Source: Thermosipho sp. (in: thermotogales)
Lineage (GTDB): Bacteria; Thermotogota; Thermotogae; Thermotogales; Fervidobacteriaceae
Assembly (NCBI GenBank): GCA_017656335.1
Contig: JACDOA010000001.1
Coordinates: 62,001-126,000 of the forward strand
Length of the DNA stretch: 64,000 bases
Direction of reading: 5' to 3'
Shown here piece by piece: positions 1-64,000 of this stretch; position 1 is the first letter of the stretch, and each line of letters opens with the position of its first letter. The position numbers and the translations under genes were made by a program. The notes under the pieces were generated by a model, which searched no databases, was not told the origin of the DNA, and saw only the letters and a list, made by a program, of their open reading frames with translations.

Positions 1-1
1 T

Positions 2-778
2 GCAACAAGTGAAACTGAGGAATATATGCCACTTCCTATTATGTTAGCTCATAAACTTGCTATTAAATTAAGTGAAGTAAGAAAAAACAAAGCTCTTCCA
101 TTTCTAAGACCTGATGGAAAAACTCAAGTAACTGTTGAATATGATGAAAATAACAACCCTATAAGAGTTGATACTGTTCTTATTTCAACGCAACATGAAC
201 CAAATGTTACTATTCCAGAAATTAAAGAAGCCTTAATTAAATATGTGATTGACCCAGTTATACCCGAAAATTTAAGAGATGAAAAAATGAAGATTATAGT
301 TAATCCAACAGGTAGATTTGTACTTGGTGGTCCTTCAGCTGATACTGGACTTACTGGAAGAAAAATTATTGTTGATACTTACGGTGGAGCAATACCACAT
401 GGCGGTGGCGCCTTTAGTGGTAAAGATCCTACAAAAGTTGATAGATCAGCTCATTATTTTGCTCGTTATGTTGCTAAAAATGTTGTAGCAGCAGGTCTTG
501 CCGATAAATTTATGATTCAACTCGCATATGCTATTGGAATGGCTAAACCAGTTTCAGTAATGATTAATACTTTTGGTACTGAAAAAGTGGACGAAGAAAA
601 AATTCAAAAAGCTATATTAGAATTATTTGATTTTAGACCAGGTGCTATAATCAAAAAGCTTAATTTATTAAAACCAATTTATAAGAAAACTGCTGCATAT
701 GGACATTTTGGTAGAAATGAACCTGAATTTACTTGGGAAAAACTAGATATGGTGGATGAATTGAAAAAAATATTATAA
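2..778 (+). CDS. metK: S-adenosylmethionine synthetase, 3' part
   Basis: Makes S-adenosylmethionine from methionine and ATP in the cytoplasm. The reading frame is open from base 2, so the gene enters from the left edge; about 258 of the usual ~395 residues are present. Visible family motifs are [12 protein letters not shown] at the start of the window, then the glycine-rich [22 protein letters not shown] segment (given here as GGGAFSGKD, with the following KVDRS) and SVMINTFGT. The first internal ATG (base 26) is not the true start because conserved sequence precedes it. rpsT follows 17 bases downstream in the same direction, so the genes are probably co-transcribed. Confidence 0.97.
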
Positions 779-795
779 GAGGAGGTTGAATAGTT

Positions 796-1089
796 ATGCC
801 AAATATAAAATCTGCAAAGAAAAGAGTTAAGGTATCAGAAAGAAATAGAATAATTAATAAAGCATATAAAACAAGAATGAAAAATTCTATTAAAAAAGTA
901 ATAAAAGCTATTGAAGAGAAAAAACCTATTGATGAAATTAACAGTTTGATTAAAGAAGCTCAAAGTTTTATCGATAAAGCTGCTAAAATCGGAGCAATTC
1001 ACAAAAATGAAGCTTCAAGAAGGAAATCGCGTTTAATGAAATTTATTAACAAGCATTTATCTAAGGAGAATCAGCCGGAGGTGCAATAA
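796..1089 (+). CDS. rpsT: 30S ribosomal protein S20
   Basis: Small, very basic 97-residue protein starting MPNIKSAKKRVKVSERN, the S20 signature, with the expected helical Lys/Arg-rich body. It binds 16S rRNA in the small subunit. A strong AGAGGAGG ribosome site precedes the ATG. The stop codon overlaps the ATG of the next gene by one base (TAATG), so the two are translationally coupled. It follows metK closely, a conserved kind of housekeeping neighbourhood. Confidence 0.96.
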   Translation: MPNIKSAKKRVKVSERNRIINKAYKTRMKNSIKKVIKAIEEKKPIDEINSLIKEAQSFIDKAAKIGAIHKNEASRRKSRLMKFINKHLSKENQPEVQ

Positions 1090-1493
1090 TGGCATTTCAT
1101 TACACCATAGAAATTTATGTGGATAAGTCAAAAGCAAAGAATATCCTCCAAAACTCAAGTATTATAGAATTAGCATCTAAAAATAATACTAGTATTGATT
1201 ATTCAGATAACAAATTGAACTTATCCTGTGCTGAAAATCAAGATTTAGATGAAGAACTTGTCAAAAAAATTTTATCAACACTTAAAGGACCAGTAAAAGC
1301 GAAAGCTTATTTAATTGATGGAAAATCAAAAATTGAGATCTTTAGCGGCACCTTAGATCCAAAAAATCCTTTTGGATATTCTAAAGATGATATAAAAGAA
1401 AGAACTATTGATAGTTTAGATGAGGAGGAAGAAGAAATTCCTATAGATGATGACCTAGAAGACTTTTTAAATTACAATGATGACGAAGAATAA
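1089..1493 (+). CDS. Uncharacterised acidic-tailed protein coupled to S20
   Basis: A 134-residue protein that I do not recognise. The first ~100 residues look like a small alpha/beta domain (alternating beta-type stretches such as FHYTIEIYV and VKAKAYLI). The last ~35 residues are strongly acidic (DSLDEEEEEIPIDDDLEDF and a DDEE end). There is no signal peptide or membrane segment, so it is probably cytoplasmic. The start codon overlaps the rpsT stop, and an SD-like GGAGG lies inside the end of rpsT. The coupling to a ribosomal protein suggests a translation-linked or basic-protein-binding role, but that is inference only. Confidence 0.75.
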   Translation: MAFHYTIEIYVDKSKAKNILQNSSIIELASKNNTSIDYSDNKLNLSCAENQDLDEELVKKILSTLKGPVKAKAYLIDGKSKIEIFSGTLDPKNPFGYSKDDIKERTIDSLDEEEEEIPIDDDLEDFLNYNDDEE

Positions 1494-1500
1494 TATATAA

Positions 1501-1530
1501 AATGGCTCCTAATAGGAGCCATTTTATTTT
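1501..1530 (+). terminator. Rho-independent terminator after the rpsT operon
   Basis: Inverted repeat AATGGCTCCT-AAT-AGGAGCCATT (1501-1522 with a 2-3 nt loop) followed by TTATTTT. It lies between the converging 1089-1493 gene and hutH, whose stop is at 1524. The T-run is on the plus side, so it mainly stops plus-strand transcription. Confidence 0.85.
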
Positions 1531-3005
1531 AAAATTTCTGATTTTAAAAATTCTTTTATATTTTCAAAATCGTCCCCAAAATATCTATCTCCAGATAGTT
1601 CAATATTAAATTTTGAATAAAAATCCTCAATTTTTGATGAAGATCTTAGTGGCCTGCGAAATTCTAATGCTACTTTTGATAACATTGCTTCTATTGCAAC
1701 TAAAGAGAGAATGTTATCAAAAATATTTAACAATTTTCTTGCTGCTGTAGCTCCCATGCTCACATGATCTTCTTGATAAGCTGAGGTAGGAATTGTATCA
1801 ACAGAAGCTGGATGAGATAAAACTTTATTTTCATTGCATAATGCTGCAGCTGTGTATTGCCAAATCATATATCCTGAATTTAGACCTTCCATTCCTGAGG
1901 ACAAAAATGGCGGCAATTTTTCATTAATTAATGGATTAACCAGTCTATCTATTCTTCTTTCAATCATATTTCCTAAATCAGTTAAAGCTATTGCCAAAAA
2001 ATCAGCTACTAAAGCAACTGGTTCACCATGAAAATTTCCACCACTAATTATTTCGTCGACAAAAACTAATGGATTATCTGTTGATGCATTTATTTCGTTT
2101 TCTATAACTTTAGAAGCATATGTCAATGTATCATAGACTGCACCATAAACTTGTGGAATTGCTCTAATAGAATATGCATCCTGGACTCTTTGACAATTTT
2201 TATGAGATTCTCTTATTTGACTTCCTTCGAGATATTCTAACAAAATTTCAGAAATAATTTTTTGACCTTTGTGATTTCTCACTTCTTGCAATCTAATATC
2301 ATACGCTTTGGGTGTGCCAAATAAAGCATCTACGCTTGCTGCAGCAACTTTTGTAGATAATTCTAATAAATTCAAAGAATCGTGTACTACTAAAGACAAT
2401 ATAGACGTCATGTACTGAGTACCATTTAATAAACTCAATCCTTCTTTTTCTTTTAATTTTAAAGGAGTGAGACCCTTTTTTCTTAAAACATCAATAGTTT
2501 TTACTTTTTCTCCATTTTCAATTACATAACCTTCACCAATAAGAGACATTGCTATATGGGAAAGAGGGGCCAAATCACCACTTGCACCAACACTACCTTT
2601 TTCTGGAACATATGGATAAATATCATTATTTAAAAATTCAATTAATTTTTCAACTACAATTGGCCTTACTCCAGAATATCCTTTTGCTAAAGAATTAGCT
2701 CTTAATAACATCATAGCTCGAACGATATCTTTTTTTAACGGCTTACCCACTCCAGCTGAATGCGACAATACAATATTTCGTTGTAATTTTTCCAATTGTT
2801 CTTCTGAAATTCTAACTTTTACTAAAGCACCAAAACCTGTATTAACTCCATATACAGGTTTATCCAGTCCTAAAATTTTTTCAATATGTTTTCTTGATTT
2901 CTCCATTTTTCTTCTTGCTTCATCTGCAAGTGCAACTTTTTCCTTCTTTCGAGCTATTCTATGAACTTCTTCTAGACTTAAATTTTCTCCATTTATATAA
3001 ATCAC
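1524..3005 (-). CDS. hutH: Histidine ammonia-lyase
   Basis: Deaminates L-histidine to urocanate, the first step of histidine breakdown. The 493 residues match the family's usual ~500. The Ala-Ser-Gly triad that cyclises to the MIO cofactor is at residues 141-143 in GSVGASGDLAPLSH; YGVNTGFG (52-59) is the N-terminal active-site loop, and QEDHVSMG near residue 410 is another family motif. The start is GTG, with AGGAGTGAT about 10 bases upstream. It is the last gene of a minus-strand operon, 7 bases after the cobalamin adenosyltransferase. No other hut genes are nearby, so the fate of urocanate cannot be read from this window. Confidence 0.95.
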   Translation of the reverse strand: MIYINGENLSLEEVHRIARKKEKVALADEARRKMEKSRKHIEKILGLDKPVYGVNTGFGALVKVRISEEQLEKLQRNIVLSHSAGVGKPLKKDIVRAMMLLRANSLAKGYSGVRPIVVEKLIEFLNNDIYPYVPEKGSVGASGDLAPLSHIAMSLIGEGYVIENGEKVKTIDVLRKKGLTPLKLKEKEGLSLLNGTQYMTSILSLVVHDSLNLLELSTKVAAASVDALFGTPKAYDIRLQEVRNHKGQKIISEILLEYLEGSQIRESHKNCQRVQDAYSIRAIPQVYGAVYDTLTYASKVIENEINASTDNPLVFVDEIISGGNFHGEPVALVADFLAIALTDLGNMIERRIDRLVNPLINEKLPPFLSSGMEGLNSGYMIWQYTAAALCNENKVLSHPASVDTIPTSAYQEDHVSMGATAARKLLNIFDNILSLVAIEAMLSKVALEFRRPLRSSSKIEDFYSKFNIELSGDRYFGDDFENIKEFLKSEILK

Positions 3006-3012
3006 CTAAAGA

Positions 3013-3534
3013 TCACTCCTTTTTAAAGTCTATTAATTTTACACCATCTTTTTCAACTATTCTTGCAAGTAAAAATAAAAAATCTGATAGTCGATTAATA
3101 TATGCTATTACTTCTTTTCTTATATTTTCTTTTTTTGACAAAGAAACAATTCTTCTTTCTGCTCTCCTAGCAACGGTTCTAGCAATATCCAAAATTGCAC
3201 TAATAGAGTTTGAACCCGGCAAAACGAAATTTTTCAAATTAACCATTTTTTCAAATTTGTTCACTAGTTGAGTTAATTCATCAACTTCTTCTTTTTCAAC
3301 CAGTTTAATAAATTTTTCTGCTTTTGCTAATTCTGCTGAAATTCTAAATATCGTTTTCTGAATTTTTTCCAGAATATTTTTCTCATCTGCAGGCAAGTAA
3401 TTTTTAACAAGTCCCAAATATGAATTTAATTCATCTAAAGTTCCATATGCCTCCACTCGCAGATCATCTTTAAACACTCTTTCTCCATTCGCTAAAAACG
3501 TTTTCCCGTCATCACCCTTTTTTGTTGAAATCAT
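3013..3534 (-). CDS. PduO-type cob(I)alamin adenosyltransferase
   Basis: Transfers the adenosyl group of ATP to cob(I)alamin to make adenosylcobalamin. At 173 residues it has the normal length of the PduO/MMAB type. Visible motifs are the N-terminal KKGDDGKTFL (ATP loop), RVEAYGTLDELNSYLGL, FVLPGSNS, the arginine-rich RTVARRAERR and YINRLSDFLFLLAR near the C-terminus. Its ATG overlaps the preceding gene's stop by one base (TAATG). No cobalamin riboswitch is visible. Its presence in an operon led by a metal-dependent regulator suggests metal/cofactor homeostasis, which is inference. Confidence 0.92.
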   Translation of the reverse strand: MISTKKGDDGKTFLANGERVFKDDLRVEAYGTLDELNSYLGLVKNYLPADEKNILEKIQKTIFRISAELAKAEKFIKLVEKEEVDELTQLVNKFEKMVNLKNFVLPGSNSISAILDIARTVARRAERRIVSLSKKENIRKEVIAYINRLSDFLFLLARIVEKDGVKLIDFKKE

Positions 3535-4163
3535 TACTTATCCCCCTTTTTTGAACTCTTAATTTTTTCAAAAATTCCAAATTCAAATAAAAATAAAACA
3601 CCCAAAGGAACAAAAAGAAAATATAAAAGCAAATGTTGAGTTGGAACATTTACAAATACTATAGCACTTAATCCATTATCAAATGAAACTTTCTCAAAAT
3701 ATACCTTTTTTCCCATATAAAAAGTAATATTGTTGTTTTTAACATTAGGAAAAATACTTTCTATTTCCTTAGAAAAATTATTTTCTGTAATTATTTTTTT
3801 ATTTGAATCATACAAGATAAAATTAGATTTTATTTTTGGAATTTTGTAAATTTTCGAATTATTTATATAAAATAATTCATACTCATCGCTCAATAATTTA
3901 ATTACTGCATAACCATTGTTAATTTTATTAACTTCAACAATATTTCCTTTATAATATAATTTATTATTTTCAACTACATAACCATCTGGATCTTTAAATT
4001 TGATAAGCTCACTAATTAACGCATCATAACTTTTAATATTATCTTCTAATATCATCTTAAAATCTTTAAATTCATTTACAGCCTGATACTTATCAATTAG
4101 ATAAAAAATTAGCGGAAACAAAAATAAAATTATTGAAATTAAAATAATTACTAATTTTTTCAT
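3534..4163 (-). CDS. Hypothetical protein with two terminal membrane helices
   Basis: A 209-residue protein of unknown function. Residues ~3-25 form a membrane helix (LVIILISIILFLFPLIFYLI) and residues ~178-198 a second one (LLLYFLFVPLGVLFLFEFGIF), followed by a short Lys-rich cytoplasmic tail. Between them lie ~150 residues rich in beta-type and Asn/Lys sequence, probably extracytoplasmic. The arrangement recalls sensor-like extracytoplasmic domains without an output module. AAGGAAGGGAT precedes the ATG. It sits between a secreted phosphoesterase and the adenosyltransferase. Confidence 0.7.
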   Translation of the reverse strand: MKKLVIILISIILFLFPLIFYLIDKYQAVNEFKDFKMILEDNIKSYDALISELIKFKDPDGYVVENNKLYYKGNIVEVNKINNGYAVIKLLSDEYELFYINNSKIYKIPKIKSNFILYDSNKKIITENNFSKEIESIFPNVKNNNITFYMGKKVYFEKVSFDNGLSAIVFVNVPTQHLLLYFLFVPLGVLFLFEFGIFEKIKSSKKGDK

Positions 4164-4182
4164 ATAATCCCTTCCTTAAACA

Positions 4183-5031
4183 TTAATATCCAACTTCAAA
4201 ACTATCTATAATATTTTTATTGATGTCAAAACTTTTTACATAAACAATATTATTTTTAATAGTTAAAATAACATAATTATATGTTTTATAAAACTTAATC
4301 AGATAATTATTATCACATTTTTTACTATATAAAGAGGCACCGCCACCACCTGAAATAACATAATTTATACCTTCAACAAAAAATCTTTGATAATTATGAT
4401 CGTGAGCTGAAAAAACTAATTTTATTTCTAAATTTTTAAAAAGTTCATGTAAAGTGCTAAGTGATTTTATATAAGAGTTGTTACAGTATGCTCCAACAGT
4501 AAAAATAGGATAATGTAAAAATACAATTGTTTTTTTTGTAGTATTTTTAAGTAAGAATTCTTTAATATTTTCAAGTCCAATATCTAGATCTAAATAAATA
4601 AACCTAAAATCCAAAAAATCAGAATAATAATTATCGATTCCAAAAAAATGTCTAAAATAATCATCAGGGTTTTCATGATTTCCTTTTACAACTTGAAAAT
4701 ATGCTTCTTGTCTCAAAGGAAGTGTTATATCGAAAAACAAATTCCAGTCATTTAAATTATTCCCTTTGTTAACCATATCCCCTAAGTGGACAATAACATC
4801 AGGAGTAAAATTTGAGATTTCATTTACTATTATTTTATGTATTTTATCTCCCCATCTACTATCACCATATATAGCAACTACTAGGTCATCAGTTAAATCT
4901 GGAAAAGAAAATCTAAAATTTTCAGATAATCCTTTAATTACTAATTTTTCACCAATTTTCATGTATACTGTTTGTGAAAAAAATAAACTAAAAACAAAAA
5001 AAAAGAAGCAAACTACAAAAAAGCTTTTCAT
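4183..5031 (-). CDS. Secreted calcineurin-like metallophosphoesterase
   Basis: A 282-residue member of the metallophosphoesterase fold (purple-acid-phosphatase-like). An N-terminal signal peptide (residues ~1-20, FFVVCFFFFVFSLFFS) indicates export. The metal-binding motifs are in order: YGDSRWGD, VHLGDMVNKG, VVKGNHENP, IVFLHYPIF and SAHDHNYQRF. The last motif, His-x-His with YQR, is typical of the purple acid phosphatase branch. Its start overlaps the previous stop (TAATG). The substrate is unknown; a phosphomonoester or diester outside the membrane is likely. Confidence 0.87.
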   Translation of the reverse strand: MKSFFVVCFFFFVFSLFFSQTVYMKIGEKLVIKGLSENFRFSFPDLTDDLVVAIYGDSRWGDKIHKIIVNEISNFTPDVIVHLGDMVNKGNNLNDWNLFFDITLPLRQEAYFQVVKGNHENPDDYFRHFFGIDNYYSDFLDFRFIYLDLDIGLENIKEFLLKNTTKKTIVFLHYPIFTVGAYCNNSYIKSLSTLHELFKNLEIKLVFSAHDHNYQRFFVEGINYVISGGGGASLYSKKCDNNYLIKFYKTYNYVILTIKNNIVYVKSFDINKNIIDSFEVGY

Positions 5032-5261
5032 TAATCTGCACTTCCAGAATTTTCTTTAATTTCTAAAATTTCAAATCCAATTTTATTTTCTAAATCTTCT
5101 AAAAAAATCAAAAGTTTCTTAATCAAGTCATTCGGTACAATTAATCGTAAAATTCCATTTTCATATTTTCTAACATTAACGAGATTATCTTCGGATTCCA
5201 AAATATAGCTTAAAATATGAACTTTTTCTTTATCTATTTTTATTAATATATCTTTTTCCAA
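5031..5261 (-). CDS. Small conserved protein, DUF4911-like
   Basis: A 76-residue cytoplasmic protein with the pattern (I)KIDKEKVHILSYILESEDNL-VNVRKYENGILRLIV followed by a C-terminal helix; this resembles the DUF4911 family, whose function is unknown. I place the start at the TTG at 5261 because AAGGAGG lies 8 bases upstream inside the end of the regulator gene. A longer frame reaching to 5321 would overlap the regulator by about 60 bases and has no ribosome site. The one-base gap to the regulator stop implies coupling. Confidence 0.65.
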   Translation of the reverse strand: MEKDILIKIDKEKVHILSYILESEDNLVNVRKYENGILRLIVPNDLIKKLLIFLEDLENKIGFEILEIKENSGSAD

Positions 5262-5262
5262 T

Positions 5263-5757
5263 TCAATTTCCTCCTTTTTCTGTTTTATGCAAAAAAGGAC
5301 ATTCTGATTTAATTGAACCATTTTTTAAAAACTCTTTAAAATGATTAATAAATACAGGCTTTTCAATAGGACATTGATCCATAAATTTAGCAAACAAAAC
5401 AAATTTCTCAACTACTTCATCAGACATTTCAAAATAAATTTTCCAACACGCTTCATTAACTTTTTCAGGATTAATTAACATAATTTCAGAGAAAAATTTT
5501 TTAACTGCTTGAATATTTTCGTTTTCTTTAATTGCTATTTCTTTGCCACGTTTAGTCAATGTAATGGCACCTCTTCGTTCATAATAAATCAGACCTTTTT
5601 TAGCTAAAGAATCCAAAGATTGTTTAGCAGAAGGCATCTTTACTTTTGCAAAATCGGAAATCTTTTTTAATCTAGTCCAACCCATTTCATTTAATGTTAA
5701 AAAAACAACTAAAAGATACTTCCTTTCAGCAGAAGTCAAATAACCTACATCAGACAT
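5263..5757 (-). CDS. DtxR/MntR-family metal-dependent repressor, atypical ligands
   Basis: A 164-residue regulator: winged helix at ~5-70 (LTSAERKYLL...MPSAKQSLDSLAKKGLIYYERRGAITLTKRG) and the helical dimerisation domain with ACWKIYFEMSDEVVEKF, as in the iron/manganese repressors. Family ligands are altered: the Cys of the ACRWEH motif is kept (AC), but the following Glu-His pair is replaced by aromatic and aliphatic residues. The C-terminus instead has two Cys-Pro motifs (DQCPIEKP and SECPFLHK), which could form another site. The start at 5757 has AGGAGG 7-8 bases upstream; the frame runs further upstream without a ribosome site. It heads a six-gene operon and may repress itself. Confidence 0.82.
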   Translation of the reverse strand: MSDVGYLTSAERKYLLVVFLTLNEMGWTRLKKISDFAKVKMPSAKQSLDSLAKKGLIYYERRGAITLTKRGKEIAIKENENIQAVKKFFSEIMLINPEKVNEACWKIYFEMSDEVVEKFVLFAKFMDQCPIEKPVFINHFKEFLKNGSIKSECPFLHKTEKGGN

Positions 5758-5770
5758 TTCCAAACCTCCT

Positions 5771-5823
5771 ATAAATAAGGCTACTCTAATTAAATTATAA
5801 CACAGCAAAGAAAAATTTATTAA
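5771..5823 (-). promoter_or_regulatory. Promoter and DtxR-like operator of the metal-regulator operon
   Basis: On the minus strand a TATAAT -10 box lies at 5799-5794, with a weak TTAATA -35 eighteen bases upstream. Between the -10 and the ribosome site, at 5789-5771, is TTAGAGTAGCCTTATTTAT, which matches the DtxR/IdeR consensus TTAGGTTAGSCTAACCTAA at 13 of 19 positions, mainly in the left half and centre. This position, over the likely start of transcription, suits autorepression. Confidence 0.5.
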
Positions 5824-6851
5824 TCTAATTCAACATATACCTGTAATAACTTTAAAGTAGCTTCGATTGCATCAATATGCGTTCTTTCGTATCCATGAGA
5901 AGCATAAACACCAGGGCCTATTAAACCATGTTTAACATCATATCCTGCTCTTAAACTACTTTCTACGTCTGAACCATAATAAGGATAAATATCAATAGTA
6001 TAATCGACTTCTGCAATATTTGCCGCTTTAATAAGTTTGGAAACTACCTCATAATTATAAGGGCCACCGGAATCTTTTGCACAAATAGATACAGAATAAA
6101 CATTTGAATTTAATCCTTCACCAATAGCTCCCATATCTACAGAGATAACTTCAGTAACTTCCACGGGTATCGAACTTGCAGCACCATGACCAACCTCTTC
6201 ATAACTAGTAAACATCATAAATATTTTCCTCTTTGGTTCAGTAGCATAATCTCGTATGGCTTTTGCAAGTCCCAATAATATTCCAACACCTGCTTTGTCA
6301 TCTAAATGTCTACTTTTTATAAAACCTGTTTTAGTCAAAATTGTCCTAGGATCAAATGATATATAATCACCAGGCATTATACCTAAATTTCTTACTTCTT
6401 CTTCATTAAATACTTTTTGGTCCAAAACAATTTCCATGTTTTCATCGTTTCTTTCCAAAGTACCTACTTCTTTATATACATGAACTGATGGTTTAGTTAA
6501 ATATATTGTTCCAGTATATTCTTTACCTTCCCTTGTGTGGATTATACAATTTTCATTTTCAATATGGTTGAACGGAAAAGAACCTATTTTACTTATGCTC
6601 AGTCTACCATTGCTTTTTATATATTTCACCATTGCTCCTAATGTATCCACATGTGCAACAAACATTAAAGCATCATTTTCTCCGTGTCCTAAATCAACCA
6701 ATAAGTTATTTTTATTTGTTAAAGTATAACTAAACCCTAATCTTTTAAATTCTTCAATTAAATATTTAATAACTTTATGTGTAAAACCAGTAGGACTTGG
6801 TATTGAACATAAATCAAGAATTTTTTCAATACTATACTGTACATATGACAT
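5820..6851 (-). CDS. M42-family aminopeptidase
   Basis: A 343-residue cytoplasmic metallo-aminopeptidase of family M42 (often annotated endoglucanase M). Metal and catalytic motifs: FVAHVDTLGAMV (His/Asp), KSRHLDDKAGVG (bridging Asp), FTSYEEVGHGAA (Glu-Glu pair), VISVDMGA and the C-terminal YASHGYERTHIDAIEAT. M42 enzymes assemble into large tetrahedral particles that trim peptides; that is family knowledge. It is the last gene of the long minus operon, two bases after the MbhD-like gene. The ATG at 6851 has AAGGGGG upstream. Confidence 0.93.
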   Translation of the reverse strand: MSYVQYSIEKILDLCSIPSPTGFTHKVIKYLIEEFKRLGFSYTLTNKNNLLVDLGHGENDALMFVAHVDTLGAMVKYIKSNGRLSISKIGSFPFNHIENENCIIHTREGKEYTGTIYLTKPSVHVYKEVGTLERNDENMEIVLDQKVFNEEEVRNLGIMPGDYISFDPRTILTKTGFIKSRHLDDKAGVGILLGLAKAIRDYATEPKRKIFMMFTSYEEVGHGAASSIPVEVTEVISVDMGAIGEGLNSNVYSVSICAKDSGGPYNYEVVSKLIKAANIAEVDYTIDIYPYYGSDVESSLRAGYDVKHGLIGPGVYASHGYERTHIDAIEATLKLLQVYVELD

Positions 6852-6853
6852 AG

Positions 6854-7492
6854 CTAAAACCCCCTTATGTGTTTTGTTAAAACTCTTTTTAAAGAAAATT
6901 TTGAATAGAAATCCATAAATTCTTCATATAAAATTGAATTTTTATCAGAAAAACAAAAAGACAAAATTTTATGTTCAGTTTTTACCAAAACGTCTAAATT
7001 ATTTTCTTTTTTTAAAAGTTCTTGTATTTCAAAAAAATTTTTCTCGTTTCCATTATAATCATATATTGGAAGTTCTAAAATATTAAAATCGCCGTTGTAG
7101 CAAATCCCAATATCAACTTGAGAATCGCTCAATAATTTTGAAATTTCATCAAAATCATTCGCTTCTAAAAATTTTAATTTGTAATTGTATCTTTTTGAAA
7201 ATTCTTCCAAGATTTCAGGAACTATCCCCTTGTAATATTCCTGATATTTTTCACATAAAACTGGTAAAATTATCACACCTACTTTAATCTCAGAATGAAT
7301 TTTAAAAGCCAGTAAATAAATGAAAGTTGTCAAAAGCGCCCCAAGCATTGCTTCAGCAAGAGCAACATCAGGAGATAAATAGCTAACATACAAACCAACA
7401 ACTATGACACTTAAAATTGTCCTAAAAATAAATGAATTAAAAGGTTTTTTAGAAAATACCGCAAATCCAGAAACAAACACAGCTAAAAGCAT
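6854..7492 (-). CDS. MbhD-like Mrp antiporter subunit fused to a solute-binding-like domain
   Basis: The first ~65 residues contain three membrane helices and the motif LSPDVALAEAMLGALLTTF, characteristic of the MbhD/MrpA C-terminal (DUF4040-like) subunit of Mrp antiporters and membrane hydrogenases. The remaining ~140 residues are soluble: VGVIILPVL, then GIVPEILEEFSKRYNYKLKF and LSDSQVDIGIC, which resemble the first lobe of family-3 solute-binding proteins. I choose the ATG at 7492 because TTAGGTG lies 7 bases upstream; a TTG at 7516 would overlap mnhG. It follows mnhG directly. The fusion is unusual and its ligand, if any, is unknown. Confidence 0.68.
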   Translation of the reverse strand: MLLAVFVSGFAVFSKKPFNSFIFRTILSVIVVGLYVSYLSPDVALAEAMLGALLTTFIYLLAFKIHSEIKVGVIILPVLCEKYQEYYKGIVPEILEEFSKRYNYKLKFLEANDFDEISKLLSDSQVDIGICYNGDFNILELPIYDYNGNEKNFFEIQELLKKENNLDVLVKTEHKILSFCFSDKNSILYEEFMDFYSKFSLKRVLTKHIRGF

Positions 7493-7502
7493 CAAAATAC
7501 AC

Positions 7503-7787
7503 CTAATTATCTCCAATATTTTCCCCTCTCTTCAAAATTGCATGAGCTGTAAAATAAGCTACAGAAGGTGACCCTATTAAAATTATTAATAAAGCAATTA
7601 AAGATTTTAAAAAATAGACTTTTGAAAGCATCAAAGAAATTAAAATTAAAATTCCAGCAGCAGTATCTCCAGCACTAAGATAATGGATCTTTTTCAAAAT
7701 TTTTTTTGTTTTAAATGCTAAAAAATTATTCAAAATCATTATAATTATACCTAAATGAATTAATATCAACTGTATAACTGACATCAT
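7503..7787 (-). CDS. mnhG: Mrp/Mnh antiporter subunit G
   Basis: A 94-residue membrane protein with three helices. The motif IHYLSAGDTAAGILILIS and GSPSVAYFTAHAIL near the end match MnhG/PhaG. In full Mrp systems this subunit belongs to the Na+(K+)/H+ antiporter complex of the cytoplasmic membrane. The first ATG overlaps the mnhF stop (ATGA), with AAGGAGTG upstream; a second ATG follows at once. Confidence 0.85.
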   Translation of the reverse strand: MMSVIQLILIHLGIIIMILNNFLAFKTKKILKKIHYLSAGDTAAGILILISLMLSKVYFLKSLIALLIILIGSPSVAYFTAHAILKRGENIGDN

Positions 7788-8032
7788 ATATCACTCCTTG
7801 AAACAAACGAAGCAATAATAAAAGAACCCCCTATTGACAACAGCAAATAAAAAATACCTACTTCAAAAATATATGGTAAATTATAAAAGAAAGATACGAG
7901 AATTATCAATAATGATATTTTTGTAGATATAGACAATAAGGGGATCAGTTTTTCATAAATATTTTTGCTCTTTAAAATCATTAAAAAAGATAATAAAACA
8001 GACAAGATTATTCCAACAACATCTATTAACAT
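7784..8032 (-). CDS. mnhF: Mrp/Mnh antiporter subunit F
   Basis: About 82 residues with three predicted membrane helices, the size and position of MnhF between E and G. I place the start at the ATG at 8032, which has GAGGTAGAT upstream; the longer frame to 8086 would overlap mnhE. Sequence similarity is weak, as usual for this small subunit, so the call rests largely on gene order E-F-G and on size. Its stop overlaps the mnhG start. Confidence 0.75.
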   Translation of the reverse strand: MLIDVVGIILSVLLSFLMILKSKNIYEKLIPLLSISTKISLLIILVSFFYNLPYIFEVGIFYLLLSIGGSFIIASFVSRSDI

Positions 8033-8042
8033 TTTATCTACC

Positions 8043-8387
8043 TCAATCCATTTTGTGAATAAATATATAATCATCATCATGATCAAAAACTAGTGTTTTA
8101 GGAGTTATTGTAATTTTTATGATTTTTCTTAACATTTCAAAATCATCAGTATATTTTAAATCTTCAATAGATTCATCTTTTAAAAAAAATAATACAAAAC
8201 TTTCATAAATTATTTTTGGAATAAGTTTAAAGACATCAAAAATCAATTTTATAAAATTATATTTTCCTGGAAAAATAAAAACACTAACTACAATAGAAAT
8301 AAAAAAGCTTAACCAAAATTTTTCAATACCGAAAAATACTAACATGAATAAAAGACCCATCAAAAAATTCATAATCATATAAATCAT
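8043..8387 (-). CDS. mnhE: Mrp/Mnh antiporter subunit E
   Basis: A 114-residue membrane protein: two N-terminal helices (FLMGLLFMLVFFGI, WLSFFISIVVSVFIF), a third around LIPKIIYESFVLFFL and then the cytoplasmic MnhE motif ITITPKTLVFDHDDDYIFIHKMD. The start at 8387 gives the four-base ATGA overlap with the gpsA stop. The large proton-pumping subunits A, C and D are not in this neighbourhood, so this is a partial Mrp set. Confidence 0.85.
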   Translation of the reverse strand: MIYMIMNFLMGLLFMLVFFGIEKFWLSFFISIVVSVFIFPGKYNFIKLIFDVFKLIPKIIYESFVLFFLKDESIEDLKYTDDFEMLRKIIKITITPKTLVFDHDDDYIFIHKMD

Positions 8388-9358
8388 ATATACCACTCAC
8401 TTTTTAAAGGTCTTCTCATTAATTCAATCATTGATTTTTTTGGATCTTTACCATTAAACAAAATTTCATAAACTTCATTTGAAATAGGCATATCAATATT
8501 TTTGTTGATGGAAAAATTTTTTACAGCTTGAACTGTAAACATTCCTTCAGCAACCATATTTGTTGATGAAAGAATTTCATTTAAACTTTTACCTTTTGCT
8601 ATTAATTCACCTAATTTTCTGTTTCTACTATGTTTGCTATTACAAGTAACCATTAAATCGCCTACACCTGCCAATCCAAAAAAAGTTTCTTCTTTTGCAC
8701 CAAATTCTTTCCCAAATTTAATCATTTCAAACAATGCTCTTGTCATCAACGCAGCTTTGGAATTATCCCAATCGCCAAATCCATCCAAAATTCCAGCAGC
8801 TATTGCCATAACATTTTTTAATGCCCCTGCAATTTCTACACCAGTAACATCTTCAGAAGAATACACTCTAAAATAATCGTTACTCAAAATCTTTTGAAAA
8901 AAATTATAATTATTCCCAGCTACTGTTACAGCGGTTGGAATTTTTTTTGCAACTTCTTCTGCATGTGAAGGACCAGATAAAACTGTATATGGTGCTTTGA
9001 AGTATTCTTTTACTATTTCGGATACTCTTTTTAAAGTTTCTATTTCTATTCCTTTGGATAAATTTAAAATTAAAGAAAATTTATAATCATATTTTATGAT
9101 TTCTTGAAAAATATTTCTAATAAATTGTACAGGAACAGCAATAACAAGAATTTCAGTAAATTCTAGAAATTCTTTTAAATCATTTGTTAAAGTAGCTTTT
9201 ACTTCAATATTCTTTAAATAAGGAGTTTTTTTTGTATAATTAACTTCCTCCACATATTTCTTCCTTCTTGCCCAAATTAAAACTTCCTGTGAATTATCAA
9301 TTAACAAATTACCAAAAGCTATTCCCCAACTTCCAGCACCCAAAATACCTATTTTCAA
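8384..9358 (-). CDS. gpsA: Glycerol-3-phosphate dehydrogenase [NAD(P)+]
   Basis: Reduces dihydroxyacetone phosphate to sn-glycerol 3-phosphate for membrane lipid synthesis. A 324-residue protein with the N-terminal Rossmann motif KIGILGAGSWGIAFGNLL, LSGPSHAEEV (substrate/NAD loop), the catalytic Lys in GALKNVMAIAAGI, and GLAGVGDLMVTCNSKHSRNR. The TTG at 9358 overlaps the trmB stop (TTGA) and has GGAGG 7 bases upstream, so I prefer it to a GTG-type extension to 9391. It lies in the long minus operon. Confidence 0.95.
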   Translation of the reverse strand: MKIGILGAGSWGIAFGNLLIDNSQEVLIWARRKKYVEEVNYTKKTPYLKNIEVKATLTNDLKEFLEFTEILVIAVPVQFIRNIFQEIIKYDYKFSLILNLSKGIEIETLKRVSEIVKEYFKAPYTVLSGPSHAEEVAKKIPTAVTVAGNNYNFFQKILSNDYFRVYSSEDVTGVEIAGALKNVMAIAAGILDGFGDWDNSKAALMTRALFEMIKFGKEFGAKEETFFGLAGVGDLMVTCNSKHSRNRKLGELIAKGKSLNEILSSTNMVAEGMFTVQAVKNFSINKNIDMPISNEVYEILFNGKDPKKSMIELMRRPLKSEWYI

Positions 9359-10284
9359 CTCAATACCTCCATTAATTTTTTTACTGACCATTTCACAGCG
9401 GGAGTACGATAAGGATTTGATTCACTATCCAATTTTAAAGTCCATTCATTGCCTTTGTTATAAAGAATGAGAAAATAATGCTGAACAAAATCTCTATCAG
9501 AAGAAATTACTTTAATTATGTATTCATCTTTTTCTAATTTTTTATAAACTCCTTTTACAACAAATGTTTTTTCATAGTCTTTAAATACCATCTCATTTAT
9601 ATAATTTATTTTTTCTATAGTAATTTTCCCTTTTGCATGTGGCATTTCTTTGACACCTCCAATTAATCTCTCAATGTTTCCAGATGACTTTTTCTGAATT
9701 GTTAATCTATAGATATTTCTACCAAAATTTATCCATTTTCTTTCATATCTTGTAATAAATTCTCTTAGAGGATTTTTTTCAACTGGAAACACTTTAAAAA
9801 AACCAGTTGTTTCTGCGTTATTTCTGGATTCAATTATATACCATTCTTGATCACTCAATAATTCAAAATAACCATCTTTTTTCAAAACAACGGACAAAAC
9901 TTCAAAAAATTCTTTTAAAACTATTCTTCTATTGGCATGAGAATTCTTATACCATGGAATTGGAAAATTCATAATAACTTTTTCGATTGTTTCATTATCA
10001 AAAAACTCTCTTAAACCAAATTTACCATCTACTAAAATCAATTTCGCATTTTTTATATTTTTACTTTTCAATTTTTTCTGTGCTTTTATCATTGAAGTTA
10101 TTGATAATTCCAATCCCACATAGTTAATTTGGGGATTTTTATTACAATAATATGATGCAAATTCCCCATTTCCGAAACCTATTTCTACATGAATAGGTTT
10201 TTGATTACCAAATATTTCTGACCAATCTAGTGGAAATTCACTAAATAATTGGGGCTTTAACTCATATTCAGGATAAAATTCCAT
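9355..10284 (-). CDS. trmB: tRNA (guanine-N7-)-methyltransferase with C-terminal extension
   Basis: Methylates G46 of tRNA with S-adenosylmethionine. The N-terminal ~200 residues form the methyltransferase domain: HVEIGFGNGEFA (SAM loop), YVGLELS, and NFPIPWYKNSHANRR, the family's variant of the FPDPWPKxRHxKRR motif. At 309 residues it is ~90 longer than the Escherichia coli enzyme; a C-terminal extension of this kind is typical of Thermotogota members. It overlaps nnr by 17 bases and gpsA by 4, with AAGGAGG before the ATG. Confidence 0.92.
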   Translation of the reverse strand: MEFYPEYELKPQLFSEFPLDWSEIFGNQKPIHVEIGFGNGEFASYYCNKNPQINYVGLELSITSMIKAQKKLKSKNIKNAKLILVDGKFGLREFFDNETIEKVIMNFPIPWYKNSHANRRIVLKEFFEVLSVVLKKDGYFELLSDQEWYIIESRNNAETTGFFKVFPVEKNPLREFITRYERKWINFGRNIYRLTIQKKSSGNIERLIGGVKEMPHAKGKITIEKINYINEMVFKDYEKTFVVKGVYKKLEKDEYIIKVISSDRDFVQHYFLILYNKGNEWTLKLDSESNPYRTPAVKWSVKKLMEVLS

Positions 10285-11806
10285 TTAGTTCCTCCTTCTC
10301 TTTTATAATCTTTTTTATAGCTTTTGGTATTAAACCAACAATTTCAGAAATCATATTTCTTCCTTCTGGTTCAAAAAGTTCAGAAGAAACCCCAAGTATA
10401 TACACAGAAGATATCGCACTTTGAAATAATTCTAACCCTTGAGCAACAAAACCACCAATTAAACCAGATAAAATATCTCCGCTTCCGCCTTTTGAAAGGG
10501 AAGAATTTCCAGAAACGTTAAAATAAAGTAATTGACCATCAGATATCATAGTTGTTGAATCCTTTAAAACTATTATATTTCCATTTTCTTTTGCTTTGTT
10601 TTTTAACAAATCAAAATTATATTTTACTTCATTCAAAGATAGCTTAAAGAGCTTTGCAAATTCACCAGGATGAGGAGTTAAAATCAGATTATTTTTATTT
10701 TTAAGTGTTCCTAAATTTTCAGAAAGATTTATAATAGCATCAGCATCTACTATAATTGGTTGTTTCGTGTTTTCAACAAATGCTTTAGTAAATTCAATTG
10801 TTTTGGGCTCATTTCCAATTCCTGGACCTAAAATATAAACTGTTTTGTTATCTTCAACAGATAATATCTTATTTATATGTTTACACGTAAAAAATTCACC
10901 TTCTAAAACCAAAGGAATAATTCCAGGTTCATAATTGATAGCATTTAAAACAACATCTTTAAATGAAGAAATATAAATTTTTCCAGCCCCAGATATTGAA
11001 GCAGCCAAGGCACTTAAAAGTGGGGCTCCAAAGAATTTTTTAGAACCCCCTATAATTACAACCTTACCATATGTACCTTTGTTAGAATCTCTCAATCTCT
11101 TAGGAATTTTAACTAAACTAGACGTAATTAAAAATTTATCAAATCCATGTTCTTTAATTAACTTTTTCGGAAAACCTATTTTAACAATTTCCAATTTTCC
11201 AGTTAATTCTCTCCCTGGAAATAATAAATGTCCTACTTTTGGAAATTCAAATGTTACTGTTAGATTAGCTTTAACAGATATGTCCATTTCTCTGCCATTA
11301 TCAGCGGATAACCCTGAAGGAATATCAATAGAAACTACAAAATTAGAATAATTATTTATTATTTCAATTATCTCGTAATACTTATCTTTAACTGGCTTTG
11401 TTAAGCCTACACCAAATATTGCATCAATAACAATATCGCTATTTTTTACAATATTTATAACTTCTTTTTTATTTTCAAAATTAAAATATATTAAATCTCC
11501 ACCTGAATTTATGTAAGCATTAAAATTCGCCCTACATTCCTTAGTTTGAGGATCGTCTATCATAATTACATTAACTGTACTCGTGATATTTAATAACTCT
11601 CTTGCAACTACTAATCCATCTCCTCCATTATTTCCTTTCCCGCATACAACTACAACCTTTTTGTTTTTTAAATTAGATTTATACTTTTTTAATGTTTCTA
11701 CTACTGCCAAACCAGCTCTCTCCATTAAGACCAAAGAATCAATCCCAAATTTTTCGATAGCCTTGTGATCTAAAGTTTTAATTTCACTAGAAAATACTAC
11801 TTCCAT
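10268..11806 (-). CDS. nnr: Bifunctional NAD(P)H-hydrate epimerase / dehydratase
   Basis: Repairs damaged hydrated NAD(P)H. Residues ~1-210 are the epimerase (YjeF N) domain, with GKGNNGGDGLVVARELL and SIDIPSGLSADNG; residues ~220-505 are the ADP-dependent dehydratase (ribokinase-like) domain, with YILGPGIGNEP, ILTPHPGEFAKLF and GNSSLSKGGSGDILSGLIGG. The 512-residue length fits the fused form. The ATG at 11806 lies 8 bases after GGAGTG, which is inside the end of the transglycosylase gene. Confidence 0.95.
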   Translation of the reverse strand: MEVVFSSEIKTLDHKAIEKFGIDSLVLMERAGLAVVETLKKYKSNLKNKKVVVVCGKGNNGGDGLVVARELLNITSTVNVIMIDDPQTKECRANFNAYINSGGDLIYFNFENKKEVINIVKNSDIVIDAIFGVGLTKPVKDKYYEIIEIINNYSNFVVSIDIPSGLSADNGREMDISVKANLTVTFEFPKVGHLLFPGRELTGKLEIVKIGFPKKLIKEHGFDKFLITSSLVKIPKRLRDSNKGTYGKVVIIGGSKKFFGAPLLSALAASISGAGKIYISSFKDVVLNAINYEPGIIPLVLEGEFFTCKHINKILSVEDNKTVYILGPGIGNEPKTIEFTKAFVENTKQPIIVDADAIINLSENLGTLKNKNNLILTPHPGEFAKLFKLSLNEVKYNFDLLKNKAKENGNIIVLKDSTTMISDGQLLYFNVSGNSSLSKGGSGDILSGLIGGFVAQGLELFQSAISSVYILGVSSELFEPEGRNMISEIVGLIPKAIKKIIKEKEELNGILS

Positions 11807-11807
11807 A

Positions 11808-12266
11808 TTAATCACTCCGATACAAAAATTTATATATAAAATATGTTCTTTTGACTTTTTTTAAATATCTATTACCTGAATCCCTTTTGACCTCGTTTGT
11901 AGCATTTGGACCGGTATTATAAAAAACCAAGGTATCTTCAATATCATTTGTTAGCTCATACAAATAATCCAAATATAGAATTCCAAGTTTTATATTGTCT
12001 TCAGAATCTTTATAATTATAATTAAGACTATATTTCTGATTTAACCACTTAGCTGTTGAAGGCAAAACTTGCATTAAACCATAGGCACCAGTATATGATT
12101 CAGCTTTCGGATTAAAATTGCTTTCTACTTTAATAACACTTAATATCAGGAATTTATCAAAATTTTTTGAAACTAATTTATCAAAAAACTTCACAGGATA
12201 AAACTGTGATGCAAGGAACAAAACTAATAACAAAAAACTGTTTAAAAAAATTAAAAATATTCTCAA
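11808..12266 (-). CDS. Lytic transglycosylase, SLT domain
   Basis: Cleaves peptidoglycan glycan strands. Residues ~1-22 form a signal peptide or membrane anchor; the rest is a compact SLT domain: VIKVESNFNPKAES with the catalytic Glu, GAYGLMQVLPSTAKWL, then NIKLGILYLDYLY and VFYNTGP. At 152 residues it is a minimal catalytic unit without other domains. The start is TTG with GAGGTG 5 bases upstream. Its place after a prepilin peptidase may reflect envelope remodelling. Confidence 0.9.
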   Translation of the reverse strand: MRIFLIFLNSFLLLVLFLASQFYPVKFFDKLVSKNFDKFLILSVIKVESNFNPKAESYTGAYGLMQVLPSTAKWLNQKYSLNYNYKDSEDNIKLGILYLDYLYELTNDIEDTLVFYNTGPNATNEVKRDSGNRYLKKVKRTYFIYKFLYRSD

Positions 12267-12297
12267 TTTTGCACCTCGATAATTCTCTAATTTTTAG

Positions 12298-12999
12298 TTA
12301 TTTTAGAAAATACAAAACATTTAATATGTACAAAATATAACCAGATAGCGAAATAAAAGGGCCAAAAGGAATAATCTTTGATCTTTTCACAATCGCAAAA
12401 AGAATTCCTAATACTGAAGAAATAATCATCATATAAAAAGCAAGTGGTAAAGACAAAAGAAAAGAAAAAGCAGTCATTAAAAATATATCGCCAGAACCTA
12501 AACTATCTCTATATAAAAACTTTAAAATTAAAAGAACAAGCAATACAATAGAAAATGCTAGTATTCTAAAAAGAAAATCACCATTTAAAAAAACATCCAA
12601 AAAACCTGCCAAGCCAACAACAATCCAAGCAAAATCAGGAATCATCATAATTTTTAAATCAATGAAAATTACAGCTAAAGTAACAAAAAGTAGAGAATCT
12701 AATATCAATGCTATTGGAAAAGCAAAAGCTATATAATGGATTAAAAAGCCAAAAGAAAGTATAAGTTCAATAAATAAATATCGTGGCGAAATTTTCGTTC
12801 CGCAATACCTACATTTTCCTTTTAAGATTAAAAAACTCAGTATTGGAATATTATCATACCATTTAAGTCTTGTTTTACAATTAGGGCAAAAAGAGCGTGG
12901 AGGATTTTTGATACTTAAACCCTCCACGCCTCTATAAATTATTACATTCAGAAAACTACCAAATATTGCGCCAATTATGAAATTTAAGATATACCACAA
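12298..12999 (-). CDS. Prepilin peptidase / type IV leader peptidase
   Basis: A 233-residue polytopic membrane aspartic protease that removes leader peptides from prepilins. Conserved features are IIGAIFGSFLNVIIYRG, the two CxxC pairs (FCPNCKT and CRYCGT) of the cytoplasmic loop, and the two active-site aspartates in FIDLKIMMIPD and GSGDIFLM. The best start is TTG with GGGAG 8 bases upstream, overlapping the TPR gene by 16 bases. The pilins it processes are not in this window. Confidence 0.93.
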   Translation of the reverse strand: MWYILNFIIGAIFGSFLNVIIYRGVEGLSIKNPPRSFCPNCKTRLKWYDNIPILSFLILKGKCRYCGTKISPRYLFIELILSFGFLIHYIAFAFPIALILDSLLFVTLAVIFIDLKIMMIPDFAWIVVGLAGFLDVFLNGDFLFRILAFSIVLLVLLILKFLYRDSLGSGDIFLMTAFSFLLSLPLAFYMMIISSVLGILFAIVKRSKIIPFGPFISLSGYILYILNVLYFLK

Positions 13000-14048
13000 A
13001 GCTCCTTCTCCCTTTCTGTCAAAAATTGATCAAAAATCTCTTTTTTACTGTAAGCATACCAAAAATCATTTTGTTTGATCTCTTCAAATAATTTTCTTGC
13101 CTTTTCAATTTCACCTAATTTCATATAAGGAACTATTAATAAAGTTTTTAAATCAATAGCATTGAAGTTACTTTCTAACATCGGTTCAATAACTTTAATA
13201 ATTTCATTGTATCTTCCATATTTCATTTGAATTTTTGCCCAAATTTCAATACCGTTTGACTCAATCGGTTTAGTTTGCAATATTTCTTCTTCAACAGTTC
13301 GTGCTTCAGCTTCTTTTCCAATTTTTCGATATAATTCTGCCAATTCATACATAGCTATAATATTATTACCGTCATATTCCAATAATTTGTTTAATGTTTC
13401 GATTGCTTTCTGATAGTTTTCCATACGAGTATAAGCATCAGCCAGCATGAAATATGTAAATAAATCATTTGGAGCATATTCTATTTCTTTTTCCCAATAT
13501 TGAACAGCTAAATTGTATTTTCCTAAATTATAATATATTTCACCTAAAGTAGAATATCCTTGAACAAGCCAAGGATCTATTTCAATCGCCCTTTTCAAAA
13601 ATTTTAATGCTTCCTCAGTTTGACCTTGCTCAACAAGCAAACTTCCTAAAAATTCATAAGCGGGCGCATAATTTTTGTCGACTTTAATTGCAAATTCCAA
13701 AATATTTTTTGCATCCCCTATTAAAGACTTATCAGCATATTCTAAAGCCAAATCATAAAGTCCATCTACAGTTGCATGTTCAAACCTTTCAGGAGTAATT
13801 TGATTTTCATTTAAAAACGCATTAAATTCTGACCAAATAATTGGATCATAAAAATTCTCATCTAAGATAACTACATTTTTTTCCAAAAATTCCAAAGAAT
13901 TAACATGTTTCATGAATCTTTCCTCAGTAAAGTCTTTTTTTAATTTTTCCCAGTCACCACCATAAAATAAATCTCTTAAGATAATAAAAAAAGGAGTTTC
14001 ATCTGTAATTGTTATCGGCGTATTTCTTACTATCATTTCAACCTTCAT
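12984..14048 (-). CDS. Tetratricopeptide-repeat protein
   Basis: A 354-residue protein without a signal peptide. Residues ~105-330 consist of tandem TPR units, for example PAYEFLGSLLVEQGQTEEAL and the following ALKFLKRAIEIDPWLVQGYS, FTYFMLADAYTRMENYQKAI and MYELAELYRKIGKEAEA. The N-terminal ~100 residues are not repeat-like. TPRs mediate protein contacts; the partner is unknown. The ATG at 14048 has GGGGGTGAT upstream. It is the first gene of the 11-gene minus operon. Confidence 0.88.
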   Translation of the reverse strand: MKVEMIVRNTPITITDETPFFIILRDLFYGGDWEKLKKDFTEERFMKHVNSLEFLEKNVVILDENFYDPIIWSEFNAFLNENQITPERFEHATVDGLYDLALEYADKSLIGDAKNILEFAIKVDKNYAPAYEFLGSLLVEQGQTEEALKFLKRAIEIDPWLVQGYSTLGEIYYNLGKYNLAVQYWEKEIEYAPNDLFTYFMLADAYTRMENYQKAIETLNKLLEYDGNNIIAMYELAELYRKIGKEAEARTVEEEILQTKPIESNGIEIWAKIQMKYGRYNEIIKVIEPMLESNFNAIDLKTLLIVPYMKLGEIEKARKLFEEIKQNDFWYAYSKKEIFDQFLTEREKELCGIS

Positions 14049-14087
14049 GGTTATCACCCCCAAAAATCAATGTTACTTTTCATTTAC

Positions 14088-14115
14088 ATTATAACATAAT
14101 ATGTAAAATTTGAAA
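14088..14115 (-). promoter_or_regulatory. Promoter of the TPR-to-M42 operon
   Basis: On the minus strand TATAAT (14093-14088) with an adjacent upstream TG-like TTATG context; the -35 is poor (TTTCAA at 14115-14110, 16 bases upstream). It overlaps the -35 of the divergent htrA promoter, so the two may compete. Confidence 0.55.
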
Positions 14116-14137
14116 ACTTTATTTTAGAACTTATAAA
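14110..14137 (+). promoter_or_regulatory. Promoter of htrA
   Basis: TTGAAA (14110-14115), 16-base spacer, TATAAA (14132-14137). It leaves a 5' leader of about 70 bases before the htrA ATG at 14213. No heat-shock CIRCE-type inverted repeat is visible in the leader. Confidence 0.6.
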
Positions 14138-14212
14138 GCCTGTTTATAGTCAATAAAGAGGAAGAAGTAAATTTATTTTACCTTACAGTTAATTTTACAA
14201 GGAGGTGTGGAA

Positions 14213-15571
14213 ATGAGAAAATGGATTATTCTACCAATTATTTTGTTTAGTCTTGTGATCTTTGGTTATGTTAATCCTGATTATGTAAGTCCAGTGGTTA
14301 ATGTTGTAAATGAAGCTGCACCAGCAGTTGTAAAAATTGAGGCAACAGTTTATTCTTCAACCTATATTGATCCTTTTATTCAAGATTTCTTTAAAAAATG
14401 GTTTGGTGATATTCCAAAACAATACCAGCAAAAAGGTACAAGTCTAGGTTCTGGATTTATTTTTGACAAAAAAGGATACATTTTAACCAACTATCATGTT
14501 GTTGAAAAAGCAGAAGATATAAAGATTTCATTGCTTGATGGTAGTGAATATAATGCTGAATACATTGGTGGTGATGAAGAATTAGATATTGCAATCTTAA
14601 AAATTGATCCAAAAGATAAAGATCTACCTATTGTTGAATTCGGTGATTCAGAGAATCTGAAAATTGGTGAATGGGCAATTGCAATTGGAAATCCTCTTGG
14701 TTTTCAGCACACGGTTACTCTTGGAGTAATTTCTGCAACTGGAAGAAAAATTCCCAAACCTGATGGTTCTGGATATTATACAAACTTAATACAAACAGAT
14801 GCTGCAATTAATCCGGGAAATAGTGGCGGACCACTTTTAAATATTCATGGTCAAGTAATTGGAATAAACACCGCTATAATTGCACCTTCAGAAGCAATGA
14901 ATATAGGATTTGCAATCCCTATAAATACGGCAAAAAGATTCATTGAAAGTATAATAACTACTGGAAAAGCAGTAAAAGCATTTTTAGGTGTTTATATGCA
15001 AACTGTTACTCCTGAACTTCAAAAAGCTTTAGGATTGAAAGTAAATAAAGGAGTTTACATTGCGCAGATTATTGAAAATTCTCCCGCTGAAAAGGCTGGA
15101 TTAAGAGAAGGAGATGTAATATTAGAAGTTGAAGGCCTTTCAGTAACTTCAGCAAGTGAACTGGCATCTATAATTCACAATTATACACCCGGTTCAAAAG
15201 TAAAAATAAAATTTGATAGAAAAGGTAAAATTCATGAAATTGAAGTAACTTTAGGTGAATCATCTGAAAAAAACGAAGACAATATTCAAGCTAGGGAATT
15301 TATTGGAATTAAAGTCGATGAGATTTCAGAAAGCGATAGGGAAACTTACCAAATACCTCAAAAGATTACTGGTGTAATAGTAAAAGAAAGCACAAATAAT
15401 TATATTTCAAAAGGATTCGTTATATTTAGAATTGCAATTAACGGAAAGACTTATGATATAAAAGATTTAAATGATTGGAATGATGTGATTAGTAAAGTAA
15501 AAAAAGGTGATTATGTAGCTATATTCTATTACTACAAAGGAGCTACAGGTATATTCTCATTTGGATATTAA
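14213..15571 (+). CDS. HtrA/DegP-like secreted serine protease
   Basis: A 452-residue periplasmic quality-control protease. It has a signal peptide (residues ~1-20), then a trypsin-like domain with the triad His in ILTNYHVV, Asp in ELDIAILKI and Ser in NPGNSGGPLL. A first PDZ domain follows at ~260-350 (AFLGVYM, GVYIAQIIENSPAEKAGL, GDVILEVEG). A second, diverged PDZ-like domain at ~365-452 (FIGIKVDEI, TGVIVKES) lacks the clear GLREGD motif. The ATG at 14213 is 7 bases after GGAGG; a GTG six bases earlier is too close to it. Monocistronic or co-transcribed with rubredoxin. Confidence 0.94.
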   Translation: MRKWIILPIILFSLVIFGYVNPDYVSPVVNVVNEAAPAVVKIEATVYSSTYIDPFIQDFFKKWFGDIPKQYQQKGTSLGSGFIFDKKGYILTNYHVVEKAEDIKISLLDGSEYNAEYIGGDEELDIAILKIDPKDKDLPIVEFGDSENLKIGEWAIAIGNPLGFQHTVTLGVISATGRKIPKPDGSGYYTNLIQTDAAINPGNSGGPLLNIHGQVIGINTAIIAPSEAMNIGFAIPINTAKRFIESIITTGKAVKAFLGVYMQTVTPELQKALGLKVNKGVYIAQIIENSPAEKAGLREGDVILEVEGLSVTSASELASIIHNYTPGSKVKIKFDRKGKIHEIEVTLGESSEKNEDNIQAREFIGIKVDEISESDRETYQIPQKITGVIVKESTNNYISKGFVIFRIAINGKTYDIKDLNDWNDVISKVKKGDYVAIFYYYKGATGIFSFGY

Positions 15572-15626
15572 AAAAATTTTATGTTAAAATATTAATGTAA
15601 TTTATTACTAGAAGGGTGGGGATAAT

Positions 15627-15785
15627 ATGAAGTACAGATGTACAGTATGTGGATACATATATGATCCTGAAGAAGGGGATCCAGATAATGGAATAGAACC
15701 TGGAACTCAATTTGAAGATCTACCAGAAGATTGGATATGTCCTGTTTGTGGAGTAGATAAAAGTATGTTCGAACCAGTAGAATAA
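15627..15785 (+). CDS. Rubredoxin
   Basis: A 52-residue iron protein, [19 protein letters not shown] at the start and [18 protein letters not shown] at the end. The four Cys ligands (5, 8, 38, 41) in two CxxCG loops bind one iron; Tyr, Trp and Phe core residues are in place. It is a small cytoplasmic electron carrier, in anaerobes often used for oxygen and peroxide reduction. It lies 55 bases after htrA with GAAGGGTGGGG upstream and is followed at once by a strong terminator. Confidence 0.97.
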
Positions 15786-15802
15786 AAATTTTTACATCTT
15801 TT

Positions 15803-15832
15803 AAAGCCCGGCAAAGCCGGGCTTTAATTTTA
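15803..15832 (+). terminator. Strong Rho-independent terminator after rubredoxin
   Basis: Perfect stem AAAGCCCGGC (15803-15812), loop AAA, GCCGGGCTTT (15816-15825), then AATTTTA. It separates rubredoxin from the glgP transcription unit. Confidence 0.92.
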
Positions 15833-15910
15833 CTTAAATAATATATTTTTATTCATCTATCTTCACTAAAGATAAATATTCGCAAAATTCTTAAAATTTC
15901 TTTTGTTTTC

Positions 15911-15939
15911 TTGACATTTCACTTTAAAAAATGTAAAAT
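15911..15939 (+). promoter_or_regulatory. Consensus promoter of glgP
   Basis: TTGACA (15911-15916), 17-base spacer, TAAAAT (15934-15939): the best sigma-70-type promoter in the window. Transcription should begin near 15946, just before the LacI-type operator. Confidence 0.85.
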
Positions 15940-15963
15940 ATTTTTGGGTTTTTAAACAATATA

Positions 15964-15977
15964 TGGAATCGTTTCCG
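15964..15977 (+). promoter_or_regulatory. LacI-family operator candidate at glgP
   Basis: TGGAATCGTTTCCG fits the LacI/CcpA-family pattern TGnAAnCGnTTnCA with the central CpG and mirrored AA/TT; only the last base deviates. It lies about 18 bases after the predicted transcription start and just before the ribosome site, where a bound repressor would block elongation or initiation. No LacI-type gene is in the window. Confidence 0.55.
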
Positions 15978-15992
15978 AATGGAGGTAATTAT

Positions 15993-18479
15993 ATGTTCCA
16001 ATTTAAACCAGAAAATCAAAGTGGAAGATTTAGAACTTCTTTAAAACCTTTAATTATAAAACAAAATTTCTTCGATCACCTTAACTTGACAATTGGTAAA
16101 GATATTAAAAATGCTTCCATATGGGACAAATTTTATGCTCTATCTTTGTCGGTTAAAGATAGAATAATGGAAAAATGGTTGGAAACCCAAAAAAATTATT
16201 ATAGAAACCACAATATCAAAAGAGTTTATTATTTATCAATTGAATTTTTAATAGGTAGACTTCTTTACAATAATATTTTAAATTTGCAAATCGAAGATAC
16301 TATAAAAAAAACAATGGAGGACATTGGTTTATCTCTTGAAGATTTATCAAACATTGAACCTGATGCCGGTTTGGGCAACGGAGGTCTCGGGAGACTCGCT
16401 GCTTGTTTCCTTGATTCTATTGCTACATTAGGTTTTCCAGGGTATGGATATGGAATAAGATATGATTTTGGAATTTTTAAACAAATTTTTGAAAATGGTT
16501 TTCAAAAAGAGCTACCTGATGATTGGCTTAAGGATGGTTATCCTTGGGAAATAGAAAGGAAAGATAGAACAGTAAAAGTTAAATTTTTTGGTAGATCTGA
16601 ATCTTATAAAGATGAAAATGGAAATTTAAGATTTAGATGGACAGATACTTATGATGTTTTAGCAGTACCTTATGATATTCCAATAGTCGGTTATGGTAAT
16701 AAAGTTGTTAATACATTAAGATTATGGTCTGCAAAACCAATAACTGAATTTGATTTTGATAATTTCCAAAAAGGAAATTATTTAAAAGCATCTGAATCAA
16801 AAATTCTATCTGAAAGTATTTCTAAAATTTTATATCCTAATGATGCATTTTACGCTGGAAGAGAATTAAGATTAAAACAAGAATATTTCTTTGTTTCAGC
16901 ATCTCTTCAAGATATAGTTCGAAGATATAAATCTCAATTTGGAAATAACTTTGAGTATTTTTCTGAAAAAAATGTTATTCAATTAAACGATACACATCCT
17001 TCTCTTGCAATCCCTGAATTAATGAGAATATTATTAGATGAAGAATTTTTAGGCTGGGAAGAAGCCTGGAATATAACTAAAAAAACTTTTGCTTATACAA
17101 ACCACACGGTAATGCCAGAAGCTTTGGAAAAATGGGAAGTTCATTTATTTGAAAAGCTATTGCCAAGACACCTTGAAATATTATACGAAATTAACTCTAG
17201 ATTTTTAGGAACTGTTTCAAAAAGTTTCCCTAAAGATATTCAAAAAATTAGAAATGTTTCTATATTTGAAGAAGGTAGTACTAAACAGATAAGAATGGCT
17301 AATCTTTCAATTGTTGGTTCTTTTTCCGTAAACGGTGTTTCAAAACTTCATACTGAAATTTTGAAAAACAAAGTTTTCAAAGATTTTTACGACATCTGGC
17401 CTGAGAAATTCAACAATAAAACTAACGGAATAACACAAAGAAGATGGTTACTGCAATCCAATCCTGAACTTTCTAAATTAATTACAGAATCAATTGGCGA
17501 CAAATGGATTTTAGATCTAGAACGACTTAGAAACTTGGAAAAATTCTTAAACGATCCAATCTTCTTGGATAAATTTTACGAAGTAAAACAAAAAAACAAA
17601 TTAAGGTTATCTAACTATATTTTCAAAAATTTAGGGATTAAAGTAGATCCGGAATCAATTTTTGATATTCAAGTAAAAAGGATTCATGAATATAAAAGAC
17701 AACTTTTAAATGCGATGCATATCATTCATCTTTACTTTAAATTAAAAGAAAATCCAGATTACGATATGGTACCAAGAACCTTTATTTTTGGTGGAAAAGC
17801 TGCTCCTGGTTATAGAATGGCAAAATTGATTATTAAACTTATAAATAGTATCGCTGATGTTATTAACAACGACAGTAAAATTAACAATAAATTAAAGGTT
17901 ATTTTCATCCCTAATTATAATGTTTCTTTAGCTGAAATTATTATACCCGCGGCTAATATTAGTGAACAAATATCAACAGCAGGAAAAGAAGCTTCTGGTA
18001 CTGGAAATATGAAATTTGCTCTAAATGGTGCTCTTACAATTGGTACACTTGATGGTGCAAATATCGAAATCAAAGAATGCGTTGGTGAAGATAATATTTT
18101 TATTTTTGGTTTGAATGCTGAACAGGTTGTTAGACTTAAAGAATCAAGATTGTATAATCCGTATGAAATATATCTAAAAAATGAAAACATCAGAAAAATC
18201 CTAGATTCGATAAATTCAGGATTTTTTAATAAAGATAATCCACATTTATTTAGCGATATTTTTCATTCACTATTATTCGGAATTAATGGAAGTGAACCTG
18301 ATGAATACATGCTTTTGGCTGATTTTGACAGTTATAAAACAAAACACAAAGAAATTGATGAATTATATAGGAATAAAAATGAATGGAATAAAAAGACATT
18401 ATTAAACGTTGCAAGAGTTGGGATATTTTCAAGTGATAGAGCAATTAAGGAATATGCTAAAGAAATTTGGAAATTATAA
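15993..18479 (+). CDS. glgP: Glycogen/maltodextrin phosphorylase
   Basis: Phosphorolyses alpha-1,4-glucans to glucose 1-phosphate (family GT35, pyridoxal phosphate dependent), in the cytoplasm. The 828 residues match the family. Motifs: YYLSIEFLIGR, EPDAGLGNGGLGRLAACFLD, YTNHTVMPEALEKW, VQVKRIHEYKRQLL-type segment (here IQVKRIHEYKRQLL) and EASGTGNMKFALNG with the PLP lysine in GNMK. The ATG at 15993 is 7 bases after GGAGG; an in-frame ATG at 15963 lies upstream of the ribosome site and next to the operator, so I reject it. Glucose 1-phosphate would feed glycolysis with pgi (62.7 kb). Confidence 0.96.
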   Translation: MFQFKPENQSGRFRTSLKPLIIKQNFFDHLNLTIGKDIKNASIWDKFYALSLSVKDRIMEKWLETQKNYYRNHNIKRVYYLSIEFLIGRLLYNNILNLQIEDTIKKTMEDIGLSLEDLSNIEPDAGLGNGGLGRLAACFLDSIATLGFPGYGYGIRYDFGIFKQIFENGFQKELPDDWLKDGYPWEIERKDRTVKVKFFGRSESYKDENGNLRFRWTDTYDVLAVPYDIPIVGYGNKVVNTLRLWSAKPITEFDFDNFQKGNYLKASESKILSESISKILYPNDAFYAGRELRLKQEYFFVSASLQDIVRRYKSQFGNNFEYFSEKNVIQLNDTHPSLAIPELMRILLDEEFLGWEEAWNITKKTFAYTNHTVMPEALEKWEVHLFEKLLPRHLEILYEINSRFLGTVSKSFPKDIQKIRNVSIFEEGSTKQIRMANLSIVGSFSVNGVSKLHTEILKNKVFKDFYDIWPEKFNNKTNGITQRRWLLQSNPELSKLITESIGDKWILDLERLRNLEKFLNDPIFLDKFYEVKQKNKLRLSNYIFKNLGIKVDPESIFDIQVKRIHEYKRQLLNAMHIIHLYFKLKENPDYDMVPRTFIFGGKAAPGYRMAKLIIKLINSIADVINNDSKINNKLKVIFIPNYNVSLAEIIIPAANISEQISTAGKEASGTGNMKFALNGALTIGTLDGANIEIKECVGEDNIFIFGLNAEQVVRLKESRLYNPYEIYLKNENIRKILDSINSGFFNKDNPHLFSDIFHSLLFGINGSEPDEYMLLADFDSYKTKHKEIDELYRNKNEWNKKTLLNVARVGIFSSDRAIKEYAKEIWKL

Positions 18480-18482
18480 TAA

Positions 18483-18512
18483 AAGCGGAGAATTATCTCC
18501 GCTTATTATTTT
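18483..18512. terminator. Bidirectional terminator between glgP and thiP
   Basis: Stem AAGCGGAGA (18483-18491), loop ATTA, TCTCCGCTT (18496-18504), then ATTATTTTT. It overlaps the stop codon of the convergent permease gene. The T-rich arm is on the plus side. Confidence 0.85.
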
Positions 18513-20040
18513 TGTTTCTTAAATATTCAATAAGTCCAAATAGCACAAAAACTATCAAATTGTAAATAGTATTTAATGCTCTTGCTTCGGAAATTTTTCT
18601 TGAACTTAACAATCTATAAATTGCAATTGAAAAAGTCGATATTGGAGGTTCTGAAATAGTAATGGTTGCTGACATTTCTCCTAGTGAAATTGTGAACGCA
18701 TAAACAATTGCTGTAAGCAAATGATATTTTATTAAAGGAAATCTAATTTTTGTATTTAAAATCCAAAAATTTGCCCCATCCAATAAAGCAGCTTCTTCTA
18801 CCTCAAAATTTATAGTTTGCCAGCCACTTTCTATTAAACCATATACTATTGGCAATGAAATTAACGAGTAAACCAAAATTAAAGAATTAAAAGGTGAAAT
18901 CCTTAGCAAAATATACGAAAAGGCTATTGTTACAGGAGAAACTGCTGCTGGAATCATAAGAAGATAATCTAATTTTTTTCCTTTAACTGAATAGTATGAA
19001 GCAATTGATGCAATTGAAATTACAATCAATGTTGATAATAAAGGCAAAAGTAAAGAATATAGAATTAAAGATTTAATATCTGTTCCTATAAACTGAGCTA
19101 ATTTTAATGAAAACAATCTTCTAAAATTTTCAATTCCAAAGCCTCCACCATAAGTTAAAAAGCCTGAAAAGAAAGAATAAAATAAAGGGACAAATAAAAA
19201 TAAAAATATTAAAATTAAATAAAGATATCCCCATTTAGGAAATTTTTCTTTTTTAACTTTTCCACTTTGAAAACTTTCTTTTTTTAAATTTACAAAATAA
19301 GCAAAAATAGAAATAAATATCATTTGAAATGTCGCTAAAGTAAATGCACTCTTAAAATCAAACAATATTCTTGTATACATGTATATCGAGACTTCTATTG
19401 TAGAAAATTTTATTCCTCCCAAAATTAATACAATTGAAAAACTAGTAAATGTGTACACATATGTAAGAAAAAATGCTTTTAAAATTGAAGATAATAAAAT
19501 TGGAAATTCAATAAAAAAAAGTGCTTTAAAATTATTAGCTCCATCAATTTTACTTGCTTCAATTAATGCTCCATCAATTTTTTCCCAAGTTTCTCCGACA
19601 ATTCGAATAAACAACGGAAAATTATAGAAAATATGGCCTAAAATTACGGCTGTAAAAGTAAATAAAATTCTTTCTTTATAACCAAGAAAATTTAAAAGCT
19701 TTGTTAACAAACCTTCTTTTCCAAAGGCAAGTAAAAACCCCATGCTTACAGTAATACCTGGTAAAACAAAGGGTACAGAGGATAAAACCCTAAACAATGA
19801 TTTCAAAAATCCATTCATTTTAGTTCGAGCAACTAAATATGCTCCTGGCAAGCCTAATAACATTGTAAAAAATGATGAAATAAATGCTTGTTTAATTGTG
19901 AAAAAAATTATGTTAGCATTTTCTTTGATTACATTAAATTCAAATCCTCCAGAAAAAGTAAATAGATTGAATAGTGGGCATAAAACTCCAAAAACAATAA
20001 ATAATACCGGAATTATCCACCAATAACTACTTTTGACCAT
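18493..20040 (-). CDS. thiP: Thiamine-type ABC transporter permease (fused double permease)
   Basis: A 515-residue membrane protein consisting of two tandem permease domains, as in ThiP and ferric-iron permeases. It has ~12 predicted helices. Each half carries an EAA-type loop: first ...DGALIEASKIDGANNFKALFFIE, second VEEAALLDGANFWILNTK. The gene overlaps thiB by 28 bases. Assignment to thiamine (rather than iron) uptake rests on the TPP riboswitch upstream of the operon. No ATPase gene follows, because the next gene is convergent glgP. Confidence 0.85.
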   Translation of the reverse strand: MVKSSYWWIIPVLFIVFGVLCPLFNLFTFSGGFEFNVIKENANIIFFTIKQAFISSFFTMLLGLPGAYLVARTKMNGFLKSLFRVLSSVPFVLPGITVSMGFLLAFGKEGLLTKLLNFLGYKERILFTFTAVILGHIFYNFPLFIRIVGETWEKIDGALIEASKIDGANNFKALFFIEFPILLSSILKAFFLTYVYTFTSFSIVLILGGIKFSTIEVSIYMYTRILFDFKSAFTLATFQMIFISIFAYFVNLKKESFQSGKVKKEKFPKWGYLYLILIFLFLFVPLFYSFFSGFLTYGGGFGIENFRRLFSLKLAQFIGTDIKSLILYSLLLPLLSTLIVISIASIASYYSVKGKKLDYLLMIPAAVSPVTIAFSYILLRISPFNSLILVYSLISLPIVYGLIESGWQTINFEVEEAALLDGANFWILNTKIRFPLIKYHLLTAIVYAFTISLGEMSATITISEPPISTFSIAIYRLLSSRKISEARALNTIYNLIVFVLFGLIEYLRNKNNKRR

Positions 20041-20987
20041 TCTTTAAGAATCTCCTCTAATTTTCCATAAATTGAATTATCTATTTCAAGAATTTTATCA
20101 ATTTTAGGCACATATTGAAATGCCTCTGGAAGTTTTACATCCGTTACTGGAAACATCCACTGATTTAATGGTATTTCCTTTTGAAATTCCTCCATTAGAA
20201 TAAATTCTAAAAAACGTTTTGCCAATTCTTTATTTTTTGAATTTTTTACTAATGAAGCATATTCAACCTGAACAAATGCACCTTCAGATAAAATTATAGG
20301 GACAAATTTGACAGAATTATAATAATAATAACTATACGCACCATCAGTAGCATAACTAACCATTATATCTGCTTCACCAGACTCTAACATTTCAAAAGCT
20401 TCATCCCAACCAGGAGTAATACTTAAAATGTTTTTCTTAAAGTTATTCCAAAAATCAAGGTACTTATCCTTATAAACTGCAATAGTCCAAAGTAAAAAAC
20501 TTAGTCCAGTACTAGATGTTCTAGGATCTTCGACTACTATTTTACCTTTATACTCTGACTTTAATAAATCTTGAAAAGATTTTGGAGGATTTTTAACTTT
20601 TTCTTTGTTGTAAACTAATGCAATAGAACCAAAATCATAAGGAACGGCAAATTCATTTAAAAACTCAGGATATTTTAATAAATTGATATTTATTGGAGTA
20701 TACTTTTCAATAAGACCATTATCAACAGCTTTTTTTAATAAAGCTTGATCTAAACCTATAATTATATCAGCTCTAGGATTTTGTTTTTCAAAAATTAATC
20801 TGGATAAAACTGCTCCAGCATCTCCAAAGGACAATAAATTAACTTTACATCCATACATTTTTTCAAAAACTGGAATAACTTTCTGGCCAATACCAGAAAC
20901 AAAACTGTCATACGTATATATAGTTAAACCATTTGAAAAAAGCACTAAACTAAAAATAACAAAAACTAAAATAATCATCTTCCTCAT
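20013..20987 (-). CDS. thiB: Thiamine-binding periplasmic protein
   Basis: A 324-residue family-1-type solute-binding protein with a signal peptide (residues ~1-19). Thiamine-binding features: LTIYTYDSFVSGIGQKVIPVFEKMYGC, FGDAGAVLSRLIFEKQNP, ADIIIGLDQALLKKA and VVEDPRTSSTGLSFLLWTIA, as in TbpA/ThiB. It captures thiamine (or its phosphates) and hands it to the permease. It is the first gene after the TPP riboswitch, so its expression should fall when thiamine diphosphate is plentiful. Confidence 0.88.
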   Translation of the reverse strand: MRKMIILVFVIFSLVLFSNGLTIYTYDSFVSGIGQKVIPVFEKMYGCKVNLLSFGDAGAVLSRLIFEKQNPRADIIIGLDQALLKKAVDNGLIEKYTPININLLKYPEFLNEFAVPYDFGSIALVYNKEKVKNPPKSFQDLLKSEYKGKIVVEDPRTSSTGLSFLLWTIAVYKDKYLDFWNNFKKNILSITPGWDEAFEMLESGEADIMVSYATDGAYSYYYYNSVKFVPIILSEGAFVQVEYASLVKNSKNKELAKRFLEFILMEEFQKEIPLNQWMFPVTDVKLPEAFQYVPKIDKILEIDNSIYGKLEEILKEWSKVVIGG

Positions 20988-21003
20988 GCTATCTCCCCCT
21001 CCT

Positions 21004-21138
21004 TAAAAATTAATCCCTCCAAAAGGAGGGATAGATTTTTCTCCCAATCCCTCCGCCGGAATTACCCGGTTCAGGTTCAAAGGGTCGAAGGTTTCCACCT
21101 TCCTCTCAGCCCCGGATTCAGGAGCTCCCCTTGGGAAG
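21004..21138 (-). promoter_or_regulatory. TPP (THI-box) riboswitch with intrinsic terminator
   Basis: On the minus strand the leader shows the THI-element: P1 arm CTTCCCAA, GGGGAGCTCC, the conserved CTGAGAGGA, a variable hairpin (AAGGTGGAAACCTT), GACCCTTTGAACCTGA, CCGGGTAATTCCGGCGGAGGG split around the pyrophosphate helix, then TTGGGAG closing P1. A terminator follows: ATCCCTCC-TTTT-GGAGGGAT (21032-21013) and TAATTTTT. The aptamer's own GGAGGGAT can pair with the terminator's ATCCCTCC arm, giving an antiterminator in the ligand-free state. It controls thiB-thiP. Confidence 0.96.
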
Positions 21139-21158
21139 TAATATTTATTTTCAACTAA

Positions 21159-21187
21159 ATTATACAACATTTAACAAAAAAAATCAA
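21159..21187 (-). promoter_or_regulatory. Promoter of the thiBP riboswitch RNA
   Basis: On the minus strand TTGATT (21187-21182), 17-base spacer, TATAAT (21164-21159). Transcription should start near 21152, about 15 bases before the aptamer. It overlaps the divergent sfsA promoter. Confidence 0.75.
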
Positions 21188-21200
21188 CTTAAGATATAAT
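21171..21200 (+). promoter_or_regulatory. Promoter of sfsA giving a leaderless mRNA
   Basis: TTAACA (21171-21176), 18-base spacer, TATAAT (21195-21200). The sfsA ATG is at 21207, six bases after the -10, which is where transcription should begin. No ribosome site is possible in the gap. Confidence 0.65.
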
Positions 21201-21206
21201 AAAAAT

Positions 21207-21908
21207 ATGAATATTTTTAAAATACCGTTTACTCACAAAGGTAAATTTTTAGAAAGAATAAATAAATATGTTGGTTTAGTAGAACTTTCCAACAAAGAAT
21301 TGGCCCTAGTACATATTCATGATCCTGGTAGATTAATTGAACTTATCTTTCCAGGGAACGAGGTTTTATTAAAATATATCTCAAATCCTAATCGTAAAAC
21401 ATCGTATGATTTAATCGCAGCTAAAAAACAAAATGAATGGGTATTAGTAAATTCTATATATCACAGAAAGATTGCTGAAAAGCTTTTAAATTCAGGAATG
21501 ATTATTAATGATAAAATTCTCTCAATAAAACCAGAAATAATTTTTAAAAATAGTAGACTTGATTTTTATGTTAAAACAAAAAATTTTTCATTTTTAATTG
21601 AAGTTAAGGGATGTACCCTTTCCAAAAATAAAATTGCCCTATTTCCTGATGCACCTACCAAAAGAGGTTTAAAACATTTAAATGAATTAATCGAAGCACA
21701 AAAATTAGGATTTAAAACCACATTATTAATACTTGTATTTGCAAGATCTAAGTGTTTCAGCCCAAATTTTGAAATAGATCCTAAATTTTCTAAAACTCTC
21801 TTAGATGCAATACAACATAAAATTGAGATGATACCAGTACAGCTTTTTTATTCCCTCGAAGACCAGTATATTAAATTTATTAAAATCCTTCCATTCTGTA
21901 ATTATTAA
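21207..21908 (+). CDS. sfsA: SfsA-family nuclease-like protein
   Basis: A 233-residue protein of the SfsA family (named for sugar fermentation stimulation; contains a PD-(D/E)xK nuclease fold). Motifs: HIHDPGRLIELIFPGNEVLL (N-terminal OB-like part), SRLDFYV, FLIEVKGCTL (the ExK core) and ALFPDAPTKRGLKHLNELIE. The conserved N-terminus fits the ATG at 21207, which lacks any Shine-Dalgarno sequence; the mRNA looks leaderless. It stands alone, divergent from thiB. Confidence 0.92.
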   Translation: MNIFKIPFTHKGKFLERINKYVGLVELSNKELALVHIHDPGRLIELIFPGNEVLLKYISNPNRKTSYDLIAAKKQNEWVLVNSIYHRKIAEKLLNSGMIINDKILSIKPEIIFKNSRLDFYVKTKNFSFLIEVKGCTLSKNKIALFPDAPTKRGLKHLNELIEAQKLGFKTTLLILVFARSKCFSPNFEIDPKFSKTLLDAIQHKIEMIPVQLFYSLEDQYIKFIKILPFCNY

Positions 21909-22013
21909 ATATTGGTTACATTAGTTCTATTAATTAAGTTAACACACTCTAAAAATGTAATGTTTTTGTTACGTTTAATTATCTTGATGTTATCAATTGT
22001 GAATTTAATTTAA

Positions 22014-22041
22014 TTGAAAAAAAGCTGAACTATATTATACT
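22014..22041 (+). promoter_or_regulatory. Promoter of the ffh operon
   Basis: TTGAAA (22014-22019), 16-base spacer, TATACT (22036-22041); the start of ffh follows ~32 bases later. The 100 bases before it (21909-22013) hold no gene and no obvious structure. Confidence 0.65.
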
Positions 22042-22072
22042 TAAACATAGAGATTCAAAGGTGGTGGTATTT

Positions 22073-23380
22073 TTGTTTGAAAGTTTGCAAGAGAAACTTA
22101 CAAGAGCACTAAAAACTATATCTGGAAAAGGAAAAATCACCGAGAAAAATATTCAAGAAGCTATTAAAATTGTTAAGCTTTCTCTTTTAGAAGCTGATGT
22201 TAATTATAAAGTTGTTAAAAATTTTATTGAAGATGTTAAAAGCAAAGCATTGGGCGAAAGTGTTCTTAAATCATTGACTCCGGATCAAATGTTTATTAAG
22301 ATTTTAAAAGATGAATTAGTAAAGATAATGGGTGAAAAATCTCCATTGAATATTGTTCATACTCCATCTTTTCTTATGTTAGTAGGTCTTCAAGGAAGTG
22401 GTAAAACAACTACCGCAGCTAAACTTGCAAATTTTCTTAAAAAGAAAGGCAAAAATCCAATTCTTATAGCAGCCGATACATATAGACCCGCTGCGATTGA
22501 CCAATTAGTTACCCTTGGTAAAAAAATAGATGTTCCTGTTATAACAGGTGATAGGAAAAATCCTATTAAAATAGTAGAAACTGCTTTGAATGAAATTAAA
22601 GATAGCGGTTATAATGTTGCAATTTTAGATACTGCTGGAAGATTACATATAGATGATGAAATGATGTCTGAACTTGAACAAATAAAAGAAAGAATCAATC
22701 CTGATGAAATTTTAATGGTAGTTGATGCAATGGCTGGACAAGATGCAGTAAATTCAGCCAAAACATTTAATGATAGACTTGATGTCACTGGCTTTATAGT
22801 TTCAAAAATGGATGGCGATGCACGTGGTGGTGTAGTATTATCCATACGCTACATTACAAACAAACCTATTAAATTTATTGGAGTAGGAGAAAAAATAGAA
22901 GATTTTGAAGATTTCTATCCAGATAGAATTGCAAATAGAATTTTAGGATTAGGCGATGTTTTAAGTTTGATAGAAAAAGCAGAACAAGAATTAGACAAGG
23001 AAAAAATGCAGAAATTAAGCAAAAAAATGATTCAAGCTGAATTTACTTTAGAAGATTTCCAAGAACAACTTAAAGAAATTAAAAAACTAGGCTCATTATC
23101 CAAAATTGTTGAAATGCTTCCCGGGGCTCCTAAAGTAGATACAAATGCTGGCGAGAAGGAACTAAAAACTATCGAAGCAATCATTAATTCAATGACACCT
23201 GAGGAAAGAAAAAACCCAAAAATTTTAAATGCAAGTAGAAAAAAAAGAATTGCAAAAGGTAGCGGGACTTCAGTTCAAGATATTAACAAGCTTTTAAAAA
23301 ATTACGAAGAAATGAAAAAACTAATGAAAATGTTTAAAAAAGGAAAAATGCCTTTTGGTTTAAAAGGACTTAAATTTTAA
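22073..23380 (+). CDS. ffh: Signal recognition particle GTPase
   Basis: Binds signal sequences and SRP RNA and docks ribosomes at the membrane with FtsY. N-domain helices at ~1-90, then the GTPase: GLQGSGKTTTAAKLA (P-loop), ADTYRPAAIDQL, LDTAGRLHIDDE, SKMDGDARGGVV. The C-terminal M domain is Met-rich and ends with MKKLMKMFKKGK. I place the start at the TTG at 22073 (MFESLQEKL, the usual N-terminus), 8 bases after AGGTGG; GTG codons at 22061/22064 belong to the ribosome site. First gene of the SRP-ribosome operon. Confidence 0.96.
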   Translation: MFESLQEKLTRALKTISGKGKITEKNIQEAIKIVKLSLLEADVNYKVVKNFIEDVKSKALGESVLKSLTPDQMFIKILKDELVKIMGEKSPLNIVHTPSFLMLVGLQGSGKTTTAAKLANFLKKKGKNPILIAADTYRPAAIDQLVTLGKKIDVPVITGDRKNPIKIVETALNEIKDSGYNVAILDTAGRLHIDDEMMSELEQIKERINPDEILMVVDAMAGQDAVNSAKTFNDRLDVTGFIVSKMDGDARGGVVLSIRYITNKPIKFIGVGEKIEDFEDFYPDRIANRILGLGDVLSLIEKAEQELDKEKMQKLSKKMIQAEFTLEDFQEQLKEIKKLGSLSKIVEMLPGAPKVDTNAGEKELKTIEAIINSMTPEERKNPKILNASRKKRIAKGSGTSVQDINKLLKNYEEMKKLMKMFKKGKMPFGLKGLKF

Positions 23381-23410
23381 TCAATCTAAAATAAAAACGG
23401 AGGTGTTAGC

Positions 23411-23695
23411 GTGGTAAGGATTAGGCTTACTCGTATGGGAAAGAAAAAACAACCATTCTACAGAATCGTAGTTGTTGATCAAAGAAAAAGAAGAGATGGC
23501 GCTTATATTGAGAGTTTAGGTTATTATGATCCAGTTAAAGACCCATACATTTTAAATGTTGATGTTGACAAAGCTGTTGAATGGATATTAAAAGGTGCTC
23601 AACCAAGTGAAACAGTTCGCAATCTGTTAAGCAAAGTAGGTGTATTTAAGAAAGTTAATGAAATAAAATCACAAAAAAAGGAGGTTAATCAATGA
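23411..23695 (+). CDS. rpsP: 30S ribosomal protein S16
   Basis: A 94-residue protein beginning [20 protein letters not shown], the S16 signature, with [13 protein letters not shown] further on. The start is GTG after ACGGAGGTG. The stop overlaps the khpA ATG by four bases (ATGA). Part of the conserved ffh-rpsP-khpA-rimM-trmD-rplS block. Confidence 0.97.
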
Positions 23696-23916
23696 AGAAC
23701 CTCCTTGAGTACATACTCAAGGGAATTGTTAAAAATCCCAATGAGGTTGTAGTTCTAGAATTTGAAGAAGATGATAAAAAAATATTCGAAATTTCTGTAA
23801 ATCCTGAAGATGTAGGACAAGTTATTGGAAAAGATGGAAGAACGATTAAATCAATAAAAATCCTACTTTCATCGATTACGGATGAAAGCGATTTTATTTT
23901 GAAGGTGGTAAGATGA
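23692..23916 (+). CDS. khpA: KH-domain RNA-binding protein KhpA
   Basis: A 74-residue protein consisting of a single KH domain, with the GxxG loop in [19 protein letters not shown]. KhpA proteins bind RNA, often with KhpB/Jag; that partner is not here. An AAAGGAGG site lies inside the end of rpsP. It overlaps rpsP and rimM by four bases each, so the three are translationally coupled. Confidence 0.93.
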
Positions 23917-24445
23917 TAAAAACTCTCCAAGAGCTCTTAAATGATAAAATTGCTATAGGTATTATTGGAAAAACTCATGGGCTTGATGGAGAGTTAAAAT
24001 TGCATCCTTTCACCAATGTACCTGAAATAATTGAATCTTTAACAGAAGTAGTTTTATATAATGAGAAAAATAAAGTATTTCTATTAGCAAAAATTGTTGA
24101 TATGAGATTAGGAAATGGAGTTTATCTCATAAAAATACAAGGTATTGAAAATATTGAGAATGCTAAAAAACTCTCTGGAAGCAAAGTTTACATTGATAAA
24201 TCTGAATTACCACCCATAGATAAGAATGAATATTATTTTTATGAAATTCTTGACTCTCAGGTTTTTGATGAAAAAGGAAATTATTTGGGAAAAGTTGATG
24301 AAATTTTACAAACTGGAAGCAACGATGTCTTAGTTATAAACAAAAATGCTGAAAATGAAATTTTAATACCTGTTATAAAAGATTATATAATAACAATCGA
24401 CAAAACTAATAAAACTATAGTTGTTAAAATCCCGGAGTGGTTAGA

Positions 24446-24449
<4 letters not shown>
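23913..24449 (+). CDS. rimM: 16S rRNA processing protein
   Basis: Assists maturation of the 30S head domain by binding S19. A 178-residue protein with the N-terminal IGIIGKTHGLDGELKLHPFT motif and a C-terminal PRC-barrel (YFYEILDSQVFDEKGNYLGKV, here split, then ILIPVIKDYI). The ATG overlaps the khpA stop; the stop overlaps trmD's TTG. Confidence 0.94.
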
Positions 24450-25742
<1,293 letters not shown>

Positions 25743-25755
25743 AGGAGGGATTTAC

Positions 25756-26103
25756 ATGAGTATGGATAATCTCATCAGAATCATCGAAAAGGATCAAATT
25801 AAAGAAGTGCCAGATTTTAGACCTGGAGATACTGTTAGAGTTTTTGTTAAATTTAAGGAAGGAAATAAAGAAAGAACACAAGCTTTTGAGGGAATTGTAA
25901 TTTCCATTAGAGGTTCTGGAATTAACAAAACTTTTACTGTTAGAAGAATCGGTGCAAACGGCGTTGGAGTTGAAAGAATTTTTCCTCTTTATGCTCCAGT
26001 TATTCAAAAGATTGAAGTTGTACGTAAAGGTAAAGTAAGAAGAGCTAAACTCTATTATCTTAGAGATATTCGAGGAAAGGTGAAAATCAAGGAGAGAAGG
26101 TAA
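25756..26103 (+). CDS. rplS: 50S ribosomal protein L19
   Basis: A 115-residue L19: [60 protein letters not shown] and [16 protein letters not shown] are the family's blocks. It sits at the 30S-50S interface. AAAGGAGGG lies before the ATG at 25756. Followed four bases later by lepB. Confidence 0.97.
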
Positions 26104-26107
26104 TTTT

Positions 26108-26977
26108 ATGAAAAAAACTCCATCCCAGATTTTCAAAGAAATAGTTATTACCCTTTTGTACGCAATTGTTGCTGCAACAATTATTAGATTATTTGTTTTT
26201 GAAACAATGTTGGTCCCCACAGGTTCGATGATACCAACAATTAATGTTGGGGACCGGCTTTTCATTGAAAAAATTACTTATCAATCTAGAGAGCCAGAAA
26301 TTGGTGAGATTGTTGTTTTTTGGACACCCTTTCGAGACGAACGAGCAGAAAAAATGTTGAGGACTTTTGATAAACTAATGGATATGTTCTCTCCAAAAGA
26401 ATTTAAAGGACACGTTAAATATGTAAAACGCCTTGTTGGTAAAGAAGGAGATATATTAACTTTAAAAAAGGTTGAGGGAAATTGGAAATTATTTGTTAAC
26501 GGGAAAATACCTGATAATCTTAAAAACATTAACTATGAACCAGATGGAATATTTAAATATCCAAATCTATGGAAATATCTTGATGAAGCAAGTAGGTTGA
26601 GGGAAAATCAACAAAAATATAGAGATTATCTTTATACAATAGCTCTAAAATATGGTTCAGAACTTGCAAATATTATTTTTAGTATCGTTGGTGGAATGGA
26701 TCCGGTACCTTATGGAATTCCATATTATGAATATGTTGACAAATATATTACTCCAAATAATATAAAATTTGAAGATTATATCTGGTCTGAAGATGGGCAG
26801 GTTTATATTCAGATTCCTCAAGGTTTTTACTTTTTCATGGGTGATAACTCACCCGAAAGTCTTGATAGTAGGTACTTTGGCTTTGTTCCAAAAAATGCTG
26901 TAATAGGTAGACCTATTCTAAGAATTTGGCCATTAAATAATTTTGGACCTGTTCAACCGTTACCTAAAACTCAATGA
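26108..26977 (+). CDS. lepB: Signal peptidase I
   Basis: Removes signal peptides at the outer face of the membrane. N-terminal membrane helix at ~11-30, then the catalytic Ser in VPTGSMIPTI and the Lys of the dyad in HVKYVKRLVGKEGD; box E is MGDNSPESLDSRYFGFVP. At 289 residues it is longer than typical Gram-positive forms because of an ~90-residue, mainly helical insertion after LFVNGKIP. Last gene of the operon. Confidence 0.95.
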   Translation: MKKTPSQIFKEIVITLLYAIVAATIIRLFVFETMLVPTGSMIPTINVGDRLFIEKITYQSREPEIGEIVVFWTPFRDERAEKMLRTFDKLMDMFSPKEFKGHVKYVKRLVGKEGDILTLKKVEGNWKLFVNGKIPDNLKNINYEPDGIFKYPNLWKYLDEASRLRENQQKYRDYLYTIALKYGSELANIIFSIVGGMDPVPYGIPYYEYVDKYITPNNIKFEDYIWSEDGQVYIQIPQGFYFFMGDNSPESLDSRYFGFVPKNAVIGRPILRIWPLNNFGPVQPLPKTQ

Positions 26978-26989
26978 TTTCTATCATTA

Positions 26990-27037
26990 AAAAAAAGAGC
27001 GCTTAGTCTATGAAACAAACTAAGCGCTCTTTTTTTG
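26990..27037. terminator. Bidirectional terminator between lepB and DUF364 gene
   Basis: Long stem GAGCGCTTAGT (26997-27007), 11-base loop, ACTAAGCGCTC (27019-27029), flanked by AAAAAAA on the left and TTTTTTTT on the right, so it can act for both converging genes. Confidence 0.93.
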
Positions 27038-27045
27038 TCAACAAA

Positions 27046-27825
27046 TTAATCTTGTAATAAAACAACTTTCTGGACAGCTTTTTCAGCAATAATCTTTTTT
27101 GTCCCAGCGCCTTTTGAAATTAAATTGAAAAGTTTTTCACTGTCGAGAACTTTCACGCCTGCTAAAACTTTTACATTAAAAACATCAGGTATTAGTGGTG
27201 TTGAAGGACCAATTATTGCTATTCTGTCTGTATTTATATATTTTAATATCCAATCAATTGTTCCATTAACTACAGATGAGCCAGTAATAGCAACTACTGA
27301 ACATTTTGAAAGAAAATCAACTATTGCCCAATCTGGAAAGATTTTTTCATTCCTCCTTTTCCGATCAAAAATTAATATATCCCAAACCAAAGGTTTCCAT
27401 AAATTTATTAAAGGATTTATTTCTCCAATCATTCCAACAACATCTTCAAAATCAACTTCTAAATATTCACTTATATCCCCATATTTGTATCTTTCTTCTA
27501 TTTCAGGAACAACAAATACTGCGTTAAGAGCAGCATAAGCAACAGATCTAAGCAGAGGATCACCAGAAAACAAACCAATTTTTAGTAATTCATCAGTATT
27601 CATTCCCAATTCTATTTTACTTTGAGGATTTCCTTCATCGCCTGTACATGTATAAAATTCTTCACAACGTCCCAATGTATCTTCTTTATTTGTATAACAA
27701 ATACCTGTTCTTCCATCATTTAATCTAACACCAGTTAAACCAATTCCAATAACAAAATCCTCAATTCTTGAATTATTTGTATATTTTAAAGCTCTTTCAT
27801 ATAGTTTTTCTGAAACTGTTTTCAA
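27046..27825 (-). CDS. DUF364 / putative heavy-metal chelation protein
   Basis: About 259 residues. The N-terminal part (~1-95) matches the DUF4213 type; the C-terminal half is DUF364 (Rossmann-like): VVAITGSSVVNGTIDWIL, IAIIGPSTPLIPDVF and VLDSEKLFNLISKGAGTKKI. Family members are proposed to chelate metals; no function is proven. GGGGGGAG lies 6 bases before the TTG at 27825; an ATG two codons earlier directly abuts that site and is unlikely to be used. It follows ogg by 20 bases. Confidence 0.83.
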   Translation of the reverse strand: MKTVSEKLYERALKYTNNSRIEDFVIGIGLTGVRLNDGRTGICYTNKEDTLGRCEEFYTCTGDEGNPQSKIELGMNTDELLKIGLFSGDPLLRSVAYAALNAVFVVPEIEERYKYGDISEYLEVDFEDVVGMIGEINPLINLWKPLVWDILIFDRKRRNEKIFPDWAIVDFLSKCSVVAITGSSVVNGTIDWILKYINTDRIAIIGPSTPLIPDVFNVKVLAGVKVLDSEKLFNLISKGAGTKKIIAEKAVQKVVLLQD

Positions 27826-27845
27826 AAACATCTCCCCCCATTTTT

Positions 27846-28478
27846 CTATTTTTCTACAACTCCTTTTAAATAATACCAAACATACAAATCAAATTTTCCA
27901 GGACAAATATCAAATTCTTTGGAAACTATTTTAAAAATATTTTCAATTGTTAAATATCTTTTTTTATTCCAAAATTTTGGTATTTCCTCTATTAATTTAT
28001 AATCTCTTAAAATTTTTAAAATGTGCTTATCCAAAATAGCTATATCACACTTCCCAACATTTCTTAAAAAATGAGATGATTCTTTCCAACCTATTCCTTT
28101 AATATTTTTAACCAAAAATTCTCTTGCTTCACGGTTATTCAAAGAAATGATCTTTTTAAGATTTCCTATTATCCACCTATTTTGGTAAATATATTTTGCT
28201 CTAGTTTTTGGGAAACGATGGCCAACTTTTCTTAGTGCAATTTCCAATTCCTCCAAAGAAAAAGTAATAAATCCATTTCCAATTTCCTTTTGAGCCTTAA
28301 TCCCACCTTTAGCTGACCAATTAGCTGTTAATACACAAAAAGAAAGTTCAGAAAACAAAGATTCTTCATCTCCAATTTTTCCTAATTGTTCAAATTCATT
28401 CCATCTTTCTTCAACTTTAGGTTTTGCTTTATCGTAAATTTTATAAATTTCATCTACTAACTTTTGAACATTTTTAAT
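27846..28478 (-). CDS. ogg: 8-oxoguanine DNA glycosylase/lyase, archaeal Ogg2 type; ATT start
   Basis: Excises 8-oxoguanine. Motifs: SELSFCVLTANWSAKGG, VGHRFPKTRAKYI, VKNIKGIGWKESSHFLRN (helix-hairpin-helix) and CDIAILDKHIL with the catalytic Lys/Asp, ending DLYVWYYLKG. From the TTG at 28358 only 170 residues are encoded, lacking the N-terminal helix that family members (~207 residues) have. The frame stays open upstream, and 40 more codons (KLVDEIYKIYDKAKPKVEER and on) give ~210 residues. No ATG, GTG or TTG occurs there. ATT at 28478 lies 9 bases after GGGAG, so I infer an ATT start. Confidence 0.8.
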   Translation of the reverse strand: MKNVQKLVDEIYKIYDKAKPKVEERWNEFEQLGKIGDEESLFSELSFCVLTANWSAKGGIKAQKEIGNGFITFSLEELEIALRKVGHRFPKTRAKYIYQNRWIIGNLKKIISLNNREAREFLVKNIKGIGWKESSHFLRNVGKCDIAILDKHILKILRDYKLIEEIPKFWNKKRYLTIENIFKIVSKEFDICPGKFDLYVWYYLKGVVEK

Positions 28479-28510
28479 TTTGAACCACTCCCAATTTTTA
28501 CCAAACTTTT

Positions 28511-28780
28511 TTAAATCTTCAGAGATTCAATTTTATCTTTTCCACTTTTTAACTTTAGGATCTTTTCATATACTTTTTCAACTTGTCAATAACTTTTACA
28601 TTTTTTCAAACATAATTTATAATATCATCAGGAACAATTATAAAAGGTTATGAATAGTTCGAAATATTCTTTTTCATAGCTTTTCTTTTTGCCCCAAATA
28701 CCATAAATTTATTTATTTCTTGGCTTCATCACTTAAAACAAAATAGATATTCCATGTTTTGACGTGAGCAACCTCGAGAC
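28511..28780 (-). pseudogene. Decayed coding remnant upstream of ogg
   Basis: Reading the minus strand, protein-like pieces appear in shifting frames: YFVLSDEAKK, KFMVFGAKRKAMKK, SYEKEYFELFITFYNC, PDDIINYV and finally QVEKVYEKILKLKSGKDKIE ending at a TAA at 28513-28511. They are separated by stops and one-base shifts. The order suggests one former gene of at least 90 codons, directly before ogg. The family is not recognisable. The rest up to 28958 has no convincing coding sequence. Confidence 0.4.
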
Positions 28781-28958
28781 ATTATCTTTTGAGTAAAAGT
28801 ATAAAACAATCCATTTAATTCCTTAAACAAACTTCTTTTTCATCAAAACACTTTATACAAAAATTCGGTACTTTATTGCTTATCATATTCTTTTCACTTT
28901 TTACACAAATTTATATCATATCTGCTCATAAAATATTTAACATTTGAATTTGAGTATA

Positions 28959-31424
28959 TCATTTATCATTCAAAATTAATAACAAATCATCCATAATATA
29001 AGGATCAGTATTTTTACCTCCACCAAAAACATAAGCTTTAGGTTGTTCTTCTATAGGTCTAAATCTTGATTCAACTCCGTCATAATCCCAGGATGTAATA
29101 TAAATTTTCCAACCATCGAAACTTTCAGGATTATTCAAAACAAAACCTTTTAAAATTATTTTAATCCAACCATTTTCAATTAAAATATCCGGAGATGAAA
29201 TTTGATTTCCAAAATTATTTTCATTTGCTCCTTGATTTGTAAAAAGTGCTGAAGACCATCCAGTTATAAATATCTCATAATTCCAATCTTCTATTTCGTA
29301 ATTTTGAAAGGGTAACTTTCTAGATCCTACTTTTCTAGGATCATCAATAAAGATTTGATACGTTACATGATCAAATCCATTTGGAGGATTCCAACTAGTT
29401 GTTAAATCTCTTGGTTTAATATAAATTATTAACGTTGATCCTATCTTTTCAACTTTTGCTCCTACAATATCCATTTGTCTTTTAAACGATGGATCAGTTG
29501 GATACAAGTATTTACCATATGGACCTATATCATCATCTAATGGATCTAGTGAAAATGCTAACTCCTTCTTTTGAATATCTACTACAAAGCACATTTCATC
29601 TAAATACTGAATTTCTTTGATGCTATTTCCTCTTAATTTAAATAATATTTTGTGTTCACCAGGATCAAATTTATAAGGATCAATTATAAAAGAAAACTCT
29701 CCATTTTCAACTTTAATTTTCTTTTCAGAACCATAAATTCCATCTAAGTAAAAATAAACGTATTTTGCATTTGTTTGCCCACTTACTTCAAATTCTTCCT
29801 TAATTATTTCTCCTTCTTTTAAATTTATTGAAAAATCGAATTTATTAATTCTAACTTCTTTTTTTCTATCTGTAATTTTATATACAACCAAACTTCTTTC
29901 TGGCACACTAACAACAATATTTTTTGATTCTTTCACAACCAAATCGTATGATTGACCTCTAAAATTATAAATTGGTTCTAAAATTGAACCGGGAACAAGA
30001 TCTAATTTTATATTTGCTACTTTCTTTATATCAGATGTATTCATCACTACGAAAAGTTCCTCAGATTCAGATTTTAAGAAGTAAGCCAAAATACCAGATG
30101 AATTCTCAGAATATACTGGTACTACTTTTCCATATCTGGTTGCAGGATGCTGCTTTCTAAAAGCAATGATATTTCTAATAAATTCATATAAATCATTATT
30201 TTTGTCAAAATGATCCACATTGTTAGAACCCCAACCTGTTTTAAACATAGAAGCTCTTGTTTCAATAAAATATTGTTCAGTACCGTAATAAATTACAGGC
30301 ATTCCTGGAATAGTCATAATAAAAAGCAAAGCTTGCTTTAAAACATTAGGTTGTGTGCCTTTTAAAAATCTTTCCATGTCATGGTTATCAATAAATGTAA
30401 CTAATAATCCTTTATTTAATAATTGATTTCTTCTTTCTAATCGGTAAGCTAAATATTTTGTTGGTTGTCCACCTTTTATAACTCTTTTTATTTCTTCATT
30501 TAATGGAAAGTCAAGCATTGCATTAAAGCCATAATCAAAATAAGTTTCAATCTCCTTTTCTGCTTCATCACTTAAAGGTTTAGAAGTAAGCCACACTTCG
30601 CCAAAAGAAATAAAATTTTCTTTTTGTGTTCTTATCCCATCTTCATTTAAAAAGAAATCTTTCCAAAAATTTTTAGGAACATACATGGCAGTATCTACTC
30701 TAAAACCATCAACATCAACTTCTTTGATCCAATACTTATAAGAATCTTTTAAAATTTTCTGTACTAAAGGATTTTCTGTATTTAAATCATCTAATCCTGA
30801 AAGTTGAAAATTCAATTTTTGATTTTTATCTTTATAATCTTTTATATCCTCTGTCCAATGATAAATATTCATTTCACGCTGAGATAAATCATTATAATTA
30901 TTCATATTAAAAGGATATTGAGTTGGTGCACTTGTTGGAATACTTTTTTCATTAATCTCAAATTTTCCATTTTTAAATCTAAAGTAATTTCCAACATGAT
31001 TAACTACAATATCTTGAATTAAAAACATGTCATTCTCATGTAAAATTTTTGATAATTTTTTATAATCTTCAAGACTTCCAAAATGTTCATCCACTTTTTT
31101 AAAATCCCTAGCCCAGTAACCATGGTACCCACTATAATTCACCCATGGATCCCACCATTGATTGGCAACAGGAGGGGTAATCCAAATACCATCTACACCT
31201 AAAGCTTTTATATAATCAATTTTATCAATTATTCCCTGTAAATCTCCACCACTGTATTTTCTATAATCTTTAGGATTAAATTCTCCAAACCCTTGATCGT
31301 TATTCGACAAATCGCCATCATTGAAACGATCTATCATTAAAAAATAAATTACTTTATCATTCCAATTTGAAAATATTAAAACCGAAAAAAATAAGATATA
31401 CAAAAAAATTAAGACTTTTTTCAT
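28959..31424 (-). CDS. Secreted GH13 alpha-amylase-type enzyme with C-terminal glucodextranase-like domain
   Basis: An 821-residue exported amylase. Signal peptide ~1-19; the (beta/alpha)8 GH13 domain follows to ~480: VIYFLMIDRFNDGD, DIVVNHVG, DGFRVDTAMYVP (nucleophile Asp), ISFGEVWL (acid Glu) and FIDNHDMERF (third Asp). A beta-rich linker (~480-610) is followed by a C-terminal domain (~615-820) beginning DPLDDDIGPYGKYLYPTDP and ending near the stop, typical of the glucodextranase C / DOMON-like module. It probably degrades starch or pullulan outside the cell, feeding oligosaccharides to glgP-type metabolism. Its ATG overlaps the upstream PCC gene (ATGA). Confidence 0.92.
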   Translation of the reverse strand: MKKVLIFLYILFFSVLIFSNWNDKVIYFLMIDRFNDGDLSNNDQGFGEFNPKDYRKYSGGDLQGIIDKIDYIKALGVDGIWITPPVANQWWDPWVNYSGYHGYWARDFKKVDEHFGSLEDYKKLSKILHENDMFLIQDIVVNHVGNYFRFKNGKFEINEKSIPTSAPTQYPFNMNNYNDLSQREMNIYHWTEDIKDYKDKNQKLNFQLSGLDDLNTENPLVQKILKDSYKYWIKEVDVDGFRVDTAMYVPKNFWKDFFLNEDGIRTQKENFISFGEVWLTSKPLSDEAEKEIETYFDYGFNAMLDFPLNEEIKRVIKGGQPTKYLAYRLERRNQLLNKGLLVTFIDNHDMERFLKGTQPNVLKQALLFIMTIPGMPVIYYGTEQYFIETRASMFKTGWGSNNVDHFDKNNDLYEFIRNIIAFRKQHPATRYGKVVPVYSENSSGILAYFLKSESEELFVVMNTSDIKKVANIKLDLVPGSILEPIYNFRGQSYDLVVKESKNIVVSVPERSLVVYKITDRKKEVRINKFDFSINLKEGEIIKEEFEVSGQTNAKYVYFYLDGIYGSEKKIKVENGEFSFIIDPYKFDPGEHKILFKLRGNSIKEIQYLDEMCFVVDIQKKELAFSLDPLDDDIGPYGKYLYPTDPSFKRQMDIVGAKVEKIGSTLIIYIKPRDLTTSWNPPNGFDHVTYQIFIDDPRKVGSRKLPFQNYEIEDWNYEIFITGWSSALFTNQGANENNFGNQISSPDILIENGWIKIILKGFVLNNPESFDGWKIYITSWDYDGVESRFRPIEEQPKAYVFGGGKNTDPYIMDDLLLILNDK

Positions 31425-31849
31425 TGTTCACCCCTCCAATTTAAAGGTCTAAAAAACTCTCCTTTTTTTCTTATAAGTTCAATTTGAATAATCTTTATAA
31501 ATAACTCAACCGTATTGCAAACTTTTGCTTTAAACAAATGACCTCCAATTACATTTTTATCAGAACCTGCTAAAGCAACATGTAAATGAGGGGAAATTTT
31601 ATCATCTTTTAGAGATATATTACCAGTCAATGACAATAATTCGTAAGGTTCTTCAAAAAATGCTATCTCATATTGTTTTTTGTCAATATTAAAATACCCA
31701 ATTTCGAAATCTTTTAGCATTCCAATTCCAGACAATATTATTGCAGAAGTAATATTTTCTTTTTCAGAAACTTTCAAAAGAATATCAAAAAAATCCTCAT
31801 TATTATCAATTCTTAAAAATAACAAGTTATCTTGAATTTTATAAATGAT
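31421..31849 (-). CDS. PCC/PPC-domain (DUF296) protein; ATC start
   Basis: A PCC-domain protein (DUF296), the trimeric fold found in plant AT-hook proteins and in stand-alone bacterial forms. Motifs: TSAIILSGIGMLKDFEIGYF and HLHVALAGSDKNVIGGHL with the conserved His/Gly residues. The first usable standard start is TTG at 31825, which has no ribosome site and would cut off the first strand. GGGAGG at 31862-31857 is followed, after exactly 7 bases, by ATC (31849), giving IIYKIQDNLLFLRID, the expected N-terminus. The function is unknown; a DNA or nucleotide ligand is possible. Confidence 0.78.
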   Translation of the reverse strand: MIYKIQDNLLFLRIDNNEDFFDILLKVSEKENITSAIILSGIGMLKDFEIGYFNIDKKQYEIAFFEEPYELLSLTGNISLKDDKISPHLHVALAGSDKNVIGGHLFKAKVCNTVELFIKIIQIELIRKKGEFFRPLNWRGEQ

Positions 31850-31888
31850 TTTCTCACCTCCCTTTAATGAATATTCATAAAATGTTTA

Positions 31889-32713
31889 TTAAAAACTTTT
31901 TTCATACAAATCTGAATATTGAAAAAGATTTGATAAAATTTCAGAAAGCATTTTTGAAAAATACTTGATTATTCTATTATCAAACGCATCTTCCCTTTCC
32001 CAACTATCCAAGGTTAAAAAACCAATACATTCATTATCCTTAAAAATTGGAATTGATATTAATGATTTAATACGAGCTAAATTACCACACTTAATTAAAA
32101 TTTCTGTGATTTCTTTTTTTCTTTTTGTCGAAAAATGATATTGCTCTAAAACTTCATCAAGTTTAATAACAGTTACATTTTCAAATCTCTTTGGATGAAA
32201 ATCAGATTTTCTTAATTTTAATTTTTTTAAACCTTTAATATCATGGTTATAAACACTTATAAAACTAAAAAAACCGTCTTTATCTTTTAAAATTAAACTT
32301 GCTGAATCAACATTTGGAAAAATCTTTACAAATTTTTCTGAAAATCCTTTCCAATCTTTTTTAGAAAAAGCACCTGTAAAAATCTTTTTTATATATTTCT
32401 TTTGAATTTGATTCAAAAATTCCAAAGTATATTTATACAATTCAATCTCTTTTAGTTTTGAAATTTCTTGAAAAGAATAAAGTTTGCAATCATCATCAGT
32501 GGTTATAGCAACAACTTTAAAAATTTTATCCTTATATTCAAACTCAACTTCAATATCATAATTGTCAATTATTTTTTTCTCATTTTCTGCCAAAAATAAT
32601 TTAAAAATAGTTTCCGCAATCTCATTTTTATACTTCGTATGTACAATCTCGTATCCGTTAATTTTGCTTAAAACAACTATATCAGAAAGTTTATTAAGTA
32701 ATTTTTCAAAGAT
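31889..32713 (-). CDS. GAF-domain-like sensor protein; ATC start
   Basis: About 275 residues. The C-terminal ~150 (from FTGAFSKKDWKGFSEKFVKI on) look like a GAF domain: SASLILKDKDGFFSFISVYN, then SLISIPIFKDNECIGFLTLD and a closing helix. The N-terminal half is a PAS-like or unclassified region. It has no output domain. GGGAGG (32726-32721) lies 7 bases before ATC at 32713, which gives IFEKLLNKL; TTG at 32731 sits at the predicted transcription start, before the ribosome site, and is rejected. First gene of the operon with the PCC and amylase genes. Confidence 0.72.
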   Translation of the reverse strand: MFEKLLNKLSDIVVLSKINGYEIVHTKYKNEIAETIFKLFLAENEKKIIDNYDIEVEFEYKDKIFKVVAITTDDDCKLYSFQEISKLKEIELYKYTLEFLNQIQKKYIKKIFTGAFSKKDWKGFSEKFVKIFPNVDSASLILKDKDGFFSFISVYNHDIKGLKKLKLRKSDFHPKRFENVTVIKLDEVLEQYHFSTKRKKEITEILIKCGNLARIKSLISIPIFKDNECIGFLTLDSWEREDAFDNRIIKYFSKMLSEILSNLFQYSDLYEKSF

Positions 32714-32735
32714 AATATCTCCTCCCTTCAAGAAA

Positions 32736-32764
32736 ATTATACTACAAAAAATAAAAAGTTAATT
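32736..32764 (-). promoter_or_regulatory. Promoter of the GAF-PCC-amylase operon
   Basis: On the minus strand TATAAT (32741-32736); the -35 region is AT-rich and weak (TTAACT at 32762-32757, only 15 bases away). Transcription would start near 32729, so the leader before the GGGAGG is only a few bases long. Confidence 0.5.
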
Positions 32765-32786
32765 AAAATTTAACTTATGCTATAAT
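32759..32786 (+). promoter_or_regulatory. Promoter of the nitroreductase gene
   Basis: TATAAT at 32781-32786 with TTAATT at 32759-32764 (16-base spacer). It is back-to-back with, and overlaps, the divergent GAF promoter. Confidence 0.5.
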
Positions 32787-32812
32787 AAAATAAAAAGTCA
32801 GAGGTGATATTT

Positions 32813-33373
32813 ATGATTCTCAACCTAGCCAAAAGGCGTAAAACAGTTCGAAATTTCAAACCCGAAATACCTCCTTTAGATGATATTCTTTATGCAATTA
32901 AAACTGCAAAAGAAGCTCCATCTGGTATGAATTCTCAACCTTGGCATTTTTTAATAATTACTGATAATTTAATGAAAGAAAAAATTAAAAAAATTGCAGA
33001 AAGTGCTGAAAAAATCTTTTATGAAAATTCTAAAGGTAAGTTAAAAGATTTTCTGATAAAAAACAAAATCACTTGGGAAAAAAATTTTTTAAATAGTGCC
33101 CCTTATTTAATTTTAGTATTTTCAGATATTCGCTTTCCTTTTTCAAAAGAATCTACATGGCTTTCCATCGGGTATTTTCTACTTGCTTTAGAAGAAAAGA
33201 AACTTTCAACTGTTACTTACACTCCTCCAAAACCTTCTGAAATTGGTAAAATCGTAAATGCTCCAAAATTTTATAAATTGGAAGTTATTCTTCCCGTAGG
33301 ATATTCAAATGATTCTAAAAAAAAGCAAAATAGAAAAAAAGTCGATGAAATAGTTTCATATAATATTCTTTAA
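32813..33373 (+). CDS. Nitroreductase-family flavoprotein
   Basis: A 186-residue FMN-dependent oxidoreductase of the nitroreductase fold: AKRRKTVRNFKPEIP, APSGMNSQPWHFLIITD (FMN binding), and the C-terminal PVGYSNDSKKKQNRK. The substrate is unknown. The ATG at 32813 has AGAGGTGAT upstream; a GTG inside that ribosome site is not used. A HAD phosphatase follows 15 bases later. Confidence 0.87.
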   Translation: MILNLAKRRKTVRNFKPEIPPLDDILYAIKTAKEAPSGMNSQPWHFLIITDNLMKEKIKKIAESAEKIFYENSKGKLKDFLIKNKITWEKNFLNSAPYLILVFSDIRFPFSKESTWLSIGYFLLALEEKKLSTVTYTPPKPSEIGKIVNAPKFYKLEVILPVGYSNDSKKKQNRKKVDEIVSYNIL

Positions 33374-33388
33374 AAAGGAGGGCTCAAA

Positions 33389-34015
33389 GTGTATATTTTT
33401 CTAGATTACGATGGTACATTAGTTGAAGAAAGATCAGAAGAATTTTACAAACTTTACTTCAAACTTTTAAGCAAAAAATCAAAATTACCATTTGAAAAAA
33501 TCTATAACCTAGTTATGGAATCCGTAAATGAAACATTAGAAAATGATGATGAAAACATAACTCTGTTTGAAAAATTTCTTGAAATAATTTCTCACAAAAG
33601 TTCAATTGGCAAAAATTACTGGCTTGAGTTTTTTATAGATTTTTATCAAAACGAGTTTAATCAAATTAAAAAGGTTACTATTCCAAAAGATAACATAATT
33701 AAAAAAATTAAAAAAACCGATCATCAACTTATTTTTGCATCAAATCCTTTATTCCCAAAAATTGCTGTTGAAAAAAGGATTTCTTTTGCAGGGTTATCAC
33801 CAAACAATTTTATATATATTTCTCACATGGAAAATTCACATTTTGCAAAACCAAATCCTAAGTTTTTTAAAGAAATTTTAAATTCTCTCAATTTAGATCC
33901 TAAAAATTGTGTAATGATTGGAGACTCAGATTTTGATAAAGCATCAGAACTAGTAAATATTAAATTTATTCACATTAATGAAACAGAAGAGTGGGAAAAA
34001 TATTTTAATGATTAA
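33389..34015 (+). CDS. HAD-superfamily hydrolase
   Basis: A 208-residue haloacid-dehalogenase-like phosphatase. Motif I is FLDYDGTL (nucleophile Asp), motif II lies in LIFASNPLFPK, motif III Lys in FAKPNPKFF and motif IV is VMIGDSDFDKASEL. The helical cap between motifs I and II suggests a small-molecule phosphatase (C1 cap). The start is GTG after AGGAGGG. The substrate is unknown. Confidence 0.87.
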   Translation: MYIFLDYDGTLVEERSEEFYKLYFKLLSKKSKLPFEKIYNLVMESVNETLENDDENITLFEKFLEIISHKSSIGKNYWLEFFIDFYQNEFNQIKKVTIPKDNIIKKIKKTDHQLIFASNPLFPKIAVEKRISFAGLSPNNFIYISHMENSHFAKPNPKFFKEILNSLNLDPKNCVMIGDSDFDKASELVNIKFIHINETEEWEKYFND

Positions 34016-34467
34016 AATTCTTATCGAAAACTTAAGTTTCAATGCAAAACCTGCTTCTAGTAGTAATTATGAACAGACTAAAAGTAGTTTTTAATGTTTA
34101 AAAAGAATAATAAAATTAATCTATTTTTCTCTTTTAGTGATTTTTCAACATATTCTCTATTTTCTACTTAAAAAATATACTATTTTTTTATAATAAATTG
34201 TCAGCATTTTTTCTGTTAAAATTGCATGAAAAACCTGAGTTACTATATACTCGTTTTCTAGCTTTATAAACATCAAGAATAGAAATTAAACAGGATTTTT
34301 AGACTTTAAAATAGGTAATTTATCTTAAAAGAGCAACCAATTATTGAGTCACAAAAAGTTTGAGATATTTTTTTATCGTTATATATGTAATTGAAAATTT
34401 ATATATAATTTAATCTCTTACATTTAAAATATTGAAAATGCTTTATTTTATCTTCTTTCCTTACTTT
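34016..34467. other. Gene-free AT-rich interval
   Basis: About 450 bases without a reading frame over 60 codons on either strand. There are no direct repeat arrays and no clear promoter pair with a consensus -35. A short segment near 34046-34086 (CTGCTTCTAGTAGTAATTAT and CTAAAAGTAGTTTTT) shares CTTCTAGTA with the argF terminator arm but does not form a clean hairpin. I see nothing I can name. Confidence 0.6.
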
Positions 34468-34508
34468 AAAAGCCCGCTTCTAGTATTAACTTTAGAAGCG
34501 GGCTTTGT
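34466..34508 (-). terminator. Terminator of argF
   Basis: Stem AAAGCCCGCTTCTA (34469-34482), loop ~9, TAGAAGCGGGCTTT (34493-34506). On the minus strand it ends with TTTTAAAG. It lies 48 bases after the argF stop and could also end any plus-strand transcript from the HAD gene. Confidence 0.85.
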
Positions 34509-34554
34509 TAAAATCTAAATACTCAAACGAACCTTTAATAAAAACTATGTGATA

Positions 34555-35493
34555 TCAAATTGTCGCCAGCATTAAAGCTTTAATTGTATGTTTCCTATTT
34601 TCTGCTTCATCCCAAACTTTACTTTGTGGTCCCTCAATAACTTCAAATGTTACTTCTTGTCCCTTTACTGCCGGTAAACAGTGCATGAAAATTGTTTCTG
34701 ATTTTCCAGTCTTTTTCATTACTTCTTCAGTAACTTGATATGGACTTAGTAATTTTCTCCTTTCCTCAGCTTTGCTCTCTTCGCCCATCGAAGCCCAAAC
34801 ATCAGTATATATAACATCAGCTCCTTTTACAGCTTCATCAACGTTATCAGTAAATTCTATTTTAGCTCCTGAAACCTTTGAAATTTCCAAGCATTTTTTC
34901 ACTAAATCTTCATTCGGCCTCAATTCTTTTGGCGAACAAATTACATAATGAAGTCCCATTTTGGCAGAACCTATCATTAATGAATTGGCCATATTGTTTC
35001 TTCCATCTCCCATAAATACCATTTTAATCCCCTTTAATTTTCCAAAATTTTCCTCAATAGTCATTAAATCAGCTAAAACTTGAGTAGGATGATATAAATC
35101 AGTCAAGGCATTATAAACAGGTACACCTGAATATTTAGCAAGAATTTCAACTGTTTTTTGTTTAAAACCTCTAAACATTATCGCATCTACCATTCTACCT
35201 AACACTCTGGCAGTATCTTCTATTGATTCCTTGGCACCAAGTTGAATATCTTGTGTTGATAAAAACAATGGATGACCTCCTTCTTCACCAAAAGCTGTTT
35301 CAAAAGCAACTCTTGTTCTTGTGGATCTTTTTTCGAATATCATAGCAAGAGTTTTTCCTTTAAACCTTTGATGAATTATTCCAGATCTACTATCAGCTTT
35401 ACATGTTTTAGATATTTCAAGTAAATACCTAATTTCATCTGGCGTATAATCTAATAATGTTAATAGGGATCTACCTTTTAAATTCATTCCCAT
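34555..35493 (-). CDS. argF: Ornithine carbamoyltransferase
   Basis: Carbamoylates ornithine to citrulline in arginine synthesis. A 312-residue enzyme with the carbamoyl-phosphate loop FEKRSTRTRVAFE, LYHPTQVLADLMT, the ornithine-binding DVWASMGEE and FMHCLPAVKGQEV. Length is normal. AGGAGGGG precedes the ATG. It follows the cyclic-diphosphoglycerate-synthetase-like gene by 51 bases containing a perfect hairpin, with no promoter between them. Confidence 0.95.
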   Translation of the reverse strand: MGMNLKGRSLLTLLDYTPDEIRYLLEISKTCKADSRSGIIHQRFKGKTLAMIFEKRSTRTRVAFETAFGEEGGHPLFLSTQDIQLGAKESIEDTARVLGRMVDAIMFRGFKQKTVEILAKYSGVPVYNALTDLYHPTQVLADLMTIEENFGKLKGIKMVFMGDGRNNMANSLMIGSAKMGLHYVICSPKELRPNEDLVKKCLEISKVSGAKIEFTDNVDEAVKGADVIYTDVWASMGEESKAEERRKLLSPYQVTEEVMKKTGKSETIFMHCLPAVKGQEVTFEVIEGPQSKVWDEAENRKHTIKALMLATI

Positions 35494-35510
35494 AAAACCC
35501 CTCCTGTTTA

Positions 35511-35543
35511 ATTGTCAGCGGGGTTATACCCCGCTGACAATTT
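35511..35543. repeat. Perfect 15-bp intercistronic hairpin before argF
   Basis: AATTGTCAGCGGGGT (35511-35525), loop TAT, and its exact complement (35529-35543). On the minus strand no T-run follows (AATTAAACAGG), so it is not a clean terminator. It may slow or attenuate transcription or protect an mRNA end between the two genes. Confidence 0.8.
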
Positions 35544-35544
35544 A

Positions 35545-36879
35545 TTATAATAATCCTTTCTTTTGTAAAAAGTCTTTTAAAATATCTTTGAGATTTGGTT
35601 TACCAATTTCTTGCAATTCGTAAGTAACTCTTACAGCAGGTTTGTTTAACTTGGCAACTCTTCTCAAATCAATTGGTGTACCAATAATAACCAAATCAGC
35701 ATCTGAATTATTAATAGTTTCTTCTAATTCTTTCGTTTGTTTTTCACCATATCCCATTGCTGGAAGAATTGAATCTAAGTGAGAATATTTTTTATATGTA
35801 TCAATTATTGAACCTACTGCAAATGGCCTTGGGTCTATAATTTCAGCTGCACCAAATTTCTTAGCTGCTACATATCCTGCACCGTATCTCATTTCACCAT
35901 GTGTTAGGGTTGGACCATCTTCTACAACCAATACTCTTTTTCCTTTTATCATTTCAGAATTTTCAACAAAAATTGGTGAGGTAGCATCAACTACAATTGC
36001 ATTTGGATTCCATTTTTCTATATTCTTTCTAACAATTTCGACGCCTTCTAAATCAGCTGTTTCTTCTTTATTGATTACTATTACATCTGCCATCAAAAGA
36101 TTAGACATTCCTGGATAATAAGAAATTTCATGTCCAGGCCTATGAGGATCAACAACTGTTATCAAAAGATCTGTTTTATAGAATGGAAAATCGTTATTTC
36201 CACCATCCCAAAGAATTATATCTGGATCTTCAGCTTCTGCCGACCTTAAAATTGCATCATAATCTACACCTGCATAGATTATGCTTTTTCTATCAATATG
36301 TGGTTCATATTCTTCCCTTTCTTCAATTGTACATTTATGTTTATCAAGATCAGAATAGTCAGCAAATCTTTGAACCTTTTGAGCAACCAAATCACCATAT
36401 GGCATTGGATGTCTAATTGATATTACCTTTTTTCCAAAACTTCTTAAAATGTCAAGTACTCTTCTTGTTGTTTGACTTTTACCACATCCGGTTCTGATTG
36501 CACAAATCGATATTACTGGTTTTGTTGACTCAATCATTGTATTATTTGGACCCATTAATTTGAAATCTGCTCCAGCTGAAAGAACTATTTCAGCCTTTTC
36601 CATAACATACTGATGAGGAAGATCACTATATGCAAGTACTACTTCATCAACGTTGTGTTTTTTAATCAATTCAACTAATTTCTCTTCTGGTTCAATAGGA
36701 ATTCCATTGGGATATAATTCTCCAGTTAACTCTGGAGGATAAACCCTACCTTCAATATCAGGAATTTGAGTAGCTGTAAAAGCAACAACTTCATAATCAG
36801 GATTGTTCCTGAAATAAGTATTAAAATTGTGAAAATCCCTACCAGCTGCTCCCATAATAATAACTTTTTTCTTTGCCAT
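35545..36879 (-). CDS. Cyclic 2,3-diphosphoglycerate synthetase-like P-loop protein
   Basis: A 444-residue protein with an N-terminal Rossmann-like domain (VIIMGAAGRDFHNFNTYFRN, VVAFTATQIPDIEGR) and a P-loop NTPase domain starting ISICAIRTGCGKSQTTRRVL, followed by DIILWDGGNNDFPFYKTDL and VVEDGPTLTHGEM. It matches the archaeal cyclic 2,3-diphosphoglycerate synthetase family; whether it makes that thermoprotectant here is not shown by sequence. GGAGGTG lies 7 bases before the ATG at 36879; the frame extends upstream without a ribosome site. In an operon with argF. Confidence 0.82.
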   Translation of the reverse strand: MAKKKVIIMGAAGRDFHNFNTYFRNNPDYEVVAFTATQIPDIEGRVYPPELTGELYPNGIPIEPEEKLVELIKKHNVDEVVLAYSDLPHQYVMEKAEIVLSAGADFKLMGPNNTMIESTKPVISICAIRTGCGKSQTTRRVLDILRSFGKKVISIRHPMPYGDLVAQKVQRFADYSDLDKHKCTIEEREEYEPHIDRKSIIYAGVDYDAILRSAEAEDPDIILWDGGNNDFPFYKTDLLITVVDPHRPGHEISYYPGMSNLLMADVIVINKEETADLEGVEIVRKNIEKWNPNAIVVDATSPIFVENSEMIKGKRVLVVEDGPTLTHGEMRYGAGYVAAKKFGAAEIIDPRPFAVGSIIDTYKKYSHLDSILPAMGYGEKQTKELEETINNSDADLVIIGTPIDLRRVAKLNKPAVRVTYELQEIGKPNLKDILKDFLQKKGLL

Positions 36880-36918
36880 AAATACACCTCCTATGTTATT
36901 TCTAAATCTACCAATTAA

Positions 36919-36947
36919 AGTATAACTAAAAAAAAAAGAATTATCAA
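36919..36947 (-). promoter_or_regulatory. Promoter of the cgs-like/argF operon
   Basis: On the minus strand TTGATA (36947-36942), 17-base spacer, TATACT (36924-36919). Further upstream (37011-37029) a short direct repeat, GTATGCATAAGTATGC, contains the palindrome TATGCATA and could be a regulator site; it does not match an ARG box convincingly. Confidence 0.75.
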
Positions 36948-37033
36948 CCAATTTTTTTAGAAATTAAACTATTTTATGTTATATATACTTGTTAATGCTA
37001 TTTTTTACATTAGTATGCATAAGTATGCTTTTA

Positions 37034-37066
37034 AAAAAAAGCAGGGGGTTAACCCTGCTTTTATTG
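37034..37066 (-). terminator. Terminator of the reverse gyrase operon
   Basis: On the minus strand AAAAGCAGGG, loop TTAACC, CCCTGCTTTTTTTT (37063-37033): strong stem with an eight-T run right after the near-KaiC gene. Confidence 0.92.
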
Positions 37067-37073
37067 AAATTTA

Positions 37074-37502
37074 TTATTTTATTATTTCTCCGATTTTATT
37101 ATAAATTTCTTTAAGTAAGTTTTTTAATTTTTTATTTTCTGATCTCAACTTTGTATTTTCCTCAAGCATTATATTCAAATCAATCTGTGCTTCATCAAGT
37201 TTACCTTGTTTTATCAAATCATAAGTTTCTCTAACTAACTGACCTGCCTTACTTTCACCCTTTAAATGTTTTCTAATCGTTTGTTCGGTTCTACCAAGTT
37301 CTTCTGCAATTTCTGAAACTCTCATACCAGCTTTTTCCCTAGCAATAGCACCGGAAGCAACTGCTAAACTATCCACCCATGTCAACCTTTCAGAAGGATC
37401 CTTAATTAAATCCAAAACTTCCTTTCTAAAAAGTGTTGAATATAAAAGAATACTTTCAAGTTTATGAATCTCTTGTCTTCCAACTGGATTGAGTGGTATC
37501 AT
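37074..37502 (-). CDS. 'Near-KaiC' regulatory protein (TIGR03879-like)
   Basis: A 142-residue protein: IPLNPVGRQEIHKLESILLY, a helix-turn-helix with SEIAEELGRTEQTIRKHLKG, and a C-terminal coiled coil (NIMLEENTKLRSENKKLKNL). This corresponds to the 'probable regulatory domain' model TIGR03879, found beside KaiC-family ATPases mainly in archaea. It presumably binds DNA and/or the neighbouring ATPase. AAAGGAGGTGG precedes the ATG. It lies 13 bases after the KaiC-like gene. Confidence 0.8.
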   Translation of the reverse strand: MIPLNPVGRQEIHKLESILLYSTLFRKEVLDLIKDPSERLTWVDSLAVASGAIAREKAGMRVSEIAEELGRTEQTIRKHLKGESKAGQLVRETYDLIKQGKLDEAQIDLNIMLEENTKLRSENKKLKNLLKEIYNKIGEIIK

Positions 37503-37515
37503 ATAACCACCTCCT

Positions 37516-38220
37516 TTATTTCAATAATTTTATTCCATTATCTGTAATTTCAAAATAATGTCTTTTTAATGAATGACTAGTTCCTCTCATTTTCCAAATT
37601 ATTAATGATCTTTTTAATTCTTCATTTATTTCATCTAAATCAAGTCTAATAATACCATCTACTCCATGTTCAACTCCAGGACCTCCAAAACCCCTTTCAT
37701 CAATACTTACTTGACTTACAAACAATGAAGTACACCCTGTACCAGCCAAGACTCTTTTAAGTTGCAAAATTATACTCCTTGCAAAAGCCGGTTTATTTAA
37801 ATAAAGAGTCGTAACAGAATCTATCACTACTCTCTTTGCATTTATATCCTTTATTGCTTGCCTTAATACATCTATAAAATCTCTTAAGTCTGTAAGATCA
37901 AGCACTATATATTTTTCAAATTCTTTTGATTTACCAACGCCAGCTGTAAAGGCATCAACTAATGCAAACATTCCTTTTTCTTCGTACGGTTTAACATTCC
38001 AACCAAACTGAAGCATATTTTGTCTTACTTGAATAGGATGTTCTTCTAAAGCAACATAAATACCCGGTTCATTATTTTGCAAACCATTCCACAAAAACTG
38101 CTGTGAAAATATTGATTTTCCTGTGCCTGGTCCACCACTTAATAAAACAACATTCTTTTCAGGTATTCCACCATTCAAAATTTTATCCAAACCAGGTATA
38201 CCAGTCTTTACTTTTTTCAT
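37516..38220 (-). CDS. Single-domain KaiC-family ATPase
   Basis: A 234-residue RecA-fold ATPase. Walker [20 protein letters not shown] is at ~29-47; the paired catalytic glutamates are in [13 protein letters not shown]; Walker B is [13 protein letters not shown]. It ends with the KaiC-type [20 protein letters not shown]. The single CII/CI-like domain resembles archaeal KaiC_arch_3 proteins. Such ATPases act in signalling; the output is unknown. The start overlaps the reverse gyrase stop by one base (TAATG), so production of both is coupled. Confidence 0.9.
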
Positions 38221-41200
38221 TATCTCACCCCCCTAACTTCTTCATATAATTCATTCAAAACATTTAAATAATCCTTTTCTCCTTTTTCAATCGCATCCAT
38301 TAATTTTTCTAAATTTCTAGTAGTTTCTTCGTCAATAAATTTTTTGTAACTTTTAGATAAAAAGTTATATACAATCTTTCCTAATTTAGTTGGAATTAAT
38401 CTATTGAATCTGTCTTCTATAATATATTGCCTTTCAAACAAAATTGAAATTATTTTTGCATATGTTGAAGGTCTGCCAATATTTTTTAATTTCATTTCTT
38501 CTATTAAACTAGCTTGAGTAAATAACGGTATAGTATGTTTATTATAAATTTTTTTATCTACAATTTCATCGTTTTCCATTATAGATATGACCTTGACAGG
38601 TAAAAATAAGTTCCATCCATCTTCTAAAATTTCTGATATTATTTCTTCTTCTTTTTCAACATTTTCAGATAAAATTTTAATTTTAGCTTTTTTTACTTTT
38701 ATTTCCTTTGTTTGACTTGCTAAAAATCTATTAAAAATTTCTCTGTAAATCATTAGATGTTTTTTATCAATTCTTACAATTTTATCTTTTAACATTTCTT
38801 TAAGTTCATCAGGATCAACAGGTTTAACCGGTCTAATTCCTTCATGAGCTCCACCTTCGCTCCAACTTCTTCCTTTAAAAATATGTTCTAATCCTTTATT
38901 TTTAAGATATTTTTCAGCAACAGCTTGTCCAAAAGGAGAAATTCTAATTGAATCTGTTCTGTGATATGTGATAAAACCATTTTCAAATAAATCTTGCAAA
39001 ATATTCATTATTTCATTTATTGACATTTTATATTTTCTGGAAATTTCAGAAAGTAATGTAGATGTATTGAATGGAGCTGGAGGATTTATATATTCTTCAA
39101 ATTCTTTACCAAGAACTACTTCAATTTTATCGTGTATTCCTTCTAACTCTACTTTTAACCCACTTTTAAAAGTGAAATTTGTAAATTTTTTAACACTTTT
39201 CTTGTACTCTTTTTCTCTTTCAACTATCCACCCTAAAACAGTACTTTGGACTCTCCCAGCAGAAAGCAATTTTTTAAATTTTTTCTGCAATCTTTGGCTT
39301 AACTCAAAACCAATCCATCTATCTTCAATACGCCTAACAATCTGAGATTTAACTAAATTTTCATTTAAACTTCTCTTTTCAGACATTCCTCTATTTAAGC
39401 CGTTCCTAGTTATTTCATGTAACTCAATTCTTTTGATATTATTGTTTAATGGATATATATATTGAGTGATATCATAGGCAATTTTTTCACCTTCAACATC
39501 CGGATCAGACGCAACCAAAATTTCATCCACTTCTAAAGCTAGTTCCCTTAAACCTTTTAATACATCAAGTTTGTTATCAATATCATTAGAACCACATTTA
39601 GGGCATTTTCCATATTCATCTACAAACTGATATCCACAAGATTTACATCTTTTTATTGTACTGTAAATAGGAATAAAATTGCTATTATCAATTTCAACAC
39701 CGTGATAACCTGATTTTGTAACTAGATCATAAGTATGTCCACGAGATGCGGTTAAAATTGTTAAACCTTCTTTTGTAATTGTTTCAAAAACAAATAAGCC
39801 TTTTAGTTGTCTAACAGAAGATATTCCAAGGAATTTTGCCAAAGTCTCAGCTTTTGTTGGCGATTCAACAATTATCATTTTAGAAACAAATTTTAATTCC
39901 TCGTTTTTTATATTTTTCCTGGACTCAACCACCTCATTAATTAAATTCTTAATATTTACTTCTGAAGATTCCAAAAATTCTTCATCAGATATCCATAAAA
40001 GTCTTGAAGAAAGTCTTTCAAACAATTGATCATCTTCTTCAAAAACTAAACTTAAGCCTTTTAATAAATTACCTTTCAAGAGTCTAGAGATTCGCCCTGT
40101 CGCCTGAATATAAGTATAAAAATCAGGAATTTCTAAATTCTCTTCTTCCAATTTAAACTTAGGTAATCCCCAAAAGATTACATACTTTATTCTTTCTGGT
40201 AAATCTATTCCTCTCACAAGCTTTCCATAATACGAAGAAATACCAATTAAAATTTTTAACTCACCATTTTTAAACTTTTCAAAAGATTCTTCAAAATTTT
40301 CCCAGCTTGCGCCAACATTAATTCCCTTTTTTTCTAGTTTTCCTTTTAAATCCTTTCCTTCTTTTTCATTAGGAACATAAATTATAATTCCATCATCTAG
40401 AATTTTTAAAATATTGACCAATTTTTCAAAATTTTTATTTTTATACCTTACATGAACAATATTTCTTAAGAGGAAAGTTGCTTTTCCTAAATTAAAATTA
40501 AAGAGATATCTAAATAACAATGGCCTAATTCCTTTAGGTTTAGCAGTGGCTGAGGAGACTACTAAAATCCCATGCTTAACATTTTCAATACTTGGTATTT
40601 GACCTTTCCTTATACTTTGTAAAGTTTTTTTAATAATACTTTCCGAAATACCAGTAATCATAATTATAGTTTCAATATTTTTTGATGCTTTTAAAATTGA
40701 ATCAACATCGTCTACAAAAACAAAATCGAACTTTTTATTTTTAAATTCTTCTCTGTGTTTAGATAGAAATTGAGTTGAAATTACTAAAATTTCATAATTA
40801 TTATTTTTAAAATCCTCTTCAAAAGCTTCTTTTTCAAATTTCTTCATTTTGGAATTATAAAATAAAACTTTTACTTTCTCATCAATATTCTGAATTTTCT
40901 CAACTACTTGTTTAACTATAGATAAGGTTGGAAAAATTAAAATTGATTTTTTGTTCTTCTTTGATAACCAAATTGACATTAAAATTCCAAAAGTTGTTTT
41001 TCCAACTCCAGTAGGTGCTATCATGGTAAAACTTTTTGATAATAATACTCTTTTGGCCCAAACTTTTTGAAACCCATTAATGGAAGAATTAACTTTTTTT
41101 TCAAAAAAGTCAATAAAACTTTTCAATTTAACGTTAAAATCATGATACTCTCTTAATTTGTAAAGTTTATTTTCTTTTTCTAAAATTTCATAAAAATTAT

Positions 41201-41312
41201 CATCAATATTTGGTAAGCATTTTTCACAAGGAATGCCCTTTAAATTTCTATAATCAGTATTTACATCTTCACAATTAACACATGAAAAAGCATATTTAGA
41301 ATTTAAAGGCAT
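38220..41312 (-). CDS. rgy: Reverse gyrase
   Basis: Introduces positive supercoils; a hallmark of hyperthermophiles and some thermophiles. Domains: N-terminal zinc finger (CVNC...CEKC, ~11-32), SF2 helicase with [39 protein letters not shown] and [14 protein letters not shown], then topoisomerase IA from ~480: [24 protein letters not shown] and [15 protein letters not shown], a second zinc finger (CKSC...CPKC, ~560-580), and the catalytic Tyr in [17 protein letters not shown]. At 1030 residues it is ~70 shorter than Thermotoga maritima's, probably in the helicase 'latch'. Start ATG after AAAGGGGG. Confidence 0.97.
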
Positions 41313-41358
41313 AATTTTCCCCCTTTCTTATTTATATAACAAGTTTAGCATAAATAAA

Positions 41359-41386
41359 AAAATTGCTCCAAAAGGAGCAATTTTAA
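41359..41386 (-). terminator. Terminator of the sugar transporter-amidase operon
   Basis: AAAATTGCTCC, loop TTTT, GGAGCAATTTTTTT read on the minus strand (41384-41356). It follows the amidase stop by 17 bases. Confidence 0.9.
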
Positions 41387-41400
41387 AAAAGCAAAAAATT

Positions 41401-42792
41401 TTAGTCTATATCGGGAAGCATTCTTTCTGGGAATCTTTTTTCAAAAAGGTATGCTAAAGAAAATAATTTATTTTCTTCAAATTCCAATGCGGAAAAAGTT
41501 ATTCCAAATGGTCCCCTGTTAGTGTATCCGGCGGGAACTGTAATAGAAGGGCAAAGAGCCTTTGCAGTAATATGTGCACCATAATTAGCTGGAAATAAAA
41601 AGGCTGTTAAATTATATTTTAAGAAAATTTTGTTAAGTTCCTCTTTTGCATATTTTTTATCATTTAAAAGTGCCTCAATGTATTTATTATCATTTATATC
41701 AGTAGCATCTGAATGTAATAAAATACTTTGACCATAAGGTATAGCATCTGGATTTTTAAAGTTGTATCTTATGATATCAGTTAAGGTTTTAATATGCAAA
41801 TTTTTATTTTTAAGATAATTGTTGATTCCTAATTTAAATTCATAAAACAAAACTTCTATATTGTTTAATTTTTCTAGACTCTCAAACTCAATTTTTTTAA
41901 GTTTTCCTCCTAATTGTTCTACTTTTTTTAATGAGTTTAGAAATAGTTCTAATTGTTCTTTGTCCAACCATTCCATTATTTGCTCACTATAACCAAAATT
42001 CATTCCATAATAATCATGAAGTTCTTCTATTTTGTTTTCGAATTTTAAATTTTTCAATACATACGTCGCTGGATCATCAGGATCATAACCATAAATAACT
42101 TTAAATAATTCAAACGCATCGGAAACAGTTCTTGTAATAGGACCAGCTGTATCTTGAGTAAAAGATATAGGAATTATACCAGTTCTACTTACAGTTCCAA
42201 CAGTTGGTTTTAAACCTACACAAGAATTACTACTAGCAGGAGATAAAATAGAACCAGAAGTTTCAGTTCCAATAGAAAGCAAAGAAAAATCTGCAGCAAT
42301 TGCAACAGCTGAACCAGAACTTGAACCACCAGTATCAAAATTACCATAAGGATTTTTTGTCTGGCCACCTAATCTACTAAAACCATTTGGCATTTTATAT
42401 GAAACAAAATTTGCAAATTCTGTTAAATTAGCTTTACCTAGTATTATACAGCCAGCTTCTCTTAATTTTTTAACCAAAAACGCATCTTCAGATGCAAAGT
42501 TTCCTTTTAGAACTTTTGCACCTGCAGTTGTTTGCATTTTATCATAAGTATCAATATTCCCTTTAATTACAATTGGAATTCCATGCAAATTACTTCTTTT
42601 TATTCCATTTTTTCGCTCTTTATCCAAAGCTCTTGCTAAAAATAATACATCTGGATTAATTTCTAGAATAGCATTTAAACTTATTTTTGAAATTCGTTCA
42701 AGATAAAATTCAACCAATTTTTCAGAAGTAATTTTACCTTCTTCATATAATTTGTTGAATTTTTCTACAGTTAAATTTTTCAAAATTATCAC
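41401..42792 (-). CDS. Amidase-signature family enzyme
   Basis: A 463-residue amidase (AS family, related to GatA). The Ser-cisSer-Lys triad is visible: IVIKGNID (Lys), GGSSSGSAVAIAADFSLLSI and GTETSGSILSPASSNSCVGL (the two serines). No signal peptide. There are no gatB/gatC neighbours, so it is not the tRNA amidotransferase; its amide substrate is unknown. GTG overlaps the permease stop (GTGA), so it is coupled to the sugar importer and is the last gene of that operon. Confidence 0.9.
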   Translation of the reverse strand: MIILKNLTVEKFNKLYEEGKITSEKLVEFYLERISKISLNAILEINPDVLFLARALDKERKNGIKRSNLHGIPIVIKGNIDTYDKMQTTAGAKVLKGNFASEDAFLVKKLREAGCIILGKANLTEFANFVSYKMPNGFSRLGGQTKNPYGNFDTGGSSSGSAVAIAADFSLLSIGTETSGSILSPASSNSCVGLKPTVGTVSRTGIIPISFTQDTAGPITRTVSDAFELFKVIYGYDPDDPATYVLKNLKFENKIEELHDYYGMNFGYSEQIMEWLDKEQLELFLNSLKKVEQLGGKLKKIEFESLEKLNNIEVLFYEFKLGINNYLKNKNLHIKTLTDIIRYNFKNPDAIPYGQSILLHSDATDINDNKYIEALLNDKKYAKEELNKIFLKYNLTAFLFPANYGAHITAKALCPSITVPAGYTNRGPFGITFSALEFEENKLFSLAYLFEKRFPERMLPDID

Positions 42793-43628
42793 CCTTTAAC
42801 TGATCCAGCTGAAAGACCGGCAATAATCTTTTTTTGGAAAATTAAAACCAAAATAACTAATGGTGTAGTTACTATTACCGCTGCCGCCATTATTTGCCCC
42901 CAAGGTATTTCGTATTGCGAAGCTCCTTTAAAAAGTGCTATTGCTACAGGTACAGTATATTTTTCAGGTCTTTGCATAAAAGTTAAAGCAAACAAAAACT
43001 CATTCCATGCTGAAATAAAAGTTAATAATCCAGTAGCTACTAAACCGGGAGCAGCCATAGGAAGGACAATTGACCAAAGTGTTCTTAATCGTGAACATCC
43101 ATCAATTGCAGCTGATTCTTCAACTTCTATTGGTAATTCTCTAAAGAAATTTTGCAAAATCCAAGTCGTTAACGGTAAAGTAATTGAAATATAAGGCAAT
43201 ATCAACCCTAAATAAGTATTTATTAATTTCATATTTCTCAAAAGAACAAATAAAGAACCTAAAATTGAAACTTGAGGAAACATACTAACTGCCAATATTA
43301 ATGACATTACTACAACTTTTCCTCTAAATTTTAATCTTGCTATTGCATATGCGGCTAAAGAACCAATCAAAAGAGAAACAATTGTAGTAGAACCTGCGAC
43401 AACAATACTATTCCAGATATTTATATGAAATGGACGTTCAGTAAATACTCTTATATAATTTTCAAAAGTAATTCTTTTTGGAAAAAGCGAGGGATGAATT
43501 TCAAATAAATCTTTATCAGGCTTTAAAGATGAAACAACCGCCCAGTAAAATGGGAAAATACACCATATTAAGATAATTGCTACTAAAAAATATAAAACAA
43601 ATCTATAAATTATCTTTTTTGCCTGCAT
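42789..43628 (-). CDS. Sugar ABC transporter permease, MalG type
   Basis: About 279 residues with six membrane helices and the CUT1 EAA loop: VEESAAIDGCSRLRTLWSIVLPMAAPGL (its first part EESAAIDGCSRLRTLW). It pairs with the MalF-type permease. GAGGAG lies ~10 bases before the ATG at 43628. The neighbouring TreT suggests trehalose or another alpha-glucoside as substrate, which is inference. Confidence 0.92.
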   Translation of the reverse strand: MQAKKIIYRFVLYFLVAIILIWCIFPFYWAVVSSLKPDKDLFEIHPSLFPKRITFENYIRVFTERPFHINIWNSIVVAGSTTIVSLLIGSLAAYAIARLKFRGKVVVMSLILAVSMFPQVSILGSLFVLLRNMKLINTYLGLILPYISITLPLTTWILQNFFRELPIEVEESAAIDGCSRLRTLWSIVLPMAAPGLVATGLLTFISAWNEFLFALTFMQRPEKYTVPVAIALFKGASQYEIPWGQIMAAAVIVTTPLVILVLIFQKKIIAGLSAGSVKG

Positions 43629-43642
43629 TATTTTCACACTCC

Positions 43643-44524
43643 TCAGTCAAATTGGAGTTTTAAAGCCTTAATATAAATTAAAGCAAAAATGGAAATCAAG
43701 AGAAAAATTATAACTGATAATGCCGAACCATATCCAAATGAAGCACTTGTAAAAGCCCTATCCATTAATAAAACTCTATTATAAACGGATAGAGTTTCAG
43801 TACCTACACTTCCACGCGTCATCACATAAACTACATCAAAAACTCTCAATGCATCCAAAGTTCTAAAAATTAATGCAACAGCTATAGTAGGAGTAAGTTG
43901 TGGTAAAGTAATCCTGAAAAATCTTTGAAAAATATTTGCACCATCAATTTTAGCCGCTTCATACAATTGTTCAGGAATCAATTGCAAACCAGCTAAAATT
44001 AACAAAGCCATAAAAGGGGTTGTTTTCCATACATCTACTTGGATTATGGCCCAAAGTGCTAAACTAGGCCTTCCAAGAATAGGTGTTCCAGGCTCAATCA
44101 AATGTAAAGTCTCGTAAAATCTTGACATTATTCCAAATTGATCGTTAAACATCCATCTCCACATTTGTGATGAAATAGCAGTTGGAATAGCCCAGGGAAT
44201 AAGCATTGCAGCTCTCACAGCACCACGAAATTTGAAATCCTGATGAACTACTAAAGCAATCATTAAACCAAAAACAGTTTCCAATGATACTGAAACAATT
44301 GTAAAAATCACAGTAGTTTTCAATGCATCCCAAAATCTAGAATCTTGAAAAAGTTTTATATAATTACCAAATCCAACAAATTCACGTGGAAATCTTGGAT
44401 TTAGACTAAGCGAAAAAAAGCTATCATAAAAAGTTTTAAAAAGCGGAAAAAATGCAATTACAGAAATAACCAATACAGCTGGAAATATCATCCAAAATGC
44501 TATTTTAGGCTCCTTCTTTTGCAT
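43643..44524 (-). CDS. Sugar ABC transporter permease, MalF type
   Basis: A 293-residue CUT1 permease with six helices: starts KIAFWMIFPAVLVISVIAFF and has the EAA loop LYEAAKIDGANIFQRFFRIT. AGAGGTGAG precedes the ATG. It is separated from the binding-protein gene by a hairpin that may favour higher expression of the latter. Confidence 0.92.
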   Translation of the reverse strand: MQKKEPKIAFWMIFPAVLVISVIAFFPLFKTFYDSFFSLSLNPRFPREFVGFGNYIKLFQDSRFWDALKTTVIFTIVSVSLETVFGLMIALVVHQDFKFRGAVRAAMLIPWAIPTAISSQMWRWMFNDQFGIMSRFYETLHLIEPGTPILGRPSLALWAIIQVDVWKTTPFMALLILAGLQLIPEQLYEAAKIDGANIFQRFFRITLPQLTPTIAVALIFRTLDALRVFDVVYVMTRGSVGTETLSVYNRVLLMDRAFTSASFGYGSALSVIIFLLISIFALIYIKALKLQFD

Positions 44525-44549
44525 AATCTCACCTCTTCATAAATTAAAT

Positions 44550-44580
44550 ATATGGGGGGTAAACAGAACCCCCCCATATT
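44550..44580 (-). repeat. Intercistronic hairpin after the binding-protein gene
   Basis: ATATGGGGGG (44550-44559), 10-base loop, CCCCCCATAT (44570-44579). On the minus strand it follows the binding-protein stop and precedes the first permease. Such structures commonly stabilise the 5' cistron's mRNA or act as partial terminators, raising the ratio of binding protein to permease. Confidence 0.8.
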
Positions 44581-44585
44581 ATTTT

Positions 44586-45830
44586 TTATTTTCCAAGTAG
44601 CATTTTAAGTTCTTTTTCGAGCTTTGAAATTGCTTCTTCAGGAGTTAATTCCCTCGTCAAAGCAGCATGTATATACCTTTGAATTGCATCAGAAACTTCT
44701 GCATAATTTGCTGTTCTTGGTCTTGGTAAAGCATTAATAAAGACATCAAATAATTCCACCATAAACGGATTTGCTTCTTCTAGTTTTGGGTCGTTATAAA
44801 CTTCTTTTATTGTTGGGTTTTGACCAGCGTTCACAGCTTTATATAATTGTTGTTCAGGACTGGTTAAGAATTTAATAAGTTTTTTGGCAGCTTCTTTTTC
44901 TTTTGGTGAAGAGAAAATATTGATTCCAAGATTCCAACCACCTAAAGTTGCTGCATGTTTACCATCTGGTCCGGGGCCTTTTGGAAGAGGAGCAACTCCA
45001 ACTTTTCCTTTTATTGGAGAATCTTCACTATTAGCTAATGACCAAGCATATGGCCAGTTTCTCATAAATACAGCATTCCCACCCTGGAATATCCTTCTTG
45101 CATCTTCTTCCATATATGTTGTTACACCTTCTGGCGAAATTTTGTACTTATAAATCAAATCAACCATAAAATTCAAAGCTTCTACAGTTTTAGGATTATT
45201 GATAATTACATTTCCTTCATCATCAAGGACATCAGTTCCAAAAGACCAAACATATTCCATAAAGTCACAGACAAGACCTTCGTATCTTGCTCCTTGCCAA
45301 ACAAATCCTTCAATACCTTCAGCCTTTGAAATTTTCTGGGCCATTTCTACAAGTTCATCCCATGTTTTAGGTGGATGATCATACCCATATTTTTCCAATA
45401 AATCTTTTCTATAGTATAAAAGTCCTGCATCAGTAAACCATGGAATTGCTACAATTCTTCCATCAACTGTTACTGATTTAACTGTACCAGGCAAAAATTT
45501 GTTGAGATTAAAATAATCATAATCTTTCGTCAAATCTTCCAAAAATGGCGCAAATTCAGGTGGCCAAATAACATCTAACATTAATACGTCAGGGTCGCTT
45601 TCGCCAGCTGCTAAATAAGTTACATATAAATCATGCCTTTCCGTTGAAGAATCAGGCATTGGAATAACAGTTACAACAATATCAGGGTTTTGTTTCATAA
45701 ATTCTTTCAACTGTGCATATAACACCTCAAGTTCTTTACCGACACCTCCAGAAGTCATGGTAATAGTTGTTATAGAAAATGACAATGCAACAACTAATAA
45801 TAAAGAAAACAATACAAACAACCTTTTCAT
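44586..45830 (-). CDS. Sugar-binding protein of a CUT1 ABC importer
   Basis: A 414-residue MalE-like extracytoplasmic binding protein: signal peptide ~1-19 (LFVLFSLLLVVALSFS), VTVIPMPDSSTERHDLYVTY, DVLMLDVIWPPEFAPFLEDL, PWFTDAGLLYYRKDLLEKYG and NWPYAWSLAN. It is first in the operon, followed by two permeases and an amidase; there is no ATPase gene. A strong AGGAGGTG ribosome site is present. Regulated by the palindrome at 45865 just after its -10 box. Trehalose or a related alpha-glucoside is the likely ligand from the treT context. Confidence 0.93.
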   Translation of the reverse strand: MKRLFVLFSLLLVVALSFSITTITMTSGGVGKELEVLYAQLKEFMKQNPDIVVTVIPMPDSSTERHDLYVTYLAAGESDPDVLMLDVIWPPEFAPFLEDLTKDYDYFNLNKFLPGTVKSVTVDGRIVAIPWFTDAGLLYYRKDLLEKYGYDHPPKTWDELVEMAQKISKAEGIEGFVWQGARYEGLVCDFMEYVWSFGTDVLDDEGNVIINNPKTVEALNFMVDLIYKYKISPEGVTTYMEEDARRIFQGGNAVFMRNWPYAWSLANSEDSPIKGKVGVAPLPKGPGPDGKHAATLGGWNLGINIFSSPKEKEAAKKLIKFLTSPEQQLYKAVNAGQNPTIKEVYNDPKLEEANPFMVELFDVFINALPRPRTANYAEVSDAIQRYIHAALTRELTPEEAISKLEKELKMLLGK

Positions 45831-45864
45831 GCTTACACCTCCTCATTTAAAAATACTTATTTTT

Positions 45865-45886
45865 TTCGAATTTCGAATTTATCATA
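45865..45886 (-). promoter_or_regulatory. -10 box and 13-bp palindromic operator of the sugar importer
   Basis: On the minus strand TATGAT (45886-45881) is followed by TTCGAAATTCGAA (45877-45865), so the palindrome TTCGAA-n-TTCGAA covers the likely transcription start. The same 13 bases occur at 46155-46167 for the divergent treT promoter. The -35 is weak and AT-rich. Confidence 0.75.
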
Positions 45887-46145
45887 TCACATATAAATTA
45901 ATTTAAAAAAACATTATTTTTTAAAGCATTCTAAAGATTTTCACAAATAACCTGATTTAATTTACTATATTCACAAAAAATAGACTTCTGTAAATTTTTA
46001 CAGATTTAGATTTTTTATTGTTTTTTTAATGATTTTTTTGCTAATATTCTATGTTTTCAAGATATATAGTTTAAAAAAAATAAAAAACATTAAAATACTC
46101 ATTAATGTTTTTAATTACTTATTTTTTCTTTTTCTTATATTATGT

Positions 46146-46167
46146 TATAATTTTTTCGAAATTCGAA
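46146..46167 (+). promoter_or_regulatory. -10 box and 13-bp palindromic operator of treT-ROK
   Basis: TATAAT (46146-46151) followed by TTCGAAATTCGAA (46155-46167), again over the transcription start, 18 bases before the treT ATG. It is identical, read in the direction of transcription, to the operator at 45877-45865. The likely binder is the ROK repressor encoded downstream. Confidence 0.78.
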
Positions 46168-46184
46168 TTAACGGAGGCGAAAAC

Positions 46185-47399
46185 ATGAGAGTAGAAATAC
46201 CTTTAAAAAAGATTAGTGATTATAATACTGTAGCTAAAGATGAAGTTGATGAGCTCATTGAATTTTCAAGAGAGCTAAAAGGTTTAAAAGTTGTCCATGT
46301 TAATGCTACATCATATGGTGGTGGTGTTGCAGAGCTTTTATACACTTTGGTTCCTTTGATGAACGATTTAGGACTGAATGCCAGTTGGGAAGTCTTAGAA
46401 GCCCCTAATGAATTTTTTAACGTCACTAAGAAACTTCACAATGCTTTTCAAGGTGCAAATATTGACATTTCAGAAGAAGAGCTTGAACTTTTCGAAAAAG
46501 TTAACAAACAAAATGCAAATAAACTTGATTTAGACGCTGATATTGTAATAATACATGATCCTCAACCATTTTTTATACCTCTATTTAAAGATGGAAAATA
46601 TATTTGGAGATGTCATATTGATACATCAAAACCTAATTCTAAAATTTGGGATCAAATTACATCAAAAGCAGCTGATAAATATTTAAAAGCTCTATTCCAT
46701 TTGAAAGAATATGTACAAAAACCATTTGAAGAAATTGCTGTTGAATTCCCCCCGAGTATTGACCCTCTTAGTGATAAAAACAAAGAACTTCCCAGTGAAG
46801 TTCTGAAAGAAATAGCTTTAAAATATAATATTGACCTTAATAGACCAATCATTACAGTTGTTGCTAGATTTGATCCTTGGAAAGATTTAAAAAGTGCTAT
46901 AGATGTATACCGTATTTTAAAAGAAAAAATTGATGTTCAACTTTTGATTGTGTCAGCTATGGCAAAAGATGACCCAGAAGGATGGATTTTATTTGAAGAT
47001 ATTCTAAGATATGCTGGAGTAGATCCTGATATTCACTTTCTAACTGACCTAAAAGGTGTAGGACACTTAGAAGTAAATGCCTTTCAATCCATATCTACTA
47101 TTGGTCTACACACTGCAATTAAAGAGGGATTTGGTTTAGTTATTTCTGAAATGCTTTGGAAAATGAATCCCGTAGTAGCAAGACCTGTTGGAGGTGTGAA
47201 AGTACAAATCATTGATGGATTTAATGGTTATCTTAGAAATGACGTAAATGAACTATCAGATGCAATATACGAATTAATACTTGATGAAAATCTAAGAAAA
47301 CAATTTGGAGTAAATGCCAAAAAACTTGTTAAAGAAAAATTTTTAACAACATCTCATTTAAGAAGATATCTTAAAGTTATTAAGGAGGTAATTCATTGA
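46185..47399 (+). CDS. treT: Trehalose glycosyltransferring synthase
   Basis: A 404-residue GT4 glycosyltransferase of the TreT family, which reversibly joins NDP-glucose and glucose to trehalose. Motifs: GLKVVHVNATSYGGGVAELL, IIHDPQP, WRCHIDTSKPN, VVARFDPWKDLKSAIDVYRI and KEGFGLVISEMLWKMNPVVA (EX7E). ACGGAGG lies 7 bases before the ATG at 46185; the frame continues upstream through the operator, so earlier starts are rejected. Working with the divergent importer, it could turn imported trehalose into NDP-glucose, or make trehalose. Confidence 0.9.
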   Translation: MRVEIPLKKISDYNTVAKDEVDELIEFSRELKGLKVVHVNATSYGGGVAELLYTLVPLMNDLGLNASWEVLEAPNEFFNVTKKLHNAFQGANIDISEEELELFEKVNKQNANKLDLDADIVIIHDPQPFFIPLFKDGKYIWRCHIDTSKPNSKIWDQITSKAADKYLKALFHLKEYVQKPFEEIAVEFPPSIDPLSDKNKELPSEVLKEIALKYNIDLNRPIITVVARFDPWKDLKSAIDVYRILKEKIDVQLLIVSAMAKDDPEGWILFEDILRYAGVDPDIHFLTDLKGVGHLEVNAFQSISTIGLHTAIKEGFGLVISEMLWKMNPVVARPVGGVKVQIIDGFNGYLRNDVNELSDAIYELILDENLRKQFGVNAKKLVKEKFLTTSHLRRYLKVIKEVIH

Positions 47400-48517
47400 A
47401 ATTAAATAATTACAAAAAAATTTTATTAAACTTACTTTTTAATGAAAAAATATATAGAAGCCAATTGGAAGATATTTTGAAAATAACACCTTCTACACTT
47501 TCATATCTTTTAAGTAATTTATATAAAAAAGGTTATATTACTATATTTAAAGATAAAAAAATCAAAGCAGGCAGACCTAAACATTTAATAAATTTGAATA
47601 AAAATTACTGGAAAAGTATTGGAATTAGAATAGGACGAGAATACATAAGTCTAACAGTTTTCAACGGAAAATTTGAAGAAGAGGAAAAAATCTCAATAAA
47701 ACTAACTAAAAAAGATATGGGAAATAAAAGTATTTCAAATCTTTTGGAAAAAGTAATTAAAAAGGTCTCATCTTTAGAAGAAATAAAAGCTGTTGGTATT
47801 GCTTTTTCAGGGAATGTAAATAAAAATAAAGTTAACTCAAAAATTTTAAAACTTGAAGATTTCACACCAAAAATAATTATAAAATCATTAATGCCCCACG
47901 TAACTATATCCGTTCTTAATGATGTTGAAGCAATTGCTACAGAAGAATTTGTAAAACATGGTGGCAAAAAAATTGTCGTCATAAATTATGGAACTGGAAT
48001 TGGTGCCTGTTTTTATGAATCCCATGGCATTTACGAAAGAAACGAAAGAAAGGTTATTGAACTTGGGCATTTTTACGCCGGAAACAATGAAAAATGTTAC
48101 TGTGGCGCTACAGGATGTCTTGAAACTGTTGCTTCAGATTATGCGAATTTAAAAAGATACAAATATCAAAATTTAAATATTGAAGATTTTATTACTAATG
48201 AAGAAATGTATTATAATGAATTAAAAGAACTTAGAAATATTTATAAAAAAAATGAAAAAAAAGCAAAAGAAATTTATAGTGAAACATTCAATTATCTAGC
48301 AATCTTTCTTTTCAATATTATGAGATTACTCGATCCAGAAAAAATTATCCTATCAGGAGAAGGAGTATCGAAATGGTTTTCACAAAATTTGGAAAGAAAA
48401 ATCTTATCAATTTCTTCAGTTTCAATTCCAATTACTTATAGAGGATTAAAAAACAACATTGAATTAGGAGCAGCAATAGATGCAACAAGAGAATATATTT
48501 TAAAATCTGAAATCTGA
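47396..48517 (+). CDS. ROK-family transcriptional repressor
   Basis: A 373-residue ROK regulator. The N-terminal winged helix (~1-60) has RSQLEDILKITPSTLSYLLS and KAGRPKHLINL; the sugar-kinase-like domain has NDVEAIATEEF, INYGTGIGACF, ELGHFYAGNN and the zinc motif CYCGATGCLET. TTG overlaps the treT stop (TTGA) and is 7 bases after AAGGAGG. It probably binds the TTCGAAATTCGAA sites and responds to trehalose or glucose, by analogy with ROK regulators in this phylum. Confidence 0.93.
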   Translation: MKLNNYKKILLNLLFNEKIYRSQLEDILKITPSTLSYLLSNLYKKGYITIFKDKKIKAGRPKHLINLNKNYWKSIGIRIGREYISLTVFNGKFEEEEKISIKLTKKDMGNKSISNLLEKVIKKVSSLEEIKAVGIAFSGNVNKNKVNSKILKLEDFTPKIIIKSLMPHVTISVLNDVEAIATEEFVKHGGKKIVVINYGTGIGACFYESHGIYERNERKVIELGHFYAGNNEKCYCGATGCLETVASDYANLKRYKYQNLNIEDFITNEEMYYNELKELRNIYKKNEKKAKEIYSETFNYLAIFLFNIMRLLDPEKIILSGEGVSKWFSQNLERKILSISSVSIPITYRGLKNNIELGAAIDATREYILKSEI

Positions 48518-48531
48518 AAAATCAAACAAAA

Positions 48532-48557
48532 ATTGGGGCTAAGCCCCAATTTTTTTC
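48532..48557 (+). terminator. Terminator after the ROK repressor gene
   Basis: ATTGGGGC (48532-48539), loop TAA, GCCCCAAT (48543-48550), then TTTTTT. It lies 14 bases after the ROK stop and just before the end of the convergent fabG. Confidence 0.93.
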
Positions 48558-48561
48558 ATCT

Positions 48562-49305
48562 TTAAATTACTAACCCACCATCTATACCAATAACCTGACC
48601 AGTAATGTATGAAGAATCATCTGAAGCCAAGAATAAGTATAATTTTGCCACTTCTTCAGGTTCACCCATTCTTCTTAAAGGTATCTTTTCATTTAAAGCT
48701 TGTAAAATTTTTTCAGGGACTTTCTCAGTCATAGGAGTTTTTATAAAACCAGGAGCAACTGCATTAACTCTTATTTGTGCCCCTTTTCTTGCTAATTCTT
48801 TTGCCCAGGTTTTCGTCATTCCAATTACCCCTGCTTTAGTAGCTGAATAATTGGTTTGACCAATATTCCCATATACCCCGACAATAGAAGAAGTGTTTAC
48901 AATACTTCCCTTTCCTTGTTTCATCATTATCTTAGCAACTGCTTGAGTCATATTAAATACTCCTTTTAAATTTACATCTATAACCGCATTCCAATCTTCT
49001 TCTTTCATTCTAACAAGTAAAGCATCTCTAGTTATACCAGCATTATTAATTAACACATCAATTTTCCCATGTTTTTCATAGACTTTATCTACAATCTCAA
49101 AAACCTTCTCTCTGTCTGAAACATTTAAAACAAAAGTTTCTATGATTCCAGGTCCTGGATTTTCTTCTTTCAATAAATTCAAATTTTCTTCTGATAAATC
49201 ACATGCTATTACTACCGCACCCTCTCTAGCAAATAATAATACTGCAGCTTTTCCAATTCCACTTGCTGCACCAGTAATAATACAAATTTTACCATCTAAT
49301 TTCAT
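48562..49305 (-). CDS. fabG: 3-oxoacyl-[acyl-carrier-protein] reductase
   Basis: A 247-residue SDR enzyme of fatty-acid elongation. Rossmann TGAASGIGKAA, VLINNAGITRD, catalytic Ser in IVNTSSIVG and Tyr-Lys in NYSATKAGVIGMTK, and FabG-like DDSSYITGQVIGIDGGLVI. AAGGAGGTAAAAAG precedes the ATG. Single-gene unit with its own promoter; no other fab genes are near, and other SDR functions cannot be excluded. Confidence 0.87.
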   Translation of the reverse strand: MKLDGKICIITGAASGIGKAAVLLFAREGAVVIACDLSEENLNLLKEENPGPGIIETFVLNVSDREKVFEIVDKVYEKHGKIDVLINNAGITRDALLVRMKEEDWNAVIDVNLKGVFNMTQAVAKIMMKQGKGSIVNTSSIVGVYGNIGQTNYSATKAGVIGMTKTWAKELARKGAQIRVNAVAPGFIKTPMTEKVPEKILQALNEKIPLRRMGEPEEVAKLYLFLASDDSSYITGQVIGIDGGLVI

Positions 49306-49340
49306 CTTTTTACCTCCTTAAGTTAGTTTTAATTAATTTT

Positions 49341-49369
49341 ATTATACAACTTTTAAAATCATTTTTCAA
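49341..49369 (-). promoter_or_regulatory. Promoter of fabG
   Basis: On the minus strand TTGAAA (49369-49364), 17-base spacer, TATAAT (49346-49341). It overlaps the last codons of the broken hydrolase gene upstream, so fabG does not depend on that decaying unit. Confidence 0.8.
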
Positions 49370-50119
49370 TTATTTTCATAACTTCATCGGGTGCTTCTAA
49401 GATCGGCCTATGCCCTATTCCATCTAAAATAATAAGATGCCCATTAATAAAACTATTTGCTGTTTCTTCCATTTGTTCTTTACTTAAAATAATATCTTTA
49501 TCCCCCCAAATAACATATACAGGTATATTAATTTTTTTATATCTTCTTTAAAATCTTATTTTTCAAGTACTCTTGCATTTTCTGTAAAACATTTTGGATG
49601 CATTTTTAAAGCTTCTGAAACAGCTAATTTAAAGAATTTTTCATTTTCATATGTTGGAGCTATTGCTTTAAGAGATTTTTCTAAATGTTCAGGATTATTT
49701 TTATAAAGTTCTAATATCGGATTACTTTCTTCAGGAGTTTTCAAAGCATTAATTGGAACAGGATCTACCAAAACGAGTTTCGATAACTTTTCAGTATGTT
49801 CAATTGCATATTTAATAACAACAGCTCCTCCAAATGAATGCCCAAGTAAAATAAAATTATCGAGTTTTAAAGCATTAACAAATTCATGTAAAGCATCTGA
49901 ATATGTTTTTATGTCTACCATTTCAATATGTTCTGAAAATCCAAAATTTGGCAAATTTAAAGCATAAGCCTTATAATTATCAGGAAGAATTTTAAACATT
50001 TCTTTAAACCATATTGCACTTGCAAGGTTTCCATGAACGAAAATTATAGTATTTTCTCCACTACCATGTTCCAAAGGTCTAATTTTACCGAATTTTGTAT
50101 CCACAAATTTTCCTTCCAT
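49359..50119 (-). pseudogene. Broken alpha/beta-hydrolase gene
   Basis: Starts at an ATG (50119) with AGGAGGG upstream. The fold is clear: TIIFVHGNLASAIWFKEMF, LLGHSFGGAVVIKYA (nucleophile Ser), LVLVDPVP. The frame stops at TAA (49556). Beyond it the sequence continues as DFKEDIKK, then after a one-base loss in a run of seven A's, IPVYVIWGDKDIILSKEQ (acid Asp) and LDGIGHRPILEAPDEVMKII (catalytic His) to a TGA at 49361-49359. One nonsense change plus one frameshift remove the acid and His of the triad, so it should be inactive. Confidence 0.85.
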
Positions 50120-51014
50120 TTTTCTTGCCCTCCTAAAAAATGATTCTATTCTTGATAAATATTTCAAATCAAAAAGATATAAATAATAACCAATTCCTCT
50201 TGGCATAAACAAAACAACTATTATAAGTAAAAGACCAAAAATCATAGACATTGAAAACTTTAATCTACCAAACATAAATGGCAATCCTACGTAAATAATA
50301 GAACCAATAATGGGGCCAAAAAATATATAGCTAATCCACCAATCACAACAATAGCCAACAAATCAAGGGATTTTGAAAGACCAAAATCTGCTGGTGAAAT
50401 ATAGCCTATAACATGAGCATACAAAGCTCCAGATAATCCAGCAAAAGCAAAACCAATAGCAAACCAATTACTTTAAATTTTGAAACATTTATTCCAATCA
50501 CAGCCACAGCTTTTTCATTTTCTCTTATTGTTTTTCAAGCTCTTCCGTATTTTCCATTAATTAAAGAATTAAAAATATAATAACTAATCACAAGAAAAAG
50601 TAAAACAAAATAATACTTTAAAATGTCATCATTAAAAAACTTATAAAATGGTATATTTCTTATTCCTGTATGTCCCCCAGTCATGTTTTCCCATGCACCT
50701 ACAATTTGTTCAATTGCTACTCCAAATCCCATTGTTGCAATAGCAAGATAAAAAGCTTTAAGCCTTAATGTTGAAAATCCTAAAATTAATCCTAAAATAA
50801 ATGAAAAAAATACAGCTAAAAATATACCTATTGGAATAGGAAGCGAATATTTTACTACTGAGATAGCTGAAACATATGCTCCAATACTCATAAAAGCAGC
50901 ATGACCAATTGAAATTTGTCCTAAATATCCAATCATTTTTAAAGAAGTTATGGTAAGTAAAAAAGTATTTTTGATAACCATAAAAGGGAAAATTAAAAGA
51001 AATATAATTAACAT
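50120..51014 (-). pseudogene. livM: Broken branched-chain amino-acid permease LivM
   Basis: The N-terminal 159 codons are open (GYLGQISIGHAAFMSIGAYV, GFGVAIEQIVGAWENMTGGH) to GKYGRA followed by TGA, where a Trp is expected. The same frame then reads KTIRENEKAVAVIGINVSKF, shifts by one base (FAIGFAFAGLSGALYAHVIG, LDLLAIVVIGG), shifts again (GPIIGSIIYVGLPFMFGRL) and ends LIIVVLFMPRG. Thus one stop and two frameshifts. At the end the frame runs without a stop into the hydrolase gene, probably because of a lost T in the run at 50137-50142. Confidence 0.87.
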
Positions 51015-51898
51015 AGTCTTTTCCGTAGTTTTTCACTCTTCCTAATCCCAAATATTCCATTTGGAAAAAATAAAAGAACAATAATGATTAAGAGCAATGA
51101 AAATGTTGACTTTAAATCATTAGAAATATATTTTCCCACCATATTTTCAATAACACCTAATAATAGACCACCTAAAACCGCTCCTTTAAAACTTTCAAAT
51201 CCACCAAGCACTACCGCTGTAAATCCTTCCAGCTGATAAAAAACAAGCATTGATGGAGATACAAAAGTATTAAGAGCAACCAAAACCCCGACAATTACTG
51301 CCATTAAAGTCCTAAAAATCCAGGAAAAAGAAAAAATTCCCCCAACATTTATTCCCATATAACTTGCTACTTCCTCATTTTCAGAAACTGCTTTAATAGC
51401 AATTCCTAATTTTGTTTTATTTAACAAAAGTATTAAAAAAACTATTGTAAATAGTGAAACAATATATATTAGAACATCCTGCCTTCTTAAAACTAAAATC
51501 CCAAAATCTCCTCTAAACACATATGGTCTACCGGAAATTAATTTTGGAAATTTCTTATAATCAGTTCCCCATAATTGAATTGAAAGATCTTCCAAAATCA
51601 TCAAAAAACCAAAAGTTACAATTAACATTGACGCATGAGAAAGATGCCTTATAGGCCGTAAAGCAAATCTTTCTAACAAATATCCTGTCGTTGCTGCTAA
51701 AACAAAAGAAAGAAAAATTCCAAGATATATATTTAAATTCATTGTGATGAACCAAAAGGCAACATACACAAAAAACATTCCTATATTTCCAAATGCAAAA
51801 TTCATAACACCAGTAACCTTATAAATCATAACTAAACCTAATGCAACTAATGAATAAGTAGCTCCGGTAGATAAACCTAGCAGAATCTGATATATCAT
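51008..51898 (-). CDS. livH: Branched-chain amino-acid ABC permease LivH
   Basis: A 296-residue, fully open LivH: LLGLSTGATYSLVALGLVMI, VMNFAFGNIGMFFVYVAFW, LRPIRHLSHASMLIVTFGFL and FTAVVLGGFESFKGAVLGG. Eight or so membrane helices. Its partners livM and livF are broken and livG and the binding protein are absent, so it is unlikely to be functional even though intact. ATG overlaps the livF fragment stop (ATGA). Confidence 0.9.
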   Translation of the reverse strand: MIYQILLGLSTGATYSLVALGLVMIYKVTGVMNFAFGNIGMFFVYVAFWFITMNLNIYLGIFLSFVLAATTGYLLERFALRPIRHLSHASMLIVTFGFLMILEDLSIQLWGTDYKKFPKLISGRPYVFRGDFGILVLRRQDVLIYIVSLFTIVFLILLLNKTKLGIAIKAVSENEEVASYMGINVGGIFSFSWIFRTLMAVIVGVLVALNTFVSPSMLVFYQLEGFTAVVLGGFESFKGAVLGGLLLGVIENMVGKYISNDLKSTFSLLLIIIVLLFFPNGIFGIRKSEKLRKRLC

Positions 51899-52092
51899 TT
51901 TTTAACTCCCAAATACCTATTCTTGACTTCCTCTTTACTAATTAAATCTTTGGAAGAATCACTAAAAACAACTTTTCCAGTTTCCATTACATAACCTCTA
52001 TTAGAAATTTTTAATGCCATCGATGCATTTTGTTCGACTAATAAAAAGTGATACCAGTTTTATTTGAATTTTGAATTATTTCAAAAATTTAG
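51895..52092 (-). pseudogene. livF: 3' fragment of ATPase gene livF
   Basis: The minus strand reads IFEIIQNSNKTGITF, then after a one-base loss LLVEQNASMALKISNRGYVM, ETGKVVF and KEEVKNRYLGVKK, ending at the TGA that overlaps livH. This is the LivF C-terminus from just before the H-loop (VEQN). The 5' two thirds, with Walker A and B, are missing; sequence identity ends near 52083-52092, where a plus-strand gene fragment begins. Confidence 0.83.
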
Positions 52093-52187
52093 TTCTTAAA
52101 ATTGAAAGTAAATTTTCAAACAAAGAAATTGAAATTATTAATGGAGGATTTGAAATTTTCCTAAAGAAAATAGGAGTGAAATTATGA
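52083..52187 (+). pseudogene. 3' fragment of an unknown (MarR-like?) gene
   Basis: The plus strand reads KNLVLKIESKFSNKEIEIIN then GGFEIFLKKIGVKL and a TGA at 52185-52187 that overlaps the epimerase ATG. Only about 34 codons remain. Helical, charged C-termini of this kind are common in MarR-type regulators, but the family cannot be fixed. Its 5' end is cut at the same point where livF is cut. Confidence 0.5.
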
Positions 52188-53190
52188 TTTTAGAACTGGA
52201 GGAACTGGCCATTTAGGTAATGTATTAGTAAGAAAGCTCCTCAATTTAGGTGAAAAGGTAGTTGTTGTTACTCATCCGTTAGATAATTGTATAAGCTTAA
52301 AAGATGTAAATGTTGAAATTAAAAAGATAGATATTAGAGATTATAATAACCTCGAAAAACTAGCAAAAAACGCAGATGCTATTTTCCATTTAGCTGCTAT
52401 AATTTCAATTCTACCTTGGAAAAAGAAATTAATTGAAGAAGTTAATGTTGGTGGAGTCAAAAATATAATAAATATTTTTCAAAAATACACCAAAAGGCTT
52501 ATATATGTTAGTTCGGTACACGCATTTTCCGAACCGCAGGTTGGTAGTACAATTTACGAAAACACACCAATTAATCCTAAGTTAACAAGTGGAATTTATG
52601 GAAAATCAAAAGCCAAAGCTGCGTTAGAAATTCTAAATGCCTCAACGGCTGGTTTAAATGTCTTAACGATTTGCCCAACTGGAATTATTCGTCCATTTGA
52701 CTTTAAACCTTCTGAAATGGGCAAATTTTTTCTAAATTATCTTAAAAACAAAATTAAAATAATAATTGAAGGTAAATTTGATTTTGTTGATGTAAGGGAT
52801 GCTGCTGACATTTTGATTAAAACATTGGATAAAGAGGAAAAAGGAAAATTTTATATTATCTGCAATAAATCAATAAAGATTTCTGAACTTATAGGTTTAT
52901 TAGATTTGATTACTGGGAGGAAAACAAATTTAAAGATTATTGATAATAATACTGCTCTTTTTGTTTCTTTTTTTAATCTAATTGGCTCATTATTAACAGG
53001 AAAAATTCCATTATTTACTCCTTATTCCATACATCCCCTTTCAAGAAAGTATAAATTTCCTCATTTAAAGGCTAAAAGTAAATTAAATTACAAGCCCAGA
53101 AACTTTGAATCAACGCTTTTTGATACTCTTAAATGGTTTAAAGAATATTATGTTTATAAACATATTCCAAAAAAATTACTTATTAACTGA
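52184..53190 (+). pseudogene. NAD-dependent epimerase/dehydratase with a frameshift at codon 4
   Basis: An extended-SDR protein of ~335 codons. The ATG at 52184 is 7 bases after AGGAG, but its frame stops at codon 11. One base lower the frame gives TGGTGHLGNVLVRKLLNLGE, VIFHLAAI-like AIFHLAAIISILPWKK, YVSSVHAFSE, GIYGKSKAKAALE (Tyr-Lys) and continues open to 53190. The expected start is MIL-x-TGGTGHLG; ATGATTTTAG-A-ACTGG lacks one base in codon 4. No start codon exists in the long frame between its upstream stop (52177) and the Rossmann motif. Sequencing error is the alternative. Confidence 0.8.
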
Positions 53191-54118
53191 TTCTTTTAAC
53201 ATTAATTTTTCCCAATAAGTCTAATACATCATTTTTACGACATAACTCAGTTCCAGGGGTCATTACCGCAGCATTGCCTGCGGCATTTGCCCATTTGAAT
53301 GCTTCTAAAACACTCTTATTTTCGCTTCTTTTTAAGACATAAGCCGCCAAAAATGAATCACCAGCTCCTACAGCACTATTAACTGGAACATTAAGAGGTG
53401 AAGAAAAGAAAGCTTCTTCATTTGTTATTAGTAGTGAACCTTTAGAACCTAAGGTTAATAAAATTTCTTTTAATCCATATCTTTTAATAATCTCACGCCC
53501 ATCTTTTACTAATGTCTTTAAATTACTTTCATCTACTTCTTTTTCAATTAACCTTGAAAATTCATATTTATTTGGCTTTATTACATCAGGGCCAGCCTTT
53601 ATTCCTGATTTTAACTTTTCACCGTCAGAATCAAAATAAACGAAACTTTTTTTGTTATTTAATAATTTTATAATCTCAAAATATGTTTCTGGTTTTATTC
53701 CCTTTGGCAAACTACCTGAAATGACAACTATATCCCCCACTCTAACAAGTGCATCTAACATTTCAAAAACGACATTTAACTTCTTTTTTCTAATTCTTGC
53801 TCCAGGCATACTTATTCTATACTGTCCTTTATCAGATTCTAAGATTATATTCATTCTGGTTTCATTTTCAACTCTAATTGAACTATATATAACACCTTCT
53901 TTATCCAGCATTCTTTCGATTCTATCTCCCGTTTCACCACCTAAAATAGCAATCGCTATTGAAATTCCATCAAGTTCTTTTATCACTCTTGAAACATCTA
54001 TTCCTTTTCCTGCTGGATAATCTTTTACTTTTTTCGCTCTAATAGTATCATCTAATATCAATTTATCAATATAAATATATCGATCCAAACAGGGATTCAT
54101 CGTCAGAGTAAAAATCAC
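53183..54118 (-). CDS. PfkB-family sugar kinase, 1-phosphofructokinase-like
   Basis: A 311-residue kinase: FTLTMNPCLDRYIYIDKLIL, YPAGKGIDVSRVIKELDG (substrate loop), VISGSLPKGIKP, KPNKYEFSRLI and SAVGAGDSFLAAYVLKR with the catalytic Asp. The pattern fits fructose-1-phosphate/tagatose-6-phosphate kinases. No PTS genes are adjacent, so the substrate is uncertain. GTG start after GGAGGTGAAGAT. Confidence 0.9.
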   Translation of the reverse strand: MIFTLTMNPCLDRYIYIDKLILDDTIRAKKVKDYPAGKGIDVSRVIKELDGISIAIAILGGETGDRIERMLDKEGVIYSSIRVENETRMNIILESDKGQYRISMPGARIRKKKLNVVFEMLDALVRVGDIVVISGSLPKGIKPETYFEIIKLLNNKKSFVYFDSDGEKLKSGIKAGPDVIKPNKYEFSRLIEKEVDESNLKTLVKDGREIIKRYGLKEILLTLGSKGSLLITNEEAFFSSPLNVPVNSAVGAGDSFLAAYVLKRSENKSVLEAFKWANAAGNAAVMTPGTELCRKNDVLDLLGKINVKRIS

Positions 54119-54122
54119 ATCT

Positions 54123-54854
54123 TCACCTCCACAAAAGTAATAAAATTGGGACGATTGAAATAATTAAAAATAATGTATCTTTTTTACCCCAAATTAATTC
54201 ATAATAGCTTGTTCTTGGACCTATGCCATATTTCCTTGCTTGCAATGCAATTGAAATTTCCTCAGCTTTTCTTATCGCTGAAACCAAAAGTGGAACAATG
54301 ATTATTATTAACCCTTTAATCTTGTATTTTATTCCTGGTTGATCAAATTTGGCTCCTCGAGCTATTTGAGCCTTTATTATTCTATCTATTTCATCAAATA
54401 AAATAGGTATAAACCTCATAGAAATAATCATTATCATACTAAAATCTTCCCTATGTTTTTCTTTAATTCCAAACCATTTCATTAATGACGATAATCCTTT
54501 TGAAATCAACAATGGAGGAGTAGTGAAAGTCAAAAAAGTTGCAAAAAGTACAACAAAGGAGAGTCTTAATGCTATAAAAAATGACATTTCTAATCCACTC
54601 ACAAAAAATTGAATTATAGCAGCAAACAGTATCAGAAACCACATATTTTTAATTGATCTTAAATAAGTAAATATACTTATCTTTGATAAATAAACAAGCA
54701 AAATCAAGAAAAAAAGGGGGACAATATATCCCCAAAGATTTTGTACTAGTAAAACTGAAGCTATAAAAAGAAATGTACTAATTATTTTTACTCTTGGATC
54801 TAATGAATGCAAGAAAGAATCAGTAGGAACATATTTACCTATTGTAAAACGCAT
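54123..54854 (-). CDS. ecfT: Energy-coupling factor transporter, T component
   Basis: A 243-residue CbiQ/EcfT membrane protein: FLHSLDPRVKIISTFLFIAS, six or so helices, and the two coupling motifs IARGAKFD and LQARKYGIGPR (Ala-Arg-Gly type) that contact the ATPases. It transmits ATPase motion to vitamin-binding S components. No EcfA or S gene is next to it, so it presumably serves the whole cell. AGGAGG precedes the ATG. Confidence 0.92.
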   Translation of the reverse strand: MRFTIGKYVPTDSFLHSLDPRVKIISTFLFIASVLLVQNLWGYIVPLFFLILLVYLSKISIFTYLRSIKNMWFLILFAAIIQFFVSGLEMSFFIALRLSFVVLFATFLTFTTPPLLISKGLSSLMKWFGIKEKHREDFSMIMIISMRFIPILFDEIDRIIKAQIARGAKFDQPGIKYKIKGLIIIIVPLLVSAIRKAEEISIALQARKYGIGPRTSYYELIWGKKDTLFLIISIVPILLLLWR

Positions 54855-54877
54855 TTAAACCTCCTGAGATTTTCACA

Positions 54878-57019
54878 TTAAAACAAATGATAAATAATAA
54901 ACAAAGGAGCTAAAATTAAAGAAATTACAGACATAATTTTGATTAAAATATCTAAACTCGGTCCAACAGTATCTTTAAGTGGATCACCAACGGTATCGCC
55001 AATTACTAAAGCACTGTGCTCTGGAGATCCTTTCGAAAGTCCTTCTATTTTACCCTGCTCAAGATGTTTTTTTGCATTATCCCAGGCACCACCAGCATTT
55101 GCAGTGTATAGAGCTAACATTATACCACTCAACGTTGTACCAACAAGTAATCCTCCAACAAATTCAGTTCCAAAAAGAAATCCTGAAATTATTGGCGCTG
55201 CAACTGCAATAAATATCGGTTTGCTCATTTCTTTTATAGCACCAGAGGCACTAATCCTAACACAGCTTTCATAATCAGGTTTTTGCTCACCTGTTAAAAT
55301 CCCGGGAAAAACCTTGACTTGTCTTCTGATTTCATCAACCATCAAAGCAGCAGTTTTAACAACAGATTCAATTAAAATTCCACTAAACATATATGGTAAA
55401 GCAGCTCCAATTATAGCCCCCGAAAGAGTACGCGCATTAACAATATTCAAAATTAAAAAATCAAAAACGTTCTTTATTGTTTGACCGGGTGAAGCTTGAG
55501 AAAATATAAATGAAGCAAACAATGAAAGAGCAGCTAAAGCAGCAGAACCAATTGCAAAACCTTTTCCTATAGCTGCCGTTGTATTTCCTACCATATCCAA
55601 TTGATCAGTTATTTCTCTTACCTCCGGTTCAAGTTCAGACATTTCACTGATTCCACCTGCATTATCAGCAATTGGGCCATAAGAATCAACAGAAACGGAA
55701 GTTGCAACAAACGAAAGCATTCCTATTGAAGCCATAGCTACTCCATAAAGGCCTGAAAAATAATCAGCTAAAATAATTGCTAAAAACAAAAGTAATGAAG
55801 GTAAAAAAACACTTTTCATTCCCAAAGCCATTCCACCACTTATCACAATCGCTGTACCTTGTTTGGATTTTTCACTTAAAAGCTTTGTTGGTTTAAATTC
55901 ATCTGATGTATAGTATTCCGCTAATAGTCCAATTAATATACCAGCAAAAACACCCAGAATAGATGAAAAGAATGGAGAAAATGCACCAAATTTGAATCCA
56001 AATGTTTCTAAATTAGATACATTTCTAAAATAAAAATAAGTAAATACAAAATTACCAACAATACTCAAAGTAGCTGAAGTAAGTAATGCTGTATTTAAAT
56101 CTTTATGAGGTTTTCCTACACCTTTTTTTAATATTACAAAATATATTCCTATAATACTGGACAAAAGTCCTATCATGGTATATGAAAGAGGATAGAAAAT
56201 TAATTTTTTTGCAGTCTCATAATATAAATTTCCAGTTAAAGTAAAAATGTATGAAGCAAGAACAATTGCAGATAAAATTGAACCAACATAACTTTCCAAT
56301 AAATCTGCTCCTAATCCTGCAACATCACCAACATTGTCTCCAACATTATCGGCAATAGTAGCAGGATTCCTTGGATCATCTTCTGGAAGTTTTAATTCAG
56401 TTTTACCAACAAGGTCAGCAGCCATATCTGCTGCTTTGGTATAAACACCACCACCTACTCTATCAAACATAGCAATGATTGAGCATCCCAAAGAATAACC
56501 AGAAACCGTCATGGCAAAAGGAATGAAATTTATTCCTAAATAATTTTTAACAATTACAAGATTCTCGGGTCTAAGCTGATAATTAAAAATTGTAAAAACA
56601 ATTACAAGTCCTAAAAGTGCAAATCCACCTACAGAAAGTCCCATTACTGAACCGCCTTGAAAAGCTATCTTTAAAGTATAATCAATATTTTTTGTTTCTC
56701 TAGCAGCATTTGAAACTCTAACATTAGCTCTAGTAGCTATTTTCATTCCTATATAGCCAGCAAGTGAACTCATAACAGCACCAATAAGAAAAGATACACC
56801 AACATACCATGCAGTCAAAAATCCTAAAATTATTGAAGTTGGAATGGCTAATTTAAATACCACCTTATATTCATGATTAATAAAAGCATCAGCACCTTCT
56901 CTGATGGCAAGAGATATTTCCCTCATTTTATCAGTACCTTCAGGTTTTTTTACCACAAAATAAAAATTCACAAATGCAAATAAAATTGCTAATAATGGTG
57001 GAATAAAGTAGATTATCAT
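54878..57019 (-). CDS. hppA: Membrane-bound ion-pumping pyrophosphatase, K+-dependent type
   Basis: A 713-residue pump with ~16 helices that couples PPi hydrolysis to Na+ and/or H+ export. Substrate motifs: GGGVYTKAADMAADLVGKTE, DDPRNPATIADNVGDNVGDV and DTVGDPLKDTVGPSLDILIK. The segment GNTTAAIGKGFAIGSAAL has Ala where K+-independent pumps have Lys, so it is predicted to need K+. Thermotoga's homologue pumps Na+; whether this one does cannot be told from these motifs. The ATG at 57019 has GGAGGGAG upstream; the frame extends further without a ribosome site. Confidence 0.95.
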   Translation of the reverse strand: MIIYFIPPLLAILFAFVNFYFVVKKPEGTDKMREISLAIREGADAFINHEYKVVFKLAIPTSIILGFLTAWYVGVSFLIGAVMSSLAGYIGMKIATRANVRVSNAARETKNIDYTLKIAFQGGSVMGLSVGGFALLGLVIVFTIFNYQLRPENLVIVKNYLGINFIPFAMTVSGYSLGCSIIAMFDRVGGGVYTKAADMAADLVGKTELKLPEDDPRNPATIADNVGDNVGDVAGLGADLLESYVGSILSAIVLASYIFTLTGNLYYETAKKLIFYPLSYTMIGLLSSIIGIYFVILKKGVGKPHKDLNTALLTSATLSIVGNFVFTYFYFRNVSNLETFGFKFGAFSPFFSSILGVFAGILIGLLAEYYTSDEFKPTKLLSEKSKQGTAIVISGGMALGMKSVFLPSLLLFLAIILADYFSGLYGVAMASIGMLSFVATSVSVDSYGPIADNAGGISEMSELEPEVREITDQLDMVGNTTAAIGKGFAIGSAALAALSLFASFIFSQASPGQTIKNVFDFLILNIVNARTLSGAIIGAALPYMFSGILIESVVKTAALMVDEIRRQVKVFPGILTGEQKPDYESCVRISASGAIKEMSKPIFIAVAAPIISGFLFGTEFVGGLLVGTTLSGIMLALYTANAGGAWDNAKKHLEQGKIEGLSKGSPEHSALVIGDTVGDPLKDTVGPSLDILIKIMSVISLILAPLFIIYHLF

Positions 57020-57074
57020 ATATCTCCCTCCTAAATCACAAATTTTATTACGAATATTTTTTACCATTAGATAT

Positions 57075-57103
57075 ATTATATCTCTTTGTTATTTATTTTA
57101 CAA
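57075..57103 (-). promoter_or_regulatory. Promoter of hppA
   Basis: On the minus strand TTGTAA (57103-57098), 17-base spacer, TATAAT (57080-57075), giving a leader of about 50 bases. Downstream ecfT and the sugar kinase are spaced by 23 and 4 bases and probably belong to the same transcript. Confidence 0.65.
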
Positions 57104-57132
57104 AATGATTGTTCCGAATTCATGAATAACTA

Positions 57133-57162
57133 TTTCCATTTTGTTAAAAAATATGATATAAT
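57133..57162 (+). promoter_or_regulatory. Promoter of the two-component operon
   Basis: TATAAT (57157-57162) with a partial -35 TTTCCA (57133-57138, 18-base spacer). The leader to the ATG is about 45 bases. All genes to the window end lie in the same direction with short gaps. Confidence 0.55.
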
Positions 57163-57213
57163 GTTTCAGGAATATATCATTTAACATTTTACAAAATGGG
57201 AGGAGGCCTTTTT

Positions 57214-57933
57214 ATGGCAAAAAGGAGAATTATGGTTATTGATGATCAGCCTGAAATTCTTGAGCTTATCAGCTTTACCCTGGAAAAGGAAGGTTATGAG
57301 GTAATACCTGTTGAAGATGCTGAAAAAGCTTTAGAAGAAATCAAAGATAAAGATGTCGATATGTTTTTAGTTGATATTATGCTTCCTGGAATGGATGGCT
57401 TTGATTTTGTTAGAAACATTAGAAGTCAAGAAAAATATAAACTAACACCTGTAATCTTTTTGAGTGCTAAGGGAGAAGAATTTGATAAAGTCTTAGGGCT
57501 AGAACTTGGTGCGGATGATTACATTACTAAACCATTTAGCATTAGAGAACTTCTTGCGAGAATTAAGGCTGTTTTTAGAAGAATGCAAATGTCGGCACAA
57601 GTCAAAGAGGAAAAACCAAAAAGAATTGTAGCTAAGGATCTGGAAATCGATGTTGATAAATATGAAGTAAAAATCAAAGGCAAAAAAGTTAATTTAACAC
57701 CCTTGGAATTTGATCTTTTAAGATTTTTAGCAGAAAATGAAGGAAAAGTTTTCTCCAGAAATGTATTGCTTGACAAACTCTGGGGCTACGATTACTTTGG
57801 TGATACAAGAACAGTTGACGTTCATATAAGAAGACTTAGAACAAAAATCGAAGAAGATCCATCAAATCCAAAATATATTGTCACGGTTAGAGGAAAAGGA
57901 TATAAATTTAGAGATCCTGGAAAGGAAGAATAA
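57214..57933 (+). CDS. OmpR-family response regulator
   Basis: A 239-residue regulator: receiver domain ~1-120 with the acidic pair DD (10-11), phosphoacceptor Asp54 in FLVDIMLPGMDG and Lys in DYITKPFS; winged-helix DNA-binding domain ~135-235 with VNLTPLEFDLLRFLAENEGK, DTRTVDVHIRRLRTKIE and VRGKGYKF. GGGAGGAGG lies upstream of the ATG at 57214; an ATG at 57196 precedes that site and is rejected. The kinase gene follows 3 bases later. Confidence 0.95.
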   Translation: MAKRRIMVIDDQPEILELISFTLEKEGYEVIPVEDAEKALEEIKDKDVDMFLVDIMLPGMDGFDFVRNIRSQEKYKLTPVIFLSAKGEEFDKVLGLELGADDYITKPFSIRELLARIKAVFRRMQMSAQVKEEKPKRIVAKDLEIDVDKYEVKIKGKKVNLTPLEFDLLRFLAENEGKVFSRNVLLDKLWGYDYFGDTRTVDVHIRRLRTKIEEDPSNPKYIVTVRGKGYKFRDPGKEE

Positions 57934-57936
57934 TTA

Positions 57937-59208
57937 ATGCTTCTAGTTCTTGTTTTTATTCTTCTTTCAGTTTCGATTCTACTCTATGCATTTTTAAAAA
58001 AAATTAAAAATGAAAAATTCATACTAAAAAAATCTTTAATGAGAATCGCGGAAATTATAGAGGAGGACCCTGAATCACCTCCTCTATATATTTCAGAAAA
58101 GGTAAAAAAGAAAATCGAGCAGCTTCTTGAAAAAAACTATGAACTAGAACTTTCAATGAGAAATCAATTGACTATTTTAAATAATATAATAGAACCAATT
58201 ATTATTGTTAAAAAAGATGGCGTTATTACTTTTGCGAATATTGCCGCACGTGAAATCACGCGCCCAGGAGTCGAAGGCAGAAAAATTTATGAAGTTTTTG
58301 AAGAATACTATGTAAATCAAATGTTTGAAGAAGTTACTAAAACTAAAAAAATTCACTCTGGTGAAATTACTATTTTTATTGAAGGTGAAAAAAGATATTA
58401 TGATGTTAAAATTGTTCCAGTTACACTTGAAGAAAATAATGAAAGATTTATAATTATTTTGCATGATGTCACAAATGAAAGAACTCTTGAAAAAATGCGA
58501 AAAGAATTTATTTCAAATGTTTCCCATGAATTGAGAACACCTCTTACTTCCATTCATGGATATGCTGAAGCTCTTTTAGAAGATGATTTATCAAATAAAG
58601 AACTTGTAAAAAAGTTTCTTAAAATTATTGAAACAGAAGCTGCTAGAATGACACGTTTAATTAATGATCTTTTAGATCTTGAAAAATTAGAATCAGGAAA
58701 TTCTCAATTTTTATTTGAAAAAATTAATCTTACCGAAGTTTTAGAACATGTTAGGCACATTATCGAACCACTTGCTGAAGATTATGGCGTTGAAGTTGAA
58801 TTTTCATACCCTGATGAATTGACAATTATTGGTGATAAAGATCGATTGATACAGATGACTTTAAATTTAGTTGATAACGCAGTAAAATATACTTCATTAA
58901 AGGAAAGGGGCCAAAAAAAGGTTATAGTAGAAGCTTACAATGAAAATGATAAGATTATCTTAATTGTAAAAGATTCTGGTGTTGGAATTCCTGAAGATGC
59001 ACAAAAAAGATTGTTCGAAAGATTCTACAGAGTTGATAAAGCAAGAAGTAGAAAAATGGGGGGAACTGGCTTAGGTTTGTCAATTGTTAAAACAATAGTC
59101 GAAAAACATAAAGGAACCATTGAATTTACAAGTAAAGAAGGTGTAGGCACAACTTTTAAAGTAATTTTACCTGTTAATAAGGAGGAATTTCTAAATGAGA
59201 CCATATGA
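57937..59208 (+). CDS. Sensor histidine kinase, PAS-HisKA-HATPase
   Basis: A 423-residue PhoR-like kinase. One N-terminal membrane helix (~1-18), a coiled region, a PAS domain at ~75-180 (LNNIIEPIIIVKKDGVITFA, GRKIYEVFEEYY), HisKA with the phosphorylated His in FISNVSHELRTPLTSIHGYA, and HATPase_c with LVDNAVKYT, DSGVGIPEDAQKRLFERF and GGTGLGLSIVKTIVEKHKG. It lacks a large extracytoplasmic sensor, so it probably senses through the membrane or PAS domain. It overlaps the next gene by 14 bases. Confidence 0.94.
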   Translation: MLLVLVFILLSVSILLYAFLKKIKNEKFILKKSLMRIAEIIEEDPESPPLYISEKVKKKIEQLLEKNYELELSMRNQLTILNNIIEPIIIVKKDGVITFANIAAREITRPGVEGRKIYEVFEEYYVNQMFEEVTKTKKIHSGEITIFIEGEKRYYDVKIVPVTLEENNERFIIILHDVTNERTLEKMRKEFISNVSHELRTPLTSIHGYAEALLEDDLSNKELVKKFLKIIETEAARMTRLINDLLDLEKLESGNSQFLFEKINLTEVLEHVRHIIEPLAEDYGVEVEFSYPDELTIIGDKDRLIQMTLNLVDNAVKYTSLKERGQKKVIVEAYNENDKIILIVKDSGVGIPEDAQKRLFERFYRVDKARSRKMGGTGLGLSIVKTIVEKHKGTIEFTSKEGVGTTFKVILPVNKEEFLNETI

Positions 59209-60499
59209 TATCATATTGAAAAAACGCAATGGTGGCAAATTAACAAAAGAAGAAATAGAATATATGGTTATGGGTTATGTAAATGGTGAAATACCTGATT
59301 ATCAGATTGCTGCATTATTAATGACCATTTATTTCAAACATTTGGACAAAGATGAAAGAGCTATTTTGACTGAGGTAATGGCAAATTCTGGGGACAGAAT
59401 TGATCTTACCCCAATTAAAGGAACAAAAGTTGACAAACATTCAACCGGTGGCGTTGGAGATAAAACTACCTTAGTCGTTGCTCCATTAGTTGCTTCGTTG
59501 GGTATTCGCGTTGCTAAAATGTCTGGAAGGGCTTTGGGACATACAGGAGGTACAATTGATAAACTAGAATCTATTCCTGGCTTTAAAACTACTTTATCGT
59601 TAGATAAATTTTTCGAAAATGTCAATAATTTCGGAATAGCGGTAGTAGGTCAAACGGCAAATTTGGCACCTGCCGACAAAAAAATTTATGCTTTAAGGGA
59701 TTCTACTGCAACAGTAGATGAAATCTCATTAATTTCAGCAAGCATTATGAGTAAAAAATTGGCTGGTGGAGCTGACGCTTTTGTTTTAGATGTTAAAGTC
59801 GGTAGTGGAGCCTTTATGAAAACTTTAAATGATGCAAAAGAGCTTGCTGAAGCTATGGTTGGTATTGCTAAATCTCATAATAAAAATGCTGTTGCAGTTT
59901 TAACGGATATGGATGAACCTTTAGGAACATACGTAGGAAACTCTTTAGAAGTTTTGGAAGCAATCAATACTCTTAAAGGAAATGGTGAACCTAGATTTGT
60001 AGAGCTATGTTTAACATTATCAGCTTGGATGTGCTATTTGGCTGGAAAAGGAGATATTGAACAATGTAAATCTTTAGTTAAAGATTCTCTTGAATCTGGT
60101 AAAGCCCTTGAAAAGTTTAGAGATTTAATTATTGCCCAAGAAGGAAATCCAAAAGTTGTAGATTTTCCAGAAGAAATTTTACCTATTTCTAAAAATATTA
60201 TTACTTTTAAAGCCAATAAAGAAGGTTATATTTCAAAAATTGATACTGAAAAAGTTGGTATTGCTTGTAATTATCTTGGTGCGGGTAGGACAAAGAAAGA
60301 TGATAATATTGATCATTCTGTAGGTATGAAAATATTAAAAAAACACGGTGATTCTGTCTTAAAAGATGAACCAATAATTCAGTTATATGTCAGCAAGAAT
60401 AGTAATATTGAAGAAGCTTTAAAATTGCTTAATGAAGCATACCAAATTTCAAATGAAAAACCTGTTATTTCAAACATAATAATTGATGTTATTAAGTGA
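59195..60499 (+). CDS. deoA: Pyrimidine-nucleoside phosphorylase
   Basis: Phosphorolyses thymidine/uridine to base and (deoxy)ribose 1-phosphate. A 434-residue enzyme: DIILKKRNGGKLTKEEIEYM, VDKHSTGGVGDKTTLVVAPL, MSGRALGHTGGTIDKLESIP (family signature), LRDSTATVDEISLISASIMS and KVGSGAFMKT. The ATG has AAGGAGGAATTTCTAA before it, inside the kinase gene. The broad pyrimidine type (pdp) versus thymidine-specific type cannot be separated here. Confidence 0.94.
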   Translation: MRPYDIILKKRNGGKLTKEEIEYMVMGYVNGEIPDYQIAALLMTIYFKHLDKDERAILTEVMANSGDRIDLTPIKGTKVDKHSTGGVGDKTTLVVAPLVASLGIRVAKMSGRALGHTGGTIDKLESIPGFKTTLSLDKFFENVNNFGIAVVGQTANLAPADKKIYALRDSTATVDEISLISASIMSKKLAGGADAFVLDVKVGSGAFMKTLNDAKELAEAMVGIAKSHNKNAVAVLTDMDEPLGTYVGNSLEVLEAINTLKGNGEPRFVELCLTLSAWMCYLAGKGDIEQCKSLVKDSLESGKALEKFRDLIIAQEGNPKVVDFPEEILPISKNIITFKANKEGYISKIDTEKVGIACNYLGAGRTKKDDNIDHSVGMKILKKHGDSVLKDEPIIQLYVSKNSNIEEALKLLNEAYQISNEKPVISNIIIDVIK

Positions 60500-60508
60500 G
60501 GTGTTCAA

Positions 60509-62116
60509 TTGAAAAAATTAGCTATTTTATTCTTTCTTTTTATTTTCGTAATTACATTTTCAAATACGATTATTTACGAATTTAAAGCGTATTTTTTCAA
60601 CAATAACTGGGTTGACGAGAAAACTCTAAAAGACCTTTCTTTTAGTTTTGTAAAGAATGATAAAATTTTTATGGCTCATGGTAATGATTTGTTAATCGGA
60701 AAAAATGGAAATATAACAATAAATTTCAATCAAACATATGAAAATGCTTATAAAATTGAAGATGGAATTCTTTTTCTGGATGCTGCTTTTTTAGCCAAAT
60801 ACCTTAAATTAAAAAAATTAGAACTTGAAAATGGTTCAAGCATTTATTATGATTTTCTTCCAGAATTAATTCGTGTTGATTTCCAAAACAACCATCTAAA
60901 ACTTTATTTTACAAGTGAAATCACTTCAGATTTCATTGAGTTTAAAATTATTGATAAAGATTTATTAATTTATGTTTCACCTGTCAAAGGTACACCTATA
61001 GTTTTTGGTAAGATAGATTTTGAAAGAACAACAAATGGTTTTATTTTTTATGTTTTAAGTAATAATTTAAAACCTACACCCATTTTAACATTTCAAAATA
61101 GTATGGCTAATATAGAAATAAAGTATAGTGCTTCTGAATCTAAAGAAATTAAAGATGGTATTGTTTGGGAAAGAAAAATAGAAAATTTTGATAACCAAAA
61201 ATTCCTTGTTAACTATCTTCATATTGACCCTGAAAAAGCTGAAATAATCCCAATAATTTCAACCAAGGGAATTGGAACAAGAGAGGATTTAAGGACAATG
61301 ATTAAAAATTCTAACTGTATAGCTGGCATAAATGCAAATTATTTTGATCCTTCTACAAACATTCCTATTGATTTGGTTATAAAAGACGGGAAAATACTTT
61401 CTGATAAATTTGGGTTAAGACCAGCTTTCATAATAACATACAATAATGATGTTTTTATTAAAAGAATTTTAGTTGAACTAGATGTTTTTTTAGATGATCT
61501 TTTATTTTTAGTAAAGGGAGTAAACACTAACGCAAAAGGAGAAGTCCTACTCTACTCTGAAGAGTATGCTTTATCTATACCTTATGATTCTGATAAAAAT
61601 TATTTTTTGATTCAAAATAATCAAATAGTTGATAAAAACTATTACAAAACAGTCCCTGAAAACTCATTCATTTTGGCAATTTCTAAGAAATATGATAAAT
61701 ATTTGCAAAACATTGAAATTGGTTCAAAAGTTTCTTTTAGCTTAAACACAAATTTCTCATATCCTATAAAACATGCAGTTGCTGCCGGACCATTATTAAT
61801 TGAAAATGGTAATCCTATTGAAGATGCTGACACCGAAAAACTAAGCTATGGAAATGGAATTGCATTTTCTAAAACTTCTAGAACAATCGTTGCAATAACA
61901 AAAGATAATAAAGTTGATTTTTTAATTATTGAAGGTTATAATAATACTCCTGGTATGAATTATGATATGGCTGTTGATTTCTTATTACAAAAAGGATATT
62001 ATGCTGCTATGATGCTTGATGGTGGTGGATCAAGCGCAATGGTTGTTGGCCAAAATGTCGTAAACCAAGATGGAGAAATTCAAAGAGGTATTCCAGTAGG
62101 GATTGGAATAAAATAA
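60509..62116 (+). CDS. Secreted phosphodiester glycosidase-domain protein (NAGPA/DUF2233)
   Basis: A 535-residue exported protein: signal peptide ~1-19, a beta-rich N-terminal region (~20-210, possibly AMIN- or copper-amine-oxidase-N-like), then the NAGPA domain (PF09992): CIAGINANYFDPSTNIPIDL, HAVAAGPLLIENGNPI and the C-terminal MLDGGGSSAMVVGQNVVNQD. Bacterial members act on cell-surface glycans or exopolysaccharide; the substrate is unknown. TTG start after GAGGTG. Confidence 0.87.
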   Translation: MKKLAILFFLFIFVITFSNTIIYEFKAYFFNNNWVDEKTLKDLSFSFVKNDKIFMAHGNDLLIGKNGNITINFNQTYENAYKIEDGILFLDAAFLAKYLKLKKLELENGSSIYYDFLPELIRVDFQNNHLKLYFTSEITSDFIEFKIIDKDLLIYVSPVKGTPIVFGKIDFERTTNGFIFYVLSNNLKPTPILTFQNSMANIEIKYSASESKEIKDGIVWERKIENFDNQKFLVNYLHIDPEKAEIIPIISTKGIGTREDLRTMIKNSNCIAGINANYFDPSTNIPIDLVIKDGKILSDKFGLRPAFIITYNNDVFIKRILVELDVFLDDLLFLVKGVNTNAKGEVLLYSEEYALSIPYDSDKNYFLIQNNQIVDKNYYKTVPENSFILAISKKYDKYLQNIEIGSKVSFSLNTNFSYPIKHAVAAGPLLIENGNPIEDADTEKLSYGNGIAFSKTSRTIVAITKDNKVDFLIIEGYNNTPGMNYDMAVDFLLQKGYYAAMMLDGGGSSAMVVGQNVVNQDGEIQRGIPVGIGIK

Positions 62117-62133
62117 CTTTGGAGGTGTATGAA

Positions 62134-62646
62134 GTGAACTTAAGAGAATATATTAGAGATATTCCCGATTTTCCACAAAAAGGTATAATTTTTCGTGATA
62201 TTACTCCACTTTTAAGAAATCCAGAAGCATTTAAAAAAGCTATCGATGATTTATGTGAAAAACTTCAAAATTTAGATTTTGATTTGATTGTTGCACCTGA
62301 AGCAAGAGGATTCATTTTTGGCGGAGCTATTTCATATAAGCTCAAAAAAGGATTTGTACCTGTTAGAAAACCAGGAAAATTACCCTTCAATATTATTAGT
62401 GAAAAATATTCTTTAGAATATGGAACCGCCGAGCTTCAAATGCATGCTGATGCCATTGAAAAAGGCCAAAAAGCAATAATTTTTGATGATGTTTTGGCTA
62501 CTGGAGGTACTGCAAAAGCTTTGAAAAATTTGGTTGAAAAATCTGGTGGAGAGGTAGTCGCAATGGTCTTTTTAATTGAACTTACATATTTAAATCCTAG
62601 AGACTTTTTACAAGGAGAAGAAATTATTTCTCTTATAAAGTTATAA
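62134..62646 (+). CDS. apt: Adenine phosphoribosyltransferase
   Basis: Salvages adenine to AMP with PRPP. A 170-residue type I PRTase: LREYIRDIPDFPQKGIIFRD, FDLIVAPEARGFIFGGAISY, FVPVRKPGKLPF and the PRPP loop IIFDDVLATGGTAKAL. The start is the GTG at 62134, 8 bases after GGAGG; a TTG at 62119 lies before that site. Between the NAGPA protein and pgi. Confidence 0.95.
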   Translation: MNLREYIRDIPDFPQKGIIFRDITPLLRNPEAFKKAIDDLCEKLQNLDFDLIVAPEARGFIFGGAISYKLKKGFVPVRKPGKLPFNIISEKYSLEYGTAELQMHADAIEKGQKAIIFDDVLATGGTAKALKNLVEKSGGEVVAMVFLIELTYLNPRDFLQGEEIISLIKL

Positions 62647-62658
62647 GGAGGGCTAAAA

Positions 62659-64000
62659 ATGTTGAAATTTGACTTTGCAAACATCTTTAACAATAAAATA
62701 CCAAATGGTATTAATAAAGATACTATAAATGATAATAAAAAAATTATTGAAGAATCTATTAACAATATAAAAAATAATAATCCAGGATTTGTAGAACTTG
62801 TCTTAAGTCGAAAATGGATAGATTCAGTTTTAGATATTAACAATTTTGTAAAAAGTTTTGACAATTTAGTAGTTATTGGAATTGGTGGATCAGCTCTTGG
62901 AAATATTGCTCTCCAAAATACATTGAGACCTTTAAATTGGAATAACTTTTCTAAAAACGAGAGAAAGGGTAATTTGAGAATTTTTATCATCGATAATGTG
63001 GATCCTGATTATGTCTCATCAATTCTAGACTCTATTGATCTTAAAAAAACCTTATTTAACGTAATATCAAAATCTGGTAGCACTGCGGAAGCAATGTCAA
63101 ATTATTTAGTTGCAAGAGGATTAATTGAAACATGTGGTCTATCACCCAGAAAGCACCTAATTTTTACTACTGATCCCAAAAAAGGTGTATTAAGAAAAAT
63201 TGCTAAAGAAGAGAACATTTTAACATTAGAAATACCTGAAAATGTTGGTGGAAGATTCAGTGTTCTTTCACCAGTAGGATTGTTATCAGCTATGGCTGCA
63301 GGCATAAACATTGAAGAACTCTACGACGGTGCAAAAAGTGCTTATTATCGAACAATTAATGAAAATATTTGGAACAACCCAGCTGCTCTTATAGCTCTAA
63401 TTCATTTCTTGTATTATCAAAAAGGAAGAAACATTTCTGTTATGATGGCTTATTCAAATAAATTATATTATCTTGCAGATTGGTATAGGCAACTCTGGGC
63501 AGAAAGTTTAGGAAAGGCTTACTCAAAAGACGGCAAAAAAATTCATATTGGACAAACTCCTGTAAAAGCTCTTGGTGCCGTTGATCAACATTCACAGATT
63601 CAATTATATAATGAGGGACCAAATGATAAAATAATAACATTTTTAAAAACAGAATCTTTTGATAGAGATATTAAAATTCCTTATATTCACATAGATGAAA
63701 ACTCTTTAAATTATTTACATGGAAAATCTTTATCTCAGCTTTTAAATAATGAGTTACTAGGGACTGAAACCGCTTTAGCTCAAAACGGCAAACCTTCTTT
63801 AAGAATTACATTTCCAAAAATCAACGAATTTAATGTTGGTGAATTTATAATGTATTATGAACTTGCCACTACTATTGCAGGAGATTTATTCAATGTAAAT
63901 CCTTTCGATCAGCCTGGCGTAGAATTAGGTAAAAAGATAACATATGCCTTAATGGGGAGAAATGGTTTTGAAGAATATCGTCCTTCAATTTCTGACGAAG
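62659..64000 (+). CDS. pgi: Glucose-6-phosphate isomerase, 5' part
   Basis: Interconverts glucose 6-phosphate and fructose 6-phosphate. 447 codons are present and the frame is open at the window edge; the family is ~450 residues, so only the very C-terminus is likely missing. Motifs: LVVIGIGGSALGNIALQNTL, NVISKSGSTAEAMSNYLVAR (phosphate loop), ENVGGRFSVLSPVGLLSAMA, and GAVDQHSQIQLYNEGPND. AAGGAGGG precedes the ATG. It processes glucose phosphate from glgP and the sugar transporters. Confidence 0.96.
   Translation, partial: MLKFDFANIFNNKIPNGINKDTINDNKKIIEESINNIKNNNPGFVELVLSRKWIDSVLDINNFVKSFDNLVVIGIGGSALGNIALQNTLRPLNWNNFSKNERKGNLRIFIIDNVDPDYVSSILDSIDLKKTLFNVISKSGSTAEAMSNYLVARGLIETCGLSPRKHLIFTTDPKKGVLRKIAKEENILTLEIPENVGGRFSVLSPVGLLSAMAAGINIEELYDGAKSAYYRTINENIWNNPAALIALIHFLYYQKGRNISVMMAYSNKLYYLADWYRQLWAESLGKAYSKDGKKIHIGQTPVKALGAVDQHSQIQLYNEGPNDKIITFLKTESFDRDIKIPYIHIDENSLNYLHGKSLSQLLNNELLGTETALAQNGKPSLRITFPKINEFNVGEFIMYYELATTIAGDLFNVNPFDQPGVELGKKITYALMGRNGFEEYRPSISDE

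Follow-up and report, generated by a model that had tools for sequence, protein, structure and literature searches.

Initiation at non-AUG codons of the kind considered here is already known from infC, from the GTC start of sigR, from the ATC start of rnhC and from Deinococcus deserti. The gene infC, which encodes translation initiation factor IF3, is the textbook example of a gene with an AUH start (ATT, ATC or ATA); of all departures from AUG, a codon that matches at A and U and differs only in its third base is the mildest. The starts of the two neighbouring Thermosipho genes described here, one GAF-like and one encoding a PCC domain, resemble the infC start, found in the same genome, in that infC has a strong Shine-Dalgarno (SD) sequence and an AUH codon that is kept across species while its third base drifts. 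In contrast to IF3, neither the GAF-like protein nor the PCC protein is known to act in initiation, so no feedback is evident. In 2010, Baudet et al. reportedly found several non-canonical initiation codons in D. deserti by N-terminal proteomics; several genes are concerned in both organisms, through experiment there and through comparison here. In vitro, E. coli IF3 lowers correct AUU initiation with the anticodon CAU (31% full-length at 1.5 μM IF3; PMC10158994). In Streptomyces, the GTC start of sigR is repressed by IF3, which was shown by experiment and bears on the sigma/anti-sigma balance (PMC5472188). The sigR start is like those in Thermosipho in its extended SD (AGGAGGTG), in its genus-wide conservation and in having been missed by annotation, but it is GTC rather than AUH and its control was established experimentally, whereas ours is a sequence comparison (PMC5472188). 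In Listeria monocytogenes, the infC ATT is fixed and the rnhC ATC is confirmed, and a change of the rsbW start from ATG to ATA or ATT is reported to reduce translation (PMC13068326). AUH starts are fixed in conserved genes in both organisms, but rare starts concern six conserved genes in Listeria, less than 0.3% of its core genes (PMC13068326), against about 2% estimated in Thermosipho. In the literature searched, the size and the conservation of the Thermosipho set of AUH and CUG starts seem to be new.

The window analysed is a 64,000-nucleotide stretch of a Thermosipho sp. genome, and its features that concern us are as follows.

32736..32741, minus strand: probable −10 element TATAAT of the GAF-like gene; the TA-AAT columns are invariant in 8 relatives
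32721..32726, minus strand: SD sequence GGGAGG of the GAF-like gene; score 18.5, spacing 7
32711..32713, minus strand: predicted start codon ATC of the GAF-like gene; spacing 7, with ATT or ATC aligned in 8 of 8
31889..32713, minus strand: GAF-like gene, 274 aa from ATC; weak Pfam GAF matches
31857..31862, minus strand: SD sequence GGGAGG within AAGGGAGGTGA, PCC gene; score equal to the top SD score of the sample
31847..31849, minus strand: predicted start codon ATC of the PCC gene; spacing 7, aligned with ATG in L003, L004 and L006 and with TTG in L005
31421..31849, minus strand: PCC-domain gene, 142 aa from ATC; PF03479, E 4.8e-33
28959..31424, minus strand: alpha-amylase-family gene with an ordinary ATG start, which overlaps the PCC stop

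The first-pass annotation had proposed that each of the two genes carries GGGAGG, 7 bases and an in-frame ATC, and direct reading of the minus strand confirmed the coordinates. In the GAF-like gene, GGGAGG (32726-32721) is followed by the spacer AGATATT and by ATC (32713-32711), in the context ...TTGAAGGGAGGAGATATT ATC TTT GAA, and the frame is open to TAA 31889. In the PCC gene, GGGAGG (31862-31857) is followed by TGAGAAA and by ATC (31849-31847), in the context ...AAAGGGAGGTGAGAAA ATC ATT TAT, and the frame is open to TGA 31421. Both frames are open from upstream of the SD to the stop, and neither holds a usable standard start: the only ATG, GTG or TTG codons are TTG 32731, 5′ of the GAF SD, and TTG 31825, which lies 8 codons inside the PCC gene and has no SD. 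Counted from GGAGG to the start codon, 7 bases is the most frequent spacing here: it occurs in 279 of the 631 standard starts that have an SD, against 9 for 4 bases and 30 for 10 bases, so the position of ATC after the SD in both genes is not chance. The SD of the PCC gene equals the top score (25.5) among 680 standard-start genes, and that of the GAF-like gene (18.5) stands at the 68th percentile. Each ATC adjoins a second AUH codon, ATT 32716 before it in the GAF-like gene (distance 4) and ATT 31846 after it in the PCC gene (distance 10); both the spacing and the alignment with relatives favour ATC as the probable start.

In this genome, about 22 bases separate the TATAAT of the GAF-like gene from its start. 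No −35 match was found for this promoter, and the consensus scan did not list the TATAAT. The transcript would begin near 32729 and carry some 16 nt ahead of the start codon; such short leaders (11-17 bases) are frequent in Thermotoga maritima (PMC3636130). With a transcript start predicted near 32729, TTG 32731 would fall outside the message. This bears on the rival view that translation starts at the closest standard codons, TTG 32731 and TTG 31825, a view that gains some weight from how often TTG serves as a start here (TTG/TTG accounts for 52 of 330 standard orthologue pairs). Neither codon is suitable, however, as the first-pass annotation had argued. TTG 32731 precedes the SD, lies no further downstream than the predicted transcript start and lacks conservation, and TTG 31825 has no SD, would remove the conserved first strand and aligns with the start of no relative. 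We consider initiation at these TTG codons barely credible.

The PCC protein matches PF03479 with 114.4 bits (curated cut-off 25). The codon aligned with its ATC is ATG in three relatives (L003, L004 and L006) and TTG in one (L005); for L006, ATG GTT TAT ACA TTT AAA GAT AAT aligns with ATC ATT TAT AAA ATT CAA GAT AAC. In addition, residue 13 of a solved PCC relative, 2dt4, aligns with residue 11 of the ATC-initiated protein and with residue 3 of the would-be TTG 31825 product. The number of residues before the conserved core in solved PCC proteins is thus close to that given by the ATC start, while TTG 31825 would leave two. The aligned ATG codons and the N-terminus of 2dt4 place the PCC start at ATC, in the position of an ATG. 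Within the family, the PCC gene was found only in this genome and in G006. Its AUH start is not shared by the relatives and is so far present in this genome only, where it is known from one draft assembly, with no second intact copy of the gene in the genus. In G006, about 2.1 kb splits the first 45 codons of the PCC gene from the rest (L002 and L006, G006:C1:1746481-1749027); the split looks like an insertion, and the first part retains the ATG start.

Full-length relatives of the GAF-like protein come from three congeners and from four species belonging to a second genus. The aligned starts are ATC in this genome (G000), ATT in G001, ATC in G003 and ATT in G002 within Thermosipho, and ATC in G014 and ATT in G007, G010 and G012 within the second genus. 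The AUH codon is therefore present in 8 of 8 genomes across two genera, this one included, and in each of them it lies about 7-8 bases behind an SD, with no standard start that fits the SD. Between the two genera the proteins are about 28-33% identical, a divergence at which an unconstrained third base would have turned into G. An in-frame ATG does occur inside the SD in G007, but a one-base indel puts it out of frame in the sister genome G012; since an indel between the SD and the ATT shifts the upstream frame, the G007 ATG is not a common start. These alignments indicate that the weak start of the GAF-like gene is old and is kept in all relatives, and its presence in all eight genomes is the strongest hint of selection that we found. 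The assignment to the GAF domain is itself a weak one, as the window protein falls below the curated cut-off of Pfam GAF (PF01590/PF13185) and PF01590 gives weak matches in 5 of the 8 members (best E 0.00085); in other genera, the C-terminal part has matches among proteins that contain GAF. A profile search of the genome contigs with the GAF alignment returned only two congeners, both already known. The GAF-like gene of G012 (L017/L078, G012:C1:456004-456799) is frameshifted after about 220 codons and is either a pseudogene or an assembly error.

The alignment of N-termini that had been proposed as a check thus supports both ATC positions. An error of base calling or assembly that turned ATG into ATC deserves mention, since the assembly is a draft of 33 contigs and the genus offers no other intact PCC gene for comparison. 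Against such an error, eight independent genomes all show AUH at the GAF start, and the same pattern recurs for many other genes in four genomes, which makes it very improbable. For the PCC gene taken alone, a miscalled ATG is still conceivable. Taken together, these results suggest that the two genes very probably undergo genuine AUC initiation with normal fMet-tRNA and belong to a group of weak starts found across the genus. A strong SD helix at the best spacing would hold the 30S subunit, and the normal initiator tRNA (CAU) would pair with the A and the U of AUC and be mismatched at the third base, so that the first residue would be formyl-methionine and not isoleucine. AUC would have replaced ATG in the PCC gene, and the GAF-like gene would have retained an old weak start. 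Translation probably starts at both AUC codons with low output, and from known biology this output would be expected to fall when IF3 is abundant, as for infC.

The frequency of such starts was estimated in a sample of 795 kb (45% of the genome) with 710 coding ORFs, in which SD sites were sought without using the start codon. An initial SD scan, run before filters for coding potential and neighbouring starts were added, yielded 178 SD-like sites, most of them internal. Stricter scans left 15 genes with a strong SD and no standard start. AUH stood exactly at the best-scored site in 7 of the 15, where codon use predicts 1.5 (binomial p = 0.0003); among the others, AUH was one codon away in 2 and CTG was found in 2. 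With hand-found cases added, about 15 genes with AUH or CTG starts occur in this 45% of the genome, the two in the window and about 13 more. We estimate from genes picked by a strong SD and partly sorted by hand that about 2% of Thermosipho genes may use AUH or, less often, CUG starts. Ten candidates were traced into three congeners, and nine of them keep AUH or CTG wherever the gene is found, while one changes to ATG or GTG.

TPR protein: ATT/ATT/ATC/ATT in four Thermosipho
GAF-GGDEF protein: ATT/ATT/ATC/ATA
GGDEF protein: ATT/ATC/ATT
rseP: ATA/ATT/ATA/ATA
antiporter-like gene: ATA in all four
pth: ATA in all four
pilin-like gene: ATT/ATT/ATT/ATA
glycosidase: ATT/ATT, with weak SD spacing
membrane protein: CTG in all four
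Pit-type permease: ATT here; GTG, ATG and ATG in the congeners

The first-pass annotation had offered two explanations for a pair of AUC starts in one operon, relaxed start selection and shared IF3-sensitive control. Under the second, both AUC starts would have been co-selected, and the GAF-like gene, the PCC gene and perhaps the amylase gene would follow IF3. The amylase ATG overlaps the PCC stop as ATGA (31424-31421), and its translation may be coupled to that of PCC. Two adjacent AUC starts in one operon agree with shared control, as does the AUH start of infC in the same genome, which makes an IF3 feedback loop probable, and the IF3-repressed GTC of Streptomyces sigR provides a precedent (PMC5472188). 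On the other hand, the GAF-like gene is followed by the amylase gene without PCC in two congeners (L008 and L009), no PCC remnant was found between the two genes in L008-L010, and the GAF-like gene keeps AUH in congeners that lack PCC. Since this is so and the PCC relatives start with ATG, a shared IF3 switch for the operon is weakened; moreover, AUH starts occur in many unrelated genes, and at about 2% a neighbouring pair is not very unlikely. RNA structure around both starts amounted to weak hairpins only. Shared control is therefore unlikely, and wide use of AUH across many genes of the genome, the part of the proposal that stands, fits much better.

In an independent comparison, orthologues in this genome and in 800 kb of G003 were tabulated and sorted by hand. 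Among pairs with a conserved SD, 10 of 406 have a non-standard start in both genomes, and 2 show an ATT/ATG switch. Most entries first listed as non-standard were discarded by hand, being internal SD-like words or having an ATG one codon away. The start was retained in 9 pairs and switched in 2 for AUH, compared with 17 and 25 for GUG and 52 and 14 for UUG. AUH is thus retained more than GUG (p = 0.02) and like UUG (p = 1), and because its retention is no higher than that of UUG, special selection for weakness is not proved. At G000:C2:106356 (pair a506) and G000:C2:288816, ATT in this genome is aligned with ATG in G003, and these are recent ATG/ATT switches. Outside Thermosipho, exact AUH was found in 0 of 356 genes in 400 kb of G011 (Fervidobacterium-like, the genus being inferred) and in 2 of 349 genes of G010, both samples being too small for a firm contrast.

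Across the Thermotogales, infC has ATT, ATC or ATA behind an SD in 20 of the 20 genomes examined, including this one. rseP has AUH in the four Thermosipho and in G006, G010 and G014, and ATG in remoter genera where the start is clear. For pth, the four Thermosipho share AUH with four species of the second genus; G006 has TTG, and in more distant relatives the start is mostly ATG, TTG or GTG. The distribution of rseP and pth suggests that several genes went from a standard start to AUH in this branch and stayed there. A search for an unusual initiator tRNA found all the expected features present, namely the anticodon CAU, an anticodon stem with three G-C pairs (GGG/CCC) and an unpaired 1:72 (U and U). 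Similarly, a search for a change in IF3 that would relax start choice found the conserved C-terminal-domain positions identical in the Thermosipho group and in other Thermotogales. Nothing in these sequences suggests a change in the decoding system.

The AUH class may serve control or may simply be tolerated. One form of control would be that selection holds about 2-3% of Thermosipho genes on AUH (and a few CUG) starts, so that their output tracks the level of IF3, itself set by the AUH start of infC; such a set would include pth, rseP and signalling (GAF, GGDEF) proteins. We regard this as tentative and on the doubtful side. A genus with about one gene in fifty on a conserved AUH or CUG start is a natural test bed for the role of such starts, the alternatives being that a hot, AT-rich organism simply tolerates them where the SD is strong and that they serve graded IF3 control. 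The GAF-like gene, pth, rseP, the pilin-like gene and the TPR protein are ready targets, and the ATT/ATG switch pairs suit reporters. In addition, most annotation and gene finders take ATG, GTG and TTG only, so that proteins with AUH starts are recorded as truncated or are absent.

Three further starts were observed. The SD of pth (L145, L134-L136; G000:C1:355011) is formed by the last lysine and glutamate codons of the upstream gene, AAG GAG GAA GAA TAA, and the ATA start lies just after the end of that gene; G006 has TTG there. At G000:C1:386509-387072 (a576/a667), a possible CTG start is shared with G003 and falls within the overlapping end of a second conserved ORF. The membrane protein at G000:C1:383575 and its congeners (L153/L150/L144/L148) has CTG behind GAGGAGGG in every one of the four Thermosipho. 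An upstream start is impossible in G002, where the codon just before the CTG is a stop.
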